From Candidatus Latescibacterota bacterium (lineage in GTDB: Bacteria; Krumholzibacteriota; Krumholzibacteriia; G020349025): DNA of 64,000 bases. A program made the translations under genes and the position numbers. Positions within the stretch are counted from its first letter, which is position 1; each line of letters opens with the position of its first letter. The notes under the pieces are model-generated. The model made no database searches and was not told the origin of the DNA. It was given only the letters and a program-made list of their open reading frames with translations. The stretch spans positions 935,046-999,045 of the forward strand of contig CP070763.1 in NCBI GenBank assembly GCA_020349025.1, given 5' to 3'. Positions 1-64,000 of this stretch are shown one piece after another.

Positions 1-1
1 G

Positions 2-2818
2 GAGGATCCGCACGGTGCGGGCTTGCTGCGCGCGGTGTTGCGCAGTGGCGTTCAGATCGAGCCCGATCTGCACGTCTTGGCGCGCGCTCTCTATGAGAAT
101 CGCGATCTGGCGGCGGAAGTCCCCATGCCGCCCGTCGCGTCCGACCTGAGCGAGCAGATGCAGGCGCTACGCCGGGACAGCGAGGCCTGCCTGCGCCACG
201 CGCTGGAGTTCTGCCACGACGAGCAGGACAAGGGTTTCGTGCAGCTGCGCGAGATCGCGCGTCGGCTCCAGGTGCTGGACGACCTCGAGCTGAGCAGCTG
301 GCCCGTGGTGTTTCTGCAGGATCTCCGCATCCGCCCGCAGGCGGGACGCCGCGAGCATTGGGCGCCGGGAGCCGCCGAGCACAACAAAGCGATGCGCGCC
401 GAGCTGCAGCAGCAGCTGGCGCTCTTGCGCCAGAGCATCGCGAACGGCGTGCTGCGCGACGCGCTGCGCTGGCTGCGGCGTTTCCTCGACGACTACGACG
501 CCGAGAAGCGCCGACTCGGGATGCTCGACTTCCAGGACCTGCTGCTCCACGCGCGCCATCTCCTGCGCGACGACCTCGCCGTGCGCCAGGAGATGGGACG
601 GCGCGTGCGCATGCTGTGTGTCGACGAGTTCCAGGACACCGATCCGCTGCAGGCGGAGCTGGCGCTGTTCCTGGCGGAGGAGGGAGCTCCCGCACCGCAG
701 TGGCAGGATGTTCGCGTCGGTCCGAAGCTGCTTCTGGTCGGAGACCCGAGGCAATCGATCTACCGTTTTCGGCGCGCCGACCTCGTCGTCTACGACCGTT
801 GCTGCGAGATCGTGCGTGCCTCGGGCGGTGAGGTGCTCGACATCCAACAGAACTTCCGCAGTCGACCCGCGGTGATCGAGTGGGTGAACGGTGTCTTCGA
901 GCACCTCTTTTCCGACACTGGAGGCTCGGCGCCGCAGGCGCGTCACGTGCCCTTGGCCGCGCTCCCGGAACGCGGGGGTGGACCCGCAGTGTGGATCGTC
1001 GAGCCCTCGGCGGCAGAGGTGGCGGAACCGGACACGTGGCGCCAGCGAGAAGCGCAGGCGCTCGTGCGTCTGGTGCAGCGTGCGCTGTCGCAAGGGTGGC
1101 GTGTCAACGTCGCACAGGGTCGACGGACGCTGCGTCCGGGCGACATCGCTTTCCTTTTTGCACGCACACCCGGGATCGAGCTGTACGAAGATGCCCTGCG
1201 TGCGGCAGGTCTGCCCTTCCGTCAGGAGGGGGGGAAGCTCTTCTTTCAGCGCCAGGAGGTGCGCGACGTTCTTCAGGCGCTCTCGGCCATCGACGACCCG
1301 CAGGACGAGCTGGCGCTCGTGGCTGCGCTGCGATCCCCGTTGTTCGGCGCCACGGACACCGAGCTCTGGCTCCACCGGGCGCGCCATGGACGCTTCGACT
1401 ACCTCGCGCCCGCGCGCGGATCGCCGCTCGCGGAGGCGCTCCAGCTTTTCGGGGAGCTGCATGCGCAACGTCACGAGCAGGGTGTGGCCGCGAGCGCGGC
1501 GCTGCTGCTGGCCCGCACCGGCGCGCGCTCGGTCTACGCCGCGCGACCCCATGGTGAGCGGGCGCTTGCGAACTTCGATCTCCTTCTGCACCACGCACGG
1601 CGTTTCGCCGAGGGGAGAGCTCTCGGGTTGCGCGAGTTCGTTCGGGCCCTGCGCGAGCTGGAGGATGATCCACCGCGTCTCGCGGAATGGTCACCCGAAG
1701 AGGAGGGCAGCGAGCAGGTGCGCCTGCTCACCGTGCACATGGCGAAGGGCCTGGAGTTCCCGTTCATCCTGCTCGCCAACCTGGCGTCGCGTGGCCACCC
1801 ACAGCAGGCTCCACTCGTGTACGACCGTGCGAGCGGGCGCGTCGAAGTGCGCCTGCGAGCGTCGGACGTGCGGGCCCATCTCTCCACGGCGGGGTTCGAC
1901 GCCGTGGCGGAGCTCGAGCGCGAGCGCGAGCTTGCCGAGGAGCGGCGTCTGCTCTACGTTGCCGCGACACGCGCGCGCGACTATCTCGCGCTCGGAGCCT
2001 TTCACGCCTCACGCGCCGAGGGGCTGCTCAAGCCCTTGCGCCAAGTGCCCGGGGCCTTGGGGGAGAGCCCGATACCGGGCCTGGGCGTCGCCGGGCGTCC
2101 AGGGCAAGAGAAGCCGGACGAATCCACCCGATGGTGCGTGATCGCGTCCGACGAGCTCGAGTCCGTCACGCCACCCCGGAGGTCACGCGCAGGCCATGCA
2201 GACGTCGAGCGCCTGCTGTCGGCGCGGAGTGCCTGGGAGATCGACGACGCGCGTCGGCGCCTTCGTGCGGCGGAGGAATCGACGCTGCTTTCGACCGATG
2301 CGGCTCTGCACGACACTGAATGTGGCTCCACAGACACGGAGCGTGTGGACCTTGTGACACATGCAGTGCTTGTGCAGATCCCACTCGACATTGACTCGAA
2401 CGAGCTCGAATCGCGCGCGAAAGAGGCAGCCGAGCGCATGGGTGCGCGCCCCGATCTCGTCGTGCCTCTCGTGATGCAGGCGCACTCGAGCGCGATCCGG
2501 GCGCGTGTCGCCGCCGCCCAGCGCGTCAGGCGTGGCGTGCGTCTACGCGCGCGCATCGGCTCCCACCTCGTCGAAGCCACACTCGATCTGCTGCTCGAGG
2601 ATTCCGAGGGGTTGCGCTTGGTCGATTTCACGACGCGGGAGGAGGTGGAGGAGATGCAGCGCAGCGTGGTGCTGCGCGCTCTCGCGCTCGCCACGGCGGG
2701 TGTTGCACCTGTGGAGGCGGGCACCTTCTTCCTGAGAAGTGGGCACTATCTGCCAGTCGACGCTCTCGAAGAGCGCATGCAGCGACTCCGAAGCGAGCTG
2801 CAGGGTGTCCACTCCTGA
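2..2818 (+). CDS. UvrD-family helicase, RecB/AddA-like (5' partial)
   Basis: The reading frame is open to the left edge, so the N-terminal Walker A part lies outside the window. Superfamily 1 helicase motifs are visible: DEFQDTD (Walker B, encoded near 623-643), GDPRQSIYRFR (motif III, near 741-775), VHMAKGLEF (motif V, near 1735) and LLYVAATRARD (motif VI, near 1950). The order and spacing match RecB/AddA subunits that unwind DNA at double-strand breaks. The last ~90 residues resemble the AddA-type PD-(D/E)XK nuclease fold: LDLLL is followed by LVDFTT where active enzymes have VDYKT. The catalytic lysine is therefore a threonine, so nuclease activity is doubtful. A partner AddB/RecC gene would be expected just upstream, outside the window. 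Confidence 0.88.
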   Translation, partial: EDPHGAGLLRAVLRSGVQIEPDLHVLARALYENRDLAAEVPMPPVASDLSEQMQALRRDSEACLRHALEFCHDEQDKGFVQLREIARRLQVLDDLELSSWPVVFLQDLRIRPQAGRREHWAPGAAEHNKAMRAELQQQLALLRQSIANGVLRDALRWLRRFLDDYDAEKRRLGMLDFQDLLLHARHLLRDDLAVRQEMGRRVRMLCVDEFQDTDPLQAELALFLAEEGAPAPQWQDVRVGPKLLLVGDPRQSIYRFRRADLVVYDRCCEIVRASGGEVLDIQQNFRSRPAVIEWVNGVFEHLFSDTGGSAPQARHVPLAALPERGGGPAVWIVEPSAAEVAEPDTWRQREAQALVRLVQRALSQGWRVNVAQGRRTLRPGDIAFLFARTPGIELYEDALRAAGLPFRQEGGKLFFQRQEVRDVLQALSAIDDPQDELALVAALRSPLFGATDTELWLHRARHGRFDYLAPARGSPLAEALQLFGELHAQRHEQGVAASAALLLARTGARSVYAARPHGERALANFDLLLHHARRFAEGRALGLREFVRALRELEDDPPRLAEWSPEEEGSEQVRLLTVHMAKGLEFPFILLANLASRGHPQQAPLVYDRASGRVEVRLRASDVRAHLSTAGFDAVAELERERELAEERRLLYVAATRARDYLALGAFHASRAEGLLKPLRQVPGALGESPIPGLGVAGRPGQEKPDESTRWCVIASDELESVTPPRRSRAGHADVERLLSARSAWEIDDARRRLRAAEESTLLSTDAALHDTECGSTDTERVDLVTHAVLVQIPLDIDSNELESRAKEAAERMGARPDLVVPLVMQAHSSAIRARVAAAQRVRRGVRLRARIGSHLVEATLDLLLEDSEGLRLVDFTTREEVEEMQRSVVLRALALATAGVAPVEAGTFFLRSGHYLPVDALEERMQRLRSELQGVHS

Positions 2819-3104
2819 GATCGGGTGCCCACGGGTTGGTCGAGCCTCGGGCAGGTGTGGCTCGATTTCATGCAGCGCGAAGGGGGAGGTCGCGGGGGCG
2901 GCGGGTTCGGGCGCACTCGCCTGGGCGGAAGTTCGCGGGCGGGAGATCGCCACGGGCCCTCGGTCGCATCCTTCGACCCATCCCAGCACCACTCTGACGT
3001 CTTCCGAGGGGGTCTGACCCCCCGCCCACGACTGCGTTCTGCAATCGCGGTCTGCAATTCAGGGGCCACGACGTCCGGAGACCGGTGCGGAATCCGCACT
3101 CGTG
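2819..3104. other. Intergenic region between convergent genes
   Basis: No convincing gene is present between the helicase stop and the ompA-like stop. A G5/C5 hairpin (3008-3012 with 3018-3022, loop TCTGA) lies about 190 bases after the helicase stop and could end its transcript, although no T-tract follows. A small perfect inverted repeat lies at 3085-3099. Confidence 0.5.
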
Positions 3105-3138
3105 GAAAAAGGGACGCCCGGCCTGGGGCCGGGCGTCC
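3105..3138 (-). terminator. Rho-independent terminator of the OmpA/TSP3 gene
   Basis: A perfect 12-bp stem (3112-3123 with 3127-3138, three-base loop) is followed on the minus strand by a run of five T. It begins about 21 bases after the stop codon of the leftward ompA-like gene. Confidence 0.85.
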
Positions 3139-3159
3139 TGATGCTGGGATGTGTCGCGA

Positions 3160-4506
3160 CTACTGTTGCGCGTCGCGGATCTGACGCAGCTCCTCGCGGT
3201 TGATGACCGTCAGCTCCACGCGTCGGTTGCGGGCGCGGCCGTCCGCCGTGTCGTTGGAGGCCATCGGCAGCTCTTCACCGTAGCCGCGAACGCGCAGCTG
3301 CGCGCTCGAGATCTGCGGGAAGCGCCAGAGCAAGTAGTCCGTGACGGCTTGTGCACGCCGCTCGGAGAGGAGGCGGTTCGACTCCGCGCGCCCCGCCGAG
3401 TCGGTGTGACCGGCGATCTCCACGCGCAGCTGGGGCCAGCGCGACAGGATCTCGCCCGCCTCGTCGAGAACGGGGTAGCTCGACGGATCGAGCTCCGCTT
3501 TGCCACTGTGGAAGTTGACGCCCTGCAAACGCAAGCGCCCGGTGTCCAGTAGCTCGTATTCGGTCTCGGAGATCTGGCAACCCGACTCGTCGACGCGGGC
3601 GCCAACCGGTGTGTCGGGACAATTGTCGAGACCATCCACGACGCCATCGCTGTCGGAGTCGACCGGACAACCGCGATCGTCCACGACCGCGCCTGCGGGA
3701 GTGCTCATACAGACGTCGATGCCATCGAAGACACCGTCGCTGTCCGCATCGGTCGGGCAACCCTGCCCGTCGACCACGGCGCCCGTCGGTGTGTTCTTGC
3801 ACTGATCGAGACCGTCCCAGACGCCATCCGTATCGCTGTCTGTCGGACAGCCCTGTGTGTCCACAAGGGCACCGCTCGGCGTCGCGGCGCAGAGGTCGTC
3901 GTTGTCTGTGACGCCATCACTGTCGCCGTCGCCATACTCGCGTGCGAACGGCAGGACAAGGCGGGCACTCACGGCGGTGTTCTGCAGCAGCTCGTTGCCG
4001 TTGCCGCTGCCGTCGTCATGCCCCAGCATGATCTGCTGCGCCTCGAGGCGCACGCCCAATCCGCTGCTTCCGGCGATCTTGATGCCACCACCGACTGCGC
4101 CGTACGGATCGGAGATGCTGCCGGCGGCGTCGGTCGTCATGTCCTCAGCGAAGCCACCACCGAACGTCAAGAAGGGACGCACGCGCGGATGACCGGTGAG
4201 GTCGATCGAAAAGCCGCCGCTGGCGAAGCCGATGTCGCGCACGTCTTGCGACGTGGTCGAAGGCAGCTCGTAGCGTGTCCAGCTACCTTGGGCATCGAAG
4301 AACACACGCGAAGAAAGAGCAACGCCGAGCCGAGCGCCAACGAGTGGCGAGACACGTTCGGTGAATCCGAGCTTCTGATCGGCAACGAAGGCACCGGCGT
4401 AGGGGCTGAACTCGACGTGAGTGCGTTTGATCTCGGCTGCAGCGGTCGCCGCAAAGAGCAGGACACACCCGGCCGAGATCAACAGGATACTGGTTTTCCT
4501 CTTCAT
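3160..4506 (-). CDS. OmpA-family protein with thrombospondin type 3 repeats
   Basis: This is an outer-membrane protein of 448 residues. It begins with a signal peptide (MKRKTSILLISAG... ending in a hydrophobic ATAAAE stretch), then a beta-barrel-like domain of about 180 residues. Four calcium-binding type 3 repeats of the pattern DSDGVxDGxDxC follow (about residues 210-315). The C-terminal OmpA domain binds peptidoglycan and contains the signature IAGHTDSAGR and a NRRVELTV end. The start was chosen at 4506 because the signal peptide begins there and AGAGG-type SD sequence precedes it; the frame remains open upstream but is not protein-like. Proteins of this layout tether the outer membrane to the cell wall. 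A strong terminator follows. Confidence 0.9.
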   Translation of the reverse strand: MKRKTSILLISAGCVLLFAATAAAEIKRTHVEFSPYAGAFVADQKLGFTERVSPLVGARLGVALSSRVFFDAQGSWTRYELPSTTSQDVRDIGFASGGFSIDLTGHPRVRPFLTFGGGFAEDMTTDAAGSISDPYGAVGGGIKIAGSSGLGVRLEAQQIMLGHDDGSGNGNELLQNTAVSARLVLPFAREYGDGDSDGVTDNDDLCAATPSGALVDTQGCPTDSDTDGVWDGLDQCKNTPTGAVVDGQGCPTDADSDGVFDGIDVCMSTPAGAVVDDRGCPVDSDSDGVVDGLDNCPDTPVGARVDESGCQISETEYELLDTGRLRLQGVNFHSGKAELDPSSYPVLDEAGEILSRWPQLRVEIAGHTDSAGRAESNRLLSERRAQAVTDYLLWRFPQISSAQLRVRGYGEELPMASNDTADGRARNRRVELTVINREELRQIRDAQQ

Positions 4507-4810
4507 CTCGGGATCCTCTCGATCCGGGCTCAGGCACGACACGACGCGACGCTTTTCCGACGCCGCGTCCCGTATCCGTGACGTGAGAGACATTCGTCGT
4601 GTACGGACTGTCGCAACACGATTGGCAAGAGACGTTCCGCGGCACGGCAGACGGGAGAAGCGCTGCGCGAACGTGCACGTGATGTCGCAACGGGTGTCAT
4701 GAGGCAGTGCTGCAATCGCGGGGGCGGTGTCCGGAAACGCACGCAAGCGGGCGTTTGCGCGCGTCGACAGGAACAGAATGGAACGTCAAACGCGGGGGAT
4801 GCGCGACACT
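4507..4810. other. Intergenic region upstream of the OmpA/TSP3 gene
   Basis: These 304 bases separate the methyltransferase stop from the ompA-like start, both on the minus strand. I see no credible small gene or RNA. The region presumably holds the promoter of the ompA-like gene, but no clear -35/-10 pair stands out. Confidence 0.4.
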
Positions 4811-5617
4811 CTATCGTGAGGAGCGAGGGGCTCGGGCCCGAGCACTGCGTCGCGCAGTGAAGACGAGATCGGTCGACGTCTCTGCGTGGAACTCGGCGCC
4901 CGACATGTCACCGAACCACTGTATTGATTCGAATCCGGCGTCGCGCAACGCCGGCTCGAGGTCGGAGCGCAGCCAGGCGCGATGAATGACCGAGCGCGAG
5001 GCCACCACCTCCACCGGTTCGTCCGACTGCGGTCGAACACGCAGCGTCGTCGGCATGAATTGAATACGTCCCGATTCCAACGGGCGGAGCAGACGCAAGA
5101 AGACGATCTCCGCTTCCTCCTCCTCGCGGAAGTTCAGTGGCAGATGTCGGACGCCACTGCCGAGGATGCGTTCGTAGTTCAGGATCTGCACGACGCATGT
5201 TCCATTCGAGAGGAGCACGGCGTGCAGGTGGCAGCAGAACGACTCGAGCTCCGCACTCTCGTGCAGGTGCACGAGCGTGTTGCCCAGGCAGATCGCCGCA
5301 CCGAAGCGCTGCGCCAGGAGATCGGGAAGTGCCCGCAGGTCCCCTTGCAGGAAGCGCACGTCGGCGTCCCCCGACTGCCTCCTCGCCTCTTGCAGCTGCG
5401 CCTCGGAGCGGTCGATCCCCACCACCTGGAAGCCGGCGCGCGCAAAGTGGATCGCGTGCTCGCCGGTGCCGCAGCCGAGATCCAGAAGGGAGCGGGCGGG
5501 TGCCGCGGCGAAGAGCCGGAGCAGGAACGGCTCTTCGCGCCGGATTCGCTCCGGCCACGCGATCAAGCGCCGGTACTGCAGGCGCGCGTACGCATCGCCG
5601 GGATCGCTCGAAGACAC
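4811..5617 (-). CDS. Class I SAM-dependent methyltransferase
   Basis: This 268-residue cytoplasmic protein has the Rossmann-fold SAM-binding signature LLDLGCGTGEHA (motif I, about residues 40-51), an acidic end of the next strand (VVGIDRSEAQL) and motif III-like FLQGDLRALP. The substrate cannot be read from the sequence; the fold is of the Methyltransf_25/11 type used on small molecules. The start is GTG with AGGAG nine bases upstream. It is read away from the divergent lipoprotein gene at 5754, with about 136 bases between them for two promoters. Confidence 0.85.
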   Translation of the reverse strand: MSSSDPGDAYARLQYRRLIAWPERIRREEPFLLRLFAAAPARSLLDLGCGTGEHAIHFARAGFQVVGIDRSEAQLQEARRQSGDADVRFLQGDLRALPDLLAQRFGAAICLGNTLVHLHESAELESFCCHLHAVLLSNGTCVVQILNYERILGSGVRHLPLNFREEEEAEIVFLRLLRPLESGRIQFMPTTLRVRPQSDEPVEVVASRSVIHRAWLRSDLEPALRDAGFESIQWFGDMSGAEFHAETSTDLVFTARRSARARAPRSSR

Positions 5618-5712
5618 GAATCGACACTCCTACAAGGGGTTAGAGAGCTCTACCGGGCGCGGCCGCGGCCCGCCTCCCGGGGCGCGGTGGACTCGCGCCG
5701 GAGTCGTTTCGA

Positions 5713-5721
5713 TGTTATATT
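5713..5721 (+). promoter_or_regulatory. Extended -10 promoter of the lipoprotein gene
   Basis: TG-T-TATATT matches the extended -10 pattern TGnTATAAT closely and stands out from the GC-rich surroundings. It lies 33 bases before the chosen start. No good -35 is seen, as is usual for extended -10 promoters. Confidence 0.5.
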
Positions 5722-5753
5722 TCCGCGTCGGCTTCCAGTTCAAGGAGATGCGT

Positions 5754-6221
5754 ATGTGCTCGCTCCGCTCGTCGATCGCGATCCTCCCCCTCCTCCTGCT
5801 GCCCCTGGTGGGATGCAGCGAAAGCACCAGCTTCGAACAGATCCAGCGGAGGGAAGCGATCGTTGCCGATTTCGATGGCCTGTTCATCCAGGGTGGCGAG
5901 CGTTTCGAGATGACCGCCTCCGTCTCCGGCGACATCGTGCACCCGGAGTTCGACGCTCGCTGGACCAATCTGAACCGAGAAGTCTCGATCGAATTCTATG
6001 TCCTGCGCGCGGAGGATTACGACCCCGGTGTCCGGCCCTCGGAGCTCAAGAACCTGCTGTGGCCGCAAGGGGAGCTGCGCCTGGGTGAGAGCCGCCCCTC
6101 CAAGGTGATCCTGCACCCTGATCCCGGCGAGTGGGTGCTCTTCTTCTACAATCCTGCGGACCGCAGCCTCGCCAACCGCGTGGAGCTCTCCTCCCTGATC
6201 AAGCTGACCTTCTTCAAATAG
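5754..6221 (+). CDS. Putative lipoprotein of unknown function
   Basis: This is a 155-residue protein with a lipoprotein signal: a hydrophobic segment (AILPLLLLPL) followed by the lipobox LVGC. The remainder is soluble, rich in beta-prone sequence, and includes a WVLFFYNPADRS stretch near the C-terminus. No family is recognised. The start at 5754 has AAGGAG six bases upstream; the ATG at 5748 would be directly adjacent to that SD and is less likely. The gene appears to be monocistronic. Confidence 0.75.
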   Translation: MCSLRSSIAILPLLLLPLVGCSESTSFEQIQRREAIVADFDGLFIQGGERFEMTASVSGDIVHPEFDARWTNLNREVSIEFYVLRAEDYDPGVRPSELKNLLWPQGELRLGESRPSKVILHPDPGEWVLFFYNPADRSLANRVELSSLIKLTFFK

Positions 6222-6430
6222 TCGGGTCGATCGCACCGGCGGCCTCTTTCGACGGCGGCGGCGCGCCCGCGAGGCGGTGCGGCGAAGCTCCGAGACGCCG
6301 CAGCGTCTCCGGCGCCTTGGCCTCCGCACGCCCCACAGCGAACGTTCCGAACGGCTTCGCTGTATGCACGATCAGGGGCTGCGGCGTGATCCTTGCACGG
6401 AACCGCAAGGCCGAACCAGGAGGATGTCCG

Positions 6431-8155
6431 ATGGCCGAGAGCTTTGCACGCGGCGCCTTCTCCGGGACGCTGTCGCAAGATCTGGTGTTTCCCTACCCGC
6501 AGATGCACCCCGACGAGTCCGAAGTCGTGGACATGCTGCGCGATTCCATCCGCAAGTACGCGGTGGAGCACATCGACGACGAACGCATCGATCGCGATGC
6601 AGAGATCCCCCGCGAGGTTCTCGACACGCTCTCCGGCATGGGCGTGATGGGGATGATCATCCCCGAGGAGTACGGTGGCAGCGGCATGAGCGTCACGGCC
6701 TACTGCAAGGTCCTCGAGGAGATCTCCTACCACTCGGCCGCGGTCGCCGTGACCGTGGGTGCACACCAGTCGATCGGCATGAAGGCGATCATCCTGTTCG
6801 GCAACGAGGAGCAGAAGAAGAAGTTTCTGCCTGCGCTGGCAGCTGGCGAGGAGTACGCCGCCTTCGCCTTGACCGAGCCGGGGGCGGGGAGCGATGCGGG
6901 CAGCATTCAGGCAACCGCGGTCCCGACCGAGGATGGCAGCGCCTACATCGTCAACGGCACCAAGCAGTGGATCACGAACGCCGGTTTCGCACGCGTCTTC
7001 ACGATCTTCGCCAAGACGGACGTGCCCGGGGCGCGCAACGAGAACCAGAAGGTCACCGGTTTCGTGGTGACGAGCGACATGCCGGGGGTCGCGGCCGGCC
7101 CGCCGGAGAAGAAGATTGGCATCCGCGGCTCCGAGACGAACGAGGTGCATCTGGAGAACGTCCGCGTTCCGGCCGAGAACCTCCTCGGCGAGTTGGGCGG
7201 CGGTTTCAAGATTGCCATGGGTGTGCTCAACGAGGGACGACTCGGGCTCTCCACCGGATGCGTCGGTGCATCGCAGCGCCTGATCGAGCTCGCGACCGAG
7301 TTTGCACGCGAGCGCCGCCAGTTCGACCACGCCATCAGCGACTTCGAGATGATCAAGGAGAAGCTGGCCGAGATGGCCGCGCGCACCTTTGCCGTCGAGA
7401 GCGCGGCCTATCTCACCGCGGGCCTCGCCGACCGCGGGGTCAAGGACTTCAGTCTCGAGTCCGCCATCTGCAAGATCATGTCGAGCGAGGCGCTCTGGTA
7501 CGTGGTCAACGAGGCGATGCAGATCTACGGCGGTAACGGTTACATGCAGGAGTATCCGTTCGGACGCATGATGCGAGACGCACGCATCAACTCGATCTTC
7601 GAGGGCACCAACGAGATCCTGCGCGTCTTCATTGCCGGCATGGGCGTGCGCGGGCCGGGCGAAGAGCTGCAGATGGTCGCCAAGGCGCTGCGCCATCCCA
7701 CGCGCGACTTCGGCGTGCTGTCACGCTACTTCGGTCGCAAGATCGAACAGACCTTCTTGCGTGAACGCATGCGCGACATCCATCCGGAGCTGCGAGAGAC
7801 GGCGCGCTACATCGAGCGCGCGGTGCACCAGCTGCCGGGACGCGTGGAGCAGCTCCTGCGCAAGCATGGGCGTGGCTTCGTCATGCGGCAGTACCTCATG
7901 AAGCGCATCGCCGACATCGCCATCGACACCTACGGCATGGTGGCCACGACGTCGCGGACGGATGCACTGCTGAAGAGCGGCACACCCGCAGCCCAGGAGC
8001 TGGCGATGACACGCTGGTGGTGTCGCAAAGCGACGCGTCGGATTCGCCGCAACCTGCGGGGTCTCGTGGTCAACAGCGACGAGCTGACCACCGAGGTCGC
8101 CGACCGCATCCTGACCGAGACGCCGTGGTTCAACCGCGCTGCGCAGAGCTCGTAG
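6431..8155 (+). CDS. Acyl-CoA dehydrogenase
   Basis: This 574-residue flavoenzyme introduces the 2,3-double bond of acyl-CoA in fatty-acid beta-oxidation, passing electrons to ETF. Landmarks are YGGSGMS in the N-terminal helical domain, FALTEPGAGSDAG and WITNAG in the FAD/substrate-binding beta domain, IYGGNGYMQEYP, and IFEGTNEILR, whose glutamate is the catalytic base of most family members. About 150 extra residues follow the core, as in the long VLCAD/ACAD9-type enzymes. AGGAGG lies seven bases before the ATG at 6431. The 3' end overlaps the convergent PAP2 phosphatase gene by 26 bases. Confidence 0.93.
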   Translation: MAESFARGAFSGTLSQDLVFPYPQMHPDESEVVDMLRDSIRKYAVEHIDDERIDRDAEIPREVLDTLSGMGVMGMIIPEEYGGSGMSVTAYCKVLEEISYHSAAVAVTVGAHQSIGMKAIILFGNEEQKKKFLPALAAGEEYAAFALTEPGAGSDAGSIQATAVPTEDGSAYIVNGTKQWITNAGFARVFTIFAKTDVPGARNENQKVTGFVVTSDMPGVAAGPPEKKIGIRGSETNEVHLENVRVPAENLLGELGGGFKIAMGVLNEGRLGLSTGCVGASQRLIELATEFARERRQFDHAISDFEMIKEKLAEMAARTFAVESAAYLTAGLADRGVKDFSLESAICKIMSSEALWYVVNEAMQIYGGNGYMQEYPFGRMMRDARINSIFEGTNEILRVFIAGMGVRGPGEELQMVAKALRHPTRDFGVLSRYFGRKIEQTFLRERMRDIHPELRETARYIERAVHQLPGRVEQLLRKHGRGFVMRQYLMKRIADIAIDTYGMVATTSRTDALLKSGTPAAQELAMTRWWCRKATRRIRRNLRGLVVNSDELTTEVADRILTETPWFNRAAQSS

Positions 8156-8717
8156 CGGGCGAGCCCCCGCCTCGCGCCCGCAGTGCGCGGCGGCCGAGAC
8201 GCTCGAGGCCTCGGATGAGCAAGGCACACAGCAGACCGACGCCGAGCCCGACGACGACGTCGAACGGGTAGTGCACTCCCACGTAGACGCGCGAGTACGC
8301 CACCAGCAGCGCCATTCCCGCCAGGATCGGCGCCATGCGCGGGTAGTGGATCGACAGATGCAGCGCGGCGGCACCGAAGTTGGCCGCATGCGAGCTCGGC
8401 ATGGAAAAGGAGGAGCTGCAGCCGGCCAGCAAGCGCACGTCTGGAAGGGCATTGCAGGGGCGCAGGCGCTCGAAGATGTTCTTGAGCAAGTTGCTGCTGG
8501 TCTGATCGCTCAAGATGAGCAGCGGAATGACGAGCAGAGCGGCGACGCGCCCACGACCGCCGCCGAACAGAAGCAGCGCGGTCCACGTCACCAGAATGAC
8601 GAGGTGCCAGTTGCCGGCGCCGGTCACGAACGGCATCAGGCTGTCGAAAACTGCGTTCGGGTGCCCGTTGATCCAGCGGAAGAGCGACGTGTCCAGTGCC
8701 GCCAGCGCTTCACCCAT
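8130..8717 (-). CDS. PAP2-family membrane phosphatase
   Basis: This 195-residue integral membrane protein has several hydrophobic helices and the three PAP2 signature motifs: KNIFERLRP (KX6RP), SMPSSHA (PSGH-type) and SRVYVGVHYPFD (SRX5HX3D). These form the phosphatase active site. Substrates of the family include phosphatidic acid, phosphatidylglycerol phosphate and undecaprenyl pyrophosphate, which cannot be told apart here. The start at 8717 was chosen because the conserved domain begins there. Its last 26 bases overlap the acyl-CoA dehydrogenase gene in antisense. Confidence 0.9.
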   Translation of the reverse strand: MGEALAALDTSLFRWINGHPNAVFDSLMPFVTGAGNWHLVILVTWTALLLFGGGRGRVAALLVIPLLILSDQTSSNLLKNIFERLRPCNALPDVRLLAGCSSSFSMPSSHAANFGAAALHLSIHYPRMAPILAGMALLVAYSRVYVGVHYPFDVVVGLGVGLLCALLIRGLERLGRRALRARGGGSPATSSAQRG

Positions 8718-8740
8718 GACGCACCACTCCGTGAGAACAA

Positions 8741-8781
8741 AATGAAAAAGGTACCTCGTCGCTGCGAGGTACCTTTTTTTC
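8741..8781. terminator. Bidirectional rho-independent terminator
   Basis: A 14-bp stem (8745-8758 with 8765-8778, six-base loop) begins in an A-run and ends in a T-run, so it can act in both directions. It is found 28 bases downstream of a short minus-strand reading frame (8807-9046) and just upstream of the PAP2 start. This suggests that the short frame is a transcribed gene. Confidence 0.75.
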
Positions 8782-8806
8782 TTGTTCCGGGGCGTCTTGC
8801 GCCCCA

Positions 8807-9046
8807 TCACTCGTCCGCATCCAAGGACGGCTTACGACGAATCGTATCTCGATGAATCTTTTTTGAAACCGCAGGGTTCGTCTCCCCTGCCAACCGAACA
8901 ATAGCGCGTCCTTCAACAGAGATCAAGGTTTCTTCGCTGCCGTCGTCCGGAAACGACAATTCGCTTGTAGATGCTGAACTTAGGTTCAAGGCGCTCGCGT
9001 CCAGACCTGGCGCCCCTGGTTCGTCCCCGTCGTGCACGGCTATCAT
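8807..9046 (-). CDS. Putative small protein, unknown
   Basis: This is a 79-residue hydrophilic frame from ATG 9046, or 94 residues from a GTG at 9091. It has an acidic first half and a basic segment (KKIHRDTIRRK) near the end. It has no recognised domain and no clear SD. Codon choice is less GC-biased at third positions than that of its neighbours. The best support is a strong terminator 28 bases after the stop. It fills the otherwise empty gap between PAP2 and queE. It may not be a real gene. Confidence 0.35.
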   Translation of the reverse strand: MIAVHDGDEPGAPGLDASALNLSSASTSELSFPDDGSEETLISVEGRAIVRLAGETNPAVSKKIHRDTIRRKPSLDADE

Positions 9047-9117
9047 GTCGAAGCGAGGTCCCACATCCTGCAGAAGCGCAGCGCCGCTCACCGGCTGCTT
9101 GCCTGCGAGGTCGCCTT

Positions 9118-9768
9118 TTGTCGCAAGCGCACTTGCGCGTCACCGAGATCTTCTACTCGATCCAGGGGGAATCGTCGCACGCAGGACGAGCGTGCATCTT
9201 CGTGCGCCTGAGCGGATGTCCGTTGCGCTGCAACTACTGCGACACCGCCTATGCGTTCGACGAGGGAGGCTCGATGTCGGTCGATGCAATCGTTGAAGCC
9301 GTACAGGTGCATCCGACGCGTCTCGTGCTGGTCACAGGGGGTGAACCTCTCGCACAGCCAGCCGTCATCGGATTGATGCAGAAGCTGCTCGACTCCGGAT
9401 ACGAGGTTCTGCTGGAGACGAGCGGAGCTTTCAGCATCGCCGCAGTCCCCGCGAGTGTACGCAAGATCCTGGATCTGAAGACGCCCGACTCCGGCGAGGA
9501 GGAGCGCAACGAGTGGACGAACCTGGAGCTTCTGCAGCCGCACGATGAAGTGAAGTTCGTAATCCAGTCGCGGCGCGACTACGAGTGGGCGCGTGATACG
9601 GTGCGCAAGCACCGCCTTCACCAGCGCGTCACGGTTCTGTTCTCGCCGGAATGGGGGAGCCCGATCCGCTCCGACCTCGCACGCTGGATTCTCGACGACG
9701 CCCTGCCGGTGCGCTACCAGCTGCAGCTGCACAAGCTGATCTGGCCCGGTGTCGAGCGAGGGGTGTAG
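9118..9768 (+). CDS. queE: 7-carboxy-7-deazaguanine synthase
   Basis: This 216-residue radical SAM enzyme converts 6-carboxytetrahydropterin to 7-carboxy-7-deazaguanine in the queuosine (preQ0) pathway. It shows the family start EIFYSIQGES, the iron-sulfur loop C34PLRC38NYC41, the SAM-binding TGGEPL and the typical end QLQLHKLIWP. The start is TTG 9118 with GAGG seven bases upstream; no ATG gives a family-like N-terminus. Only two bases separate its stop from the aminotransferase start, so it is probably translated with the downstream aminotransferase/LuxE/LuxC genes. The partner pathway gene queD lies on the other strand beyond that cassette. Confidence 0.93.
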   Translation: MSQAHLRVTEIFYSIQGESSHAGRACIFVRLSGCPLRCNYCDTAYAFDEGGSMSVDAIVEAVQVHPTRLVLVTGGEPLAQPAVIGLMQKLLDSGYEVLLETSGAFSIAAVPASVRKILDLKTPDSGEEERNEWTNLELLQPHDEVKFVIQSRRDYEWARDTVRKHRLHQRVTVLFSPEWGSPIRSDLARWILDDALPVRYQLQLHKLIWPGVERGV

Positions 9769-9770
9769 AC

Positions 9771-11123
9771 GTGCGCGACGATCTTCTCCCACAGCTGCGA
9801 ACCGCAATCCCCGGACCCGGCTCGCAGGCGCTGGCCGTACGCCTGCAACACAGCGAGTGCCCCGATACCACCTACGTCGGTGGCGCCTTTCCGCTCTTCT
9901 GGGAGCGAGCGCGCGGCTGCAACGTCTGGGACGTCGACGCAAACCGCTTCGTCGACCTGACCGCGGCGTTCGGTGTCTGCACGCTCGGACATGCGAACCC
10001 CGAGGTGACGGAAGTCCTCCAGCGCCAGAGCCGCGAGCTCGTGCACGCCATGGGAGACGTGCACCCGAGCGCGCAGAAGGTGCGCTTGGCCGAGGCGTTG
10101 GCGCGCCTCACTCCGGGCGATCTGGAGGTATCGATCTTCGGGAGCAACGGCAGCGATGCGATCGAGGCGGCGCTCAAGAGCGCGAAGCGCGCCACAGGGC
10201 GACCCGGCGTCGTCGCTTTCGAGGGCGCCTATCACGGTGTGGGATACGGTGCCCTTGCCACGACGTGGCGACTCCACTTCCGTGCGCCCTTCGCCGATCA
10301 GCTCAATCCCAACGTCGTGCACCTTCCCTACCCGGGTCACGCCGACGGCGCGGCTCGAGCGGATGCGGCAACCGCAGCGGCGCGCGCTCTCGAGCGCGTC
10401 GACGCCCAGCTCCGCGACGACCCGAGCGGTTGCTTCGGCGCGGTGCTGGTCGAGCCGATCCTGGGACGCGGGGGTCTCATCGTGCCGCATGCGACCTTTC
10501 TGCCGGGGCTGCGCGAAATCTGCGACCGCCGCGGGCGACTCCTCATCGTCGACGAGATCTTCACCGGGCTCGGACGCACCGGGCGCTGGTTCGCGAGCGA
10601 GGCGATCGTCCCCGACCTCCTGTGCGTGGGCAAGTCGCTGGCCGGAGGTCTTCCCCTCTCCGTGTGCATCGGTCGTCGAGAGGTCATGGAGCATTGGGAG
10701 CGTTCCTGCGGCGAGGCGCGACACACGTCGACCTTCCTGGGCAATCCGCTGGCGTGCGCCGCAGCGCTCTGCATGCTCGAGCTCCTCGAACGCGATGCCT
10801 GGATCGAACGCGTCGCCACCTCCGGCGCCCTGCTCGGAAGCGAGCTGCGCGACGTCTTGGCGAGGGTCGACGGTGTCAGGGAGATCCGTGGTCGCGGTTA
10901 CCTGTGGGGCATCGAGCTCGCGACGCGCGCCGGCGCGCCCGACGGCAGGCGCGCTCGCAGCCTCGTCCAGCACGCGCTCCGGCAAGGTTGGATCCTGCTC
11001 GTCGCAGGCTCCGAAGGCAACGTCCTCGAGCTCGCTCCCCCCTTCGTCCTGGGTGAGCGGCAGCGACATGCTGCTTGCACCGCGCTGCGGGACATGCTGC
11101 AGTCGTTGCCGCAGTCAGCGTAG
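9771..11123 (+). CDS. Class III PLP aminotransferase (GSAM-like)
   Basis: This 450-residue enzyme belongs to the glutamate-1-semialdehyde aminomutase/omega-aminotransferase group. Seen are the N-terminal substrate region (GGAFPLFWERARG), FGSNGSDAIEAALK (cofactor phosphate binding), YHGVGYG, IVDEIFTGLGRTG and the Schiff-base lysine in VGKSLAGG (K288). The start is GTG with GAGGGG seven bases upstream, two bases after queE. It is unlikely to be the tetrapyrrole enzyme HemL: the sequence departs from it, and it is followed at once by LuxE- and LuxC-type genes. I infer that it aminates the aldehyde those proteins make, but the substrate is unproven. Confidence 0.85.
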   Translation: MRDDLLPQLRTAIPGPGSQALAVRLQHSECPDTTYVGGAFPLFWERARGCNVWDVDANRFVDLTAAFGVCTLGHANPEVTEVLQRQSRELVHAMGDVHPSAQKVRLAEALARLTPGDLEVSIFGSNGSDAIEAALKSAKRATGRPGVVAFEGAYHGVGYGALATTWRLHFRAPFADQLNPNVVHLPYPGHADGAARADAATAAARALERVDAQLRDDPSGCFGAVLVEPILGRGGLIVPHATFLPGLREICDRRGRLLIVDEIFTGLGRTGRWFASEAIVPDLLCVGKSLAGGLPLSVCIGRREVMEHWERSCGEARHTSTFLGNPLACAAALCMLELLERDAWIERVATSGALLGSELRDVLARVDGVREIRGRGYLWGIELATRAGAPDGRRARSLVQHALRQGWILLVAGSEGNVLELAPPFVLGERQRHAACTALRDMLQSLPQSA

Positions 11124-11145
11124 CAAAGGGCGTGGGGGTGGTTTC

Positions 11146-12321
11146 ATGTACCCAGATTCCGAGACGCGCGAGCTGGATGTCGCGCTGCTCGACTGGTTGC
11201 GGCAGGCGCCGGCCGGCTTCGTGCGCCTCGCTCCGACCCGCTCCGCCTCCTACGGACTCGATGCGGCACGCGCGGAGGCGCTCGCAAGCCGTTTCGAAGA
11301 GCTCGCGATGGCGCTCTTCCATTACCAGTACGAACGAGTGCCGACCTATCGCCAATTCGCGCAGCTCCTCGGTCGCACCCCCTCATCGATCCGGCGTGCC
11401 GCCGAGGTGCCGCCGCTTCCCGTCGCGGCGCTGCGCCGCACTCGCGTGGCCACGTTTCCTCCCGAGAGCGAACGCGCATCCTTTCGCACGAGCGGCACGA
11501 CCGGCGACCCCGGCGTTCTGCACCTGGACAGTCTCGACCTCTACGACGTCTCACTCGAGCGCGCCTTCGAGCACCACGTGATGCCGGACACCGACCGCAT
11601 CGTCATGGTGCTTCTGGTTTCGCCACCCCACGAATCGCCGCACTCGTCGCTCGGCTACATGCTCGAGCGCCTGCGCCGGCGCTGGGGAGCGCCGCGCAGC
11701 GCCACCTTCATGCGCGGGGAGCAACTGCAGTGGGAGGAGCTGCGCCGGGCCTTGGAGGAGAGCGTTGCGGCAGGGGAACCAGTGTGCCTCCTGGGCACGG
11801 CGTTCGCGTTCGTCCAACTCCTCGACGCGGCGGCCGACAGCGCCTGGTCCGTGCGCTTGCCCGGTGCGAGCCGCCTCTTCGAGACCGGCGGGTACAAGGG
11901 GCGCAGCCGAGCGCTCGACCGCAAGACGCTCTACGCCAAGCTGAACGAGGCACTCGGGATCCCGGTGACGCACATGGTGTCCGAGTACGGCATGACCGAG
12001 CTCGGGTCGCAGTACTACACGCTCACGCTGCGCGCCGCCCTGCGCAACGAGGCGATTCCGCCAGTCGAGTCGTGGTCGGCGCCCTTCTGGCTGCGGCCTC
12101 GCCTGATGGACTCGGAGTCGGGTGTCTGCACCGAGGCGGCGACAGCGAGTGCACCCGGGTTGCTGACGCATCATGATCTGGCCAACCGGGGCAGCGTTGC
12201 GCACTGGCTCTGCTCCGATCTTGGAGCGCCGGCGCCACCCAGCTTCCAGCTGCTCGGCCGCGCACCGCGGGCCGATCTGCGCGGCTGCGGGTTGGTTCAC
12301 GAGCGCTCCGACGCCGTTTGA
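11146..12321 (+). CDS. LuxE-family acyl-protein synthetase
   Basis: This 391-residue protein belongs to the LuxE/PaaK-like branch of adenylate-forming enzymes. LuxE activates a fatty acid with ATP and carries the acyl group on a cysteine near its C-terminus before handing it to the reductase LuxC. The P-loop-like FRTSGTTGDPG (about residues 110-120), SEYGMTELGSQYY, and a C-terminal LGRA...RGC motif (C381, the likely acyl carrier) are visible. The start is 22 bases after the aminotransferase stop. It is followed by the luxC-like gene after 15 bases. No luciferase gene is nearby, so light emission is not implied. Confidence 0.82.
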   Translation: MYPDSETRELDVALLDWLRQAPAGFVRLAPTRSASYGLDAARAEALASRFEELAMALFHYQYERVPTYRQFAQLLGRTPSSIRRAAEVPPLPVAALRRTRVATFPPESERASFRTSGTTGDPGVLHLDSLDLYDVSLERAFEHHVMPDTDRIVMVLLVSPPHESPHSSLGYMLERLRRRWGAPRSATFMRGEQLQWEELRRALEESVAAGEPVCLLGTAFAFVQLLDAAADSAWSVRLPGASRLFETGGYKGRSRALDRKTLYAKLNEALGIPVTHMVSEYGMTELGSQYYTLTLRAALRNEAIPPVESWSAPFWLRPRLMDSESGVCTEAATASAPGLLTHHDLANRGSVAHWLCSDLGAPAPPSFQLLGRAPRADLRGCGLVHERSDAV

Positions 12322-12336
12322 TAACGAGGAGGCCGC

Positions 12337-13674
12337 GTGCAGCTTCCCGCTCCCTCGCATCTGCCCGGTGCACCGGGGGGCCTTCCTGAGCGCCGGCTCG
12401 GAAGTACGCCGCTGCGCGTTCCGAAGCCGAGCGCGCAGGTGGCGCGCGCCGTGTGGCAGGCGCTCGACTCCGCAGCCGCAGCCTGGCGGCGGCGCTCGAG
12501 CGAAGAGCGCGTGCGGGTTCTCGCCCGCAGCGCGCGCCAGCTGCGGGCGCGCGGTCCAGGACGCTGGGGGGAGGCGCTGCAACGCTCGACCGGGCTCTCC
12601 GCTGCCGGCCTCGAGGCGGCGTGGGACACGACCTTCGCGCCACACGATCGCGATTCATTGCTGCGCGCCTTGCGCGAGGAAGCGCTCGACGAAACCATGC
12701 TGGTGGCGGCGGCAGAGCGCCAGCTCCTGGCGCGGCGCGTTCTCCACGTCGTCGCCGGCAACGTTCTCCCAGCCACCTGGATCGTGCTGGCGCGCGGGTG
12801 GCTGTTGGGTGCCGCACAGTGGTTGCGTCCGGCACAACGTGAGCCGCTGTTCGCTGCCTGCCTGCTTGCCGATCTGGCTGAGATCGCGCCGGAGCTCGCC
12901 GCCTGCACCGCGCTTCTCTGGTGGCCCCATGCGGATGCTGCGACGAGTCACGCCGTCGTCGCCGGCGCGCACGCGGTCACGGTGCAGGGGAGCGACGATG
13001 GCGTCGCGGCGTGGCGGCACCAGGTGGGGCGCTGCAAGCCGGCGCCACTCTTCATCGGCTACGGCTCGCGATGGAGCGGGGCTCTGGTGACGCGAGCCGG
13101 GCAGACGCGCGACAGCGCTCGCGGAGCTGCACGCGACGTGGCGCTCTTCGACCAGCAGGGGTGCCTCTCACCCACGCTTCTCTTCGCCGAACGCGGTGCC
13201 GGACTGGAGAAATGGTGCCGGCGACTGGCGCAGGAGCTTGCGGATCTCGAGCGCAAGATGCCACGCGGCCACCTCGGAGCGCGCGCACGAGCGGCCTTGC
13301 GCAACTGGCACGAGACGGCGCGCCTCGACCAAGCCGTCGGCGACCTACAGGGGTTCTGGGCGCCGGAGCGTTCGATCGCGTGGGGCGTGATCCTGCTTCG
13401 ACGCTGCGCTGCGTACGAGTCTCCGCTCGATCGACACGTGGTGGTCGTGCCCTTCTCCGACCCGGAGGAGATCGTCCGCGGTCTCGGGCCCCACCTGGAG
13501 CGCTTGCAGGGGCTGGCTTTGGCGGCACCCGATTGGTCCGCCGCGAAACGCCAGGATGTCCTCGACCGCCTGCACCCGACACGCACCGCACCGGTGGGGT
13601 CGTTGCAGCTGGCGCCGCTCGGCTGGCCGCAGGACCACCACCCCCCGCTCAGGAGCCTGATTCCAGGCCTGTGA
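12337..13674 (+). CDS. LuxC-family acyl-CoA/acyl-protein reductase
   Basis: This 445-residue protein belongs to the aldehyde-dehydrogenase-like LuxC family, which reduces acyl thioesters to aldehydes with NADPH. The catalytic cysteine sits in FDQQGCLSP (C276), and an AGNVLPATW stretch marks the nucleotide-binding part. The length is a little below the usual ~480. The start is GTG with GAGGAGG four bases upstream. It is the last gene of the rightward queE run; the reverse-oriented STAS gene follows after about 100 bases. Together with the LuxE-like protein it should yield a fatty or other acyl aldehyde. Confidence 0.83.
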   Translation: MQLPAPSHLPGAPGGLPERRLGSTPLRVPKPSAQVARAVWQALDSAAAAWRRRSSEERVRVLARSARQLRARGPGRWGEALQRSTGLSAAGLEAAWDTTFAPHDRDSLLRALREEALDETMLVAAAERQLLARRVLHVVAGNVLPATWIVLARGWLLGAAQWLRPAQREPLFAACLLADLAEIAPELAACTALLWWPHADAATSHAVVAGAHAVTVQGSDDGVAAWRHQVGRCKPAPLFIGYGSRWSGALVTRAGQTRDSARGAARDVALFDQQGCLSPTLLFAERGAGLEKWCRRLAQELADLERKMPRGHLGARARAALRNWHETARLDQAVGDLQGFWAPERSIAWGVILLRRCAAYESPLDRHVVVVPFSDPEEIVRGLGPHLERLQGLALAAPDWSAAKRQDVLDRLHPTRTAPVGSLQLAPLGWPQDHHPPLRSLIPGL

Positions 13675-13727
13675 GCGGCGCCCGCTTTGCGCACGCGACG
13701 ATTCTGCCCACACGACCCAAACGGAAA

Positions 13728-13749
13728 GGGCCGACCAGGAAGTCGGCCC
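13728..13749. terminator. Hairpin between convergent genes
   Basis: An 8-bp GC-rich stem (13728-13735 with 13742-13749, six-base loop) lies between the LuxC-like stop and the STAS stop. A short AAA precedes it on the plus strand, giving TTT on the minus strand. It could end either transcript. Confidence 0.5.
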
Positions 13750-13774
13750 CACCGGCGCTCTCGGCTGCCGAAGG

Positions 13775-14116
13775 TCAGACGCTTGCGGCGACGGAGCGAA
13801 ACGCGTCCTCTTCGCTTGCCGCGACCTCCAGTGCCTCGACGACATGGGTCCGTTCCAGAAGCCGTCGTACCGGTTCCGACGTGCCCGAAACGATCATCCG
13901 ATGGTTCTGGTCCGTTTCGCCTTGAATGCGAAAGACGTACGCCAAGGCCCCGGCGGCAATCGATTCGACCTGGCTCAGGTCGAGCACGACGTTGCGCGGC
14001 TGCGGCTCGAGCTCTTTCCGGACCTGCTCGAGCAGCTCGGCGGCTGCGGATTCCGTGAGGTCCCCGCGGGCGCGAACCAAGAGGGCTTCCGGTCTGACGC
14101 GGACTCGAATGTTCAT
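13775..14116 (-). CDS. STAS-domain protein, anti-sigma antagonist-like
   Basis: This is a 113-residue single-domain STAS protein. Such proteins bind RsbW-type kinases and release sigma factors; their activity is normally switched by phosphorylation of a serine in a DSSG-type loop. Here the equivalent segment reads ESIAAGAL (residues 51-58), so no phosphorylatable residue is present at that site. The start at 14116 has AGGAG about eight bases upstream. It stands alone; the RsbW-like and SpoIIE-like genes of this window are 35 kb away. It could also be a MlaB-like lipid-transport component. Confidence 0.78.
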   Translation of the reverse strand: MNIRVRVRPEALLVRARGDLTESAAAELLEQVRKELEPQPRNVVLDLSQVESIAAGALAYVFRIQGETDQNHRMIVSGTSEPVRRLLERTHVVEALEVAASEEDAFRSVAASV

Positions 14117-14431
14117 GGGACGCTCTCCTGATCGGTCTCGTGGCCCGCGACGCGCATGGAGCTCCCGACCTCGGGCCGGCCAGCGAGCTCTGCGGCGCGG
14201 AACTCCTTCCAGACTAACGGACGGCGCTGGGCGCGGCAAGTTCCCGGCGTTGCAACAAAAGACCGCGGCGATCCTGCAAGCGCGGCAGTCGCTGGCGGGG
14301 CCGCCGCAGCCGGTGGAGCTCACCCCCTGTCTGACCTCGTTGTCGAAGGATGAGAAGCTCGAGCTCGAGATGCCGGAGATGATGCAGAGGATGATGGAAA
14401 AGCAGTAGCGCCGGCTGGAGAGATCCGCGCT
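14117..14431. other. Intergenic region, possible gene remnant
   Basis: No confident gene lies between the STAS start and the queD stop. On the plus strand 14253-14408 encodes a protein-like stretch (ALQQKTAAILQARQ ... MMQRMMEKQ) that lacks an upstream ATG or SD. It may be a small gene with a TTG start or the tail of a decayed gene. Confidence 0.3.
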
Positions 14432-14926
14432 CTACGCGGGCCCGAGCGCTTCTTCACAACGACCGCTCTGGCCCGGCGACTCCTGCACCGCGGCCGCGAG
14501 TGAAACGACGCCCGCCGCACGCAGCTGGGGGCGCAGCCGCTCGATGAGCGTGTGGCAGAACCAATCCGCCAGACACTCGCAGCTGATGTTCTCCAACGGC
14601 AGCAAGCGGCAGTCTGCGTCCGGCAACACGTAGCGCTTGCCGCGACAGCGCAGCTCGATCTCTCCCCCTTGCTGTGAGATCTCCAGCTCCGGGCTGCGGC
14701 TCGGGATGAGAAACGTCTCGTCCAGCGAGGCGCAGAGCCGACGCGCCTCCTGCTTGATGACGCTGAAGTCGACTAGGAGTCCGGCGCGCAGCCGCTGCGC
14801 CTTCACGTGCAGCAGCAGCTGGTAGTTGTGGCCGTGCAGGCGTTCGAGCGTCGACTCCAGAATGGTGAAGTGGGCGCTGGAGAACTTCATGTCCTCCTTG
14901 CACAGCGTGATCTCGTAGAGCGCCAT
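14432..14926 (-). CDS. queD: 6-carboxytetrahydropterin synthase / PTPS family
   Basis: This 164-residue protein belongs to the 6-pyruvoyl-tetrahydropterin synthase family, supplying 6-carboxytetrahydropterin to QueE for queuosine synthesis. The zinc-binding histidines are in FSSAH and LHGHNY, and a QESPGQ segment near the C-terminus occupies the place of the conserved substrate-binding glutamate. It is longer than typical QueD (about 120-140) through an insert around residues 90-115. The start at 14926 has GAGGAGG just upstream. Its assignment to the queuosine pathway rests on queE being 5 kb away on the other strand. Confidence 0.85.
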   Translation of the reverse strand: MALYEITLCKEDMKFSSAHFTILESTLERLHGHNYQLLLHVKAQRLRAGLLVDFSVIKQEARRLCASLDETFLIPSRSPELEISQQGGEIELRCRGKRYVLPDADCRLLPLENISCECLADWFCHTLIERLRPQLRAAGVVSLAAAVQESPGQSGRCEEALGPA

Positions 14927-15000
14927 GTCCCTCCTCACGGTTCCGCGCTGGTGTCACCCGGCGCGCCCGTGCGTGGGCTCTCCGCTGCAGACGCAATCAC

Positions 15001-15020
15001 GCCCGCGGCATGCCGCGGGC
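15001..15020 (-). terminator. Perfect 20-bp GC palindrome, possible terminator
   Basis: Two ten-base arms form a perfect palindrome 49 bases after the stop of the leftward secreted-protein gene. No T-run follows, so it may act as an mRNA-stabilising hairpin, a weak terminator or an operator for queD. Confidence 0.45.
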
Positions 15021-15068
15021 GCCATCGTGCTCGGCTCCAATGTCGGACGCAGCGGTGTTCGCGTCGTG

Positions 15069-16406
15069 TCAGCGGATGGTCACGCTCAGGCCGACGAAGC
15101 CGGGTTTCGTGATCCCGGTGCGCTTCGCCTCTGCATCCTCCACCTGGAACACCTCGGCGTTCGAGCGCGTGAAGATGCCGCCGATGAACACGCGCGAGGT
15201 GACGAGATAGCGCAGCTCAGCCGTGAAGCTCACGCCGGTCGCCGTTTCGCCGACGACGTTGTACGCGGAGTAGCCGATCATGCCGGCAAGGTCGAAGGCG
15301 CCGATGCCGATGTCGATCCCGGCGTTCAACGTTCCGCCGTTCACCGCCGGCGCATCACCCGAGCTGAAGGCTGCAAACGCGGTCTGGTTCAGCAACAGCA
15401 GGTGGTAGATCTTCTGGTTGAAGGAGAAGTAGATGCCGGGCTGCGTATGGGCGTTCCCCTGCGGATCGCGTCCGCCGAAGAAGGCCATGGCGCCGCCTTC
15501 GGGGAGGAGCTGGAAGTTGCCCGGCTTGTAGGCGACGTTGTAACCCTCGTACTCCGATCCCAGCATGTTGACTTCCTGCCGCAACGACCACGCGGGCGGT
15601 GCGGGGTCGAGCGCCACCGCGAGCGCGACGGGCACGGGCGCGCGCTCCACATTGGAGGCCGCGGCCAGGCGGGTCTCATCCGTGATCCGTCGCGCCGGGT
15701 ACTCGCTTCGTGGCTCCTCCTGACGGTGCTGGAAGAGCGCCACACGCCGCTCACCGCTCATTCTCGCCGGCCCACTCGCAGCAGGAGGCTCACCCACTGC
15801 GATGACCAGCTCGGCGACCTCTTCGCGCAGGCGCCGCTCGTATGCACGAACGACGGGCTGCGTCAATGCGATTGCCGCCAGATGCTCCGTGGAGTCGACG
15901 TCGGCAACGATCGCTTCCAGGCCGCGCTTGCGCACGTTCGGGAACACGGCGACGTTCTCCTCCGGACGCTCCGGGTCGAGTGGCCCGTACAAGGGCATGC
16001 CGCCGTCGTATTTCTCCGCTTGGTTGAGCCTCAAGAAGAGCGGCCAGTACTCGCGCCTGAACCCACGCGCGCTCGCCCCATTGGTGAGGAAGTAGAGATC
16101 CTGTGCCACACCGCGCACGTTGTGGCCGTTCACGTACACCTTCACGAGATCCGTCGTACCCGGGACACTGGAGAAGGGGACGTTCTCGCGCAGCTCCTTG
16201 TAGCGCTCCACCTTGACGTTGAAGTCCTCGACGCGCGCCTTCTCTTCCAGGAACTGCAGCTTGCGCGATTCCATCTCTTCACGGTTGCGCTGGATCTCTT
16301 CCGATGATGGAACTTGCGCCGCGGCGCTCACCGGGTACGCGAGAAACAGCAACGCCAGCAGCTGCAGCGCGCGTCGGCGGCGCTGCGATCTCGAGCCTGC
16401 GCGCAT
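15069..16406 (-). CDS. Secreted protein of unknown function with barrel-like C-terminus
   Basis: This 445-residue protein begins with a basic n-region and hydrophobic signal peptide ending near SAAAQ. A charged, helix-prone segment (about residues 30-65, EEIQRNREEMESRKLQFLEEKA) comes next, then a region of unknown fold. The last ~170 residues have alternating hydrophobic strands such as GIYFSFNQKIYHLLLL and VSFTAELRYLVTSRVFIGGIF, suggesting an outer-membrane barrel. I do not recognise the family. The start at 16406 was chosen for the signal peptide; GGAGG is ten bases upstream. A TGCTACCAT extended -10-like element lies 140 bases upstream. Confidence 0.7.
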   Translation of the reverse strand: MRAGSRSQRRRRALQLLALLFLAYPVSAAAQVPSSEEIQRNREEMESRKLQFLEEKARVEDFNVKVERYKELRENVPFSSVPGTTDLVKVYVNGHNVRGVAQDLYFLTNGASARGFRREYWPLFLRLNQAEKYDGGMPLYGPLDPERPEENVAVFPNVRKRGLEAIVADVDSTEHLAAIALTQPVVRAYERRLREEVAELVIAVGEPPAASGPARMSGERRVALFQHRQEEPRSEYPARRITDETRLAAASNVERAPVPVALAVALDPAPPAWSLRQEVNMLGSEYEGYNVAYKPGNFQLLPEGGAMAFFGGRDPQGNAHTQPGIYFSFNQKIYHLLLLNQTAFAAFSSGDAPAVNGGTLNAGIDIGIGAFDLAGMIGYSAYNVVGETATGVSFTAELRYLVTSRVFIGGIFTRSNAEVFQVEDAEAKRTGITKPGFVGLSVTIR

Positions 16407-16545
16407 CGAATTGGAACCTCCACTTGGCAGCGACTCGTCCCCCCCACGCTCGAATGCTCGGCTCGAAAGCGTTGGTCGGCCGCGTCCGGGGAGGCCGATC
16501 ACAGCCGATCCCGCACTCCGACGCAGGGGTGGGCGACACGGGGCC

Positions 16546-16554
16546 ATGGTAGCA
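16546..16554 (-). promoter_or_regulatory. Extended -10-like element TGCTACCAT
   Basis: On the minus strand CTGTGC-TACCAT fits TGnTAnnnT. The same core is seen before the genes at 28174 and 29342. The gene start is 140 bases downstream, giving a long leader if correct. Confidence 0.35.
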
Positions 16555-16639
16555 CAGCCCCCGAGCGGGGGGGTGCGCATGAACGGGAACCCCGTGGAAG
16601 GAAATACGTCGACCGCGGCGACGCAAGTCCTTTTTGAAG

Positions 16640-18708
<2,069 letters not shown>

Positions 18709-18712
<4 letters not shown>

Positions 18713-20640
18713 CGGCTCACGCTCCATTCCACCGGCTGCGTCTCTTCCGCTCCCGTTGCGACCTCGGGGACGCGGCGGCCGACCAGGAGGACGATCCCAA
18801 CGATGGCGCCGGCTCCCAGAAGCAGGGCGACCCACGGCCCGTACCATCCGTACGCCGTACCCAGGCTACCGAACAGCATGCCGACAGCCGCGGGGACTGC
18901 GGCATACGGGATCTGCGTGCGCACATGGTCGAGATGATCACACGAGGTGGCCAAAGACGACAGGATCGTCGTGTCGGAGATCGGCGAGCAATGGTCACCC
19001 CAGACGCTGCCTGCGAGGATGCTGGAGATGGCGCCGAGCAGGATGGTCGAGTTGTCGGGCGCGATGCCGTGTGCCAGCGGCACGACGAGTGGGAAGAGAA
19101 TTCCCATCGTGCCCCACGACGATCCGGTGGCGAAGCTGGTGAATGCAGCCACGAGAAACACGAGAAACGGCAGGAGCGCCGGACGCAGGGTGGGCCCGAG
19201 CACGCCGACCAGATACTCGCCGGTGTGCAGATCCGATTTGCACACCTCACCGAGCGACCACGCCAGCACGAGGATGATCAGGGCGTAGAGCATCGAGCGC
19301 ATTCCCATGATCCACGCTTGCATCGATTCCGCCAGTGACAAGACGCGGCCGCCAAGCGCCAAGCCGATGGCGACAACACCGCCGAGGAAGGAGCCCCACA
19401 GCAAGGCCTGGAAGGAGTCGGCGCTGCCGACGATGTTGCGCAGCGACTGCGGCTCGCCGCTCGCGGCGACGGCAGCGCGACCCGTCACGTAGAGCCCCAC
19501 GAGGACGGTGACCAGGACGGTGAGGAGCGGGAGCGCGGCGTTGATCCAGCGATGCGGGCGTCCCTCGACGGCGCGCAAGGTGGGCTCTTCGAAGTCGGTC
19601 GCGGGGGTGGCGCCGTCGGCGAGCACCTTGCCGCGCGTGCGCGCGCGCATCTCGGCACCTCGCATGGGGCCGAAGTCGCGGCCGAGCGAAACGAGAAGGA
19701 AACCGGTGAAGAGCATCAGGATCGGGTAGAAGAGATAGGGGATCGACTGCACGAAGGTCCAGTAGGCGTCGCGGTCGATCTCGAGCGACGCGAACTGGTC
19801 GTGGATGTAGCCCACCTCGACGCCGATCCAGGAGGAGATGAGCGCCATGCTGGCAACCGGTGCCGCGGTGCCGTCCACGATGAAAGCGAGTTTCTCACGA
19901 CTGATGCGCAGCTTGTCGGCAATCGGGCGCATGGTGGGACCCACGAGCAGCGTGTTGGCGTAGTCGTCGAAGAAGACCAGGAGACCCAGCGTCCAGGTGG
20001 TCAGCTGGCCGCGCCGGGGTGTCGTGGCGAAGCGGGTGACGGCGTTGGCGATGCCGCGCGCTCCACCCGAACGCCCGATGACGCCGACCATTCCACCCAG
20101 GAGCAGCGTAAACAGGAGGAGTGAAGCGTTGCTGCGATCGACGACGCGTCCCAAGACGTAATGGTCGACGACACGCAGCGACGCTCCGAGGAAGTCGAAC
20201 CCGGAGACGAACAGAGCTCCGACCCAAACGCCGACGAAGAGCGCCACGACGACCTGGCGCAGAACGATGGCGAGGCCGATCGCGAGAAGAGGGGGCAGAA
20301 GTGAGATCCATCCCGGGAAGACACGCGTCTCCACCTGCAATGGCTCGGCGCCGCCGACCCGGACCTGCAACCGCTGGCGGCCATATCGAAGAGGAGCGAG
20401 CTGCGGGAGCGCGAAGGCCTCGTCGGACGCCGCTCGTGTGACGCGCGCGTCGTGGAGGATGGTTCCACTCTGCAGGTCGCGCACGACGACGCGCAGCGTG
20501 TCGGCGGCATCCGGAGCAAGCACCTCGAGCCGGATCCCCAGTGGTGCCAGCGACACCCGGGGGGTTGCCACCTCGACAGCGGAACCCGTCGCCGGCAGTG
20601 TGAGCAGAGCCACCAGAACCCATGTTGCACGGATTCCCAC
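18709..20640 (-). CDS. NhaC-family Na+/H+ antiporter with N-terminal periplasmic domain
   Basis: This 643-residue protein has a signal-like N-terminus ([23 protein letters not shown]) and an extra ~80-residue beta-rich domain (about residues 22-105) before the membrane part. About ten hydrophobic segments follow, with the family stretches [29 protein letters not shown] and [18 protein letters not shown]. NhaC-type carriers exchange cytoplasmic Na+ (or organic solutes such as malate/lactate) for H+. The start is GTG with GGAGG six bases upstream. It overlaps the DUF255 gene by four bases. A TGCTACGGT extended -10-like sequence lies 35 bases upstream. Confidence 0.88.
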
Positions 20641-20674
20641 GACGCGCCTCCGTTGGCAGTTCGAGGGTTGCGGC

Positions 20675-20683
20675 ACCGTAGCA
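20675..20683 (-). promoter_or_regulatory. Extended -10 element of the antiporter operon
   Basis: The minus strand reads TGC-TACGGT, a TGnTAnnnT match, 35 bases before the GTG start of the antiporter gene. Confidence 0.4.
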
Positions 20684-20745
20684 TCGCTGTCCGCTGCCGG
20701 CAAGGAGCCGAGCGGCCGGCAAGGGGCATGCGCGGCGGGGAAAGA

Positions 20746-20774
20746 GCGGCGACCGCCCGGGGGACGGTCGCCGC
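20746..20774 (-). terminator. GC-rich hairpin, probable terminator
   Basis: A perfect 10-bp stem (20746-20755 with 20765-20774) is followed on the minus strand by TCTTT. It sits downstream of the small membrane-protein frame at 20820 and upstream of the antiporter promoter element. Confidence 0.5.
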
Positions 20775-20797
20775 TGCGCGTGGATCGCGATTCGAAA

Positions 20798-20825
20798 GGA
20801 GGTACTACATTCGGAGGTACTACAT
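20798..20825. repeat. Tandem 13-bp direct repeat GGAGGTACTACAT
   Basis: Two exact copies of GGAGGTACTACAT occur at 20798-20810 and 20813-20825, separated by TC. The second copy covers the stop codon of the small minus-strand frame. Confidence 0.85.
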
Positions 20826-21134
20826 CATGACTCGCAACAGCCAGATGAAAACGACCAGAAGCAGGGCTGCCACCACCGCGGGACGCAGACGCCGCCGCCG
20901 CGATTTGACCTCTTCGATCTCGATCTCGTACGTCACGTTGTCTCCGGGATCGAAGTGCAGCGCCGAACCCGAGGTGAGCCCTGCGCGGCCGTTGCCTGGA
21001 ACCAAGGCAACACGCGTGCCATGGCTGGACGCGCACGCCTGCACCGTGCGCGGGAACAACGGGGAAGCGCTCGCGCACGGCAATCGATGCGCAATTCCAG
21101 TCGCGTGCCGCGAAAGCGGCTCGCTTGCGCGCAT
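20820..21134 (-). CDS. Putative small tail-anchored membrane protein
   Basis: The last ~50 residues look real: DPGDNVTYEIEIEEVK, a basic stretch RRRRLRP, and a C-terminal membrane helix (VVAALLLVVFIWLLRV) ending in MM. The N-terminal part is less protein-like, and the start is uncertain (ATG 21134 or GTG 21044; neither has a good SD). A hairpin terminator lies downstream. With the ATG start only 17 bases separate it from the divergent hydrolase-like gene. No family is recognised. Confidence 0.4.
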   Translation of the reverse strand: MRASEPLSRHATGIAHRLPCASASPLFPRTVQACASSHGTRVALVPGNGRAGLTSGSALHFDPGDNVTYEIEIEEVKSRRRRLRPAVVAALLLVVFIWLLRVMM

Positions 21135-21151
21135 CCGGCGCGGGGCCCATC

Positions 21152-22003
21152 ATGCAGGGGATGTCCATTCCGATGCTGCAGCTTCGCCACGCCCTGCCGG
21201 CACTCGGCGCCATCCTCTGCGCCGGCGCCGGCAGCCTCATGGCTTCGGGCGCTCCTGCTGGCGCCGGCGCCAGGCACGATGCTCCAGTGGACGCACTCGA
21301 CGTCGCAGGAACGGTCGTCGTGCACGCAGGCTTCCTGTCGGACGTTCTCGGGGACACGCTGGAGCTGCACGTCTACCTGCCACCGAGCTACGCAGCGTCG
21401 TCGTCGCGGCGCCATCCGGTTCTCTACGCCCTCGACGGCCAGAACCTCTTCGACGACGCGCTGGCGGCGGGTGGCGAGGAGTGGACCCTGGACGAGATCC
21501 TGGAACTCGAGCCGGCTGGGATTCCCGAGCTGCTGGTGGTGGGCGTGATCGCGGGCCCCAACGCGGTGCGCGATCTGGCTCCTCCGGGAAGCACGCCGGG
21601 AGCGCGTGGCGATCTCTACCTGGAGTTTCTCGCCGAAGAGTTGATGCCGTTCATCGACGAGAGCTATCGCACGCGCGGTGACGCCGTGATCATGGGTCAC
21701 GCCCGCAGTGCCGTTCTGTCGATGTACGCGATCTGGCGTCGCCCAGCCCTCTTCGAGGCGGCGCTCGCGCTCGACGTTCCCGACGTCGACGCAACCACAA
21801 CGGCATGGACGCAAGCGCGACCCCAGGGCGGGCGGCCGTGGATCTGGTTTGAGCAGGTTGCAGCCGAGAAGGCGCGTCCAAGCACGACGGAGCTCCTGGC
21901 GAATCTGCAACGACACGCCGAGGTGCGCTTCATCATCAGCGGGGCACAGGCGAGTCGATCGGCTCGCATCGTGGCGGCGCTGCGCGCCGCACCGCTGCGC
22001 TGA
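21152..22003 (+). CDS. Secreted esterase-like alpha/beta-hydrolase, probable pseudoenzyme
   Basis: This 283-residue protein has a signal-like hydrophobic N-terminus and an alpha/beta-hydrolase body of the Fes/IroE esterase type: VYLPPSY, PVLYALDGQNLFD, ELMPFIDESYRT. In active relatives the nucleophile elbow reads GSSLGG. Here the matching segment is MGHARSAVLSMYA (A184 at the serine position), and no obvious catalytic histidine remains near the C-terminus. It is therefore likely to be non-catalytic, perhaps binding or structural. The start (ATG 21152) has only a weak SD; ATG 21161 is possible. Confidence 0.7.
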   Translation: MQGMSIPMLQLRHALPALGAILCAGAGSLMASGAPAGAGARHDAPVDALDVAGTVVVHAGFLSDVLGDTLELHVYLPPSYAASSSRRHPVLYALDGQNLFDDALAAGGEEWTLDEILELEPAGIPELLVVGVIAGPNAVRDLAPPGSTPGARGDLYLEFLAEELMPFIDESYRTRGDAVIMGHARSAVLSMYAIWRRPALFEAALALDVPDVDATTTAWTQARPQGGRPWIWFEQVAAEKARPSTTELLANLQRHAEVRFIISGAQASRSARIVAALRAAPLR

Positions 22004-22020
22004 AACGCACGCACCTCAGC

Positions 22021-22815
22021 TCAGGTCGACGCCGGTGCCTGCCAACGCGGGAAGAGCACGCGTCCGAGAAGCAGAAGAAGAGTGGCGGCGAGGGCAAACG
22101 GCCACACCGCCCGCGCGATCCAGAGCGCTGCCAGGAGTGCGACGCGGATGACCACGCCCGGCCAGACGCTCTGACCGTTCATCCAGAAGAGCTGACACAA
22201 TCCGAACCCGAGGGGCAGCTCCAGCAACGCCACGACGGGCGAGTACGCCGGAAGCGCGGGGGCGGCGGCTGCGCGCTCGAGAAGAACGGCGAGCGCGAGC
22301 AGGAACGCCGCGGTCGCCGCGGAAGCGAGGAACCCGTGCCGCCCCATCAGGCGACGGAAAACGAAGCCGCGGAAGAAGATCTCCTGCCACAACGCACCCC
22401 AGAGCAGGAGCGACAGGAGCGCGAGCCAGCGCCAAGCGCCGCCGCTCTGCGGCGCCGGCGCGCTGGCGGCAGCCGTGAGTGCGCCAGGCGCCGCCACGAG
22501 GAGCGCGATGCCCCACCAACGCGCCGAGGTTCGCCGCAGGCCGAGCTTCGCTGGCACGTGGCGCATCTCGACGCTCTCGATCCAATGCGTTGCGCTGACG
22601 ATGCAGAAGCAGAGCGCCGCGTAGGCGATCGCGAGCCGCGCATTCGTCTCGCTGACCGCCGCAAGCGCACCCCACAGCACCGCCTCCGCCACCACGTAGA
22701 GGAACAGGATTGCGAAGATCGGGTGGGGTGGTTTGTGCACGCGCCCCGCTTCCGGCGGTGGGGCGCAGCCACCGGTGGCGGCCGAGCGGGAGCGCGTTGC
22801 GGTGGCGTCGTTCAC
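22021..22815 (-). CDS. CPBP-like integral membrane protein, catalytic residues degraded
   Basis: This 264-residue protein has about seven hydrophobic segments and resembles CPBP intramembrane (Rce1-like) proteases in ALWQEIFFRGFVFRR. The usual motif 1 (EExxxR) is QEIFFR, with the first Glu lost (Q144). Motif 2 (FxxxH) is not visible, and the HxxxN motif near the C-terminus reads RVALLA after PGVVI. It is probably not a protease. The start is GTG 22815, which overlaps the stop of the upstream uracil-DNA glycosylase gene (GTGA), indicating translational coupling. Confidence 0.65.
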   Translation of the reverse strand: MNDATATRSRSAATGGCAPPPEAGRVHKPPHPIFAILFLYVVAEAVLWGALAAVSETNARLAIAYAALCFCIVSATHWIESVEMRHVPAKLGLRRTSARWWGIALLVAAPGALTAAASAPAPQSGGAWRWLALLSLLLWGALWQEIFFRGFVFRRLMGRHGFLASAATAAFLLALAVLLERAAAAPALPAYSPVVALLELPLGFGLCQLFWMNGQSVWPGVVIRVALLAALWIARAVWPFALAATLLLLLGRVLFPRWQAPAST

Positions 22816-23441
22816 GAGCTCGCGCGCTCCTCGAGATGCTCCCGTAGCCGCTGCACGTGCTCCCAGGTGGGTCGTTTCTTGCGCGGATCGCGCAGCAGGA
22901 ACGCGGGGTGATAGAGAACCATGAACTGCACGCCCGGGTAACGCGCCAGCGTGAACAGGCGCCCCGCTTCCTCCTCCATCTTGAACTCCTTGCGCGACGG
23001 GTCGATCCACTTCAGCGCCACCTGTCCGAGGAGCAGGACGACGCGAGGCTGGACAAGCTCGATCTGCTTGTCGAGAAACGGAAGGCAAGCGCTCGCCTCG
23101 TCGCTGGAGGGGGCGCGGTCGATTTCCGGCTTACACTTCACGACGTTGGTGATCAGCGTGTCCGCGTTCGCGTCGAGCCCAACGGAGTCGAGGATCTTGT
23201 CGAGCAGCGCGCCGGAGCGACCGACGAAGGCTCGTCCCTCTCGATCCTCGTGATCGCCGGGGCGCTCGCTGATGACGAGGATCCTGGCCGTCGGGTTGCC
23301 GCGATCGACGACGATGCGGCTGCGGCTGCTGCAGAGGGTGCAACGACGACAATCGTAGGCGCGCAACCTGGAAGCGAACTCCTCGTAGGTGGAAGCGTCG
23401 AGGATCGCGTTCAGGTCCTGATCGAACAGATCGACCTGCAT
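22812..23441 (-). CDS. Uracil-DNA glycosylase, type 4 (Fe-S)
   Basis: This 209-residue DNA-repair enzyme excises uracil. The family signature ERPGDHEDREGRAFVGRSG (active-site motif 1, about residues 55-73), Fe-S cysteines in YDCRRCTLC and NVVKCKP, and the second active-site motif LYHPAFLLR are visible. The start at 23441 has AGGAGG five bases upstream. It is co-transcribed with the overlapping CPBP-like gene and diverges from the OmpA/coiled-coil gene at 23725, leaving about 280 bases for promoters. Confidence 0.92.
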   Translation of the reverse strand: MQVDLFDQDLNAILDASTYEEFASRLRAYDCRRCTLCSSRSRIVVDRGNPTARILVISERPGDHEDREGRAFVGRSGALLDKILDSVGLDANADTLITNVVKCKPEIDRAPSSDEASACLPFLDKQIELVQPRVVLLLGQVALKWIDPSRKEFKMEEEAGRLFTLARYPGVQFMVLYHPAFLLRDPRKKRPTWEHVQRLREHLEERASS

Positions 23442-23724
23442 GATCCCTCCTCTGAGGTGCGCCGGATCGTCCCATCGGGGTTCCGGCGCGCGGGCGCGGG
23501 GTGGCCGTTCTCGGCCCGCTCCTCCACCTCCCTGGGCAGCTCGGTCCGGAAGGAGGACGCCGGTGGCCGGGAACGGAGTCCGCAGTCGAGTGTTCCGACA
23601 CATTAGAGCGGCGCCGGCGGCAGGTCCAGCGGTGGGCGCAGCCTCGCAATTGACGCCGCCGCTCCTGCACGGCACACTGCGCGGTGCGGCGAAGCGCAAG
23701 GCCACTCGGCAAGGCGGTGACATC

Positions 23725-25140
23725 ATGAGACGGTCGATCGTGTCCTCGATACTCCTTCTCACGATTCTTGCGAGCGCAGTCCCGGCGGCGGACCTGACCT
23801 CGGTACGCAGACAATGGCAGAAGCTCCAGGATCGCGAGTCTGCCGTTCTGGCCCCCAAGTCGCACGACCGCGCCGAGCGCGCCATGGTTGCGCTCGAGTC
23901 GGCTGCCTCTTCCAGCTCGACCTCTCTCCCCGACAAGCTGCAGACGGCGCAGGATCGGCTCGACGAGCTCGAGGAAGCCGTCACGCTTGCGCGCAGCACC
24001 TGGAGCCACGCCTTGCAGCTGCGCGCGCGCGCGCGCGAGGCGGGTGCGGATACCGCGTCGGCATCGTGGGAGCAGGCTGAGAACATCCTCGTGGCGTCGG
24101 CACGCAAGCTCGAGGTGGGGCGGAGCGAGGCTGCCGTGCGGCAGGCGACACCGCTTCCCGGGCTCTACGACCAGGCGCGGCTGGAAGCGATGAAGTTCTA
24201 CCTCGTGGGGCGCACAAAGGCACGCTTGGCCGAGGCGGAGAAGGGAAAGGCGACGCGCTACACGCCGCGTAGCTACGTGCGGGCGCTGGATGTCGTGACG
24301 ATGACCGAGACACTTCTCGAGGAGGGCAAAGGCGAGGCGGATATGGATATCCGCGACAGTGCCGCGCGTGCCGCGCGCGAGGCAGAGCACACGCTGTTCC
24401 TGCTCGAGAACATCCGCAACAGCTGCGAAACGGCGAACCGTGGACGCATCGAGTCGACGATCCTGGATTGGGAAGCTGGCGTGCAACGCGTCGCGGAGAC
24501 GTTGGGGATCGAGCCCGACTTCCGCCAGGGGATGGGATTGCCGCTCCAGCATGCGCTGGTGGAGAGCGATCGGGTCGTACGCGAACGCAATCATCTTCGC
24601 ATCCAGCTGGCGCAGCGTTCCGATCAGGTCGACTCGCTCGAGCACGTCATCCAGGAGCTCAAGGTCCACATCAGCGATTTCGAAGGGATGGTGGCGGAGC
24701 TCAGGCCGTTCCGAGAGGAAGCCAACACCGTGGCTGCGATTCAGGCGCTTTTCACCCGGAGCGAGGGTCAGGTGTTGCTGGACGATCGCGACCTGGTCTT
24801 GCGTTTGCACGGCTTGCGCTTCGCCAGTGCCCGGGCCGACATTCCGGCGCAGAGCGTCGCCATTCTCGACAAGGTCGCAGAGGCCGTGCAGGCGCTTCCC
24901 GGAGCCCACGTCGTCGTGGAGGGGCACACCGACTCGAGCGGGCGCGCGGACAGGAACAAGAAGCTCTCGCAGGAGCGGGCGCAGGCGGTGCGCGAGTGGT
25001 TGATCCGGGAGGCGGGACTCGATCCGGGCCGCGTCACCGCGGTCGGCCACGGCTCCTCGCGTCCCGTGGCCACGAACGACACGGATGCCGGACGCGCTCT
25101 CAATCGCCGTATCGAGATCACGATCTCGCGTCCCGGCTGA
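23725..25140 (+). CDS. OmpA-domain protein with long helical N-terminal region
   Basis: This 471-residue exported protein has a signal peptide ending near VPAAD, then about 320 residues dominated by helix/coiled-coil sequence (for example DKLQTAQDRLDELEEAV and IQLAQRSDQVDSLEHVIQELK). A C-terminal OmpA peptidoglycan-binding domain follows, with VVEGHTDSSGRADRNKKLSQERAQAV split over residues ~395-425 and a RALNRRIEITI end. It lacks the barrel of the other OmpA protein in this window and is probably a periplasmic or lipoprotein-independent cell-wall tether. The start at 23725 was chosen for the signal peptide. Confidence 0.87.
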   Translation: MRRSIVSSILLLTILASAVPAADLTSVRRQWQKLQDRESAVLAPKSHDRAERAMVALESAASSSSTSLPDKLQTAQDRLDELEEAVTLARSTWSHALQLRARAREAGADTASASWEQAENILVASARKLEVGRSEAAVRQATPLPGLYDQARLEAMKFYLVGRTKARLAEAEKGKATRYTPRSYVRALDVVTMTETLLEEGKGEADMDIRDSAARAAREAEHTLFLLENIRNSCETANRGRIESTILDWEAGVQRVAETLGIEPDFRQGMGLPLQHALVESDRVVRERNHLRIQLAQRSDQVDSLEHVIQELKVHISDFEGMVAELRPFREEANTVAAIQALFTRSEGQVLLDDRDLVLRLHGLRFASARADIPAQSVAILDKVAEAVQALPGAHVVVEGHTDSSGRADRNKKLSQERAQAVREWLIREAGLDPGRVTAVGHGSSRPVATNDTDAGRALNRRIEITISRPG

Positions 25141-25174
25141 GACGGACACGAGCAGCGAGTCGCACGGTCACGTC

Positions 25175-25981
25175 ATGTCACCTCACGTTGCCATTCCGAT
25201 CCGCAGCTCCACGCCCCGCTGCGGGGCGCATCGGGTCGCGTGCTCGACCGGGTTCAAGCTCGTCGTTGCGATCCTGCTCGCCGGCTGCCGCCAAGGTTCC
25301 AACGGGGCGCAAGGCGAGCCGGCGCAAGCACAGCCGCAGGCCGAAGCTGCGCCTGTCGCTGCCGCCGCGGCCGCGCTGCCGGCCGAAGCGATGGCGGACG
25401 TCGACGCAGTGCTGCACTGCAGCACCCTGGCTCCAGGGGAGTCGCTGGCCGTGCGTCTTCTTGGCACGATCGGACCGAACGGGGCGTGGTCTCTGCGCGA
25501 CGTGCACGTGGAACAAGCGCCGGGCCGCATCGTGATCACGCCCGAGGTGAACCACGTCACCGGTCAGATGGTGATCCAGATGGTGATGCCGCTCGACCGC
25601 ACGCTGCACCTGAAGCTCGAACCGGGGATGCACCGTATCGAAGTGCGCGGGCGGGAGGGCACCCAGGTCGACAGCGTGCGCGTCACGGCGGGTGCGCAGC
25701 GCCCACCACCCGAGACGAGGATCGCGGTCGACGATGCGCCCGCCGCAACCGCACTCGTGACCATGACGGCAGAGCCGGGGGATGGCTTCGTGGAGCGCAT
25801 CGAGTATCGGGAGCTGGATGCCACCGGTGCCAGTGCCTGGCGCGAGGCGGGTGGAGCGGAGCGGCGCGGCCGCACGCTCGTCGTGCGCTTGCAGCTGCCA
25901 GCCGGCCGAGTGATCGAGGCTCGCGCCGTGGATGGGCAGGGCGGCGTCGATCCCACCCCGGCGAGCGCGACCCTTCCTTGA
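25175..25981 (+). CDS. Putative lipoprotein with Ig-like C-terminal part
   Basis: This 268-residue protein has a lipoprotein signal (FKLVVAILLAGC), then an Ala/Gln/Pro-rich linker (about residues 35-60) and two beta-rich segments. The second, about residues 185-265, resembles Ig-like/FN3 sequence (ITRIA-type strands and VIEARAVDGQGGVDPTPAS). Function unknown. It starts 34 bases after the OmpA-domain gene, so the two are likely co-transcribed and both face the periplasm. Confidence 0.68.
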   Translation: MSPHVAIPIRSSTPRCGAHRVACSTGFKLVVAILLAGCRQGSNGAQGEPAQAQPQAEAAPVAAAAAALPAEAMADVDAVLHCSTLAPGESLAVRLLGTIGPNGAWSLRDVHVEQAPGRIVITPEVNHVTGQMVIQMVMPLDRTLHLKLEPGMHRIEVRGREGTQVDSVRVTAGAQRPPPETRIAVDDAPAATALVTMTAEPGDGFVERIEYRELDATGASAWREAGGAERRGRTLVVRLQLPAGRVIEARAVDGQGGVDPTPASATLP

Positions 25982-26063
25982 GTCGTGCCGCGGAGCGCCC
26001 CGTTCACGGCGGCGTTGTCGCCAGCCGGCCTCCACAGCGCCGCGAATCCGCGGTCGCCGCGTC

Positions 26064-26621
26064 CTAGAAGATCTGCACGCTCGTCACCACACGCGCGTCG
26101 ATCTGCGTGATGGTGTAGTCGCCATCGAGGGCCTCGGGTGACGCAGGTGTCCAGTGCATGCGCAAGCCCATCATGACCTGCTCTTGACGGAAGAGGGCCA
26201 GGACGCGTTCGTCGGCATCGAAGTGCGAGGTCCCGGTCGTCGTCTGTCCCGCGACCAGATCCGCTTCGAGTGACGTCACCGGTGGCGTGTCGAAGAGGTT
26301 CGCTGCGGCGTCGTTGAAGAAGACCGTGAAGCGTGCGCGCCCTTCGCCGCTGGCATTGCGGAACTGCACCGCGACGTCCATTCCCATCTCCTCCGCCACC
26401 GTGAAGTTGTTGAGGCCCTCAACCAGATCGACGGCAATCGGCTGCAGCTCGAACTCCACGGGTGGTGACAGTGGCGGGGCCACGTAGTGCCCGGAGCGCT
26501 CTTCGGGAGCGATGAAGCTCGCAACGTCCACGTTGACCGTGACCTTCTTCTCGCCGCACGCGGCAGCCAGCGCCAGCAGCATGGTCCCGACGATGGCGGC
26601 GGCGCGAGTCGGTCCTTTCAT
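26064..26621 (-). CDS. Putative lipoprotein of unknown function
   Basis: This 185-residue protein has a signal and lipobox (LLALAAACGEKK) and a soluble beta-rich domain. No family is recognised. The start at 26621 has AGGAG seven bases upstream. It lies 39 bases downstream of the gene at 26661-27989 on the same strand, so the two probably form an operon encoding an outer-membrane barrel and an associated lipoprotein. Confidence 0.75.
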   Translation of the reverse strand: MKGPTRAAAIVGTMLLALAAACGEKKVTVNVDVASFIAPEERSGHYVAPPLSPPVEFELQPIAVDLVEGLNNFTVAEEMGMDVAVQFRNASGEGRARFTVFFNDAAANLFDTPPVTSLEADLVAGQTTTGTSHFDADERVLALFRQEQVMMGLRMHWTPASPEALDGDYTITQIDARVVTSVQIF

Positions 26622-26660
26622 GACATCTCCTATCTCTCGTTGTTGCGCGACGGCTGGTCT

Positions 26661-27989
26661 TCAGCGCACCGCAACCGACGTTCCCAGTGTCACACCCCGT
26701 TCGCCGGTGATCGTGCGACTGTGCGTTTGCACGCCGACGTCGAGCCAGAAACGCTCGACGCCGATTCCGACTCCACCGGCGTACTGCAGTCCCTGCCTGT
26801 CGGTGAGGATGCCGCTGCGCACGGCGAGCAGGCCGAAGTGTTGCTCCGCGCCGAAGTGCAGGGATGTGCCGAGCCGGCTCGTTGTCAAGTCGGCGGCCAG
26901 CAATGTGCGGCCACCCGTCCACGCCAGGTTGAAGGTCGTTTGCGTCGGGAGCTTCTGCGTGTAGCTGGCGTCGGTCTCCAGGATCTCACTCTCGAGGCTG
27001 TTGGTCGCGTCGTCCCACCAGGCGCGTTCGACGATCGAACGGCCCCAGTGCACGCTGGAGCCGAGGTCGCGGACCCCCACTCCGATGTCCACGCTGCCAC
27101 TGCGATAGCCGATGCCGGCATCGACGCCGACCCCATGTCCCACCCGCCCGAGACGCGTGTAGCGCAGGCGCGACTCGTAGCCGACGTGCAGCGGGTTGCC
27201 GGAGCCGAAGATCGTGTCGGCCGTCGCCATCGAGAGAAAGGACTCCCCGCGCGACATGTTGAAGCCGAGCAGATACTTCACGAAGGCACCGGCGTAGATT
27301 CCGTTGCCGTGCTCGTCGGCGTGCAGGGCGGAGGAGAGGCCGAAGTGGTACGACATTCCCACCATCGTCTCTCCCGTTGCATTGAGGCCGTACGTCGAGT
27401 TGGGCAGGAGCGGTTCCCCGCCCGCGAGGACGCCGTACATGGCATCGTCGAATGCCAGCTCCCCTTCGAGGTAGATGACGGGGGAGACGTAGCCGCGCAC
27501 CTTGTGGATTCCGAGACCCGCGATCGGTGTCGACCACACGCCGCCCAGGTCGAACGGTTTCTGCGGCAGCAGCGCCTGCGCGTCTTCGAAGGAGACCGCG
27601 AACTCGTTGCGAGACACGAAGACCTCGATGTCTCCCTCAACCTGGTTCGGTTCCTTGAGCTCGAGAAAGAAGGGAGGGTTCAACGCCAGGTTCGCAATCC
27701 GGGTGACGCTGAAGTTGTCGTCATTGACGTCGAAGGTCGGGAAATCGTTCGCCACCTGCATGAATCCGAGCGGCAGCGGGATGACCACCTGCGACGCGCC
27801 TTCGCGTTTTGGCATGCTCTGGTACGCCGGGTTCAGGTTGTTGAGCTCGAAGCTCCCCGTCACGTGGGCATTCGCCATCCCGAGTCGGCGCGCATCCATC
27901 GTGAAGCCGTGTGCCGGCACTGCGACGCCCTGCAGCAACACCGTGCTGCAGACGGCAGCGAGAAGCCGAGTCGCGGCTCGACGTTTCAT
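26661..27989 (-). CDS. Predicted outer-membrane beta-barrel protein
   Basis: This 442-residue protein has a signal peptide (ending near VPAHGF) and the layout of DUF5723/TraF-like outer-membrane barrels. It has an N-terminal ARRLGMANAHVTGSFELNNLNPAY segment, typical of proteins in which the first residues plug a barrel, then repeated amphipathic strands (GMSYHFGLSSAL, GIYAGAFVKYLLGFN, VGYESRLRYTR, YAGGVGIGVERFWLDVGVQTHS). The exact role is unknown; relatives include PorV/FadL-like transporters. The start was chosen for the signal peptide, with AAGGGA eight bases upstream. Confidence 0.75.
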   Translation of the reverse strand: MKRRAATRLLAAVCSTVLLQGVAVPAHGFTMDARRLGMANAHVTGSFELNNLNPAYQSMPKREGASQVVIPLPLGFMQVANDFPTFDVNDDNFSVTRIANLALNPPFFLELKEPNQVEGDIEVFVSRNEFAVSFEDAQALLPQKPFDLGGVWSTPIAGLGIHKVRGYVSPVIYLEGELAFDDAMYGVLAGGEPLLPNSTYGLNATGETMVGMSYHFGLSSALHADEHGNGIYAGAFVKYLLGFNMSRGESFLSMATADTIFGSGNPLHVGYESRLRYTRLGRVGHGVGVDAGIGYRSGSVDIGVGVRDLGSSVHWGRSIVERAWWDDATNSLESEILETDASYTQKLPTQTTFNLAWTGGRTLLAADLTTSRLGTSLHFGAEQHFGLLAVRSGILTDRQGLQYAGGVGIGVERFWLDVGVQTHSRTITGERGVTLGTSVAVR

Positions 27990-28123
27990 CTTGCAAGTCC
28001 CTTCGCGTGACCCACGCATCCTGCGCGGGTGAGCTCCCTCGCAGCCGGTCGAGGGCGCACGACGTCGATCGATCCTCTTGGGGCAACCCACGTGCCAGGC
28101 TCCCCAACGTCGCTCGTGCTGGC

Positions 28124-28135
28124 GTGTGCTACCTT
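28124..28135 (+). promoter_or_regulatory. Extended -10-like element GTGTGCTACCTT
   Basis: TGC-TACCTT lies 38 bases before the NRDE gene start. The same GTGTGCTACC core occurs again before the barrel gene at 29342. No good -35 is seen. Confidence 0.4.
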
Positions 28136-28173
28136 TGGGGTTCCGCTGCGGGATTGGAGGTGCACGCACGCAC

Positions 28174-28890
28174 ATGTGCGTTCTCGTCGTCGCATGGAAG
28201 CAGCACGCGGCAGCCCCGCTCGTCGTCGCCGCCAACCGTGACGAAGCGTACGCACGACCCGCTTCGACGCCGCGAGTCGAAGTCGTGGAGGGAACCCGCG
28301 TGCTGCTCCCTTCCGACCACCAGGCCGGCGGCACGTGGGAGGGTGCGAACGAGGCCGGACTGGTCGCGGTCATCACAAACAGACCGGACGGCGACTTCGA
28401 TCCAGCACGGCGTTCGCGCGGTCTGCTGTGCCGCATGGCGCTGTCGAAGCGCGGCATCTTGACGCTGCAACGTGATCTGGAGGTGGAGCTGTCGAAGCAG
28501 CGCTACAACAGCTTCAACCTCTTCTACGCCGACGAGAAGAGTGCCTACGTCTCCTCCTGGAACGGCGATCTGCGCACCCAGAGACTAGAGCCGGGGACGT
28601 ACGTTCTCTCCAACGAGCACGGGATCGGCGAGCTCGTCGTCTCCGAGCTGGCCGCTCTGCCTCGCGCTGCGCCCCCCTTCCGCCGTGCGCTGGTGGAGAT
28701 CCTGGCCAGCCACCGACCTCGGGACACGGACGGCTTCCGCATCTGCAAGCATGGCGAGCGCTACGGCACCGTCTCAGCCAGCCTCATCTATCGGGACGGC
28801 CACGACTTCGTCCTGGAACATGCGCCGGGTCCGCCCTGCGTGACCCGATTCACCGCGCATCGGATTCGCGCGCTCCCCGCGAACAGGTGA
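28174..28890 (+). CDS. NRDE (TANGO2) family protein
   Basis: This 238-residue protein has the conserved N-terminus MCVLVVAWK and the family motif AANRDEAYARPA (NRDE), followed by GGTWEGANEAGLVAVITNR. NRDE proteins share the Ntn-hydrolase-like fold with Cys2 as a candidate nucleophile; the human homologue is TANGO2, and a role in lipid or heme metabolism has been proposed. The start at 28174 is set by the conserved Met-Cys N-terminus, though the nearest SD-like GGAGG is rather far away (13 bases). It appears monocistronic. Confidence 0.88.
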   Translation: MCVLVVAWKQHAAAPLVVAANRDEAYARPASTPRVEVVEGTRVLLPSDHQAGGTWEGANEAGLVAVITNRPDGDFDPARRSRGLLCRMALSKRGILTLQRDLEVELSKQRYNSFNLFYADEKSAYVSSWNGDLRTQRLEPGTYVLSNEHGIGELVVSELAALPRAAPPFRRALVEILASHRPRDTDGFRICKHGERYGTVSASLIYRDGHDFVLEHAPGPPCVTRFTAHRIRALPANR

Positions 28891-28896
28891 ATACGG

Positions 28897-29040
28897 CACA
28901 CCGACGCACTCCACGCTCGGAGGACGCTCGGCGCCGCGCCTCCGCGCGCGTCGCTCTCACTCGGCACACGCGCGGCTCCGGCATCCTGCCCTCGCTTTCG
29001 CGCGCGCGCCACGCCCCCGAGCGCGGAGTGCGTCGGTGTG
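28897..29040. repeat. 144-bp element with 24-bp terminal inverted repeats
   Basis: The arms 28897-28920 and 29017-29040 are inverted copies differing at a single base, which would form a G-U pair in minus-strand RNA. The 96 bases between them are GC-rich with no reading frame. No target-site duplication is obvious. It starts seven bases after the NRDE stop. It could be a miniature mobile element, a large terminator or a structured RNA. Confidence 0.7.
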
Positions 29041-29115
29041 TCTCGGCGAGCCAAGTGCCATCGCGCGCTTGTCTGTTCCCCGGCCCGTCGCCATCAAGCG
29101 CCGCGAGCGGCGCGA

Positions 29116-29127
29116 GTGTGCTACCCT
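29116..29127 (+). promoter_or_regulatory. Extended -10-like element GTGTGCTACCCT
   Basis: TGC-TACCCT fits the extended -10 pattern and repeats the element before the NRDE gene. It is 215 bases from the barrel gene start, so the leader would be long. Confidence 0.35.
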
Positions 29128-29341
29128 AAGTGATCCCCTGAGCAAGAAAGCGTGGCGCTCCCACACCGCCCTGTCGTCGTACCCACAACGCGGCGGGCGC
29201 CAGCGGTGTTGGACGCGCCGTGGCGCTCGGACCGCAAGCCACGGCGTGTCAACGAGATGGCACGATGCGGGAGAATTCGCCGTCGTTCGGAACTGCGCGT
29301 GCATACGCGCGTAATAGATGCCCCTCACTGGAGGTCCAGAG

Positions 29342-30196
29342 ATGCGTCGTCGCTTCCCGATTGCACTGTTCGGTGCCCTGGCTCCGGTGGCTGTCCTCGC
29401 CCTGCCGCTGTCAGCCTGGGGCGCCTCCGACACGGGCGGGCCTGAGGATGCCGTGGGTGCGGAGCTGGAGGAATGGCTCCCCCGGCCCGGCCTCGGCTTG
29501 CTCAGCGCTTCGTCGTTCAATCCGAACCACCGACTCGGGCTGCAGCGTGGTGGCTCGACGTCGTCCACGACGTTCGCCCACCGCCGCTCCCGTCGCCGCT
29601 CGACGCAGCCGGAGTCGTACATGATCCTCAAAGGCGGCGGGATGTACGTCGCCGAGGAGTCCACCAACGGCGTGTTCCTGGGACTGGAGCTCGGAGGTGC
29701 GGTGGAGGATGTTCTCGATGTCGGCTTCTCGATCGATTACTTCTATCGCAGCACGAGCCAGATGGAAGTCCTCCAGGAGACCCGGTTCGAAGAGCTGCCA
29801 GTCCAGGTCGTCGCCACGACGGACAAGACCGCGGCGCACCTGGTGCCGCTCGGCCTGACGCTACGTATCCGCTTGCCGGTGGGCGGGGATGCTCTGTCCC
29901 CCTTCATTTCGGGCACGCTGGCGTACGAAGCTCTCTTCCTCGAGAACATCGGCGACCCCAACTCCGACGACCCGGTGCTGCGCGCACTGGAGCAGAATGA
30001 GACCTTCACCGGTTTCGGTTGGCAGGCCGCAGCGGGCATGGACATCAGGCTCTCCCCCTCGCTTGGGCTCTTTGGTGAGATTGGGATGCACCGCAGTTCG
30101 CCGAAGATGGAGGTCGAGATGGACGGCGTCCCGGTCGATCTGAAGGTCGACCTGGATGGCGGCTTCCTCCGCGGCGGGCTACGCATCGCCATGTGA
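29342..30196 (+). CDS. Predicted outer-membrane beta-barrel protein
   Basis: This 284-residue protein has a signal peptide (IALFGALAPVAVLALPLSAWGA), a low-complexity Ser/Arg-rich linker (about residues 55-90) and a C-terminal domain with alternating strands typical of an 8-stranded OmpW/OmpX-like barrel (GVFLGLELGGAVEDVLDVGFSID split over residues ~105-130; LGLTLRIRLPVG; GGFLRGGLRIAM at the end). The start has GGAGG seven bases upstream. No specific ligand can be inferred. Confidence 0.75.
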   Translation: MRRRFPIALFGALAPVAVLALPLSAWGASDTGGPEDAVGAELEEWLPRPGLGLLSASSFNPNHRLGLQRGGSTSSTTFAHRRSRRRSTQPESYMILKGGGMYVAEESTNGVFLGLELGGAVEDVLDVGFSIDYFYRSTSQMEVLQETRFEELPVQVVATTDKTAAHLVPLGLTLRIRLPVGGDALSPFISGTLAYEALFLENIGDPNSDDPVLRALEQNETFTGFGWQAAAGMDIRLSPSLGLFGEIGMHRSSPKMEVEMDGVPVDLKVDLDGGFLRGGLRIAM

Positions 30197-30274
30197 GCGC
30201 CACTGCGCCGCGGAGCGATCACGCGACGGCGCCACGCCTCGGCGCGCCAGCAGCGGACCCCACCCACTCGCTGC

Positions 30275-30303
30275 TTGGTCGCCGGGGCGTCGCTGTCTAC
30301 AAT
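30275..30303 (+). promoter_or_regulatory. Sigma-70-type promoter of the M48 gene
   Basis: TTGGTC (30275-30280) and TACAAT (30298-30303) are separated by 17 bases. The predicted start of transcription is about 20 bases before the gene start. Confidence 0.6.
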
Positions 30304-30331
30304 CCGCGCCGTGGCAACGGGAGGGATGACG

Positions 30332-31783
30332 ATGCGCGACGGGCGACGGATGCTGCTGCTCTCAATGCTCCTCTTGTTGGCGTGTGCGACCAACCCGGTC
30401 ACCGGGAAGCGCGAGTTCATGCTCGTCTCGGAATCCCAGGAGATCTCCATGGGACGCGAGGCGGATCCGCAGATCGTGGCGACGTACGGCCTCTACGACG
30501 ACCCGGAGCTTGCCGCCTACGTCGACGAAGTGGGTCAGAAGCTCGCAGCGGTCAGCCACCGCGCCGATCTGCAGTACACGTTCCGAGTTCTCGACTCCCC
30601 GGTACTCAACGCTTTCGCTCTCCCGGGCGGGTACATCTACGTCACCCGCGGGATCCTCGCCCACATGAACAACGAGGCGGAGCTGGCGATGGTCCTGGGT
30701 CACGAGATCGGTCACGTCACGGCGCGGCACAGCGCCGAGCAGTACAGTCGCGCCACGCTCGCCGGTCTCGGGCTCGGCATCGGCAGCCTCGTCGTTCCCG
30801 AGGTGGCGCAGTACGGGCACCTGGCGCAGACCGCCCTGGGCCTTCTGTTCCTCAAGTACGGACGCGATGACGAGCACGAATCGGACGAGCTGGGTGTGCA
30901 GTACTCGGTGGCAGCCGGGTACGACCCGGAGCGCGGCGCGACCTTCTTCGAGGTCCTCGACCGACAGCAGCAGGAATCGGGGCAGGCGCTTCCGGGGTGG
31001 CTTTCGACTCACCCCGCACCCGCGGATCGCGTCGCACGCACGCGTGCCCGGGCCGCCGAGGTCAAGGGGCAGGGGGTCTACCGCGTCGGCGAGGCGACGC
31101 ACAAGGAGCAGATCGACGGCACCGTCTTCGGCGAGGACCCGCGCCAGGGCTTCATGGACGGCGACACGTTCAAGCACCCCGACCAGGAGTTCCAGCTCGA
31201 GTTCCCGGCCGGCTGGCGCGTGGTCAACGCGACCACGGCCGTCGTGGCGACCGAAGCCAAGGACCAGGCGCAGCTGCAGCTGACGCTCGAGCGCAGCGAA
31301 GGGGCCTCGCCGCGTGCCTTCGTCCTGCGCCTGGCAGAGGCGGCGCAGGCCCAGATCGTGGAGTCCGGGGTCGAGACGATCCACGGCTACGACGCCTACA
31401 TCGCCTTGCTGCAGGTGACGCGCAACGGTCAGACCGGGCTCATCCAGGTGGGTGCCATCCAGCGTGAGAAGGGTGGCCTCATCTACCAGTTCCTGGGTCG
31501 CGCCGCCAGCCGCTTCCGCTCCTGGCAGCCGCTCCTTCTGCAGAGCGTCCGCAGCTTCGCGCCACTCCAGGATCGAGCCGCGTTGCGGATCGAGCCGAAT
31601 CGGTTGGCGGTGGTGACGCTTGCGCGCCCGCAGACGTTGGCGCAGGCGGCGGCGGGCTACGCCGACGCCCCGGTTGCAGCCGAGAAGCTCGCGCTCCTCA
31701 ACAACCTGCAAGTCGACACGCCGCTCGACGTCGGTTTCCGACTCAAGATCGTCCGTGGCACGTATCATGGGGGTCGGAAGTAG
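30332..31783 (+). CDS. M48-family metalloprotease lipoprotein (BepA-like)
   Basis: This 483-residue zinc protease has a lipoprotein signal (LLLSMLLLLACATN), the active-site motif H124EIGH128 and the third-ligand region DDEHESDELGVQY. A C-terminal half resembles a separate substrate-binding domain and ends in a LysM-like segment (NLQVDTPLDVGFRLKIV). BepA/YfgC-type enzymes degrade misassembled outer-membrane proteins; with no TPR domain this one is closer to the LoiP/YcaL type in its catalytic part. The start at 30332 has GAGG seven bases upstream; ATG 30326 is the alternative. It follows a good sigma-70 promoter. Confidence 0.87.
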   Translation: MRDGRRMLLLSMLLLLACATNPVTGKREFMLVSESQEISMGREADPQIVATYGLYDDPELAAYVDEVGQKLAAVSHRADLQYTFRVLDSPVLNAFALPGGYIYVTRGILAHMNNEAELAMVLGHEIGHVTARHSAEQYSRATLAGLGLGIGSLVVPEVAQYGHLAQTALGLLFLKYGRDDEHESDELGVQYSVAAGYDPERGATFFEVLDRQQQESGQALPGWLSTHPAPADRVARTRARAAEVKGQGVYRVGEATHKEQIDGTVFGEDPRQGFMDGDTFKHPDQEFQLEFPAGWRVVNATTAVVATEAKDQAQLQLTLERSEGASPRAFVLRLAEAAQAQIVESGVETIHGYDAYIALLQVTRNGQTGLIQVGAIQREKGGLIYQFLGRAASRFRSWQPLLLQSVRSFAPLQDRAALRIEPNRLAVVTLARPQTLAQAAAGYADAPVAAEKLALLNNLQVDTPLDVGFRLKIVRGTYHGGRK

Positions 31784-31861
31784 GCCGCGCGCTGCCTGAC
31801 GGCGACCGCACCCGGGTGACTCCGGCGCCCGCAGCGTGGCTCCCGACACCCGAAGAAGGAG

Positions 31862-32824
31862 ATGAACTTGCGCACGACCGCCATTCGACCGCGGGGATTC
31901 TGTGCCGGCGTGGACCGGGCCATCGACATCGTCGACCAGGCCTTGGAACTCTTCCCATCACCTCTCTACGTCCGCAAGCAGATCGTCCACAATCGCGCCG
32001 TCGTCGAGTCGTTCGAGAAACGCGGCGTCATCTTCGTCGACACGCTGGACGACGTTCCGGATGGCAAGGTCGTCATCTTCAGCGCCCACGGCGTCGCACC
32101 CAGCGTGCGCGAGAAAGCGGCAGCGCGCGGGTTGCGGGTGATCGATGCCACCTGTCCGCTGGTCACCAAGGTGCATCTCGAGGTGCGCCGCTTCGTCAAA
32201 CAGGGGTACGACATCGTCCTCATCGGTCACGCTGGACACGACGAAGTCCTGGGCACGACTGGCGAGGCGCCGGATCGGATCCACCTCGTCGGGAGCGAGG
32301 CGGAGGTGGAAGCGCTCGAGCTGCCGCAAACGGAGAAGCTCGTCCACCTGACGCAGACGACACTCAGCGTCGACGAGACGCTCGGGATCGTCGCGGCTCT
32401 GCGGCGTCGGTTTCCCAACATCAGCGGTCCGCCCAAGGACGACATCTGCTACGCCACGCAGAATCGCCAGGAAGCGGTCAAGGCTGTCCTGGAAGATGGT
32501 GCCGAGGTCATTCTCGTCCTCGGATCGGAATCGAGCTCCAATTCGAAGCGCTTGTGTGAGGTGGCCGAAGACCGCGGGGCGCGCGCCTATCTCATCGATT
32601 CCGTGCACGACATCGAACCGAGCTGGCTCGAGGGCGTCGAACACGTTGGCGTCACGGCGGGTGCTTCCGCACCGGAGCACCTCGTGCGCGAAGTCCTGCG
32701 CTGGCTCGAGTCACGCGGATCGACGCTCGGCGAGCGCGAGCTCATCCGCGAGGAAGTGCAGTTCGCGCTTCCGCCCGAGCTGATCGCGGCGCGTCGCGAA
32801 CGTCAGGCGACGACCGAGTCGTAG
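31862..32824 (+). CDS. ispH: 4-hydroxy-3-methylbut-2-enyl diphosphate reductase
   Basis: This 320-residue iron-sulfur enzyme makes IPP and DMAPP in the last step of the MEP isoprenoid pathway. All three cluster-binding cysteines are present: C14 in RGFCAGVDRA, C98 in DATCPLV and C196 in DICYATQNRQ. The GHAGHDEVLGT segment and the end (TAGASAPEHLV) also match IspH. AAGGAG directly adjoins ATG 31862; TTG six bases later is better spaced and may be the true start (318 residues). The length is normal for the family. Confidence 0.96.
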   Translation: MNLRTTAIRPRGFCAGVDRAIDIVDQALELFPSPLYVRKQIVHNRAVVESFEKRGVIFVDTLDDVPDGKVVIFSAHGVAPSVREKAAARGLRVIDATCPLVTKVHLEVRRFVKQGYDIVLIGHAGHDEVLGTTGEAPDRIHLVGSEAEVEALELPQTEKLVHLTQTTLSVDETLGIVAALRRRFPNISGPPKDDICYATQNRQEAVKAVLEDGAEVILVLGSESSSNSKRLCEVAEDRGARAYLIDSVHDIEPSWLEGVEHVGVTAGASAPEHLVREVLRWLESRGSTLGERELIREEVQFALPPELIAARRERQATTES

Positions 32825-32875
32825 CTCGCAACGGAGTGCTTGAGACGGGCGGCGTGCGCCCGTTTACGAGCAGCT

Positions 32876-35245
32876 TCAGCCGCGCTCTGCACTCTCCAGC
32901 TCGTCACGCAATCTCTTCAAACGCGTGTCGCGGTCGCGCACGAAGCGCTCGATCCCCTGCAGCAGCCAACGCGGGGAGAGGTGCGCCTCGTCGACGATCT
33001 CCTCCACCGATCCACCCGTACGCCAGCGGTCGTCCCAGTCCGAAGTCATGGCGTACTCCGCGCTGATCCGGTTGGGGATCCAGTCGTTCATCGTCCGGCG
33101 ACCGCGATTCGAGACGACCATCGAGTCGAGCCACTCTCCCGGCGAGAGCACGCTCTCCTGGTAGCGCTTCGACTCGCTGCGGAAGAGTTGCGGTGAGATC
33201 GCTGCGACCACCTTGACGTTCAAGCCCTCGCGTTTCAGGTCGGGGAGGATCTTGACCATGTTGGCGGTTGTCGAGGTGCCGCTGACGATGACCACGCCAC
33301 CCCTCTTCCGGCTCGGGTCGTAGTCGCGCATGACGTAGGCACCCTTGGCGGCCGCAAAGTGTGACGCAATCCCGAGCGCCTCGCGATCGGGAATCTCGAC
33401 GCTCGGGCGCGTGAGGTGGAGGGCGAGGATCGGTGCGCCGTGACGCAACCCCGCCGCAATCACGACCGGGACCTCGTTGTGCTCCCATGGGTGCAGATCG
33501 ACGACCTGGTTGTCGGGAAAAAGCTGCGTCACGTAGGGCGAGAAGATGCCGAAGTGCGTGCGCGAATCTTCGGCGGTTTCCGGTCCCGAGTGGCCCGCGA
33601 CCCACAGCACCTTGCCCACCTGGATCTGCGAGTCCTGCGCCAGCTGGCTGAAGAGGCGCATGGGACCATACTTGAGATAGACGAAGGAGCCGTAGGTGGA
33701 GCAACCGCTGAGGAACCCCTGCCACTCCTCGTAAGGCCGCTCCGAGAAGTTGGTCGACGCCATGCCGCAAGCGATTCCGGAGTTGGCGAACTCGGTGATC
33801 TCCTGCGGCAGCAACACGCCTTCCGGGTTCGCCTCGCGGTCGAACCAGCCGTAGCCGTCGAAGTCGTCGAACCCTTTCGCGAAACCGGAGATGTTGGTGG
33901 AATCCGCCAGATCCGCCGACATGACGACGAAGAGGGGGCGGTTGTACTTCTGGTGCGACCAGGTGTTCACCCAGGCGCCCCACTTCGCCAAAGCGGCGCG
34001 ATTCGGCGCCTTGGCACCGGGCTTCGCGTACATCTTCGTTGGGTAGTTCTCGTAGTCGGTGAGCTCGGGATCGCTCATCGGGTTCTTCGACGTGTCGAAG
34101 CGGAAGGTGGAAATCTGTTCCGGGACGGAATCGCCAAGGTCGACGAGGCGGTCGCCCAGGTAACGCACGAGCGCTTCATCCTCGCGCATGACACGCATCA
34201 CCTGCTCGAAGTTGTGCACCACCTGCTCGCGCCACGCATCCTGATCCTGCGGCGCCTCTTCACCGAAGCCGGCAAACTCGACGCCGTACTTCTTGGCGAA
34301 CTCCTCGCGCCCACGCCAGTAGAGCTCGCTGTTCGCCTTGTGCGGCGTGCCATGCGACTTGTAGTCGAAAACGCCGTACCCGCGTCCTTTCCGCGTTCGG
34401 AAGTAGCAGAGGTTGGGGCGTCGCTCCGGGTTGTCGCCGTGCACGGTCTCCAGCAGCCCACGGGTCAGCCCGGGCCACTCCATGCCGTTCTCGACACCGA
34501 TGGTTCGCCATCCCGCGGCGCCGAACCAGTCGGCGGGCGTGCCGTGCACGACCGCGCTCGCGGGGCGCGGGTCGATGCCGTAGTCGTTCCAGTCGACGCA
34601 GTAGACGAGGTTGTCGAGACCGAGCCCCCAAGCCGAGTTGCGCGTCTCGTGCGCCGCTCCCGCGGTGAGACCACCCTCGCCCTCGAGTGCAAAAACGCGC
34701 ACGCCCTCTGCGCCTGCACGCTTGAGAGCCATCGCGATGCCAGCAGCGGGCGGCGAACCGTGGCCCGAAGGCCCGGTGTTCGCCTTGACGAAGAGCGTCT
34801 TGCCCTCCATCTCCGCGTGTCCGGGCAAGCCGCCGTTGCGCCGAAACGTGAGCAGGTCTTGCCAGTAGAGCGCACGCTCGTCCGCTTCCGGGACGCGATA
34901 GCGCTCGGCGCCGCTCTCCTGGTGGAGGAGGCGCAACGGCTCGTTGAGGACCGCCAGAACGGAGTAGAGCAACGGCGTGCAGTGGCCGGCCACGAGCACG
35001 AAGCGATCAGCGAAGCGCTTCTCCGGATGGCGGATGTCCCAACGCATGGCGCCGCTCAGGAGCGTTGTCAGCAACGCATGCACTTTGGAGCGCGAGCCAC
35101 CCGGATGACCGCTCTGTCTGTAGTTGAGCATCATGTCGATACACTGATCGACGATGTCCTTGGTCTTCTCCCAATGATGGAAGTTCAGTTCCTGTTCGCG
35201 ATAGAGAGCGTCGATTCGCGAGCTCGTCCTCGTGGAGTGGGCCAA
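32876..35245 (-). CDS. Divergent transketolase-like ThDP enzyme
   Basis: This 789-residue protein has the transketolase layout. The N-terminal ThDP-binding domain has SGHPGGS, GPSGHGS and the cofactor/metal motif EGEGGLTAG with GLDNLVYCVDWNDYGID. A pyrimidine-binding domain (SADLADSTNISG, FGIFSPYVTQLFPDN) and a C-terminal transketolase fold (VVIVSGTSTT) follow. It is over 100 residues longer than ordinary transketolase, and the usual GDG is replaced by GEG. The substrate may differ from the pentose-phosphate pair; pyruvate-dehydrogenase-E1-like activity is another option. The start is TTG with AAAGGAG five bases upstream. It stands alone on its strand. Confidence 0.8.
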   Translation of the reverse strand: MAHSTRTSSRIDALYREQELNFHHWEKTKDIVDQCIDMMLNYRQSGHPGGSRSKVHALLTTLLSGAMRWDIRHPEKRFADRFVLVAGHCTPLLYSVLAVLNEPLRLLHQESGAERYRVPEADERALYWQDLLTFRRNGGLPGHAEMEGKTLFVKANTGPSGHGSPPAAGIAMALKRAGAEGVRVFALEGEGGLTAGAAHETRNSAWGLGLDNLVYCVDWNDYGIDPRPASAVVHGTPADWFGAAGWRTIGVENGMEWPGLTRGLLETVHGDNPERRPNLCYFRTRKGRGYGVFDYKSHGTPHKANSELYWRGREEFAKKYGVEFAGFGEEAPQDQDAWREQVVHNFEQVMRVMREDEALVRYLGDRLVDLGDSVPEQISTFRFDTSKNPMSDPELTDYENYPTKMYAKPGAKAPNRAALAKWGAWVNTWSHQKYNRPLFVVMSADLADSTNISGFAKGFDDFDGYGWFDREANPEGVLLPQEITEFANSGIACGMASTNFSERPYEEWQGFLSGCSTYGSFVYLKYGPMRLFSQLAQDSQIQVGKVLWVAGHSGPETAEDSRTHFGIFSPYVTQLFPDNQVVDLHPWEHNEVPVVIAAGLRHGAPILALHLTRPSVEIPDREALGIASHFAAAKGAYVMRDYDPSRKRGGVVIVSGTSTTANMVKILPDLKREGLNVKVVAAISPQLFRSESKRYQESVLSPGEWLDSMVVSNRGRRTMNDWIPNRISAEYAMTSDWDDRWRTGGSVEEIVDEAHLSPRWLLQGIERFVRDRDTRLKRLRDELESAERG

Positions 35246-35447
35246 CTCGGCTCCTTTCTGGATCGCGCCGCAGCGGGCGCAACCGTGCGATCATGCCAAA
35301 CGAGAGGCGCGCGGGTCAATTCAGCCGCTTCGCTCCCGCGGCAGAAGAGGTTGTGGCAACGTCAGTTCGGTTGGGTCCGTTCGACAGCGGTTGCCGCCGC
35401 GGACTCGATGTTGCAAGTTTGGCGAGCTGCAAGGGAGGTGGCTCGAC

Positions 35448-35795
35448 GTGCGATTGCGGCTCTCCTGGATCGTCCTCATTGCTCTCGGCTCGACCGCCGG
35501 GTGCGGTGACGATCCAACCGCGCCGCTGCGCAACGTCGACTCGACCTCGAGTCGCATCCAAGGTCACGAGCACCGAGCGACAATCCCCGCCGCGCTGATC
35601 GACGATCCACCACCACTGGGCGCGCAGCTCGAGACCACAGCGGCGGAGTACGCCGCGGGTGGAATCCCGCAACACACCCACACCTTCATGGTCTTTCCCA
35701 CCGACCTCACAGTGCTGCAGCAGCCGGGCGGACGGGTTGAGGTGGAGACCCTCGAGAGCGAGGGGCATCGGCACATCTTCGTGTTCAGCCGCTGA
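35448..35795 (+). CDS. Small lipoprotein with paired-histidine motifs
   Basis: This 115-residue protein has a short signal and lipobox (WIVLIALGSTAGCGDD). The mature part has three regularly placed histidine groups, GHEH (about residue 40), QHTHTF (about 77) and GHRHIF (about 109), in a beta-rich context. The layout resembles small proteins with repeated HxH strands that are thought to bind metal; this is inference. The start is GTG with GGGAGG about nine bases upstream. It precedes the propeller gene on the same strand. Confidence 0.6.
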   Translation: MRLRLSWIVLIALGSTAGCGDDPTAPLRNVDSTSSRIQGHEHRATIPAALIDDPPPLGAQLETTAAEYAAGGIPQHTHTFMVFPTDLTVLQQPGGRVEVETLESEGHRHIFVFSR

Positions 35796-35825
35796 GGAAC
35801 GCAGCTCGCGCCGAGGGAGCACGCC

Positions 35826-35855
35826 TTGCGCGCCGGCTCTTGCGGTTGCTAGAAT
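35826..35855 (+). promoter_or_regulatory. Promoter upstream of the propeller gene
   Basis: TTGCGC (35826-35831) and TAGAAT (35850-35855) are 18 bases apart, and TGC precedes the -10 (extended -10 form TGCTAGAAT). It would drive the propeller and GT-C genes independently of the lipoprotein. Confidence 0.5.
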
Positions 35856-35954
35856 TCGTCGCTCGCAGGAGAGTGCACGAAGGAACGCATTTCAGATTGG
35901 ATCGGGCTACTCGTCGCCGACCTCGTCTCAGCCGAATCAGAAGGACTGCGGAGC

Positions 35955-37952
35955 TTGTCGTCGCCGTGGCGAGACCCACGTGACATGATCGATCGAGTCT
36001 TCACCTGGTCCGAAGGCGTCCAGTGCATCCACGCCACGGATGCTGGCCTGTGGCTGGGGCACCAAGGTGGGGTGTCCTTCTTCTCACCGGAAACTGGATC
36101 GCGCTGCAAGTGGACCACGTCGAACGGTCTTCCGGCACAGCCCGTGCTGCACATTGCGAGCTGCGGTTCCCGCCTCGCGGCTGCGACACCCAACGGAATC
36201 GCCTGGGTCGATGACATGCAGCAGCTGCTGCAGGACGTCGAGAGAGCAGCACCGAGCGTACGCTGGCAACGTGGACTCATGCACGCGCGTGGTGCAGGTG
36301 TCTACGTCAACGGACTCGAGTTCGTCGACGGCCGGATTCATGCGACGACGGGAGGCGGTCGCGTTTATCTGGAGAAGGAGAGCGGCTTCCAGCTGCTCGA
36401 GCTGCCGGTGCCACAGGCACGCCTGCTGCGGCTCCTGTCGTTGGCGAGTCCCCGTGGCACGCTGCGACTGCTCCTGATCTCGAACAACAGCGGCATCCTC
36501 TTGCTGGCGACTGGAGAAGGCGAGGAGCCATCGCTCTACCAGTGGAGTGAGCCGGAGAGCCTGTGCTCACGCTACGTCACGTCCATCGCTCTCGCGGGCT
36601 CCTACGTCACCGTCGGCGTGCACGGCTGTATCCACGTCGCGCGGCAGCGCGATCTGGTCGAGAACCCGGACAAGGTGTCGCGGTGGGGGCGTGTGACGCT
36701 CAGCGACCTGCAGGTGCCGACGGAGCACAGCCGCATCCACGCGCTCTGCGAGCATGGCGACTTCCTGTACGCGGGCACATCCGCGGGTCTCTACCGAGTT
36801 TCTCTCGACGATGTCGCCGCCGCCACGCGCGACCGTGTCGCCGCCGAGCGCATCGACGAGTACCCCGTCCGACACCTGGCCGCATACCGGGACGAGCTCT
36901 GGGCCGTGCAGCACAGCGGTGTCGGCAAGTTCATCGAAGGGGGCCGCGCCACCGTGCAGCGCCCGCTCCAAAATCGCAGTGAGCGTGAGCCGGGGCGTGG
37001 GGGCGGTGCCGCGGACTCGCGCGCACCCACACCGCGCATCACCAGCTTCGGCCGTCGCTGGCGCTTCGTTCCGGAGGCGCGCTGGCGTGGTTTCAATGCC
37101 GAGCCGGAATCGCATCAGGTGGTCTGCTTGACCTCGACGCCGGAAGGGATCGCGTTCGGCGGCGAGTCGGGTCGAGTCGTGCTGCACTGGGGCAAGCGCT
37201 GGGTGACGGAGAGCCTCGTGCGGCAGCGGCGTTCGCCCGAGGTGCACTCGCTCGTCTACGACCCGGATGGAGCCCAACTGTGGGCGGCCACACGCCACGG
37301 CTTGTTCCACCGCGATCCGCGCGGACGTTGGATGCGCGACCTCGCTTTTCCGGGACGAACCGTGCACCAGCTCGTCGTCTGGCAGGGGAACGTGGCGGCG
37401 CTCGGAAGCGCCGGACTGCACATGTACGTGCAGAGCGCCTGGAGTGAGATTCCCTTCGTGGAAGAGACGCCTCCTCTTTTCTCCGCCGTTTCGGGCGATC
37501 CCGGGTTGGTCCTCGCAGGACGTCCCGGTGCGGGTTTCTTCATCTGGCGCCCCGATGCTCCGCAGCCGGCGCCGCTTGCGCTCTCCGTGGGGCGTGCGAA
37601 TTGCATGACCTGGGACGCGACGGGCGCGTTGTGGCTCGGGACGGACCGCGGGATCGCGCGGTGGAGCGGGGACGAGCTGACCGCCTTCCGCTGGAACGCG
37701 GAATCGGAGGATCACATCACCACGCTGCTCGTCCACAGGGGCCGCCTGTTCGTGGGCTCTCACGCTGGAGTCTGGATCGCGGCGGTGGACGATCTTGAGC
37801 CCTCAGCGGGCGAGGCACTGGAAGCGAAGGGCCGGCGTCTCGGCCTCCTGGACGGCTTGCCGAACGCGCACGTATCCAGCCTGGTGGTACACGCCGACCG
37901 GGTCTGGGTGGGGACGCACGGCGGCCTGACGCTCCTGGGGCAGGACGCGTGA
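35955..37952 (+). CDS. Beta-propeller protein with two-component-regulator-type repeats
   Basis: This is a protein of about 665 residues made of repeated blades of the Reg_prop type, recognised by LWLGTDRGIARWSGD, LWAATRHGLFHRD, LYAGTSAGLYRVS and VWVGTHGGLTLLGQD. Such repeats usually form sensor domains of hybrid histidine kinases, but no kinase, membrane or DNA-binding part follows here. The start is uncertain: TTG 35955 is the first usual start, but the frame is protein-like for about 25 codons upstream (DWIGLLVADLVSAE), so an ATT or a start near 35889 is possible. The GT-C gene follows after 36 bases. Confidence 0.7.
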   Translation: MSSPWRDPRDMIDRVFTWSEGVQCIHATDAGLWLGHQGGVSFFSPETGSRCKWTTSNGLPAQPVLHIASCGSRLAAATPNGIAWVDDMQQLLQDVERAAPSVRWQRGLMHARGAGVYVNGLEFVDGRIHATTGGGRVYLEKESGFQLLELPVPQARLLRLLSLASPRGTLRLLLISNNSGILLLATGEGEEPSLYQWSEPESLCSRYVTSIALAGSYVTVGVHGCIHVARQRDLVENPDKVSRWGRVTLSDLQVPTEHSRIHALCEHGDFLYAGTSAGLYRVSLDDVAAATRDRVAAERIDEYPVRHLAAYRDELWAVQHSGVGKFIEGGRATVQRPLQNRSEREPGRGGGAADSRAPTPRITSFGRRWRFVPEARWRGFNAEPESHQVVCLTSTPEGIAFGGESGRVVLHWGKRWVTESLVRQRRSPEVHSLVYDPDGAQLWAATRHGLFHRDPRGRWMRDLAFPGRTVHQLVVWQGNVAALGSAGLHMYVQSAWSEIPFVEETPPLFSAVSGDPGLVLAGRPGAGFFIWRPDAPQPAPLALSVGRANCMTWDATGALWLGTDRGIARWSGDELTAFRWNAESEDHITTLLVHRGRLFVGSHAGVWIAAVDDLEPSAGEALEAKGRRLGLLDGLPNAHVSSLVVHADRVWVGTHGGLTLLGQDA

Positions 37953-37988
37953 CGACGCACGAGCCCGCGTCGGACGGGGGTCGAATCG

Positions 37989-39428
37989 ATGCGGACGCTC
38001 CTTGCGATCGTCCCCGTGGCGATCTTCCTCGCCTTGGGGACGCACCTCTGCTTCCAGGCCGGTTTGCAGCCAGACGACCACGGCTACATGGCGCTGCGCG
38101 TCGCCGACAACTTCCGCACCGGACAGGGACTCACCTTCAACGCCGGCGAACGGCGTGATCTCGTCGACAGCCTCCTCTGGGTGGGGCAGCTGTCGCTGCT
38201 CTCCTTCTCGCGCGCCGCGCCGCTGTTCCTGCAGCTGCTCGGTCTCGTTCTCGGCGTTGTGGTTCTTCTGCTCGTTGCGGCGTGCCCCCGCTCGCGTCTC
38301 GTGGGTGCAGGCGCGGCTCTTTTCATTGCCCTCGATGGGCTCTTCGTCGCACGCCTGACGGCGGGTGGGAGCGAGCCGCTGGCAGCGCTGCACTTGCTCC
38401 TTCTCTACCCGATCCTGCGCGCCGCGCGCGGCCGTGCTTCCGGCTTCCGCGAGTCGGATGCGGCGCTCGCGCTGTGGGCGGGCCTCGCCGCCTGCGTGCG
38501 CTACGAGTTCGTCATCCTGGCCCTGCCGGTGTCGCTGGGCGCCGGCTTGCGCGAGCCGCGCCGCGGCTGGGCGTGGCTGCCGATGGCGGCCGCGTGCGTC
38601 GCGGCCGTCCTGTGCGTGGGGCTGCGGTGGAGCTACTTCCAGGCGCGGCCCGCCTACTGGGAGCCGTGGCCTCCCACCGCCGGCAGCCTGGGCGATGCCG
38701 CGCGCGTGTTGGCGGAGAACGTCCTGCGCCGACCGCTCCTGCTCATCGGGATCGCGCTTCTGGTGGCGGAGTGGATGCGGGGACGGCTGTGGTTGGGGCG
38801 CCGAAGCGGTCTCGCCTGGGGCCTCGTGGCCTTGCTGCTCTTCTCTCTGGCGCCGGCGCGCGGCGGCGACGTCGAACGTCAAATCGCGGCCATCCTGCCA
38901 CTGGCCTATCTTCTCGCGGTCGAGGCGATCTGGCGCCGCGAGGGGACGCGTCCGGCCCTGCTGGCAGCGCTGCTGCTGCTGCTGGCACAGCCGGCCTGGA
39001 CGGCGGTGGGACGCGATGCCGACCCGGCGCTGGACGGGCCGTACGCGCGCGTCGGGCAGTGGCTGCGCTCCCACACGTTGCCGGGCACCGTGGTGGGAGC
39101 GCGACGCGTGGGGGCGGTCGGATACTACAGCGGCTTGCGCGTGGAGGATGTGAGGGGGCGCGTCAGCCCGCGTGTCGCCGCCGCCCGACGTCTCCTGGCA
39201 CCGAGCGGCGAGGAGGATCTGCAGGCGTCCTTCCAGCCGATGTTTCGGCAGGAGCCCGACCTCGTGCTGGTGTTGCCCGGCGAGCCCGTTCCCTCCGCGC
39301 GCACCTACGTTCCGAACGACGACGCGCTGCCCGAGGCCATTCGCGGCCCCTTCCGCGTCTACCGCTGGGCCGGCAGCCCGGTCTGGCGCAGCCAGCCACA
39401 ACTCAGCACGAGAAAACGCTCACTGTGA
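37989..39428 (+). CDS. GT-C-type membrane glycosyltransferase-like protein
   Basis: This 479-residue protein has about ten hydrophobic segments. The N-terminal luminal loop LQPDDHGYMALRVADNFRTG, with the DD pair and a FNAGER-DLVDSLLW continuation, is typical of GT-C transferases that use polyprenyl-linked sugars (ArnT/AftB-like families). A soluble C-terminal part of about 90 residues follows. The substrate is unknown. It is probably co-transcribed with the propeller gene. Its last nine bases overlap the convergent TPR-protein gene. Confidence 0.72.
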   Translation: MRTLLAIVPVAIFLALGTHLCFQAGLQPDDHGYMALRVADNFRTGQGLTFNAGERRDLVDSLLWVGQLSLLSFSRAAPLFLQLLGLVLGVVVLLLVAACPRSRLVGAGAALFIALDGLFVARLTAGGSEPLAALHLLLLYPILRAARGRASGFRESDAALALWAGLAACVRYEFVILALPVSLGAGLREPRRGWAWLPMAAACVAAVLCVGLRWSYFQARPAYWEPWPPTAGSLGDAARVLAENVLRRPLLLIGIALLVAEWMRGRLWLGRRSGLAWGLVALLLFSLAPARGGDVERQIAAILPLAYLLAVEAIWRREGTRPALLAALLLLLAQPAWTAVGRDADPALDGPYARVGQWLRSHTLPGTVVGARRVGAVGYYSGLRVEDVRGRVSPRVAAARRLLAPSGEEDLQASFQPMFRQEPDLVLVLPGEPVPSARTYVPNDDALPEAIRGPFRVYRWAGSPVWRSQPQLSTRKRSL

Positions 39429-41069
39429 TTGTGCACGGGTATGTTCGCTGCTGCTCTTCGATTCGACGTGCTCGCCCGCATGGCCGGGTCGGCCATTCTC
39501 GTAGTAACGCTGCCGCGCTTTGGTGACGTGGCGGACGAGGTCCTTGTTGAGGTGCTTGTCCGTGGCGGAGTCGAGCAGCTTGGCGGCCTTCTTGTGCTCG
39601 CCCGCGGCGCCATGGATTTCGGCGGAGCGCGCTTTGGCGAAGTAGCGGAACCAGGCCCAGCGATCGCGCCCCGTTTGCACGTGGTTGGCGCGAGCATAGT
39701 GCTGGAGCGCCGCCTCCGGCTCGTCGCTCAGGAGGGCCAGCTCACCGCGGTAGAAGTGCAGGATCGGCATCTCCACGTCTGCGACCGCTTCGAGCCCTGC
39801 CGCCGCCGTTGCCAGGTCGCCCGCATAGAGCGCTCGCACGGCGGGTTGGATCTGCAAGAGCGCTCGGCTCTCTGCCTCGGACGCAACGGAGCTCTTGTGG
39901 CGGGCGTAGCTGAGGCGGCGGCTTTCGCGCTGGCGTGGCGGCAGCTCTTCGACGAGCGCCACGGCTGCATCGCGCTCGCCGAGCAGGAGCAGCACGTTGA
40001 CGAGCGTCCAGCGCACCTCGAAGCCGAGCCAGTCCGGCTCCAGCGTCTCCTCCTGCTTCAAGATCTCGAGATTCTGCCGCGCGCTCTGAATGCGGCCGGC
40101 GAGCATCTGCTGCAGCGCCAGGTAGAAGCGCAGCCGCTGCGCAACCTTGCGCTCCCACGCCTCCGGTCCGTTCGCGTGCGCCTCCACTCCGCGCTCGGTC
40201 CGCTGCAGCTCCGCACCGAGCCGCGCCGGGAAGAAGAGGTTCATGACCGCCAGCGGTTCGAGGATGCGCGGGTTTGTGGGGTAGTCCTCGAGCACCTTCT
40301 CGAACTCGACGATCCCGTCCTCGAAACGCCCCTCGAAGCCGAAGTAGACGACGCCGATCAGGGGGCGCGCGTCGAGACGGCTGAGGCCCTGGCGCTGCGC
40401 TGCGGCGTTCATGTACTGCAGGCCGAGGTCGCTGTTGCCACCCGGAAGGCGCACGATCACACGCGCCACCTTGACGAAACCAGGCAGAATGTCCGCGAAG
40501 TAGAGGAACGTACCCTGGATCAGGAGGGCATCCGCGTTGGTCGGCTGGCGTTGCAGGACGAAATCGAGATCGTCCTTGCCTGCCTTGGCGCGCCGCCCGG
40601 CGCTCCAGTACTCGTTGGCCAGGGCGTGCATCTGCGATTTGAACATCAGGGCCCAGCCGCGGTAGAGGCGGCCCGCGAGCGACTCCGGGTCGCGTTGGAG
40701 GATCGCGTTGCTGGCCGCCACCGCCTGGTCGCAGAGCTCCTTGATCGGATTCACCTGCGGTTTGATGTCTCGGCGTTCGAAGTTCTGGTCGGCGACATCA
40801 AGCCGCAGCACTCGGGCCTTGAGCATGTAGGAGCGCGGATCGCGTGGCGCGAGCTCGATGAGCTCGTCGGCGATCCGTCCCGCCTCGCTGGGGCGGCCGC
40901 GGTAGATCGCCTCCATGGCCTCGCGGAAGGAGAGCTCGATCTGCTCCTCGACGTCGGCGCCGTGCAGGCCCGTGGGCAGTGGCTGCCCCCCCACGGGAAC
41001 CACGTGCACCGCGGCCACGAGGGCCGCGTAGACGACGACTGTCAGGAAGGTGTCTCGCATCCAGTGCAT
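39420..41069 (-). CDS. Exported TPR-like repeat protein
   Basis: This 549-residue protein has an N-terminal hydrophobic signal (FLTVVVYAALVAAVHVVPVGG) and is otherwise helical, with TPR-like repeats. Examples are FREAMEAIYRGRPSEAGRIADELIEL split over residues ~48-75, GRFEDGIVEFEKVLEDYPTNP, and EPEAALQHYARANHVQ. No enzymatic motif is visible. It probably acts as a periplasmic scaffold. It follows the radical SAM gene on the same strand, but a strong terminator between them argues for separate transcription. Confidence 0.72.
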   Translation of the reverse strand: MHWMRDTFLTVVVYAALVAAVHVVPVGGQPLPTGLHGADVEEQIELSFREAMEAIYRGRPSEAGRIADELIELAPRDPRSYMLKARVLRLDVADQNFERRDIKPQVNPIKELCDQAVAASNAILQRDPESLAGRLYRGWALMFKSQMHALANEYWSAGRRAKAGKDDLDFVLQRQPTNADALLIQGTFLYFADILPGFVKVARVIVRLPGGNSDLGLQYMNAAAQRQGLSRLDARPLIGVVYFGFEGRFEDGIVEFEKVLEDYPTNPRILEPLAVMNLFFPARLGAELQRTERGVEAHANGPEAWERKVAQRLRFYLALQQMLAGRIQSARQNLEILKQEETLEPDWLGFEVRWTLVNVLLLLGERDAAVALVEELPPRQRESRRLSYARHKSSVASEAESRALLQIQPAVRALYAGDLATAAAGLEAVADVEMPILHFYRGELALLSDEPEAALQHYARANHVQTGRDRWAWFRYFAKARSAEIHGAAGEHKKAAKLLDSATDKHLNKDLVRHVTKARQRYYENGRPGHAGEHVESKSSSEHTRAQSQ

Positions 41070-41153
41070 AGAACGGTCCGCCGTCGGTTTATTTCACGGG
41101 ATCGGTTCGCTGCAGTACCGGGCTCCCTCCATGCTACACGCTCGACGCCCTGG

Positions 41154-41180
41154 AAAAAAGAGGAGGGCTGTGCCCTCCTC
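41154..41180 (-). terminator. Rho-independent terminator of the radical SAM gene
   Basis: A 9-bp stem (41160-41168 with 41172-41180, loop TGT) is followed on the minus strand by six T. It lies 70 bases after the radical SAM stop. Confidence 0.8.
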
Positions 41181-41250
41181 CTGAAACGTGCAACTCAAGC
41201 TCCAGGTTACGCTCCATCGACCCGACCTGCTCGGGCTCCCAACGCCCGCC

Positions 41251-43146
41251 TCAGCCGCAGCCGCAGCCGACGCCGCAGGAGGTGGCTGCCTCCACCTCGT
41301 CGCGGCTGCCGTTCGACACCGCGATCGCAAGCTGCCCGTTCTTCTTGCGGATCGGGATCCGCGCCGTGATCGGGTCCTCGTACATCGGCATCTGCAGGTC
41401 TCTGCCGTTGGCATAGACCTTGTGCTTGCCCTTGCTCCTGTACCACTCCGCCGTGGTGGCGCTCATGTGCATGTGCTCGACGATCTGCCGCCAGCCGACT
41501 CCGGTGTTGTAGGCGCAGAAGGAGATCTCACCCTGCTGCGTGCCGTACGGGATGATGCACATCTCGGTGCGGCGGAAATCGTAGTTGAAAAGGTCCTGGA
41601 ACCACATGCCCGCGATGAAGAGGATGCGCCACTTGTAGTCCGGCTCGTCGTCGTAGCCGGCGTGTCCCCCCACCTGCTTGTCGAACTTCTTCAGCATTTC
41701 CGTGAAGGAGAGCGGCGCGCGCTTGGCGTCGAAGTTGCGCAGCAGTGCCATCGCCATCTGCACCTTCGTGAGCGTGGCTCCCCGGTTGGAGTCTGTGATC
41801 GCCTTGACGTCGGCGATGAAGCGCTCCAGGTTGAGGAACTCGGAGAAGGGCACCATCTCCTTCGTTTCGGTGTTGACGAGCATGATCATGCCGATGCCGC
41901 AGTTGGGGTGACAGCCACACTTCATCGCGCCCCACTCGGCGTCGGGGCCCTTCATCAGGTCGACCAGATCGGAGAAGGGGCCGAGGCCCGACAGCGGGTA
42001 CCAGTCCACCAGCGGCTCGGTGGCGCCCGTCTGCGTCTTCACGTCGTGTGCCAGATGCGACAGTGTGTAACGCATCTTCTCGCGCTCTGAGTCCGAGATG
42101 TCTTCGTCACGACCGGTGAAGCTCACCGGCTGAAAGGCCACCACGCTCACCTTGTCGGAGTTCTCGACGGCGAAATCGACGATCGGGCCCACCTGGTCGT
42201 TGTTGACGCTGTTGACGATCGTCACCACCAGCACGACGTCGATGTCCGCCTTGGCCAGGTTCTCGATGGCACGCAGCTTGACATCGAACAGGTTGCCGAT
42301 TTTGCGATGCGCGTTCGCCTCGTTGCCGATGCCGTCGAACTGCAGGTAGGCAATCCGCATCCCCGCTTCCCGCGCCCGGTAGGCGTAGTCGAGATCCTGC
42401 GCAAAGCGGATGCCGTTGGTCGCCGCCTGGATGCTGAAATAGCCGACCTTCTTGGCGTAGGCGACCGAGTCGAGGAAGATCGGGCTCACCGTCGGTTCGC
42501 CACCGGAGAACTGCACCGACATCTGGCGCTGCGGCTTGATCGAAAGAGAGTCGTCGAGAATCCTCTTCACCTCGTCGAGCGAGAGCTCGTGCACGTAGCC
42601 GACCTGGTTGGCGTCCATGAAGCAGGGGTCGCACATCATGTTGCAGCGGTTGGTGAGATCGACCGTCAGAACCGCGCCACGCCCGTACTGGATCGAGGAG
42701 GTCCCGTGGTTGCGCAGGTTCGTGGCCGGCGACTTGAAATCGCGCCCCGGATAGAGGCGCTCGATGCGCGACAGGAAGGCCGGGTCGATCGCCATGACGT
42801 CGCTCATGCTGCCGTGCTTCGGGCACTCCTTCTCCATGACGATCTTGCCGTCACGTTCGACGACTTGCGCCTTGATCTCGCCCGGGTTGCCGTCGACCAG
42901 GATCGAGTGATCGATCTCGCCCGCGACGATCGCACCGCGCACCTCCTGGACGCACTTCGGACAGAGGGAATCGGTCTCGCGCGGCCAGCCGAGTTTCGGA
43001 AAGCTGCGCTCCGTGCTGCGAAGCAGGGGTGCGGGCGCCCAGCGCGGCGTGAACGGCTGTCCCGGAGTGATCTTCGAGTTCACGTGCTGGAAGACGGGCC
43101 AACCCACGTTGGCCATCTTGCTGAGTGCAGCATCCAAGGCTCTCAA
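41251..43146 (-). CDS. Radical SAM enzyme of the COG1964/Tes-like group
   Basis: This is a 631-residue radical SAM protein. The N-terminal metal-binding pair LCPKC (C62, C65) and ECPKHG (C108) is followed by the SAM/4Fe-4S loop CNMMCDPC (C168, C172, C175), SGGEPT (215-219), ATNGIR, YLQFDG and FQPVSFTGR. That motif series matches the COG1964 group that includes archaeal tetraether lipid synthase. Further cysteines lie in KCGCHPNC (410, 412, 416) and in the C-terminal tail CGVGCGCG (624, 628, 630). The CxxCxxH-type element that Tes carries just before the SAM domain is absent here (NLRNHGTSS). The start is TTG with AAGGAGG six bases upstream. It is monocistronic. A role in joining lipid chains is possible but unproven. 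Confidence 0.82.
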   Translation of the reverse strand: MRALDAALSKMANVGWPVFQHVNSKITPGQPFTPRWAPAPLLRSTERSFPKLGWPRETDSLCPKCVQEVRGAIVAGEIDHSILVDGNPGEIKAQVVERDGKIVMEKECPKHGSMSDVMAIDPAFLSRIERLYPGRDFKSPATNLRNHGTSSIQYGRGAVLTVDLTNRCNMMCDPCFMDANQVGYVHELSLDEVKRILDDSLSIKPQRQMSVQFSGGEPTVSPIFLDSVAYAKKVGYFSIQAATNGIRFAQDLDYAYRAREAGMRIAYLQFDGIGNEANAHRKIGNLFDVKLRAIENLAKADIDVVLVVTIVNSVNNDQVGPIVDFAVENSDKVSVVAFQPVSFTGRDEDISDSEREKMRYTLSHLAHDVKTQTGATEPLVDWYPLSGLGPFSDLVDLMKGPDAEWGAMKCGCHPNCGIGMIMLVNTETKEMVPFSEFLNLERFIADVKAITDSNRGATLTKVQMAMALLRNFDAKRAPLSFTEMLKKFDKQVGGHAGYDDEPDYKWRILFIAGMWFQDLFNYDFRRTEMCIIPYGTQQGEISFCAYNTGVGWRQIVEHMHMSATTAEWYRSKGKHKVYANGRDLQMPMYEDPITARIPIRKKNGQLAIAVSNGSRDEVEAATSCGVGCGCG

Positions 43147-43646
43147 GGGCGTCCTCCTTCATGGAGACCCGGCGCCTTCGACGGCGCGGCCGAACTCCGC
43201 GTCACTCACCGACGGCACGGCGATCGCTCGCGTCGTGCGCCTGCATCCCCGCGCTCGCAGCGGGCGCACGCAATGGCATGGCCCGCGCGGGAGCGACCGA
43301 CCGGAGAAACGGCGTCGCGATACGCCTATCGTTAGCGACTCAAACGCGGCAGGTCTATGCTCTCGTGGGCTGTGGGGGCGGATTTCCAGCGAATGGTCGT
43401 CTCCCAAGGCTCAACGGTCGCCCCGGGCGGCTGGAACGTGACCAGTTGGGTGGGGCAGGGCACGGGGCCGCCGCCGGGAGAAGACTCGCGACTCGATCGG
43501 CGCGCGGCGCGCCGCGTGGCTTCATGAAACGGATGGCGCGACGGCATCTGGAGTCTCGCATTGCGGTTGCACTCGGCGTCGATCGCATTCGAAACGCATC
43601 GTGTATGCTCAGGCATCGCGCGAGTGCACGGTCGACTGGATCGAGG
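43147..43646. other. Divergent intergenic region
   Basis: These 500 bases separate the divergent radical SAM and hydrolase-like genes. I see no credible gene or stable RNA. A GGCGCGC-rich palindromic patch lies near 43499-43515, and a TATGCT possible -10 at 43604-43609 precedes the hydrolase-like gene. Confidence 0.4.
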
Positions 43647-44444
43647 ATGCCCTTCTTCACGAGCAACGGAGCCAACATTCACGTCGATGTGGCGGGCGCC
43701 GGTGCGCCGTTGCTCATGATCCACAGCCTGACGCTCGATCATCGCCAGTGGAGCGCACAGCGCGAAGCGCTGCTGCAGGAGCATCGCGTTTTTCGCATGG
43801 ATCTTCGCGGCCACGGGCGCTCCGCGGCGACGACGCACGGACACACGTGGAGCGGCTTTGCGCAAGACGTGCAGCGCGCCATGGTCCAGGTCGGGATGGA
43901 GCGCTTGCACCCCGGCTTCCTCGTCGCGCACGCGCACGCGGCGGATGCCGTCCTGCAAGCGGCCCTGGCTGAGCCTCGTTCGCTCCGCGCCGTCGTCGTC
44001 GTGGCTCCCGTGGTGTCCGGATGCGCCCTGTCCGAAGCATGGCGGGAGCGCATGCGCCGCATGCGTCAGCACGCGGCGGCGGGCGAGCTGGAGTCGGCGC
44101 TCGAGCTCTTTCGCGCCGATCCCGTTTTCGCGGGAGTGCGTGCGCAAGCGGACCTCGAAGCCGGCGTTCGCGACATGCAGGCACGCTTCTCGGGGGCATT
44201 CCTTTACGACGACGACGACGCAGGAACGCCAACGCTGGAACGCCTCGCCGATTGCAAGGTGCCGATTCTCGTCGTCCGACCGCAGAGGGATCGCGCCGAC
44301 CTGCGGGAGGCGGCGTCGGCAATCGCAGCGCGTGCGCCACGCGCACGCGTCGTCGAATGCGCGGCGGTCGGCCACTTCGCCAACCTCGAGGGACCGGAAC
44401 TTTTCAACGAGATCCTGCGCGATTGCATCGCGGAACACGCCTGA
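43647..44444 (+). CDS. Alpha/beta-hydrolase-fold protein lacking the nucleophile
   Basis: This is a 265-residue cytoplasmic protein with the PF00561 layout: MPFFTSNGANIHVDVAGAG, MIHSLTLDHRQW, FRMDLRGHGRSA, and the C-terminal histidine region VGHFANLEGPELF. An aspartate is available in QRDRADL. The nucleophile elbow, usually GHSMGG, is AHAHAA (A94-A99), so the serine is an alanine (A96). It is thus either catalytically inactive or uses a different chemistry, as in the few family members without hydrolase activity. GAGG adjoins the ATG. It is transcribed away from the radical SAM gene. Confidence 0.75.
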   Translation: MPFFTSNGANIHVDVAGAGAPLLMIHSLTLDHRQWSAQREALLQEHRVFRMDLRGHGRSAATTHGHTWSGFAQDVQRAMVQVGMERLHPGFLVAHAHAADAVLQAALAEPRSLRAVVVVAPVVSGCALSEAWRERMRRMRQHAAAGELESALELFRADPVFAGVRAQADLEAGVRDMQARFSGAFLYDDDDAGTPTLERLADCKVPILVVRPQRDRADLREAASAIAARAPRARVVECAAVGHFANLEGPELFNEILRDCIAEHA

Positions 44445-44494
44445 TGCATGCGCGTGAGCGGCCAGGGCGAGTGCGCCCCCGCCGGAGGGGGGGG

Positions 44495-44983
44495 TCACCG
44501 GGGCGCAGGCTGCTGATTCGCTTCGCTGCCGATCGTGAGGCGACTCAGATCGATCAGCTCGATTCCGAGCTCGCGGGCGACTTCGATCGAGCGCTGGTCG
44601 CGGTAGAACTCACCGTAGTAGACGCGCCGGAGGGAGGAGTTCGCGATGAGGCGGAAGCAGCTCCAGCACGGGCTCGCGGTGGTGTAGATATCCGCCCCCT
44701 CGATCCTCACGCCGTTGCGCGCGGCCTGGCAGATTGCATTCGCCTCGGCGTGCACGGTGCGCACGCAGTGCCCCTCCTGCATCATGTGTCCGACGTCGGA
44801 GCAGTGCGGCAGTCCGCGGATGGAGCCGTTGTAGCCCGTCGACAGAATCACCTTGTCGCGCACGATCACCGCTCCCACGCGCTTGCGGTCGCACGTCGCG
44901 CGCGTGGCCACCTGGAGGGCGATGTTCATGAAGTACTCGTTCCACGAGACGCGCCCGCGGGATGTGCGCTCCTGGATCGACAT
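44495..44983 (-). CDS. dCMP deaminase family protein
   Basis: This 162-residue zinc enzyme converts dCMP to dUMP for thymidylate synthesis. The zinc site is HAE in TVHAEANAI and the SPCWSC pair; a further CDRKRVGAVIV strand fits dCMP deaminase/ComEB. It is the last gene of the long leftward run and begins 32 bases after the polysaccharide deacetylase stop. TGATACTGT, an extended -10-like element, ends only seven bases before the ATG, so a leaderless transcript is possible. Confidence 0.9.
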   Translation of the reverse strand: MSIQERTSRGRVSWNEYFMNIALQVATRATCDRKRVGAVIVRDKVILSTGYNGSIRGLPHCSDVGHMMQEGHCVRTVHAEANAICQAARNGVRIEGADIYTTASPCWSCFRLIANSSLRRVYYGEFYRDQRSIEVARELGIELIDLSRLTIGSEANQQPAPR

Positions 44984-45015
44984 GCGGGGCACAGTATCAG
45001 AGCGTCGGATCGCCC

Positions 45016-45780
45016 TCAAGGCGCGTGTCGTTGCAGCAGACGACCGTCTGTGCTCGGCCGCTGGCCGCCGGCGTGGAGTCCGTGCCGCGCTGGCGCCGCG
45101 GCGGCGCCGGGGGCGTGCGCTTGTGCGCGTTCGACCAGGGCGCCGACGGGTTCCATCTCGTAGTGGCGATCGCGCAGCCGCTCGATCACGAGGTCGACCG
45201 CCTCGATCGATTGACTGCGGTCGCCCGGGCCGAAGGCGACACCATCGTGCAGGATGACGATCGAGCCAGGACGCACGCGCTCTAGAACCCGCTGCGCGAT
45301 GACGTCGGCACCCGGCCGGCGCGTGTCCTGCGGATAGACGTCGCCGAGGACGCCGCGATAGCCGTGCTCCGCGACCGTTCGCATCATGGAGCGGTTGAAC
45401 CACCCCATCGGAGGCCGAAAGAGGCGCGGCCACTCGCCCGTCGCAGACTGGATCAAACGGCTGGCGCGCTCCAGCTCGCGCAGCATCAGCCGTCGTGGCA
45501 GAAGCGGGAGCACGACGTGGTTGTAGGTGTGGTTGCCGATCTCGTGGCCGCGCGCCGCGATCTCCGCGGCCAGGTGCGGATAACGCAGGACGTTGCGTCC
45601 GACGAGGAAGAACGTGGCGCGCACGCGCCGGGCGTCGAGCAGACGCAGCAGGCGAGGGGTTTCGCGCGGGTGCGGGCCGTCGTCGAAGGTCAGAGCCACG
45701 CGGCGCTCACGCGTCGGCACCGAGCACAGCAGATGGCGGGAGACGAAACGCAGGACTCTCGGCTTGTGCAGCAGATTCAA
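45016..45780 (-). CDS. Polysaccharide deacetylase (NodB homology, CE4)
   Basis: This 254-residue protein has the full carbohydrate esterase 4 motif set: TFDDGPHP (motif 1), HEIGNHTYNH (motif 2, metal-binding His), FRPPMGW (motif 3) and a SIVILHDG end. Such enzymes remove acetyl groups from peptidoglycan, chitin-like or capsule sugars. No signal peptide is seen. The start is TTG with GGGAGG about five bases upstream. It sits between a GT39-like gene and the dCMP deaminase gene. The last ~35 residues are low-complexity. Confidence 0.9.
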   Translation of the reverse strand: MNLLHKPRVLRFVSRHLLCSVPTRERRVALTFDDGPHPRETPRLLRLLDARRVRATFFLVGRNVLRYPHLAAEIAARGHEIGNHTYNHVVLPLLPRRLMLRELERASRLIQSATGEWPRLFRPPMGWFNRSMMRTVAEHGYRGVLGDVYPQDTRRPGADVIAQRVLERVRPGSIVILHDGVAFGPGDRSQSIEAVDLVIERLRDRHYEMEPVGALVERAQAHAPGAAAAPARHGLHAGGQRPSTDGRLLQRHAP

Positions 45781-45822
45781 GTCGCCTCCCGGGCCTGCCC
45801 GGGGGCGGCCGACCCCATTCTC

Positions 45823-47694
45823 TCACGGATCGCCGGCCGGTGTCTGTGTCTTTCGCTCCAGCTGCCGCAGCCGCTCGCGCGCTTCGGCGGCGGCCTCGCC
45901 CTGGGGTGACGCCTGCAGCAGCGCTTGCAGCTCCTCTTTGGCCTCCTCGGCGCGGCCGGCGCGCGCCAGCGCCTCGGCGCGCCGGAGCTGCAGCAGGGAG
46001 CGGGTGCGGGCGTCGGGCGCGGCCGCCAGACCGCGGGCGCACGCCGCGAGCGCGGCATCGAGGTCGCCACGACGCAGCTCCACGAAGGCCAGGCTCTCGG
46101 CGTAGTTCGCAGTGCGCGCGGGATCGATCTGCAACGCTTCCTCGACCAGACGCGCAGCCTCGTCGAGCGCTTCACCACGCTGCGCCAACAGGTAACCGAG
46201 CGCGTTGCGAGCCGGCGCGCCGTTCGGGTTGCGGCGCACCGACTCCCGGTAGGCGCGCAGCGCTTCCTCGTGGCGTCCCTTCTGCTGGTAGGCGTAGCCG
46301 ATCTTGTAGTCGAGGTCGAACGCCGGCGAGTCGCGCACGCCGAACGCAGCGACGTTGCACGCCGCCAGGAGCAGCGCTGCGGCTCCCGCGAGCATCCACA
46401 GCCGCCGTGATGACGTACGCAGTCGGGTCACGATCTGCACCAGCGTCCAGGCCGTGAAGAGCGCCAGCACGGGCGCCCACGGCAAGCGGAAGCGCTCGAC
46501 GACGAAGAACGGGATCAGAGCCAGAAGCTGCGCGGCGACGTAGAGGCGCACGAGCTGCAGCTCGCGCGGGCGCCGGCTGCGCGCTGCCAGCAGACCCAGA
46601 AGCCCCAGCGGCGCCAGAAGCCACATCCCAACCGGCAAGAGCTGGTAGAGACGCAGGTAGCGGCCGAGCGAGTTGAGGTCTTCGTTGTCACTGATTGCCG
46701 CTCCGTTCCAGGCGTAGAACATCTTGCGCGCGGCGAGCTCGAGCGTGCGTCCCGGATGCGTGCTGGCGTACGCCAGGCCACGGCCAAGCCAGTATCGACT
46801 GACCTCGGAGGGGAGCAACGGGCGGCCCGCCGCCGCCTCGGCAAGCGTCTGCGCGCGCCGGCGCGCTCTCGCCGGCTCGGCGGGAAGCTCCGGCGTACTC
46901 GCCATGCGGCCATTCGCCCAGGCGTTGTTGCCGATGTAGAAGTTGAGTCCGAGGTTCGACGAGACCAGGACCAGATCGCGGCCGTGCCAGGCGTTGTGGA
47001 GCGTCACCGGCGCCAGCGCCAGGATCATTCCCGCGAGCGCGGGAACGGCACGACGGCGTCCCAGCCACACCAGCGCGACGACGGAGAAGAGAAGGAGCGT
47101 CGGGCGCGCCACGCAACCCAGGCCCAGAACGACACCGGAGAGGAAGCTCCAGCGGCGCGCTGGAATCGTTGCCGCGTACAACGCCAGGAGGAGCGCGGCC
47201 GTGTGCAGGAAGGTCACGAGCCCCATTTCGACAAGCTCGCCCTCGAAGTAGACGGCGCTGCGGTGCAGCGCGTAGAGGAGCCCGGCAACGAGAGCGACGC
47301 GTGCGTCGAAGAGCCGGCGCGCCAGCAGCCAGGTGAGGATCGCGGTTGCCACGCCCAGAAACAGGAAGGGCGCGCGCAGCCACAGGTAATCCTCACCGAC
47401 GACCTTCCACCACGCCGCGAGCGCGCCGGGGAAAAGAGGTGGCTTGAAGAACACCTGCGGGATCGCGCCGTCCTCTGCGATGCGCTTGGCGGTTTCGACG
47501 TAGAGCGCAGCATCGACCGTCGGGCGGTCGAAGATCGGCAGTCGCGAGGACTCGAGCAGGTGGATGCAGCGCGCTGCGAACGCAACGACGCCGACGAGGG
47601 CGGCGGCGGGCCAGCGGCTCGACCAGCCCGCGGGCCCGGCGACGCGGCGCTGCGGCGCGCGGGACTGGGTCGCGCTGCCACTCTTGCGTTTCAT
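45823..47694 (-). CDS. GT39-like membrane glycosyltransferase fused to TPR domain
   Basis: This 623-residue protein has an N-terminal GT-C membrane domain of about ten helices. The acidic first loop is RPTVDAALYVETAKRIAEDG with FFKPPLFPG, resembling the ArnT/PMT_2 family. A soluble C-terminal domain of about 160 residues contains three TPRs (YAYQQKGRHEEALRAYRES, EEALQIDPARTANYAESLA, RAEEAKEELQALLQASPQG). The fusion suggests a transferase held in a larger assembly. Donor and acceptor are unknown. It lies between the histidine kinase and the polysaccharide deacetylase in the same leftward run, so it may modify the surface under control of that system. Confidence 0.8.
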   Translation of the reverse strand: MKRKSGSATQSRAPQRRVAGPAGWSSRWPAAALVGVVAFAARCIHLLESSRLPIFDRPTVDAALYVETAKRIAEDGAIPQVFFKPPLFPGALAAWWKVVGEDYLWLRAPFLFLGVATAILTWLLARRLFDARVALVAGLLYALHRSAVYFEGELVEMGLVTFLHTAALLLALYAATIPARRWSFLSGVVLGLGCVARPTLLLFSVVALVWLGRRRAVPALAGMILALAPVTLHNAWHGRDLVLVSSNLGLNFYIGNNAWANGRMASTPELPAEPARARRRAQTLAEAAAGRPLLPSEVSRYWLGRGLAYASTHPGRTLELAARKMFYAWNGAAISDNEDLNSLGRYLRLYQLLPVGMWLLAPLGLLGLLAARSRRPRELQLVRLYVAAQLLALIPFFVVERFRLPWAPVLALFTAWTLVQIVTRLRTSSRRLWMLAGAAALLLAACNVAAFGVRDSPAFDLDYKIGYAYQQKGRHEEALRAYRESVRRNPNGAPARNALGYLLAQRGEALDEAARLVEEALQIDPARTANYAESLAFVELRRGDLDAALAACARGLAAAPDARTRSLLQLRRAEALARAGRAEEAKEELQALLQASPQGEAAAEARERLRQLERKTQTPAGDP

Positions 47695-47745
47695 CGCCCC
47701 GATTGGAGCACAGCCGACCGACGCGCCTCAACTTCCGGTTCGCGG

Positions 47746-49146
47746 TCAGGACCGCGAGCGCTCGCGAATGCCGACCGGCACCGCCTCGGCGGCGCGCTCC
47801 CGCTCCTCCGCCTCGGTTGCCGCGGCGTCCCGGAAGTGGATGCGGAAGACGCTGCCTTCGGCACCGCTCTGAGCCAGGCCGAGCTCCACGTCAAGCTCGC
47901 TCGCAAGCCTCTGCGCCAGCGCCAGGCCCAGCCCCAGTCCCTCGGTTTCACGCCGCAGCGTGATGTCGCCGAGCTCGAAGAGGCGCCAGATGCGCTCGCG
48001 CGCACCCTCCGGGATTCCCGGACCGTTGTCGCGCACGAGAATCGAGGCGCCCGCCCCCTCGGAGACGAGCTGCACCAGCACGCGTCCGCCGCGCGGTGTG
48101 TACTTCAGTGCGTTGTCGAGCAGGTTCTTGAGAATCACGCGCACGTAGTCGGCGTCCGTGAAGGTCACGTGCGGGTTGCACTCCACACCGAGTTCGACAC
48201 CGCGCTCGGTCGCAGCCTGCTTGTGGAGCAGCACGAGGTCCTCGACGATCTGGTGCAGTCCCACGCGCGCAGGTTGCGGGTTGGTGCGCCCGCCGATCAG
48301 CTCCGCAAAGGAGAGCGCGCGATCCACGTGCGATGCGAGCCGGCGAGTGCTGTTGAGGATGATGTCGATGAAAGCTCGACGCTGCTCGAGTGCGACCTCG
48401 CCGTCGCGCAGCGCTTCCCCGTAGCTCAGGATGCGCGTGAGCGGTGAGCGCAGCTCATGGCTGACGCCGGTGAGGATCGCGGACTTGAGATCGTCGATCT
48501 GCAACAGACGTTCGTTGGCCTCGGAGAGCTCCTGGTAGCGTCGCTGCAACGCATCGACGAGGAGCAGGCGGCTGCATGCCAGCGACGCGGCGTCGAACGT
48601 CGCCTGCAGCATCGAACGATCGAACTCGTCGAACTCGCGCCTCGAGAGCTTCGGTCCGACGAGCACGAGCCAGTCCAACTTGCGGTCCACGTTGAGCCAT
48701 GCCGCGCGCGCCACGCCGAGCCGGGTGGCGCGTTGAACCGTGTCGGCGAGCGCATCCGTCATCGCGGGCAGAAGCGGGTGCAGGAGCGGCAGGTGTGGCA
48801 GAACCGGAGCGAGCTCCTTGGCGAGCTCCGGCGACGCGACCCGCAACGCTTCCGACACGTCTCCCGTTTGTGACACGGGAGCGAAGGCGCGCCGTTCGAC
48901 CTCCGTGCGCAGGATGACGAGGCGCTCGCACCCGAAGCTGCCGGTCAGGGCCAGCGCCATTGTGCGCGCGAGCTCCTCCTGCGAGCCCACGGATGCAAGT
49001 TGTCGGTGCAGGTCGAGCAGCACCGACTGCAGTGTCATGGCCCGCCGCGCCAGCTCGCGTGTGTCACCCGCATCGACCAGCTGCTGCAGGCGCCCTCCCG
49101 CCTCCGGCTCCGCGTCGCGGCTGGATCTGGGATTCTTCCGCCACAC
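47746..49146 (-). CDS. GAF-type sensor histidine kinase
   Basis: This is a 466-residue soluble kinase. An N-terminal GAF-like sensor region (about residues 45-210), a HisKA domain with the phosphoacceptor in SHELRSPLTRIL, and a HATPase domain with N box DNALKYTPRGG, DNGPGIPEG and GLGLGLALAQRL are all visible. No receiver domain and no adjacent response regulator are present. The start is GTG with GGAGGAGG about seven bases upstream. It follows the RsbW-like and SpoIIE-like genes by 62 bases, so it is likely to act with them or share their signal. Confidence 0.88.
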   Translation of the reverse strand: MWRKNPRSSRDAEPEAGGRLQQLVDAGDTRELARRAMTLQSVLLDLHRQLASVGSQEELARTMALALTGSFGCERLVILRTEVERRAFAPVSQTGDVSEALRVASPELAKELAPVLPHLPLLHPLLPAMTDALADTVQRATRLGVARAAWLNVDRKLDWLVLVGPKLSRREFDEFDRSMLQATFDAASLACSRLLLVDALQRRYQELSEANERLLQIDDLKSAILTGVSHELRSPLTRILSYGEALRDGEVALEQRRAFIDIILNSTRRLASHVDRALSFAELIGGRTNPQPARVGLHQIVEDLVLLHKQAATERGVELGVECNPHVTFTDADYVRVILKNLLDNALKYTPRGGRVLVQLVSEGAGASILVRDNGPGIPEGARERIWRLFELGDITLRRETEGLGLGLALAQRLASELDVELGLAQSGAEGSVFRIHFRDAAATEAEERERAAEAVPVGIRERSRS

Positions 49147-49208
49147 CTCGTTTCCTCCTCCAGGCTGAGATCGCACGCCTCGTTCCGCTCTTCCCACCCG
49201 CGCTCGTC

Positions 49209-49772
49209 TCAACGACGCGGCTCTTCTGCATCTGGAGCCCGCGGCGCAACGTCCCCGGGCACGGCTGGAGCCATGTCCTGGGGCGGTTGCACGACGCGGT
49301 CGTCTGCCGTAGCGCTGCGACGGATCAACTTCATCACCAGGTAGAGGGCGTTGCCCCCTTCGGCCGGGACCCGGTGCTCAAACGATTCGCACATGCGGTG
49401 CACGATCACCAGCCCGCGTCCACCCGTCTTGCCGCTCTCTGGAGAGGGCAGTGCGCGATGTGCCGCGCTTCGCGGGCTGTCGAACGTCGGCGCAAGGTCC
49501 CGTAACGCGACGTAGCAGTACTCGCCCTGCACGCGTACTTGCACTCCGATGGGTTGCCCCTCCGCGCCGCGGTAGCCGTGCCGGAAGATGTTCGACAGCA
49601 GCTCGTCGAGCAGCAGGTAGACGCGGCTGGTGTCGCAGCCGGCATCTCGGGCCGGCTGCAGACGCGGCCGGATCTGCTGGAACACCTCTTCCAGGAAAGT
49701 CGGCGACGTCCGCACGACGAGCTCGCCGCCACGCGGCTGCTCGAATTCGTTGGCGTCGTGCGGCCGAGTCAT
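49209..49772 (-). CDS. RsbW-like anti-sigma/serine kinase ATP-binding protein
   Basis: This is a 187-residue GHKL ATPase of the anti-sigma-factor kinase type. The N box is LLDELLSNIFRHGY, a LAPTFD stretch stands in the G1 region, and GGRGLVIVHRM is the G2 box. Such kinases hold a sigma factor or phosphorylate a STAS antagonist. A ~45-residue Pro-rich tail follows the domain. The start at 49772 has GGGAG seven bases upstream; ATG 49778 would overlap the upstream stop (ATGA) but is too near the SD. It sits directly after the SpoIIE-like phosphatase gene. Confidence 0.85.
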   Translation of the reverse strand: MTRPHDANEFEQPRGGELVVRTSPTFLEEVFQQIRPRLQPARDAGCDTSRVYLLLDELLSNIFRHGYRGAEGQPIGVQVRVQGEYCYVALRDLAPTFDSPRSAAHRALPSPESGKTGGRGLVIVHRMCESFEHRVPAEGGNALYLVMKLIRRSATADDRVVQPPQDMAPAVPGDVAPRAPDAEEPRR

Positions 49773-49774
49773 CG

Positions 49775-51337
49775 TCATGCTCCCGGGTGGCCCGAACCTG
49801 TCGAGCCGGCTCCCACCAGTTCAGCCAGGGGCTCGCGGGCACGCTCGAGCGTACACTTGAGCGCCACGGCGGTGATGTCGTCGAACTGGCCGAAGCCTTG
49901 CGAAAAACGTCCAAGCTCCTCGTGCAGGCGATCGAGGAACTCCTGCGGCTCCAGGTTTGCGTTGCGCTCGGCAAACCTCTGCAGCCGCTCCTCCCCGTAC
50001 AGGTTCGCGTCGCGATCGTGCGCTTCGTTGACCCCGTCGCTGTAGCCGAGCACCAGGTCGCCCGGCTCGAGCTGCAGCTCCGTCTCCTCCAGAACCTCGG
50101 CGAACTGCTCGCTGGGAAGCACGCCCACCGCGGCGCCCCGCAGCTGGATCGGGTCGGCGTCCCCGATGGCAGCGCGGACCCAGACAATCGCGGGATGCCC
50201 GGCATTCGCGATGCGCAGCCAACGTCCCGATGCATCGAGCACCATGATCAACATGGTGACGAAGGTGCTGCGGTGGAAATCGTTCAGCATCTGCTCGTTG
50301 AGTGCAACAAGCGCCTTGCGGGGCGACGCCGTGTAGGTGAAGACGCTCCGCGCCGCGCTTCGCACCGCAGTCATCACCAGCCCGGCCGAGACCCCCTTGC
50401 CGGCAACGTCGGCAACCAGGAACGCGGTGCGGCCATCCTCGAGCTGAATGTAGTCGTAGAAGTCCCCACCCACCACGCGCGCCGGCACCGACAACGCCGC
50501 GACCGAGGCGTTCTCGAGACGTGGCGCACCGTGTGGTAGGAGCGCCGCCTGGATCTTGCCCGCCACCTCGAGCTCTTTCTCGTAGAGATGCTGCTTCAGC
50601 AGCTCGTGCTGCGCCTGCTGCAGCTCTTCGGTCATGTGGTCGAAGGAGTCGGACAGGAGACCGATCTCGTCGGAGCGACGCATGCGCATCTTGTGGTCGA
50701 GATCGCCAGAGGCGATGCGCTTCACCCCCTGCACCAGCTGCCCGATCGGTTTCGTCACCGTGCGCGCGATGAAAGCCGTCCCCAGGATCCCGAGCAGGAT
50801 GAAGAGCGCACCGACCCGCATGGCGGAGATCTTGGCGCTTCGGATCTGCAGCAGCAGGGGTTCTTCCGACACCGCCAGGCAGACGACGCCGATCCGTTTG
50901 GTCGTGCCGCCGAGCGAGGATTGCACCGGCGCCCAGACCTCGATGTGGCTGCCGTCGTCCTCGCGCAGGGTGCGGTACGCGTAGCCCTCGCGCAGCTCCT
51001 GCGCCTCCGCCGCAATCTCGAGCTGGCGCCCGACCCGGCGGACGTCACTGTGCGCGAAGACCGTGCCGTCGTTGTGGAGCACGGCGCCGTAGGCGAAGTC
51101 GTCGCTTCCCCGTTGCGCGCGCAGGGTCGTGAGAATGCTCAGATCGTCGCCTGTCTCCATGGCCTCACGAGACTGGATGCTGAGGTTCGTGGCGCCCACG
51201 GCCAGGCGCTTGCGCATCTCCTGCAACAGCGCGTCGTGCTCATGGTCGAACTGCGACTTCGCCAGAAGCGCGAGACTCGCCGTCATGAAGCCGACGAAGT
51301 AGATCACGAACTTCAGTCGCAGACTGAGGAATCTCAC
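49775..51337 (-). CDS. Membrane SpoIIE/RsbU-type PP2C phosphatase with sensor and HAMP
   Basis: This 520-residue protein is a membrane-anchored serine phosphatase. An N-terminal helix (VIYFVGFMTASLALLA), a periplasmic sensor of the sCache type (about residues 30-170), a second helix (VGALFILLGILGTAFIA), a HAMP linker, a short coiled coil (HLYEKELEVAGKIQAALLP) and the PP2C_SIIE domain follow in order. Metal-binding aspartates are in GGDFYDY, VADVAGKGVSAGL and GYSDGVNEA, and in FDDITAV. It would dephosphorylate a STAS antagonist and activate a sigma factor. GTG overlaps the upstream stop (GTGA). Confidence 0.92.
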   Translation of the reverse strand: MRFLSLRLKFVIYFVGFMTASLALLAKSQFDHEHDALLQEMRKRLAVGATNLSIQSREAMETGDDLSILTTLRAQRGSDDFAYGAVLHNDGTVFAHSDVRRVGRQLEIAAEAQELREGYAYRTLREDDGSHIEVWAPVQSSLGGTTKRIGVVCLAVSEEPLLLQIRSAKISAMRVGALFILLGILGTAFIARTVTKPIGQLVQGVKRIASGDLDHKMRMRRSDEIGLLSDSFDHMTEELQQAQHELLKQHLYEKELEVAGKIQAALLPHGAPRLENASVAALSVPARVVGGDFYDYIQLEDGRTAFLVADVAGKGVSAGLVMTAVRSAARSVFTYTASPRKALVALNEQMLNDFHRSTFVTMLIMVLDASGRWLRIANAGHPAIVWVRAAIGDADPIQLRGAAVGVLPSEQFAEVLEETELQLEPGDLVLGYSDGVNEAHDRDANLYGEERLQRFAERNANLEPQEFLDRLHEELGRFSQGFGQFDDITAVALKCTLERAREPLAELVGAGSTGSGHPGA

Positions 51338-53313
51338 GGACGCGTTCCTTCCGTCGATCGCGCCCGCGCCAGCTTGGCGTGCGCACGATTCAGATAGCGA
51401 CGTACCTGCACGTTCTCCGGCTCGAGCTGGAGCGCCTTGTCCCAGATCTCCACCGCTTCCTGGAGACGCCCCTCGGTGTAGCTCTCGAGGCCGGTGACGC
51501 GATACACGCGCAGCAGGTAGGACGCCACCTCTTCATACTGCGGCACCGCCTGCGCCACCTGCTCCCAGGCACCCATGGCACCGAAGAGATCGCCGCTGCG
51601 GTAGAGGCGCATCCCCTCTTCGTAGCGCGCTTTGACCTCGGCCGTCGGCACCACGACCGCCGGCGCGCTGTCTTCCAGCTCTGCTTGCTGTTGCCGTTGC
51701 CGCTCCTGCGCCAGCGCCAGGCGCGCGGCTTCCGCGCGGCGCTCGAGTGCAGCCAGAAGCCTCTTCGCCTCCGCGTGCTGCGGCTCGAGCTCCAGGACCC
51801 GGTTCACGTGCACGCGCGCCGGGCCGTCGTCTCCGGCGTCGAATCGGTTTCTCGCGTTGCGCATGGCCACCTGCACACGCAGCTCGTGGGCGCTCAAGGC
51901 TTGCTGCCGATAGCTCGCGGCCGTTGGGTGCTCCGGATCGAGCTCCAACACCTCTGCAAACACGCGCGCCGCTTCCAGGTAACGCTGCTGTGCGTACGCA
52001 TCGATACCAGCGTGGTATCGCTTCTGCACTTCGCTGCGCATGCGGCTGGCGTCGCGCACGGCCAGGCGGATTCCCCGCAGACGGCTGGCGCTGACGCTGT
52101 CCTCCGGGACGACCACGAGGGCTCCCTCGAGGGCGCGTGCCGCACCCATGAAGTCGCTGCGCTGCAGCAGGCTGTCCGCCTCCTGGACGAGGGCGGCGTG
52201 GCGCGCATCGCGCCTTCCGCGCCGAGCACGCGCGTCGTACGGTCGCCGGGCGAGCACCATTCCGTAGAGTGTGGCAGCGCGGTCGAAGCGGCCGGCATCG
52301 AGCTCCCGACGGGCCTCAAGCATCCATCCCTCCAGCTCCGACTGTTCGCGTGCGCTGACGGCGCGGGCGAGCTCGGACGCCACTTCGATCTCGCGCGCGT
52401 GCGCCCGCGCCAGGCGTCGCTCAGCCAGCGTGGGCCCCCAGCGCATCTGCACGAGCAGGTGGTGTCCGAGCTTCGATCCCTCGCTCGTCAGCGCATAGCC
52501 GAGGCGCCAGGCGTTGCGTTCGAACGCCGCACCGGCGCGAGCGTCACCATCGTGGACACCGAATGCAAGCTGCACACCGGCAACGTGGTTCACGCGTGCG
52601 GCAGCGGAGAAGGCGCGGCGCGCGTGGCGCGGTGCCTGGATTCCGATCGACACGGCTCCACTCCAGGCGGGCCGCAACGGTTGCGTCCATGCTGCTGCGG
52701 CGCGGAGCTCGCGCGACGCGGTCGCTTCGCGGTCGTGCAGATGCACCTGCGGCTCGACGGCGTTCAGCAGTGCGATCCCGGCCGTGACGTGTGACCACGC
52801 CCCGCGGGTCCCTTTGCGCCCGCTTCCATCCCAGTGCACGCCGACGTCGGCTCCAAAGCTCGTGTCGGACGCCTCCTCCTCCACAGAGTTCAGGAGCTTG
52901 AGTGCACCGCCGGCCGCGAGACCGGAAGGGTGCGCCCAGGCGGCTCCGACAAGCCCGGTGTCGCCACGCGAGCTCAGCGACGTCGCATCGCCACTGCGCC
53001 ACCAGCGCGTGAATCCCACGCCCCACGTGGGGCCGGACAGCGTCGGTCCGGCGGCCCCGAAGCGCAGCGACTCGAGCCCGTCGTCGTGTCCACCACCGAG
53101 GAGCGTCTGCCAGCGCGACGCACGTGCCAACGCCGCCGGGTTCTCGAACAACGCCGCTCCAGGGTCCACGAGGGCCGCCGTGCCGGCGCCGAGAGCCGTC
53201 TCGAAGCCGATCCCGGTCGCCCTCGTCGCCGGCGCCGCCGCATGTGCGGATGCGGCGCCCATCGCGGCGCAGACGATGCAGGTCCAGAGTGGCACGCGCG
53301 TCAGGTGTCGCAT
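51334..53313 (-). CDS. PorV/UPF0164-like protein with C-terminal TPRs
   Basis: This 659-residue exported protein has a signal peptide (ending near SAHAA), an N-terminal ~270-residue beta-rich domain that begins ETALGAGTAALVDPGAALFENPAALA as in PorV/UPF0164 and FadL-like barrels, and a C-terminal ~350-residue helical part with several TPRs (YHAGIDAYAQQRYLEAARVFAEVLELDPEHP; YRSGDLFGAMGAWEQVAQAVP; EGRLQEAVEIWDKALQLEPEN). The fusion of a barrel to TPRs is unusual. It overlaps the phosphatase start by four bases, placing envelope sensing and partner switching in one transcript. Confidence 0.78.
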   Translation of the reverse strand: MRHLTRVPLWTCIVCAAMGAASAHAAAPATRATGIGFETALGAGTAALVDPGAALFENPAALARASRWQTLLGGGHDDGLESLRFGAAGPTLSGPTWGVGFTRWWRSGDATSLSSRGDTGLVGAAWAHPSGLAAGGALKLLNSVEEEASDTSFGADVGVHWDGSGRKGTRGAWSHVTAGIALLNAVEPQVHLHDREATASRELRAAAAWTQPLRPAWSGAVSIGIQAPRHARRAFSAAARVNHVAGVQLAFGVHDGDARAGAAFERNAWRLGYALTSEGSKLGHHLLVQMRWGPTLAERRLARAHAREIEVASELARAVSAREQSELEGWMLEARRELDAGRFDRAATLYGMVLARRPYDARARRGRRDARHAALVQEADSLLQRSDFMGAARALEGALVVVPEDSVSASRLRGIRLAVRDASRMRSEVQKRYHAGIDAYAQQRYLEAARVFAEVLELDPEHPTAASYRQQALSAHELRVQVAMRNARNRFDAGDDGPARVHVNRVLELEPQHAEAKRLLAALERRAEAARLALAQERQRQQQAELEDSAPAVVVPTAEVKARYEEGMRLYRSGDLFGAMGAWEQVAQAVPQYEEVASYLLRVYRVTGLESYTEGRLQEAVEIWDKALQLEPENVQVRRYLNRAHAKLARARSTEGTRP

Positions 53314-53363
53314 GGACCTCCGGTCGGCCCGGCCGCTGCCCGCGGCACGGGCGCAATCCGCGG

Positions 53364-53903
53364 TCAAGGTCGAGGGGCCTGGAGGGAGAACCGGGCCTCG
53401 GTGTCGTCGCGGTAGTCCATCTCCACGTTGAAGAGCAGCCGATGGATCTGCGCGTGGCCGCGAGGTTTGCCACGCGCGTCCAGATCGCGGCTCCACAGAT
53501 CGACCTGGAAGGTCTTGCCCGCGAGGTCCGGATCGTAGGGCAAGGTGACGCGCACGTCCGTGCGGACGGTGCTCCCGGCCGCGAGCGTGAAGTCGGCACG
53601 TTCGAGGCGCACCCAACGTCGGTCGGGAAGTGGAAGGGCACCGGACCGCAGCTCGTGATGCGATGGGATCACGACCTCGACATGCACGCGCAGCGTGTCG
53701 TCACTCGTGTTTCGAACCACGAGCGGCGCAGCGGCCAGCCGCACCACCGAGTAGGTCTTGCCGATGGCGAGGTTCTGGAGTCGCACCTCGCCGAACTCGG
53801 TGCGCAGGCCACCCGTGCTTTCCTCCGCGCCCGTGGCCGTCGCCTGACTGCAGAGTGCCAGGGCCGTCAGCCCCCAGAGTCGCGCCGTTAGCCGGAATCG
53901 CAT
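53364..53903 (-). CDS. Exported protein of unknown function
   Basis: This 179-residue protein has a signal peptide (LWGLTALALCSQATATGAEE) and a single beta-sandwich-like domain (VEVVIPSHHELRSG, TLAAGSTVRTDVRVTLPYDPDL, FQVDLWSRDLDARG). The layout, with strands carrying a VVRNTSDDTLRVHV segment, resembles DUF916/P-pilus-chaperone-like or Ig-like domains. It is the first gene of the leftward run that encodes the SpoIIE/RsbW system, 50 bases before the PorV-like gene. The start at 53903 has GGGAGA just upstream. Confidence 0.7.
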   Translation of the reverse strand: MRFRLTARLWGLTALALCSQATATGAEESTGGLRTEFGEVRLQNLAIGKTYSVVRLAAAPLVVRNTSDDTLRVHVEVVIPSHHELRSGALPLPDRRWVRLERADFTLAAGSTVRTDVRVTLPYDPDLAGKTFQVDLWSRDLDARGKPRGHAQIHRLLFNVEMDYRDDTEARFSLQAPRP

Positions 53904-54114
53904 CCGTCTCTCCCATCGACGAGCCGATCCGGCGAGGCAGGCTTCCTCCGCCTTGGGGAGCACTCCAAGGAACGCTCTCTCGGACCTCGCTGTGAACTGG
54001 AGTTGAAGCAACGGAGATGCCACGCGACAGCGATCTGGAATGCGGCTTGGCGGCGCCAATCCTCATGACGCCGTGTGTTGCTTTACGCAGGTGTGTGGAT
54101 GCAGCCACGCTGGC

Positions 54115-54144
54115 TTGACCGCCGTTTGTCGGGACGACCATACT
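54115..54144 (+). promoter_or_regulatory. Promoter of the alaX operon
   Basis: TTGACC (54115-54120) and CATACT (54139-54144) are separated by 18 bases, 53 bases before the alaX start. It lies in the gap between this operon and the divergent SpoIIE/RsbW run. Confidence 0.5.
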
Positions 54145-54196
54145 GCGCGCGCCGTCACGCGACGCGGGAGCGCCCTCCAGACCGCGGAGACGCCCG

Positions 54197-54910
54197 ATGA
54201 CCGAACTTCTCTTCCAGCTCGACAGCTATCTGCGTGCCTTCGATGCCAGCGTGCGGGCCGTGGATGGCGCGCGCGTGGCGCTCGATCGCACCGCGTTCTA
54301 CCCGACCGGCGGGGGGCAGCCCCACGATCTCGGCTGGCTCTGCGAGGGAGACCGCAGGCTCGAAGTGGTGGAGGTGCGGCGTGAGGGGGAGCACGTGTGG
54401 CACAGGTTGCGCGAGCAGGCGCTGGAGCCGACGTGTCGCGTGCGCGGTGAGATCGATTGGGAGCGCCGTTACCAGCTCATGCGCACGCACACCGCTCTGC
54501 ACATTCTGAGTGGCGTCATCTGGCGCGACCACCGTGCGCCCGTCACCGGCGGCAACATGGAGCCGCTGCGCGGCCGACTCGATTTCGAGCTCGACGAGAT
54601 CCCCGCCGACTTCGCGCCGCGGGTCGAGGCCGCGGTGAACGCCGAGATCCGCGACGCACGCCCGATCGAGGTGCGCATCCTGCCGCGTGACGAGGCGATG
54701 CAGATCCCGGATCTCATCCGCACGAAGATCAACCTGCTGCCGCCTGGCATCCGGCAGATTCGTACGGTGCACATCGTAGGGCTCGACCTGCAAGCGGACG
54801 GCGGCACGCACGTGCGCAACACGAGCGAAGTGGGATGCGTGCGCGTTCTCGGGTACAAGAGCAAAGGCAAGAGCAACAAGCGCCTGCGCATCGAGGTGAC
54901 GGATGCCTGA
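54197..54910 (+). CDS. alaX: Alanyl-tRNA editing protein AlaX (medium form)
   Basis: This 237-residue trans-editing enzyme removes serine or glycine wrongly attached to tRNA-Ala. The zinc-binding HTALH (H98, H102) and a second site DGGTH (D201, H205) are visible, together with FYPTGGGQPHD, which opens the domain in AlaRS and AlaX-M. The second site usually has Cys (CGGTH); here it is Asp. The start was chosen at the first ATG with the conserved N-terminus. It leads the AlaX-DapE-like-DapD run. Confidence 0.9.
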   Translation: MTELLFQLDSYLRAFDASVRAVDGARVALDRTAFYPTGGGQPHDLGWLCEGDRRLEVVEVRREGEHVWHRLREQALEPTCRVRGEIDWERRYQLMRTHTALHILSGVIWRDHRAPVTGGNMEPLRGRLDFELDEIPADFAPRVEAAVNAEIRDARPIEVRILPRDEAMQIPDLIRTKINLLPPGIRQIRTVHIVGLDLQADGGTHVRNTSEVGCVRVLGYKSKGKSNKRLRIEVTDA

Positions 54911-54949
54911 AGCGTCCGCCGCCGGCGAGGGCGAGTCGGAGCGGAAGTC

Positions 54950-55966
54950 ATGCTGGACGTCGTCGAGCTGGCGCGGCGGTTCATCGACATCGAATCGATC
55001 ACGGGCAACGAGGCAGCGATGGCCGCGGCGAGTGCCGAGGTGCTGCGGCAGATCGGCTTCGAGGCGCGTCTGCTCGAGGTTGCGCCCGGGCGCGCCAACG
55101 TCCTGGCCACGCTCGACGCGCCGCGCGTGCTCCTGAGCACGCACCTCGACACCGTGCCGCCCCATTTCCCGGCGCGCGACGAGTCGGACTGGCTCTACGG
55201 GCGCGGAGCCTGCGATACGAAGGGGATCCTCGCCGCCATGCTCGCGGCTGCGGAGCGCTTGCTGCAGGAGGGCGTGCGCGACGTCGGGCTGCTTCTCGTG
55301 GTGGGCGAGGAGACCGACTCCGCGGGCGCCAAGCACGCGAATGCGACGCTGTCGCTGCCCTCCGTGACCCACACCGTCGTCGGAGAACCGACCGAGTCGA
55401 AGTTCGCGCGCGCACAGAAGGGTGCTTTCAAACTCACGCTGCGGGCACGCGGGCGAGCGGCGCACTCCGGCTACCCGCAACACGGCCACTCGGCGCTGCG
55501 CGCGATGCTCGACCTGCTGCAGCGCATCGAGCAGGCGGAGTGGGGCGAGGACGCCGAGCTCGGACGCGCCACGGTCAACGTCGGCGTCTTGCGCGCGGGG
55601 CGCGCGGCGAACGTCGTTCCGGACGAGGCGGAAGCGCAGGTGTTCATCCGCGTGGTGGACAGCGCCGCCGCCGTGCGTCAACGTGTGGAGCGGATCGTGC
55701 AGCCTTCGGGGCCATCGGTGGAGTGGCGCGAAGAGGGGAGCAACGATCCACAGCGTTGGTTGACGTTGCCGGGAGAGCCGGAGACGGTCGTGGCGTTCAA
55801 CACCGACGCTCCCTTTCTGACGCGCTTCGGTCAGAGGCTGCTGGTCGGCCCAGGGTCGATCCTGGTGGCGCACAGCTCCGAGGAACGCATCTCGAAACGT
55901 GAGCTGCGAGCGGCTGTGGATCTCTACCATCGCACCGTGCTGCGCCTGCGCACGGCGTCCGGTTAG
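54950..55966 (+). CDS. M20-family deacylase (ArgE/DapE type)
   Basis: This is a 338-residue zinc amidohydrolase. Metal ligands are in HLDTVPP, the GRGACDTKG (Asp) stretch, GEETDS (catalytic Glu and a ligand) and VAHSSEER near the C-terminus; GEPTES and HSGYP fit the dimer domain. The next gene is dapD, so the most likely role is removal of succinyl from N-succinyl-diaminopimelate (DapE). Acetylornithine deacetylase remains possible, since the two cannot be separated by motif. It is somewhat shorter than E. coli DapE (375). Confidence 0.87.
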   Translation: MLDVVELARRFIDIESITGNEAAMAAASAEVLRQIGFEARLLEVAPGRANVLATLDAPRVLLSTHLDTVPPHFPARDESDWLYGRGACDTKGILAAMLAAAERLLQEGVRDVGLLLVVGEETDSAGAKHANATLSLPSVTHTVVGEPTESKFARAQKGAFKLTLRARGRAAHSGYPQHGHSALRAMLDLLQRIEQAEWGEDAELGRATVNVGVLRAGRAANVVPDEAEAQVFIRVVDSAAAVRQRVERIVQPSGPSVEWREEGSNDPQRWLTLPGEPETVVAFNTDAPFLTRFGQRLLVGPGSILVAHSSEERISKRELRAAVDLYHRTVLRLRTASG

Positions 55967-56013
55967 CCGGTTGCACTGACGGCCTTGCCGTGGCGATGAC
56001 GTGAGGAGCAAGC

Positions 56014-56853
56014 GTGGAGCCGCAACGTCGCATCCTCGAACAAGCCTACTCGGGCGCACGCGCGCTCGACGACGCCTCGGTCCAGGACGCCTTCGAGTGG
56101 CTCCTGACCGGACTCGAGGAGGGCACGCTGCGCGCCGCGGAGCCTGGCGCGGACGATCGCTGGAACGTCCACTCCTGGATCAAGATGGGAATCCTGGTGG
56201 GGTTCCGCATCGGACGAATCGTCGACATGTCGACGCATCCGGCATCCCCCTTCTTCGACAAGCACAACCTCCCGACCCAGGAGCTGGATGGTGTGACACG
56301 ACGCGTGCGCATCGTCCCGGGTGGAAGCAGCGTGCGCCGCGGCGCCTACGTCGGTCCCGATGTGATCATCATGCCGCCCGCGTACGTCAACGTGGGTGCC
56401 CGCGTCGACGCAGGCAGCATGATCGACTCGCACGCGCTCGTCGGCTCCTGTGCCCAGGTCGGCCGCGGCGTGCACCTGAGCGCGGCGGCCCAGGTGGGTG
56501 GCGTGCTCGAGCCCCCGGGCGCGCGCCCGGTCATTCTCGAGGATGGCGTCCTCGTCGGCGGCAACTGCGGCGTCTACGAAGGGGCTCTCGTGCGTCGACG
56601 CGCGGTGCTCGGCTCCGGCGTCATCGTTACCGGCTCGACGCCGGTCTACGACCTGGTGCACGGCCGCGTGCTGCGGCCGCAGTCGGGCCACGGCGCGGAG
56701 ATTCCGGAGGGCGCCGTCGTGGTTCCGGGCAGCCGCGCGTTGAAGGGGGAGTTTGCCCAGCAGCACGGCGTCTCGCTCTACACTCCGGTCATCGTGAAGT
56801 ACCGCGATGCCGGCACCGATGCGCGCACGGCGCTCGAGGACGCCCTGCGTTGA
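56014..56853 (+). CDS. dapD: Tetrahydrodipicolinate N-succinyltransferase
   Basis: This 279-residue enzyme transfers succinyl from succinyl-CoA to tetrahydrodipicolinate in lysine/diaminopimelate synthesis. A helical N-terminus and a left-handed beta-helix with hexapeptide repeats (YVGPDVIIMPPAYVNVGARVDAGSMI split over residues ~110-140) and VGGVLEPPGARPVILED, CGVYEG are typical of DapD. The start is GTG with GAGGAG five bases upstream. It lies 47 bases after the DapE-like gene, consistent with a lysine pathway pair. Confidence 0.95.
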   Translation: MEPQRRILEQAYSGARALDDASVQDAFEWLLTGLEEGTLRAAEPGADDRWNVHSWIKMGILVGFRIGRIVDMSTHPASPFFDKHNLPTQELDGVTRRVRIVPGGSSVRRGAYVGPDVIIMPPAYVNVGARVDAGSMIDSHALVGSCAQVGRGVHLSAAAQVGGVLEPPGARPVILEDGVLVGGNCGVYEGALVRRRAVLGSGVIVTGSTPVYDLVHGRVLRPQSGHGAEIPEGAVVVPGSRALKGEFAQQHGVSLYTPVIVKYRDAGTDARTALEDALR

Positions 56854-56890
56854 GCTTTCCACGCTCCCGACGCCCCATGGGAGGAAGGCC

Positions 56891-57535
56891 GTGTTTCGAT
56901 TGTGGCGAACCGAGAAGCGCCTCCAGGAGAAGCTGGAGGCCTACCTGGCCCAGGTGATGTCGAGCCTGGGAGGTCTCAAGGACGCCTTCCCGCAAGGATT
57001 GGATGGGACGTTCGCCCGCCAGTCCGATCTCGCAAACCCGGTGCACGAGCTGGAGTCGGTGGCGGACGACATGCGTCGCGAGCTCGAGCTCGAGCTCTAC
57101 TCCGGCAAGCTCTTGCCGGAGTCGCGCGCCGACATGCTGTCGCTGGTCGAAGCGATCGACCGGATCTCGAACATCGCCGAGAACATCGTCGAGTTCTTCT
57201 CCATCCAGAAGCTGGACGTGCCGGCCGCGTTGCACGCTGACGTCGAGGATCTTCTCCGCAAGAGCCTCGAGACCTGCGCGGCGATGTCGGAGACGGTGCG
57301 CCTGCTGCTGGACGACCTCTCCAAGATCCGCGGTTGCGCCGAGGAGGTCGACCACCTCGAGAGTCAATGCGACGCGCGCGAGCGCCGTTTGTTGCGCCGG
57401 CTCTTCGATCTCGATCTCGACCTCGCGCGCAAGCTGCACCTGCGCGAACTGATCGGCAGCATTGCCGCGTTGTCCGATCAGGCCGAGAACGTCGCCGACA
57501 TGGTGGAGCGCATGGCCGTGAAGCGTCGGCTCTGA
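56891..57535 (+). CDS. DUF47/PhoU-like protein (TIGR00153)
   Basis: This 214-residue all-helical protein resembles the DUF47 (PitR/Pap) family, usually encoded beside PiT phosphate transporters and thought to tune them. Helices such as LANPVHELESVADDMRRELE and VEAIDRISNIAENIVEFF carry the conserved DxxD/E-type metal-binding positions. The start is GTG with GGAGG six bases upstream. The PiT gene begins 35 bases later, which supports the assignment. Confidence 0.87.
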   Translation: MFRLWRTEKRLQEKLEAYLAQVMSSLGGLKDAFPQGLDGTFARQSDLANPVHELESVADDMRRELELELYSGKLLPESRADMLSLVEAIDRISNIAENIVEFFSIQKLDVPAALHADVEDLLRKSLETCAAMSETVRLLLDDLSKIRGCAEEVDHLESQCDARERRLLRRLFDLDLDLARKLHLRELIGSIAALSDQAENVADMVERMAVKRRL

Positions 57536-58428
57536 GGCGCTGAAGAGCTCCGCCGTCGCGGGGAGGGGTCGTGGGCAAGCTCCTGGGGGCGGTTTTTCTC
57601 GGCTGGGCACTGGGTGCGAACGACGCCGCCAACGTCTTCGGCCCCGCCGTCTCGGCGCGCGTCGTGCGCTACCGCACCGCCATCCTCATTGCAGCCGTGT
57701 TCGTCGTTCTCGGGGCGGGGACCGGAGGCCTGCGCGCCATCGAGGCGGTCGGCGCGCTCGACGTGCAAACGCCAAACACGGCGTTCTGGGTCACGCTCGC
57801 CGCCGCTTTGGCGATGACGCTCTTGATCGCGCTGCGCCTGCCGGCGAGCAGCTCCCAGGCGATCGTGGGCGCGATCGTCGGGGCGGCCCTGGCACGCCAC
57901 AGCAATGTCGATGTCGAAGGCCTCACGCGCCTGGTGCGAGGCTGGGTGCTGACGCCGGTCATGGCTGCCCTGATCGGCATGGCCTGCACGCTCATCCTGG
58001 GGTCGACGCAGCGCTGGCGCCCGACGCGTGGCCTGGCCAGGCTCGATCTTGCAGTGCACCTCGCGTTGCTTGCGGCCGGGGCGTGGGGCGCGTATGCGCT
58101 CGGGGCGAACAACGCCGCCAACGTGACGGGCGTCTTCGCTGCGGCCGGCGTGGTGTCGCCCACGCAAGCGGCCTGGATCGCGGGCGGCAGCATCGCACTC
58201 GGCATTCTCACGTTCGCGAGCCGCCTCATGTATCTCGTGGGGCGTGGCCTGGTGCAGCTCGAACCCGCCACGGCGCTCGTGGCCATGGTTTCGCAGGCGC
58301 TTGCGGTGCACGCGTTCGCGCTCTGGGGCGTGCCGGTGTCGTCGTCGCAAGCCCTGGCGGGAGGGGTTCTCGGCATCGGCGTCGTCAAGGGCGTGCGCAC
58401 GATCAACATGCGCGCGCTCCTCAACATC

Positions 58429-59787
<1,359 letters not shown>

Positions 59788-59913
59788 GGCGCAGCTCCCA
59801 GATCAGCGGCCAGGATCACAGTGCCACTCGGATACGACAGGCGCAGTCAGGAGCGTGAGCGTGGCCTCACCCGCGCCCGCGCCCGGGGAGTGCAGATCGC
59901 ATGGTCAGGGATT

Positions 59914-60867
59914 CTACGTCGACGCTTCCAGGACGCGCTTCCAGGTGTTCTCGTCGACGTTGCACCCCGTGAGGAGAACGCAGACGGGGCCTGGAAGGCG
60001 CAGACCCTCGAGGAGTGCGGCGATCCCGACAGCGGCCGAGCCCTCGACGCGCAAGTCGTGTTGCTGCCACAGCCAGCGCATGGCGGCCGCAATCTGCGCT
60101 TCGGGCACGAGCCGCACGTCGTCGACCCAGCGTTTGACGTAGTCGAAGCTGCGCGCGCTGACGCCGCCCTCCAGTCCTTCGGCGAGCGTGGCGGGGCCTT
60201 GGTGGCGCGTGAGCGCCGTGCCGCGCTGCAACGAATCGTGCATGGCGCACGTCGCCTGCGACTGCACACCGACGATCCGCACGCTCGGCTTGAGCGCGCG
60301 GACGACGCACCCGACGCCGGAGATGAGACCTCCCCCGCCCACCGGAACGAGAAGGCTCTGCAACTCCGGAAGCTGCTCGAGAACCTCCAGCCCGAGCGTC
60401 CCGCCATTCCCGGCCATGATGAGCTCGTCGTCGAAGGGTGAAACGAAGCGGGCTCGGTGTTCGCGGGCCCAGCGGCGCGCCTGCGCTTCCGCATCGTCGT
60501 AGCTGGGCGAGTCGACCACGGTGACCTCGGCACCGAGCCGGGCGATCGCGCCTCGTTTCACCTCGGGAGCCGAGCGCGGCACGAAGATGCGCGGCGGCGC
60601 GCCGAGGCCGCGCATGGCGTACGCCACGCCGAGGCCGTGGTTTCCGGCCGATGCGGCCACCCAGGGTCGGGCGTCGTTGGCCAAGGCGCGGACGGCGAGA
60701 GGTCCACGCACTTTGAAGGAGCCGGTGTACTGCTGGTTCTCGAGCTTCAGCCACGTGGGCGCGCCGACGAGAGCCGTGGCGTGTTCGGATCGACGCATTG
60801 CGGTGCGACGCGTCGCCGCCTCGACGACTGGACGCACCTGGCGCACGAGATGCTCGGTCAGCACCAA
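59914..60867 (-). CDS. Threonine/serine dehydratase-like PLP enzyme
   Basis: This is a fold-type II PLP enzyme of about 317 residues. The PLP lysine is in ENQQYTGSFKVRGP, the substrate-binding loop is SAGNHGLG, and the phosphate-binding loop is VPVGGGGLISG. It lacks the C-terminal ACT domain of biosynthetic IlvA, so it fits catabolic threonine/serine dehydratase or serine racemase. The start is uncertain: TTG 60867 or the adjacent GTG 60864 best fit the family N-terminus; the frame is open further upstream to 61068, with an unprotein-like Arg/Cys-rich extension. Confidence 0.85.
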   Translation of the reverse strand: MVLTEHLVRQVRPVVEAATRRTAMRRSEHATALVGAPTWLKLENQQYTGSFKVRGPLAVRALANDARPWVAASAGNHGLGVAYAMRGLGAPPRIFVPRSAPEVKRGAIARLGAEVTVVDSPSYDDAEAQARRWAREHRARFVSPFDDELIMAGNGGTLGLEVLEQLPELQSLLVPVGGGGLISGVGCVVRALKPSVRIVGVQSQATCAMHDSLQRGTALTRHQGPATLAEGLEGGVSARSFDYVKRWVDDVRLVPEAQIAAAMRWLWQQHDLRVEGSAAVGIAALLEGLRLPGPVCVLLTGCNVDENTWKRVLEAST

Positions 60868-61157
60868 TCCGCTCTTTTCTCGGAGGTTCCGCGGAGGCAC
60901 GTGTCGTTTTGCAAAGTACGTCGCAAAACGGGAGCAATCAAGCGGCAAGGCCACACGCACTTTCGCGCATTGCTCCGCGTGCCGCATCGCAGGGTCCCCT
61001 GCGGTTCCGCGGGATTCCCGACGTCTGGAGCGCCGGAATTCGCAGGGTGATGCGGCCCGACGCGGCACGACATCTGCGAACGGGACGCCGAGCGGGCGGA
61101 AGCGGCACCTGCCGCTTGAACCCCCGAAAGTTTCACAAGGGACGAAAAGGACTCGAG
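60868..61157. other. Divergent promoter region of the dehydratase and pilin genes
   Basis: These 290 bases hold two inverted repeats: CGTTTTGC/GCAAAACG (60905-60912 and 60923-60930, a possible operator) and AAGCGGC/GCCGCTT (61100-61106 and 61111-61117, four-base loop), the latter 40 bases before the pilV-like start. No gene is seen. Confidence 0.45.
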
Positions 61158-61550
61158 ATGCCGAAACGCATCCGTTTGCACGATCGCCAGGACGGATTCA
61201 CCATCGTCGAAGCGCTGGTGGCTCTCACCATCTTCGGCATTGGCACCATCGTGCTGATGCAGCTGGCACCTCGAGCCACCCAAGTCGCGAACCACGCACG
61301 CAACATCAGTACGGCGAACGGGCTGGCGCAAGCCAAGGTTGAGGAGCTACGCGCCCTACCCAGTGGACACGCCGATCTCACGGCTGGTGTGCACGCGGAC
61401 CCGGACAACCCGATCAGCGACCACTACGAAAGGCAGTGGGAGGTGACCGACGACGACCCCATCCAGGGCATGCGTCGAGTCGAGGTCCAGGTGCGGATCA
61501 CCCAGACAGCAAGCGGCGATAGCGTGGCCACCCTGGTGACGTACTTCTGA
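61158..61550 (+). CDS. Type IV prepilin-like protein (PilV/GspI-type minor pilin)
   Basis: This 130-residue protein has a prepilin leader: basic leader peptide, cleavage site G13/F14 and the conserved Glu at +5 in GFTIVEALVALTIFGIG, followed by a hydrophobic helix and a small globular head. PilV/GspI family members begin in this way and form the pilus or pseudopilus tip. AAGGA lies nine bases upstream of the ATG. The next gene, also a prepilin by its N-terminus, follows after 15 bases, so both would be processed by the same PilD peptidase. Confidence 0.87.
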   Translation: MPKRIRLHDRQDGFTIVEALVALTIFGIGTIVLMQLAPRATQVANHARNISTANGLAQAKVEELRALPSGHADLTAGVHADPDNPISDHYERQWEVTDDDPIQGMRRVEVQVRITQTASGDSVATLVTYF

Positions 61551-61565
61551 CGAGGGCGGATCAAC

Positions 61566-64000
61566 ATGCGCAACACGCAGCACACGCGCAGAGGCTTCAC
61601 GGTCTTCGAGCTCCTGGTTTCGACGCTGGTTGCCGGCGTCGCCTTGCTCGCCACCATGCTGATTGCGTCGCAGATGAGCACCCAGATGCGCAGTGAGCGC
61701 AACCGGGTGAACGCACAGGACAACGCTCGCATCGCCATCGACGAGATCACGCGCATCCTGCGCGCGGCAGGCTCGCAGACCGACAACGCCCGTGGCCAGG
61801 GCCGCTTCGTTTTCGGCGGGCCGTGGACGGTGGCGCTGAACGCCAACCTGTTTCCGATCGACGACCCGGACGGCACCGGCGATCCGGCAGCCTTGGATCT
61901 CGCTCTGGGTGGAGCCGACGTGCCACTCGGGGGCGGAGTGACCTACACGCCGCCGCGCTCCTTCCAGACCGGCGCCGAGACGATCGTTCTCACGATCGAC
62001 TCCAGTCGTGACGGTTACGTGAGCTCCGGCGACGCGTCCGACGACGAAGAGGAGGAGTCCGACAATCCGGACGACTTCGTCGTCAAAGCGTTCGTCTATG
62101 GCAGCGATGGTACCGGCAACACCGTCCAGGAAGCCGGCCTGGCCCTGCTGCGTGGGCCATACCCCGGCGCCGACGGTAACTACACGGAGCCGATGTTCAA
62201 GTACTGGATCAACGACGACAACGACGACTCCACCCCCGCGCTTCTCCACGGCGACCTGGACGGCAACGGCGAGCTGTCGCAGGGTGAGATCGCCATGCTC
62301 GGTCCCGTGGCGCCCACGGACCTCGCTCTCATCTCGCGCATCGACGTCACCGCCACGGCCGAAAGCGAGAAGGCGGGGAACTACTACTCGGGAACCCACA
62401 GGGACGGGCGCAGCGTCCTGCGCTCGTCGGTGAGCTTCCGCAACCACATGACGACGGCCGTGCGTGTCGTCGGCACCGTCTTCAACGACGCCAACAAGAA
62501 CAGCCTACGCGACCCGGGCGAGGTGCCCTTGCGTGACGTCGTCGTGCGTTTGAGCAACGGCTCCGCGACCAAGACGGACGCGCTCGGCTTCTTCAAGTTC
62601 GTCACGCGCCCCGGAACCTACACGCTGCAGGAAATCGACAAGGTCGGTTTCGCCAGCACGACACCGAACATCGTGTCGTTGAACCCGGCGCCGGGAGATT
62701 ACGTCGAAGTCCACTTCGGCGACTACTCCACAGTGGGAAGCGGCTTCATCCACGGCAAGGTCTGGCACGACAACAACAAGAACGGCGTCCTCGAAAAGAA
62801 CGAAGAGTGGGGGATCCCGGGAATCAACGTCTTCCTCGACACGGGTGCCACGGCGCTCACCGACTCAGCGGGGAACTTCCTGTTCACCGTCAGCACCGGG
62901 AACTACACGGTCACCGAGGTCGACTCGGCCGGTTACACGTCGAGCACACCGAACGTCGTCGACGTCAACGTGGCTGCCGATGGCGACTCCGCCTACGTGC
63001 TCTTCGGCGACTACGAGCTCAAAACCTTCGGTGAGATCCACGGCTTGGTCTACTTCGACGAGAACAAGGACGGTGTGCACGACAACCTCGAGCCGGGCAT
63101 CGCCAACGTGACCGTGACGCTCGACGGCGGTGATGTCACGGTGACGGATGCGATGGGTGAGTTCCAGTTCACCGCCTCTCCCGGGACGCACGAGGTGACC
63201 GAAACGGATCCGGAGGAATACACCTCCTCGACCGTCAACACCGTCACCGTAGAGGTCTACGAGAACAAGATCAGCTACGTCGAGTTCGGCGACATCGGCA
63301 TCCAGGACGTGGCCTTCCAGGAGATCCACCTGGCCGACACCGAGCGCGCGCTGAGCATCGTGGCCACCGATCTGGGAGAAGATGCGCGCACCGATTTCGA
63401 CGTCGTCCTCGGCACTCATTACGTCGGCGGCTCGAACGATATCCTCGTGTGGCACAACCAACGTAGGAACAGCTCGACACTCAACTCGAAGATCTTCGAG
63501 CAAACGCCAAGCTACCAGCGCATCATCGATGCGGACGTGAACGCGGTGACGGCTGTCGATCTCAACAAAGACGGCATGTCCGACGTCGTCACCGGATTGG
63601 GCGCGAGCAGCAACAACATCGGCGTCTGGATCACGGACGTGAATTCGCCTGGAGACATGCCGTACGCACCCAACGCACGCTACACGGCGGCGCTCGCGAC
63701 CGGAGTGAACGACATGGTCGTCGGGGACTTCGACGGCGATCCCTACCCGGACCTGGCCGTCGGCACCACAGCGGGCTACGGGCTCGGGCGCCTCGAGGTG
63801 TGGCATGGCGGCTGGGGGAGCGCGTTTGGCCGCGAAGACGGCGACGTCTACGCGCTGATTCCGTTCTTGGGCGGAGCGAGCGGTGAGGCGTTCGGCGAAG
63901 TGGTGTCGGTCGCCAGCAGCGATTTCAACCGCGACGGCGTCGACGATCTGGTGGTGGGAACGCGCAAGAGCGACTCGATGAGTTACGTCTCGCTCCTGCT
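61566..64000 (+). CDS. Giant prepilin-type protein with SdrD B and FG-GAP repeats (3' partial)
   Basis: The frame is open from ATG 61566 to the window edge (811 codons seen). The N-terminus is a prepilin: cleavage G10/F11 and Glu at +5 in GFTVFELLVSTLVAG, as in PilW/GspJ. About 250 residues of PilW-like globular head follow. Three tandem SdrD/Cna B-type repeats come next (about residues 300-385, 393-482, 488-578), each with a VxxDxNKN-type calcium motif (FNDANKNSLRDPGE, WHDNNKNGVLEKNE, YFDENKDGVHDNLE) and an FGDY/FGDI end. Then come FG-GAP/VCBS repeats (DLNKDGMSDVVTG, DFDGDPYPDLAVG, DFNRDGVDDLVVG). These domains are typical of adhesins; their attachment to a minor pilin suggests a pilus-tip adhesin. 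Confidence 0.87.
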   Translation, partial: MRNTQHTRRGFTVFELLVSTLVAGVALLATMLIASQMSTQMRSERNRVNAQDNARIAIDEITRILRAAGSQTDNARGQGRFVFGGPWTVALNANLFPIDDPDGTGDPAALDLALGGADVPLGGGVTYTPPRSFQTGAETIVLTIDSSRDGYVSSGDASDDEEEESDNPDDFVVKAFVYGSDGTGNTVQEAGLALLRGPYPGADGNYTEPMFKYWINDDNDDSTPALLHGDLDGNGELSQGEIAMLGPVAPTDLALISRIDVTATAESEKAGNYYSGTHRDGRSVLRSSVSFRNHMTTAVRVVGTVFNDANKNSLRDPGEVPLRDVVVRLSNGSATKTDALGFFKFVTRPGTYTLQEIDKVGFASTTPNIVSLNPAPGDYVEVHFGDYSTVGSGFIHGKVWHDNNKNGVLEKNEEWGIPGINVFLDTGATALTDSAGNFLFTVSTGNYTVTEVDSAGYTSSTPNVVDVNVAADGDSAYVLFGDYELKTFGEIHGLVYFDENKDGVHDNLEPGIANVTVTLDGGDVTVTDAMGEFQFTASPGTHEVTETDPEEYTSSTVNTVTVEVYENKISYVEFGDIGIQDVAFQEIHLADTERALSIVATDLGEDARTDFDVVLGTHYVGGSNDILVWHNQRRNSSTLNSKIFEQTPSYQRIIDADVNAVTAVDLNKDGMSDVVTGLGASSNNIGVWITDVNSPGDMPYAPNARYTAALATGVNDMVVGDFDGDPYPDLAVGTTAGYGLGRLEVWHGGWGSAFGREDGDVYALIPFLGGASGEAFGEVVSVASSDFNRDGVDDLVVGTRKSDSMSYVSLL

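Follow-up and report, generated by a model that had tools for sequence, protein, structure and literature searches.

PilY1 is regarded as a core component of the tip and of priming in diderm type IVa pili. Treuner-Lange et al. reported that the minor pilins and PilY1 form a priming complex which then becomes the tip of the pilus (PMC7541494). The propeller of PilY1 has seven blades and an EF-hand-like calcium site of the form Dx(D/N)xDGxxD, and the subunits have been modelled in the order PilA-FimU-PilW-PilV-PilX-PilY1 (PMC13190605). A second scheme is that of the modular pilins, in which a functional module is grafted on a pilin. This general plan has already been described, such grafts are common and PF13620-type domains are among the frequent cargos (PMC8179133). 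In Streptococcus sanguinis the canonical minor pilins are even replaced by modular ones (PMC8179133, PMC10191384). In open-licence papers on FG-GAP or SdrD domains together with a prepilin, or on type IV pili of Krumholzibacteriota, we found no account of the protein analysed in our study.

Results

A single gene joins a pilin head to a stalk and a propeller

We analysed a stretch of 64,000 nucleotides (the window, G000:C1:935046-999045) from a single-contig genome of 3.84 Mb. The original prediction had placed at its end a frame encoding a class III prepilin leader, a PilW-like head, three SdrD B repeats and FG-GAP repeats, and had suggested that the frame continues past the window. Accordingly, the gene starts with an ATG at 61566, has no stop up to the window end and, when the whole genome was read on, reached a clean stop 574 bases beyond. 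It comprises 1002 codons (L003:412-3420), and the window itself covers 811 of the 1002 residues. The features are as follows.

61158..61550, + strand: minor prepilin (pilV/gspI-like, 130 aa) that opens the operon in this genome (N_methyl 9.3e-7; TIGR02523 PilV 4.8e-8, below the cut-off)
61566..64000, on to G000:C1:999619 (window-equivalent 64574), + strand: modular PilW-type prepilin gene, 1002 aa
61566..61595, + strand: class III prepilin leader (residues 1-10), with cleavage predicted at G10/F11 (sequence; no change of G10, F11 or E15 in 20 relatives)
61596..62444, + strand: pilin module, with an N-terminal helix ending at about residue 66 and then a beta-sheet head that extends to about residue 293 (AlphaFold2; hhalign)
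61998..62033, + strand: EF-hand-like loop 1 of the head, residues 145-156, DSSRDGYVSSGD (motif scan against shuffles)
62253..62288, + strand: EF-hand-like loop 2 of the head, residues 230-241, DLDGNGELSQGE (motif scan against shuffles)
62460..63305, + strand: stalk of three SdrD_B/Cna-B-like domains, about residues 299-390, 393-485 and 489-580 (Pfam SdrD_B 1e-27; profile match to SdrD)
63321..64000, ending at about window-equivalent 64565, + strand: FG-GAP/integrin-type propeller, residues ~586-1000 (Pfam FG-GAP; strand pattern of an ortholog)
L003:3429-4709: PilX_N protein, 426 aa, downstream of the fusion gene (Pfam)

The Pfam searches proposed in the original prediction gave SdrD_B (1e-27, three stretches), FG-GAP (1.4e-15) and FG-GAP_3 (1.1e-12), with SdrD_B and FG-GAP both exceeding the Pfam cut-offs, whereas the N_methyl match was present but sub-threshold (14.7 vs 21.2 bits). 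The leader nevertheless has Gly-1, the hydrophobic stretch and Glu+5 of a prepilin, and in the alignment G10, F11 and E15 are unchanged across 20 relatives, so that this part of the prediction held as well. AlphaFold2 modelled the head of the window protein as a 54-residue helix (13-66) followed by a beta-sheet (pLDDT 77, pTM 0.74). The likeness to PilW was found by hhalign against the canonical PilW of the phylum (98.8%, E=4.4e-17, with the alignment limited to 96 columns) and agrees with the position of the gene in the pilW slot of its operon. A Foldseek search of the head model against the PDB gave no significant match, and the full-length family profile matched the MshA pilin marginally (residues 8-104, E=8.7e-4). 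In addition to the features noted earlier, the head contains the two EF-hand-like loops listed above, compared with 0.0065 expected in shuffles. The invariant positions in the alignment are D145, S146, D149, G150 and D156 in loop 1 and D230, L237 and E241 in loop 2.

The position of the stalk was corrected to three Cna/SdrD-B units at about residues 299-580. The family profile matched the structure of S. aureus SdrD (10ps, E=1.5e-16) as well as integrin alpha-4 (1e-7). Moreover, the propeller contains four DxNxDGxxD-type loops, compared with 0.08 in shuffles. As the last part of the protein lies beyond the window, for a full-length model we used the ortholog L056, which is 40% identical to the window protein. 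This model (pLDDT 78, pTM 0.50) shows three sandwiches of the B type, together with strands that can be read as about seven four-stranded blades; because of the pTM of 0.50 the relative placement of its domains is unreliable. Foldseek of the model retrieved SdrD (10ps) and propellers including that of integrin alpha-5, with a TM-score to the target of 0.57-0.59.

GC at the third codon position stays between 0.79 and 0.92 when the gene is divided into ten windows of 100 codons, and there is thus no frame break near 62450, between the head and the B repeats, or elsewhere. A frameshift or assembly join as the source of the fusion was also ruled out because the same fusion recurs in dozens of independent genomes. 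The combination of leader, PilW-like head, three SdrD_B domains and FG-GAP propeller in one protein is therefore confirmed as real.

The fusion gene occupies the pilW slot of a minor-pilin operon

In this genome the fusion gene fills the pilW position of a pilV-pilW-pilX-fimT operon, in which the PilX_N protein and a GspH/FimT prepilin (168 aa, by Pfam) lie downstream of it. The latter is followed by a gene which, from our own reading of the sequence, we take to be cysteine-desulfurase-like. Short runs of N (masked stretches) occur downstream of the operon, near 6840 and 10150 of L003. In relatives the pilV/gspI-like prepilin also directly precedes the fusion gene, and the order in those examined is (fimT)-pilV-fusion-pilX-(fimT). 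The slot between pilV and pilX is that of the ~200 aa PilW in canonical cassettes.

Further pil genes, which the original prediction had suggested to look for, form a cluster for the type IVa pilus, located at about 3.56-3.58 Mb. There, Pfam matches at superfamily or family level identify the secretin (pilQ), PilO, PilN, PilM, PilC, PilT and PilB, together with two N_methyl prepilins, one of them PilA-like; the gene in the pilP position had no Pfam match. Seven matches to the PilT family TIGR01420 are found in the genome, two of which adjoin at about 1464-1466 kb. With the minor-pilin operon, pilB/T/C and pilM-Q all present, assembly by the type IV pilus machinery is well supported.

PilW is related to GspJ, and the neighbours of the fusion gene also give matches to the gspI/gspH families, which would fit a GspJ-like component of a type II secretion pseudopilus with an extension acting in substrate handling. 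Nevertheless, the fusion gene is followed by PilX_N and not by GspK, the only T2SSK match in the whole genome is weak and lies in a 744 aa frame elsewhere, the genome has type IVa pilus genes, and the related canonical cassettes include PilY1. We therefore regard a role in type II secretion as very improbable. The size of 1002 aa, far above that of ordinary pilins, might also suggest that the leader merely serves export and anchoring of a periplasmic or outer-face binding protein outside pili. Against this stand the invariant G10, F11 and Glu+5, the modelled pilin fold and an operon in which the gene is strictly linked to those of three further minor pilins. Besides, pili are known to incorporate other modular pilins of large size (PMC8179133), and an export-only protein is in our opinion highly improbable.

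The architecture is conserved within one phylum

We searched 80 genomes of the uncultured phylum Candidatus Krumholzibacteriota, which comprises eight families. The same domain order, whose recurrence in relatives the original prediction had named as supporting evidence, is present in six of the eight families. A search with the head only gave matches in 40 of 58 relatives, the strong ones for the most part in frames of ~1000 aa; most of the shorter frames lie close to the end of a contig. The propeller profile gave 26 matches in 25 of the 80 genomes, 20 of which share a single frame of 942-1030 aa with the head, while the remaining six come from fragmented assemblies, several of them at contig ends. 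Wherever the contig permits, the propeller is in frame with the head, and the propeller profile found no standalone propeller gene in the 80 genomes. Two halves encoded as separate genes, the arrangement that the original prediction had named as its refutation, were therefore rejected; the partial matches in G019, G025, G049, G057 and G059 belong to fragmented assemblies, several at contig ends. In one single-contig genome (G022:C1:2771214; L089:3212-4138) the head is cut at about residue 210 and no propeller was found in the genome, which is due to either a true loss, a rearrangement or an assembly error.

The distribution outside the phylum was covered by a single scan, pattern-based, over 84,980 species genomes. 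All 17 confirmed loci are labelled Krumholzibacteriota/Krumholzibacteriia, Latescibacterota, UBP1 or unclassified bacterium. The named relatives are Krumholzibacteriota/Krumholzibacteriia MAGs, some of them under the Latescibacterota or UBP1 label, and several of these records are also among our numbered genomes.

The same head carries a second cargo

In a second architecture of ~1060 aa, the same head precedes Fn3-like repeats and, at the C-terminus, an InhA-like MAM region (alignment and Pfam); these domain names are tentative since the Pfam matches lie below the cut-offs. This second type was found at L049-L053 (genomes G003, G007, G006, G026 and G043) and occupies the same fimT-pilV-X-pilX slot. 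Two fusion loci, one of each type, are present in G006, G011, G026, G051 and G055. In the head tree both types group apart from canonical PilW with a support of 100/100, and the type 2 heads fall within type 1, though weakly supported (87/78). This pattern would fit an exchange of cargo on one head scaffold. This second cargo and the exclusion of PilY1 described below go beyond the original prediction and are the more informative parts of our results.

The fusion and PilY1 nearly exclude each other

Canonical cassettes of the same phylum have the order fimT-pilV-pilW(~200 aa)-pilX(~157 aa)-pilY1(~910 aa). Two of their PilY1 proteins were scanned and have VWA and PF05567 domains, with VWA below the cut-off in one. 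Fusion cassettes, on the other hand, lack pilY1 and have a pilX of about 420-460 aa.

The enlarged pilX of the SdrD-B/FG-GAP type ends in a W[KR]E motif that is conserved in the alignment, and at two loci (L059:13010-15604 and L063:12985-15947) two tandem copies follow the fusion gene. The enlarged pilX may pair with the fusion protein.

PilY1 was surveyed in the 80 genomes with PF05567 and a sensitive profile specific to the PilY1 of the phylum. The fusion and PilY1 are each present in 34 genomes; two genomes (G009 and G010) have both and 14 have neither, several of these being incomplete and others members of f4. Counting genomes as independent, Fisher's test gave p = 3e-9, a value that overstates the evidence because the genomes are related and the exclusion follows families. 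In f4 (38 genomes) PilY1 is present in 30 and the fusion in none, whereas in f1, f2, f3, f7 and f8 the fusion occurs and PilY1 does not. Family f5 is mixed, with PilY1 only in G005 and G013, the fusion only in G018 and both in G009, and this contrast within one family is more informative than the count over 80 genomes. The comparison with PilY1 drawn in the original prediction is thus well supported, and the fusion may be a built-in replacement for the PilY1 cap.

PF05567 had no match in the fusion protein or anywhere in its genome. The propeller profile and the PilY1 of the phylum showed no detectable relation in hhalign (probability 1.1%), and a propeller transplanted from PilY1 was rejected at profile level. 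The likeness is therefore one of plan and not of detectable descent.

The fusion could also act as an adhesin of the modular pilin kind, placed at the tip or close to it, without replacing PilY1 in priming; PilY1 would then have been lost for other reasons, and the fusion would be the alternative adhesin of a second pilus type. G009 (L085, L036) and G010 (L086, L037) contain a canonical pilY1 cassette, a fusion cassette and extra pilY1 copies elsewhere, so coexistence is possible. Together with the pairs of fusion cassettes in G006, G026, G011, G051 and G055 and an exclusion that largely tracks families, this speaks for a separate adhesin. However, the states alternate inside f5, and the fusion lies in the same operon slot that elsewhere has pilY1 downstream. 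We consider an adhesin without a part in priming unlikely, though a serious alternative.

Discussion

The original prediction, a tip-located adhesin assembled by the type IV pilus machinery, is supported in part by our results. The explanation that we favour, and hold to be fairly probable, is that the protein is a minor pilin of modular type which sits where PilW does and has a built-in tip and priming adhesin in place of PilY1. The prepilin would be inserted in the inner membrane and cleaved by the prepilin peptidase, as predicted from its leader, and would pack, through its N-terminal helix, with FimT, PilV and PilX where the pilus begins. Its head, the stalk of three domains and the propeller would project outward and pass the secretin first, and the propeller, presumably stabilised by calcium, would end up as a ligand-binding cap. 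In lineages with the fusion, the PilW-borne propeller would thus take the place of the separate non-pilin PilY1. Since PilW lies below both PilV and PilX in the modelled order, the stalk is likely needed as a spacer past these two proteins.

PilY1-sized proteins evidently pass the machinery in other systems. When PilW of Myxococcus carries sfGFP at its C-terminus, the machine jams, and a bulky PilW extension is therefore not harmless in every system (PMC7541494). Jamming by such tags is the main difficulty for a cap carried by PilW.

We see an even chance that in most of the phylum outside f4 the tip works without PilY1, with a propeller built into PilW and a cargo that is exchanged, which would be a second, independent solution for capping and priming. 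The near-exclusion of PilY1 and a PilW-borne propeller in one phylum is a natural experiment on the requirements of the cap: it sets what the cap must be, a propeller with calcium loops ending the stack of minor pilins, against the parts that are free to vary. The fusion also represents a natural covalent route to displaying very large domains on a pilus.

Compared with known systems, the closest likeness is to PilB and PilC of Streptococcus sanguinis (Raynaud et al. 2021, PMC8179133), which also carry a non-pilin module on the C-terminus of a pilin, and by sequence the fusion protein belongs to the modular pilin class. Unlike these proteins, it occurs in a diderm in the pilW slot of a fimT-pilV-pilW-pilX operon, its cargo of ~700 aa consists of a three-domain stalk and an integrin-type propeller, and it nearly excludes PilY1 inside one phylum. 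With PilY1/PilC and FimU-PilV-PilW-PilX (Treuner-Lange et al. 2020, PMC7541494) it shares a large seven-bladed propeller with calcium motifs that is encoded with minor pilins, as well as a predicted role at the tip and in priming. However, PilY1 is a separate non-pilin with a C-terminal propeller and N-terminal modules such as VWA, whereas the propeller of the fusion is covalently attached to PilW, follows a prepilin leader and is of the FG-GAP type, with no detectable profile similarity to PF05567 or to the PilY1 of the phylum. The B-type stalk domains are common to the fusion and staphylococcal SdrD (10ps, 1.5e-16), and integrin alpha-4 and alpha-5 match in the propeller only; the context of the fusion, in both comparisons, is pilus assembly. 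The fusion is thus a new, phylum-wide variant of the modular pilins which appears to stand in for PilY1.
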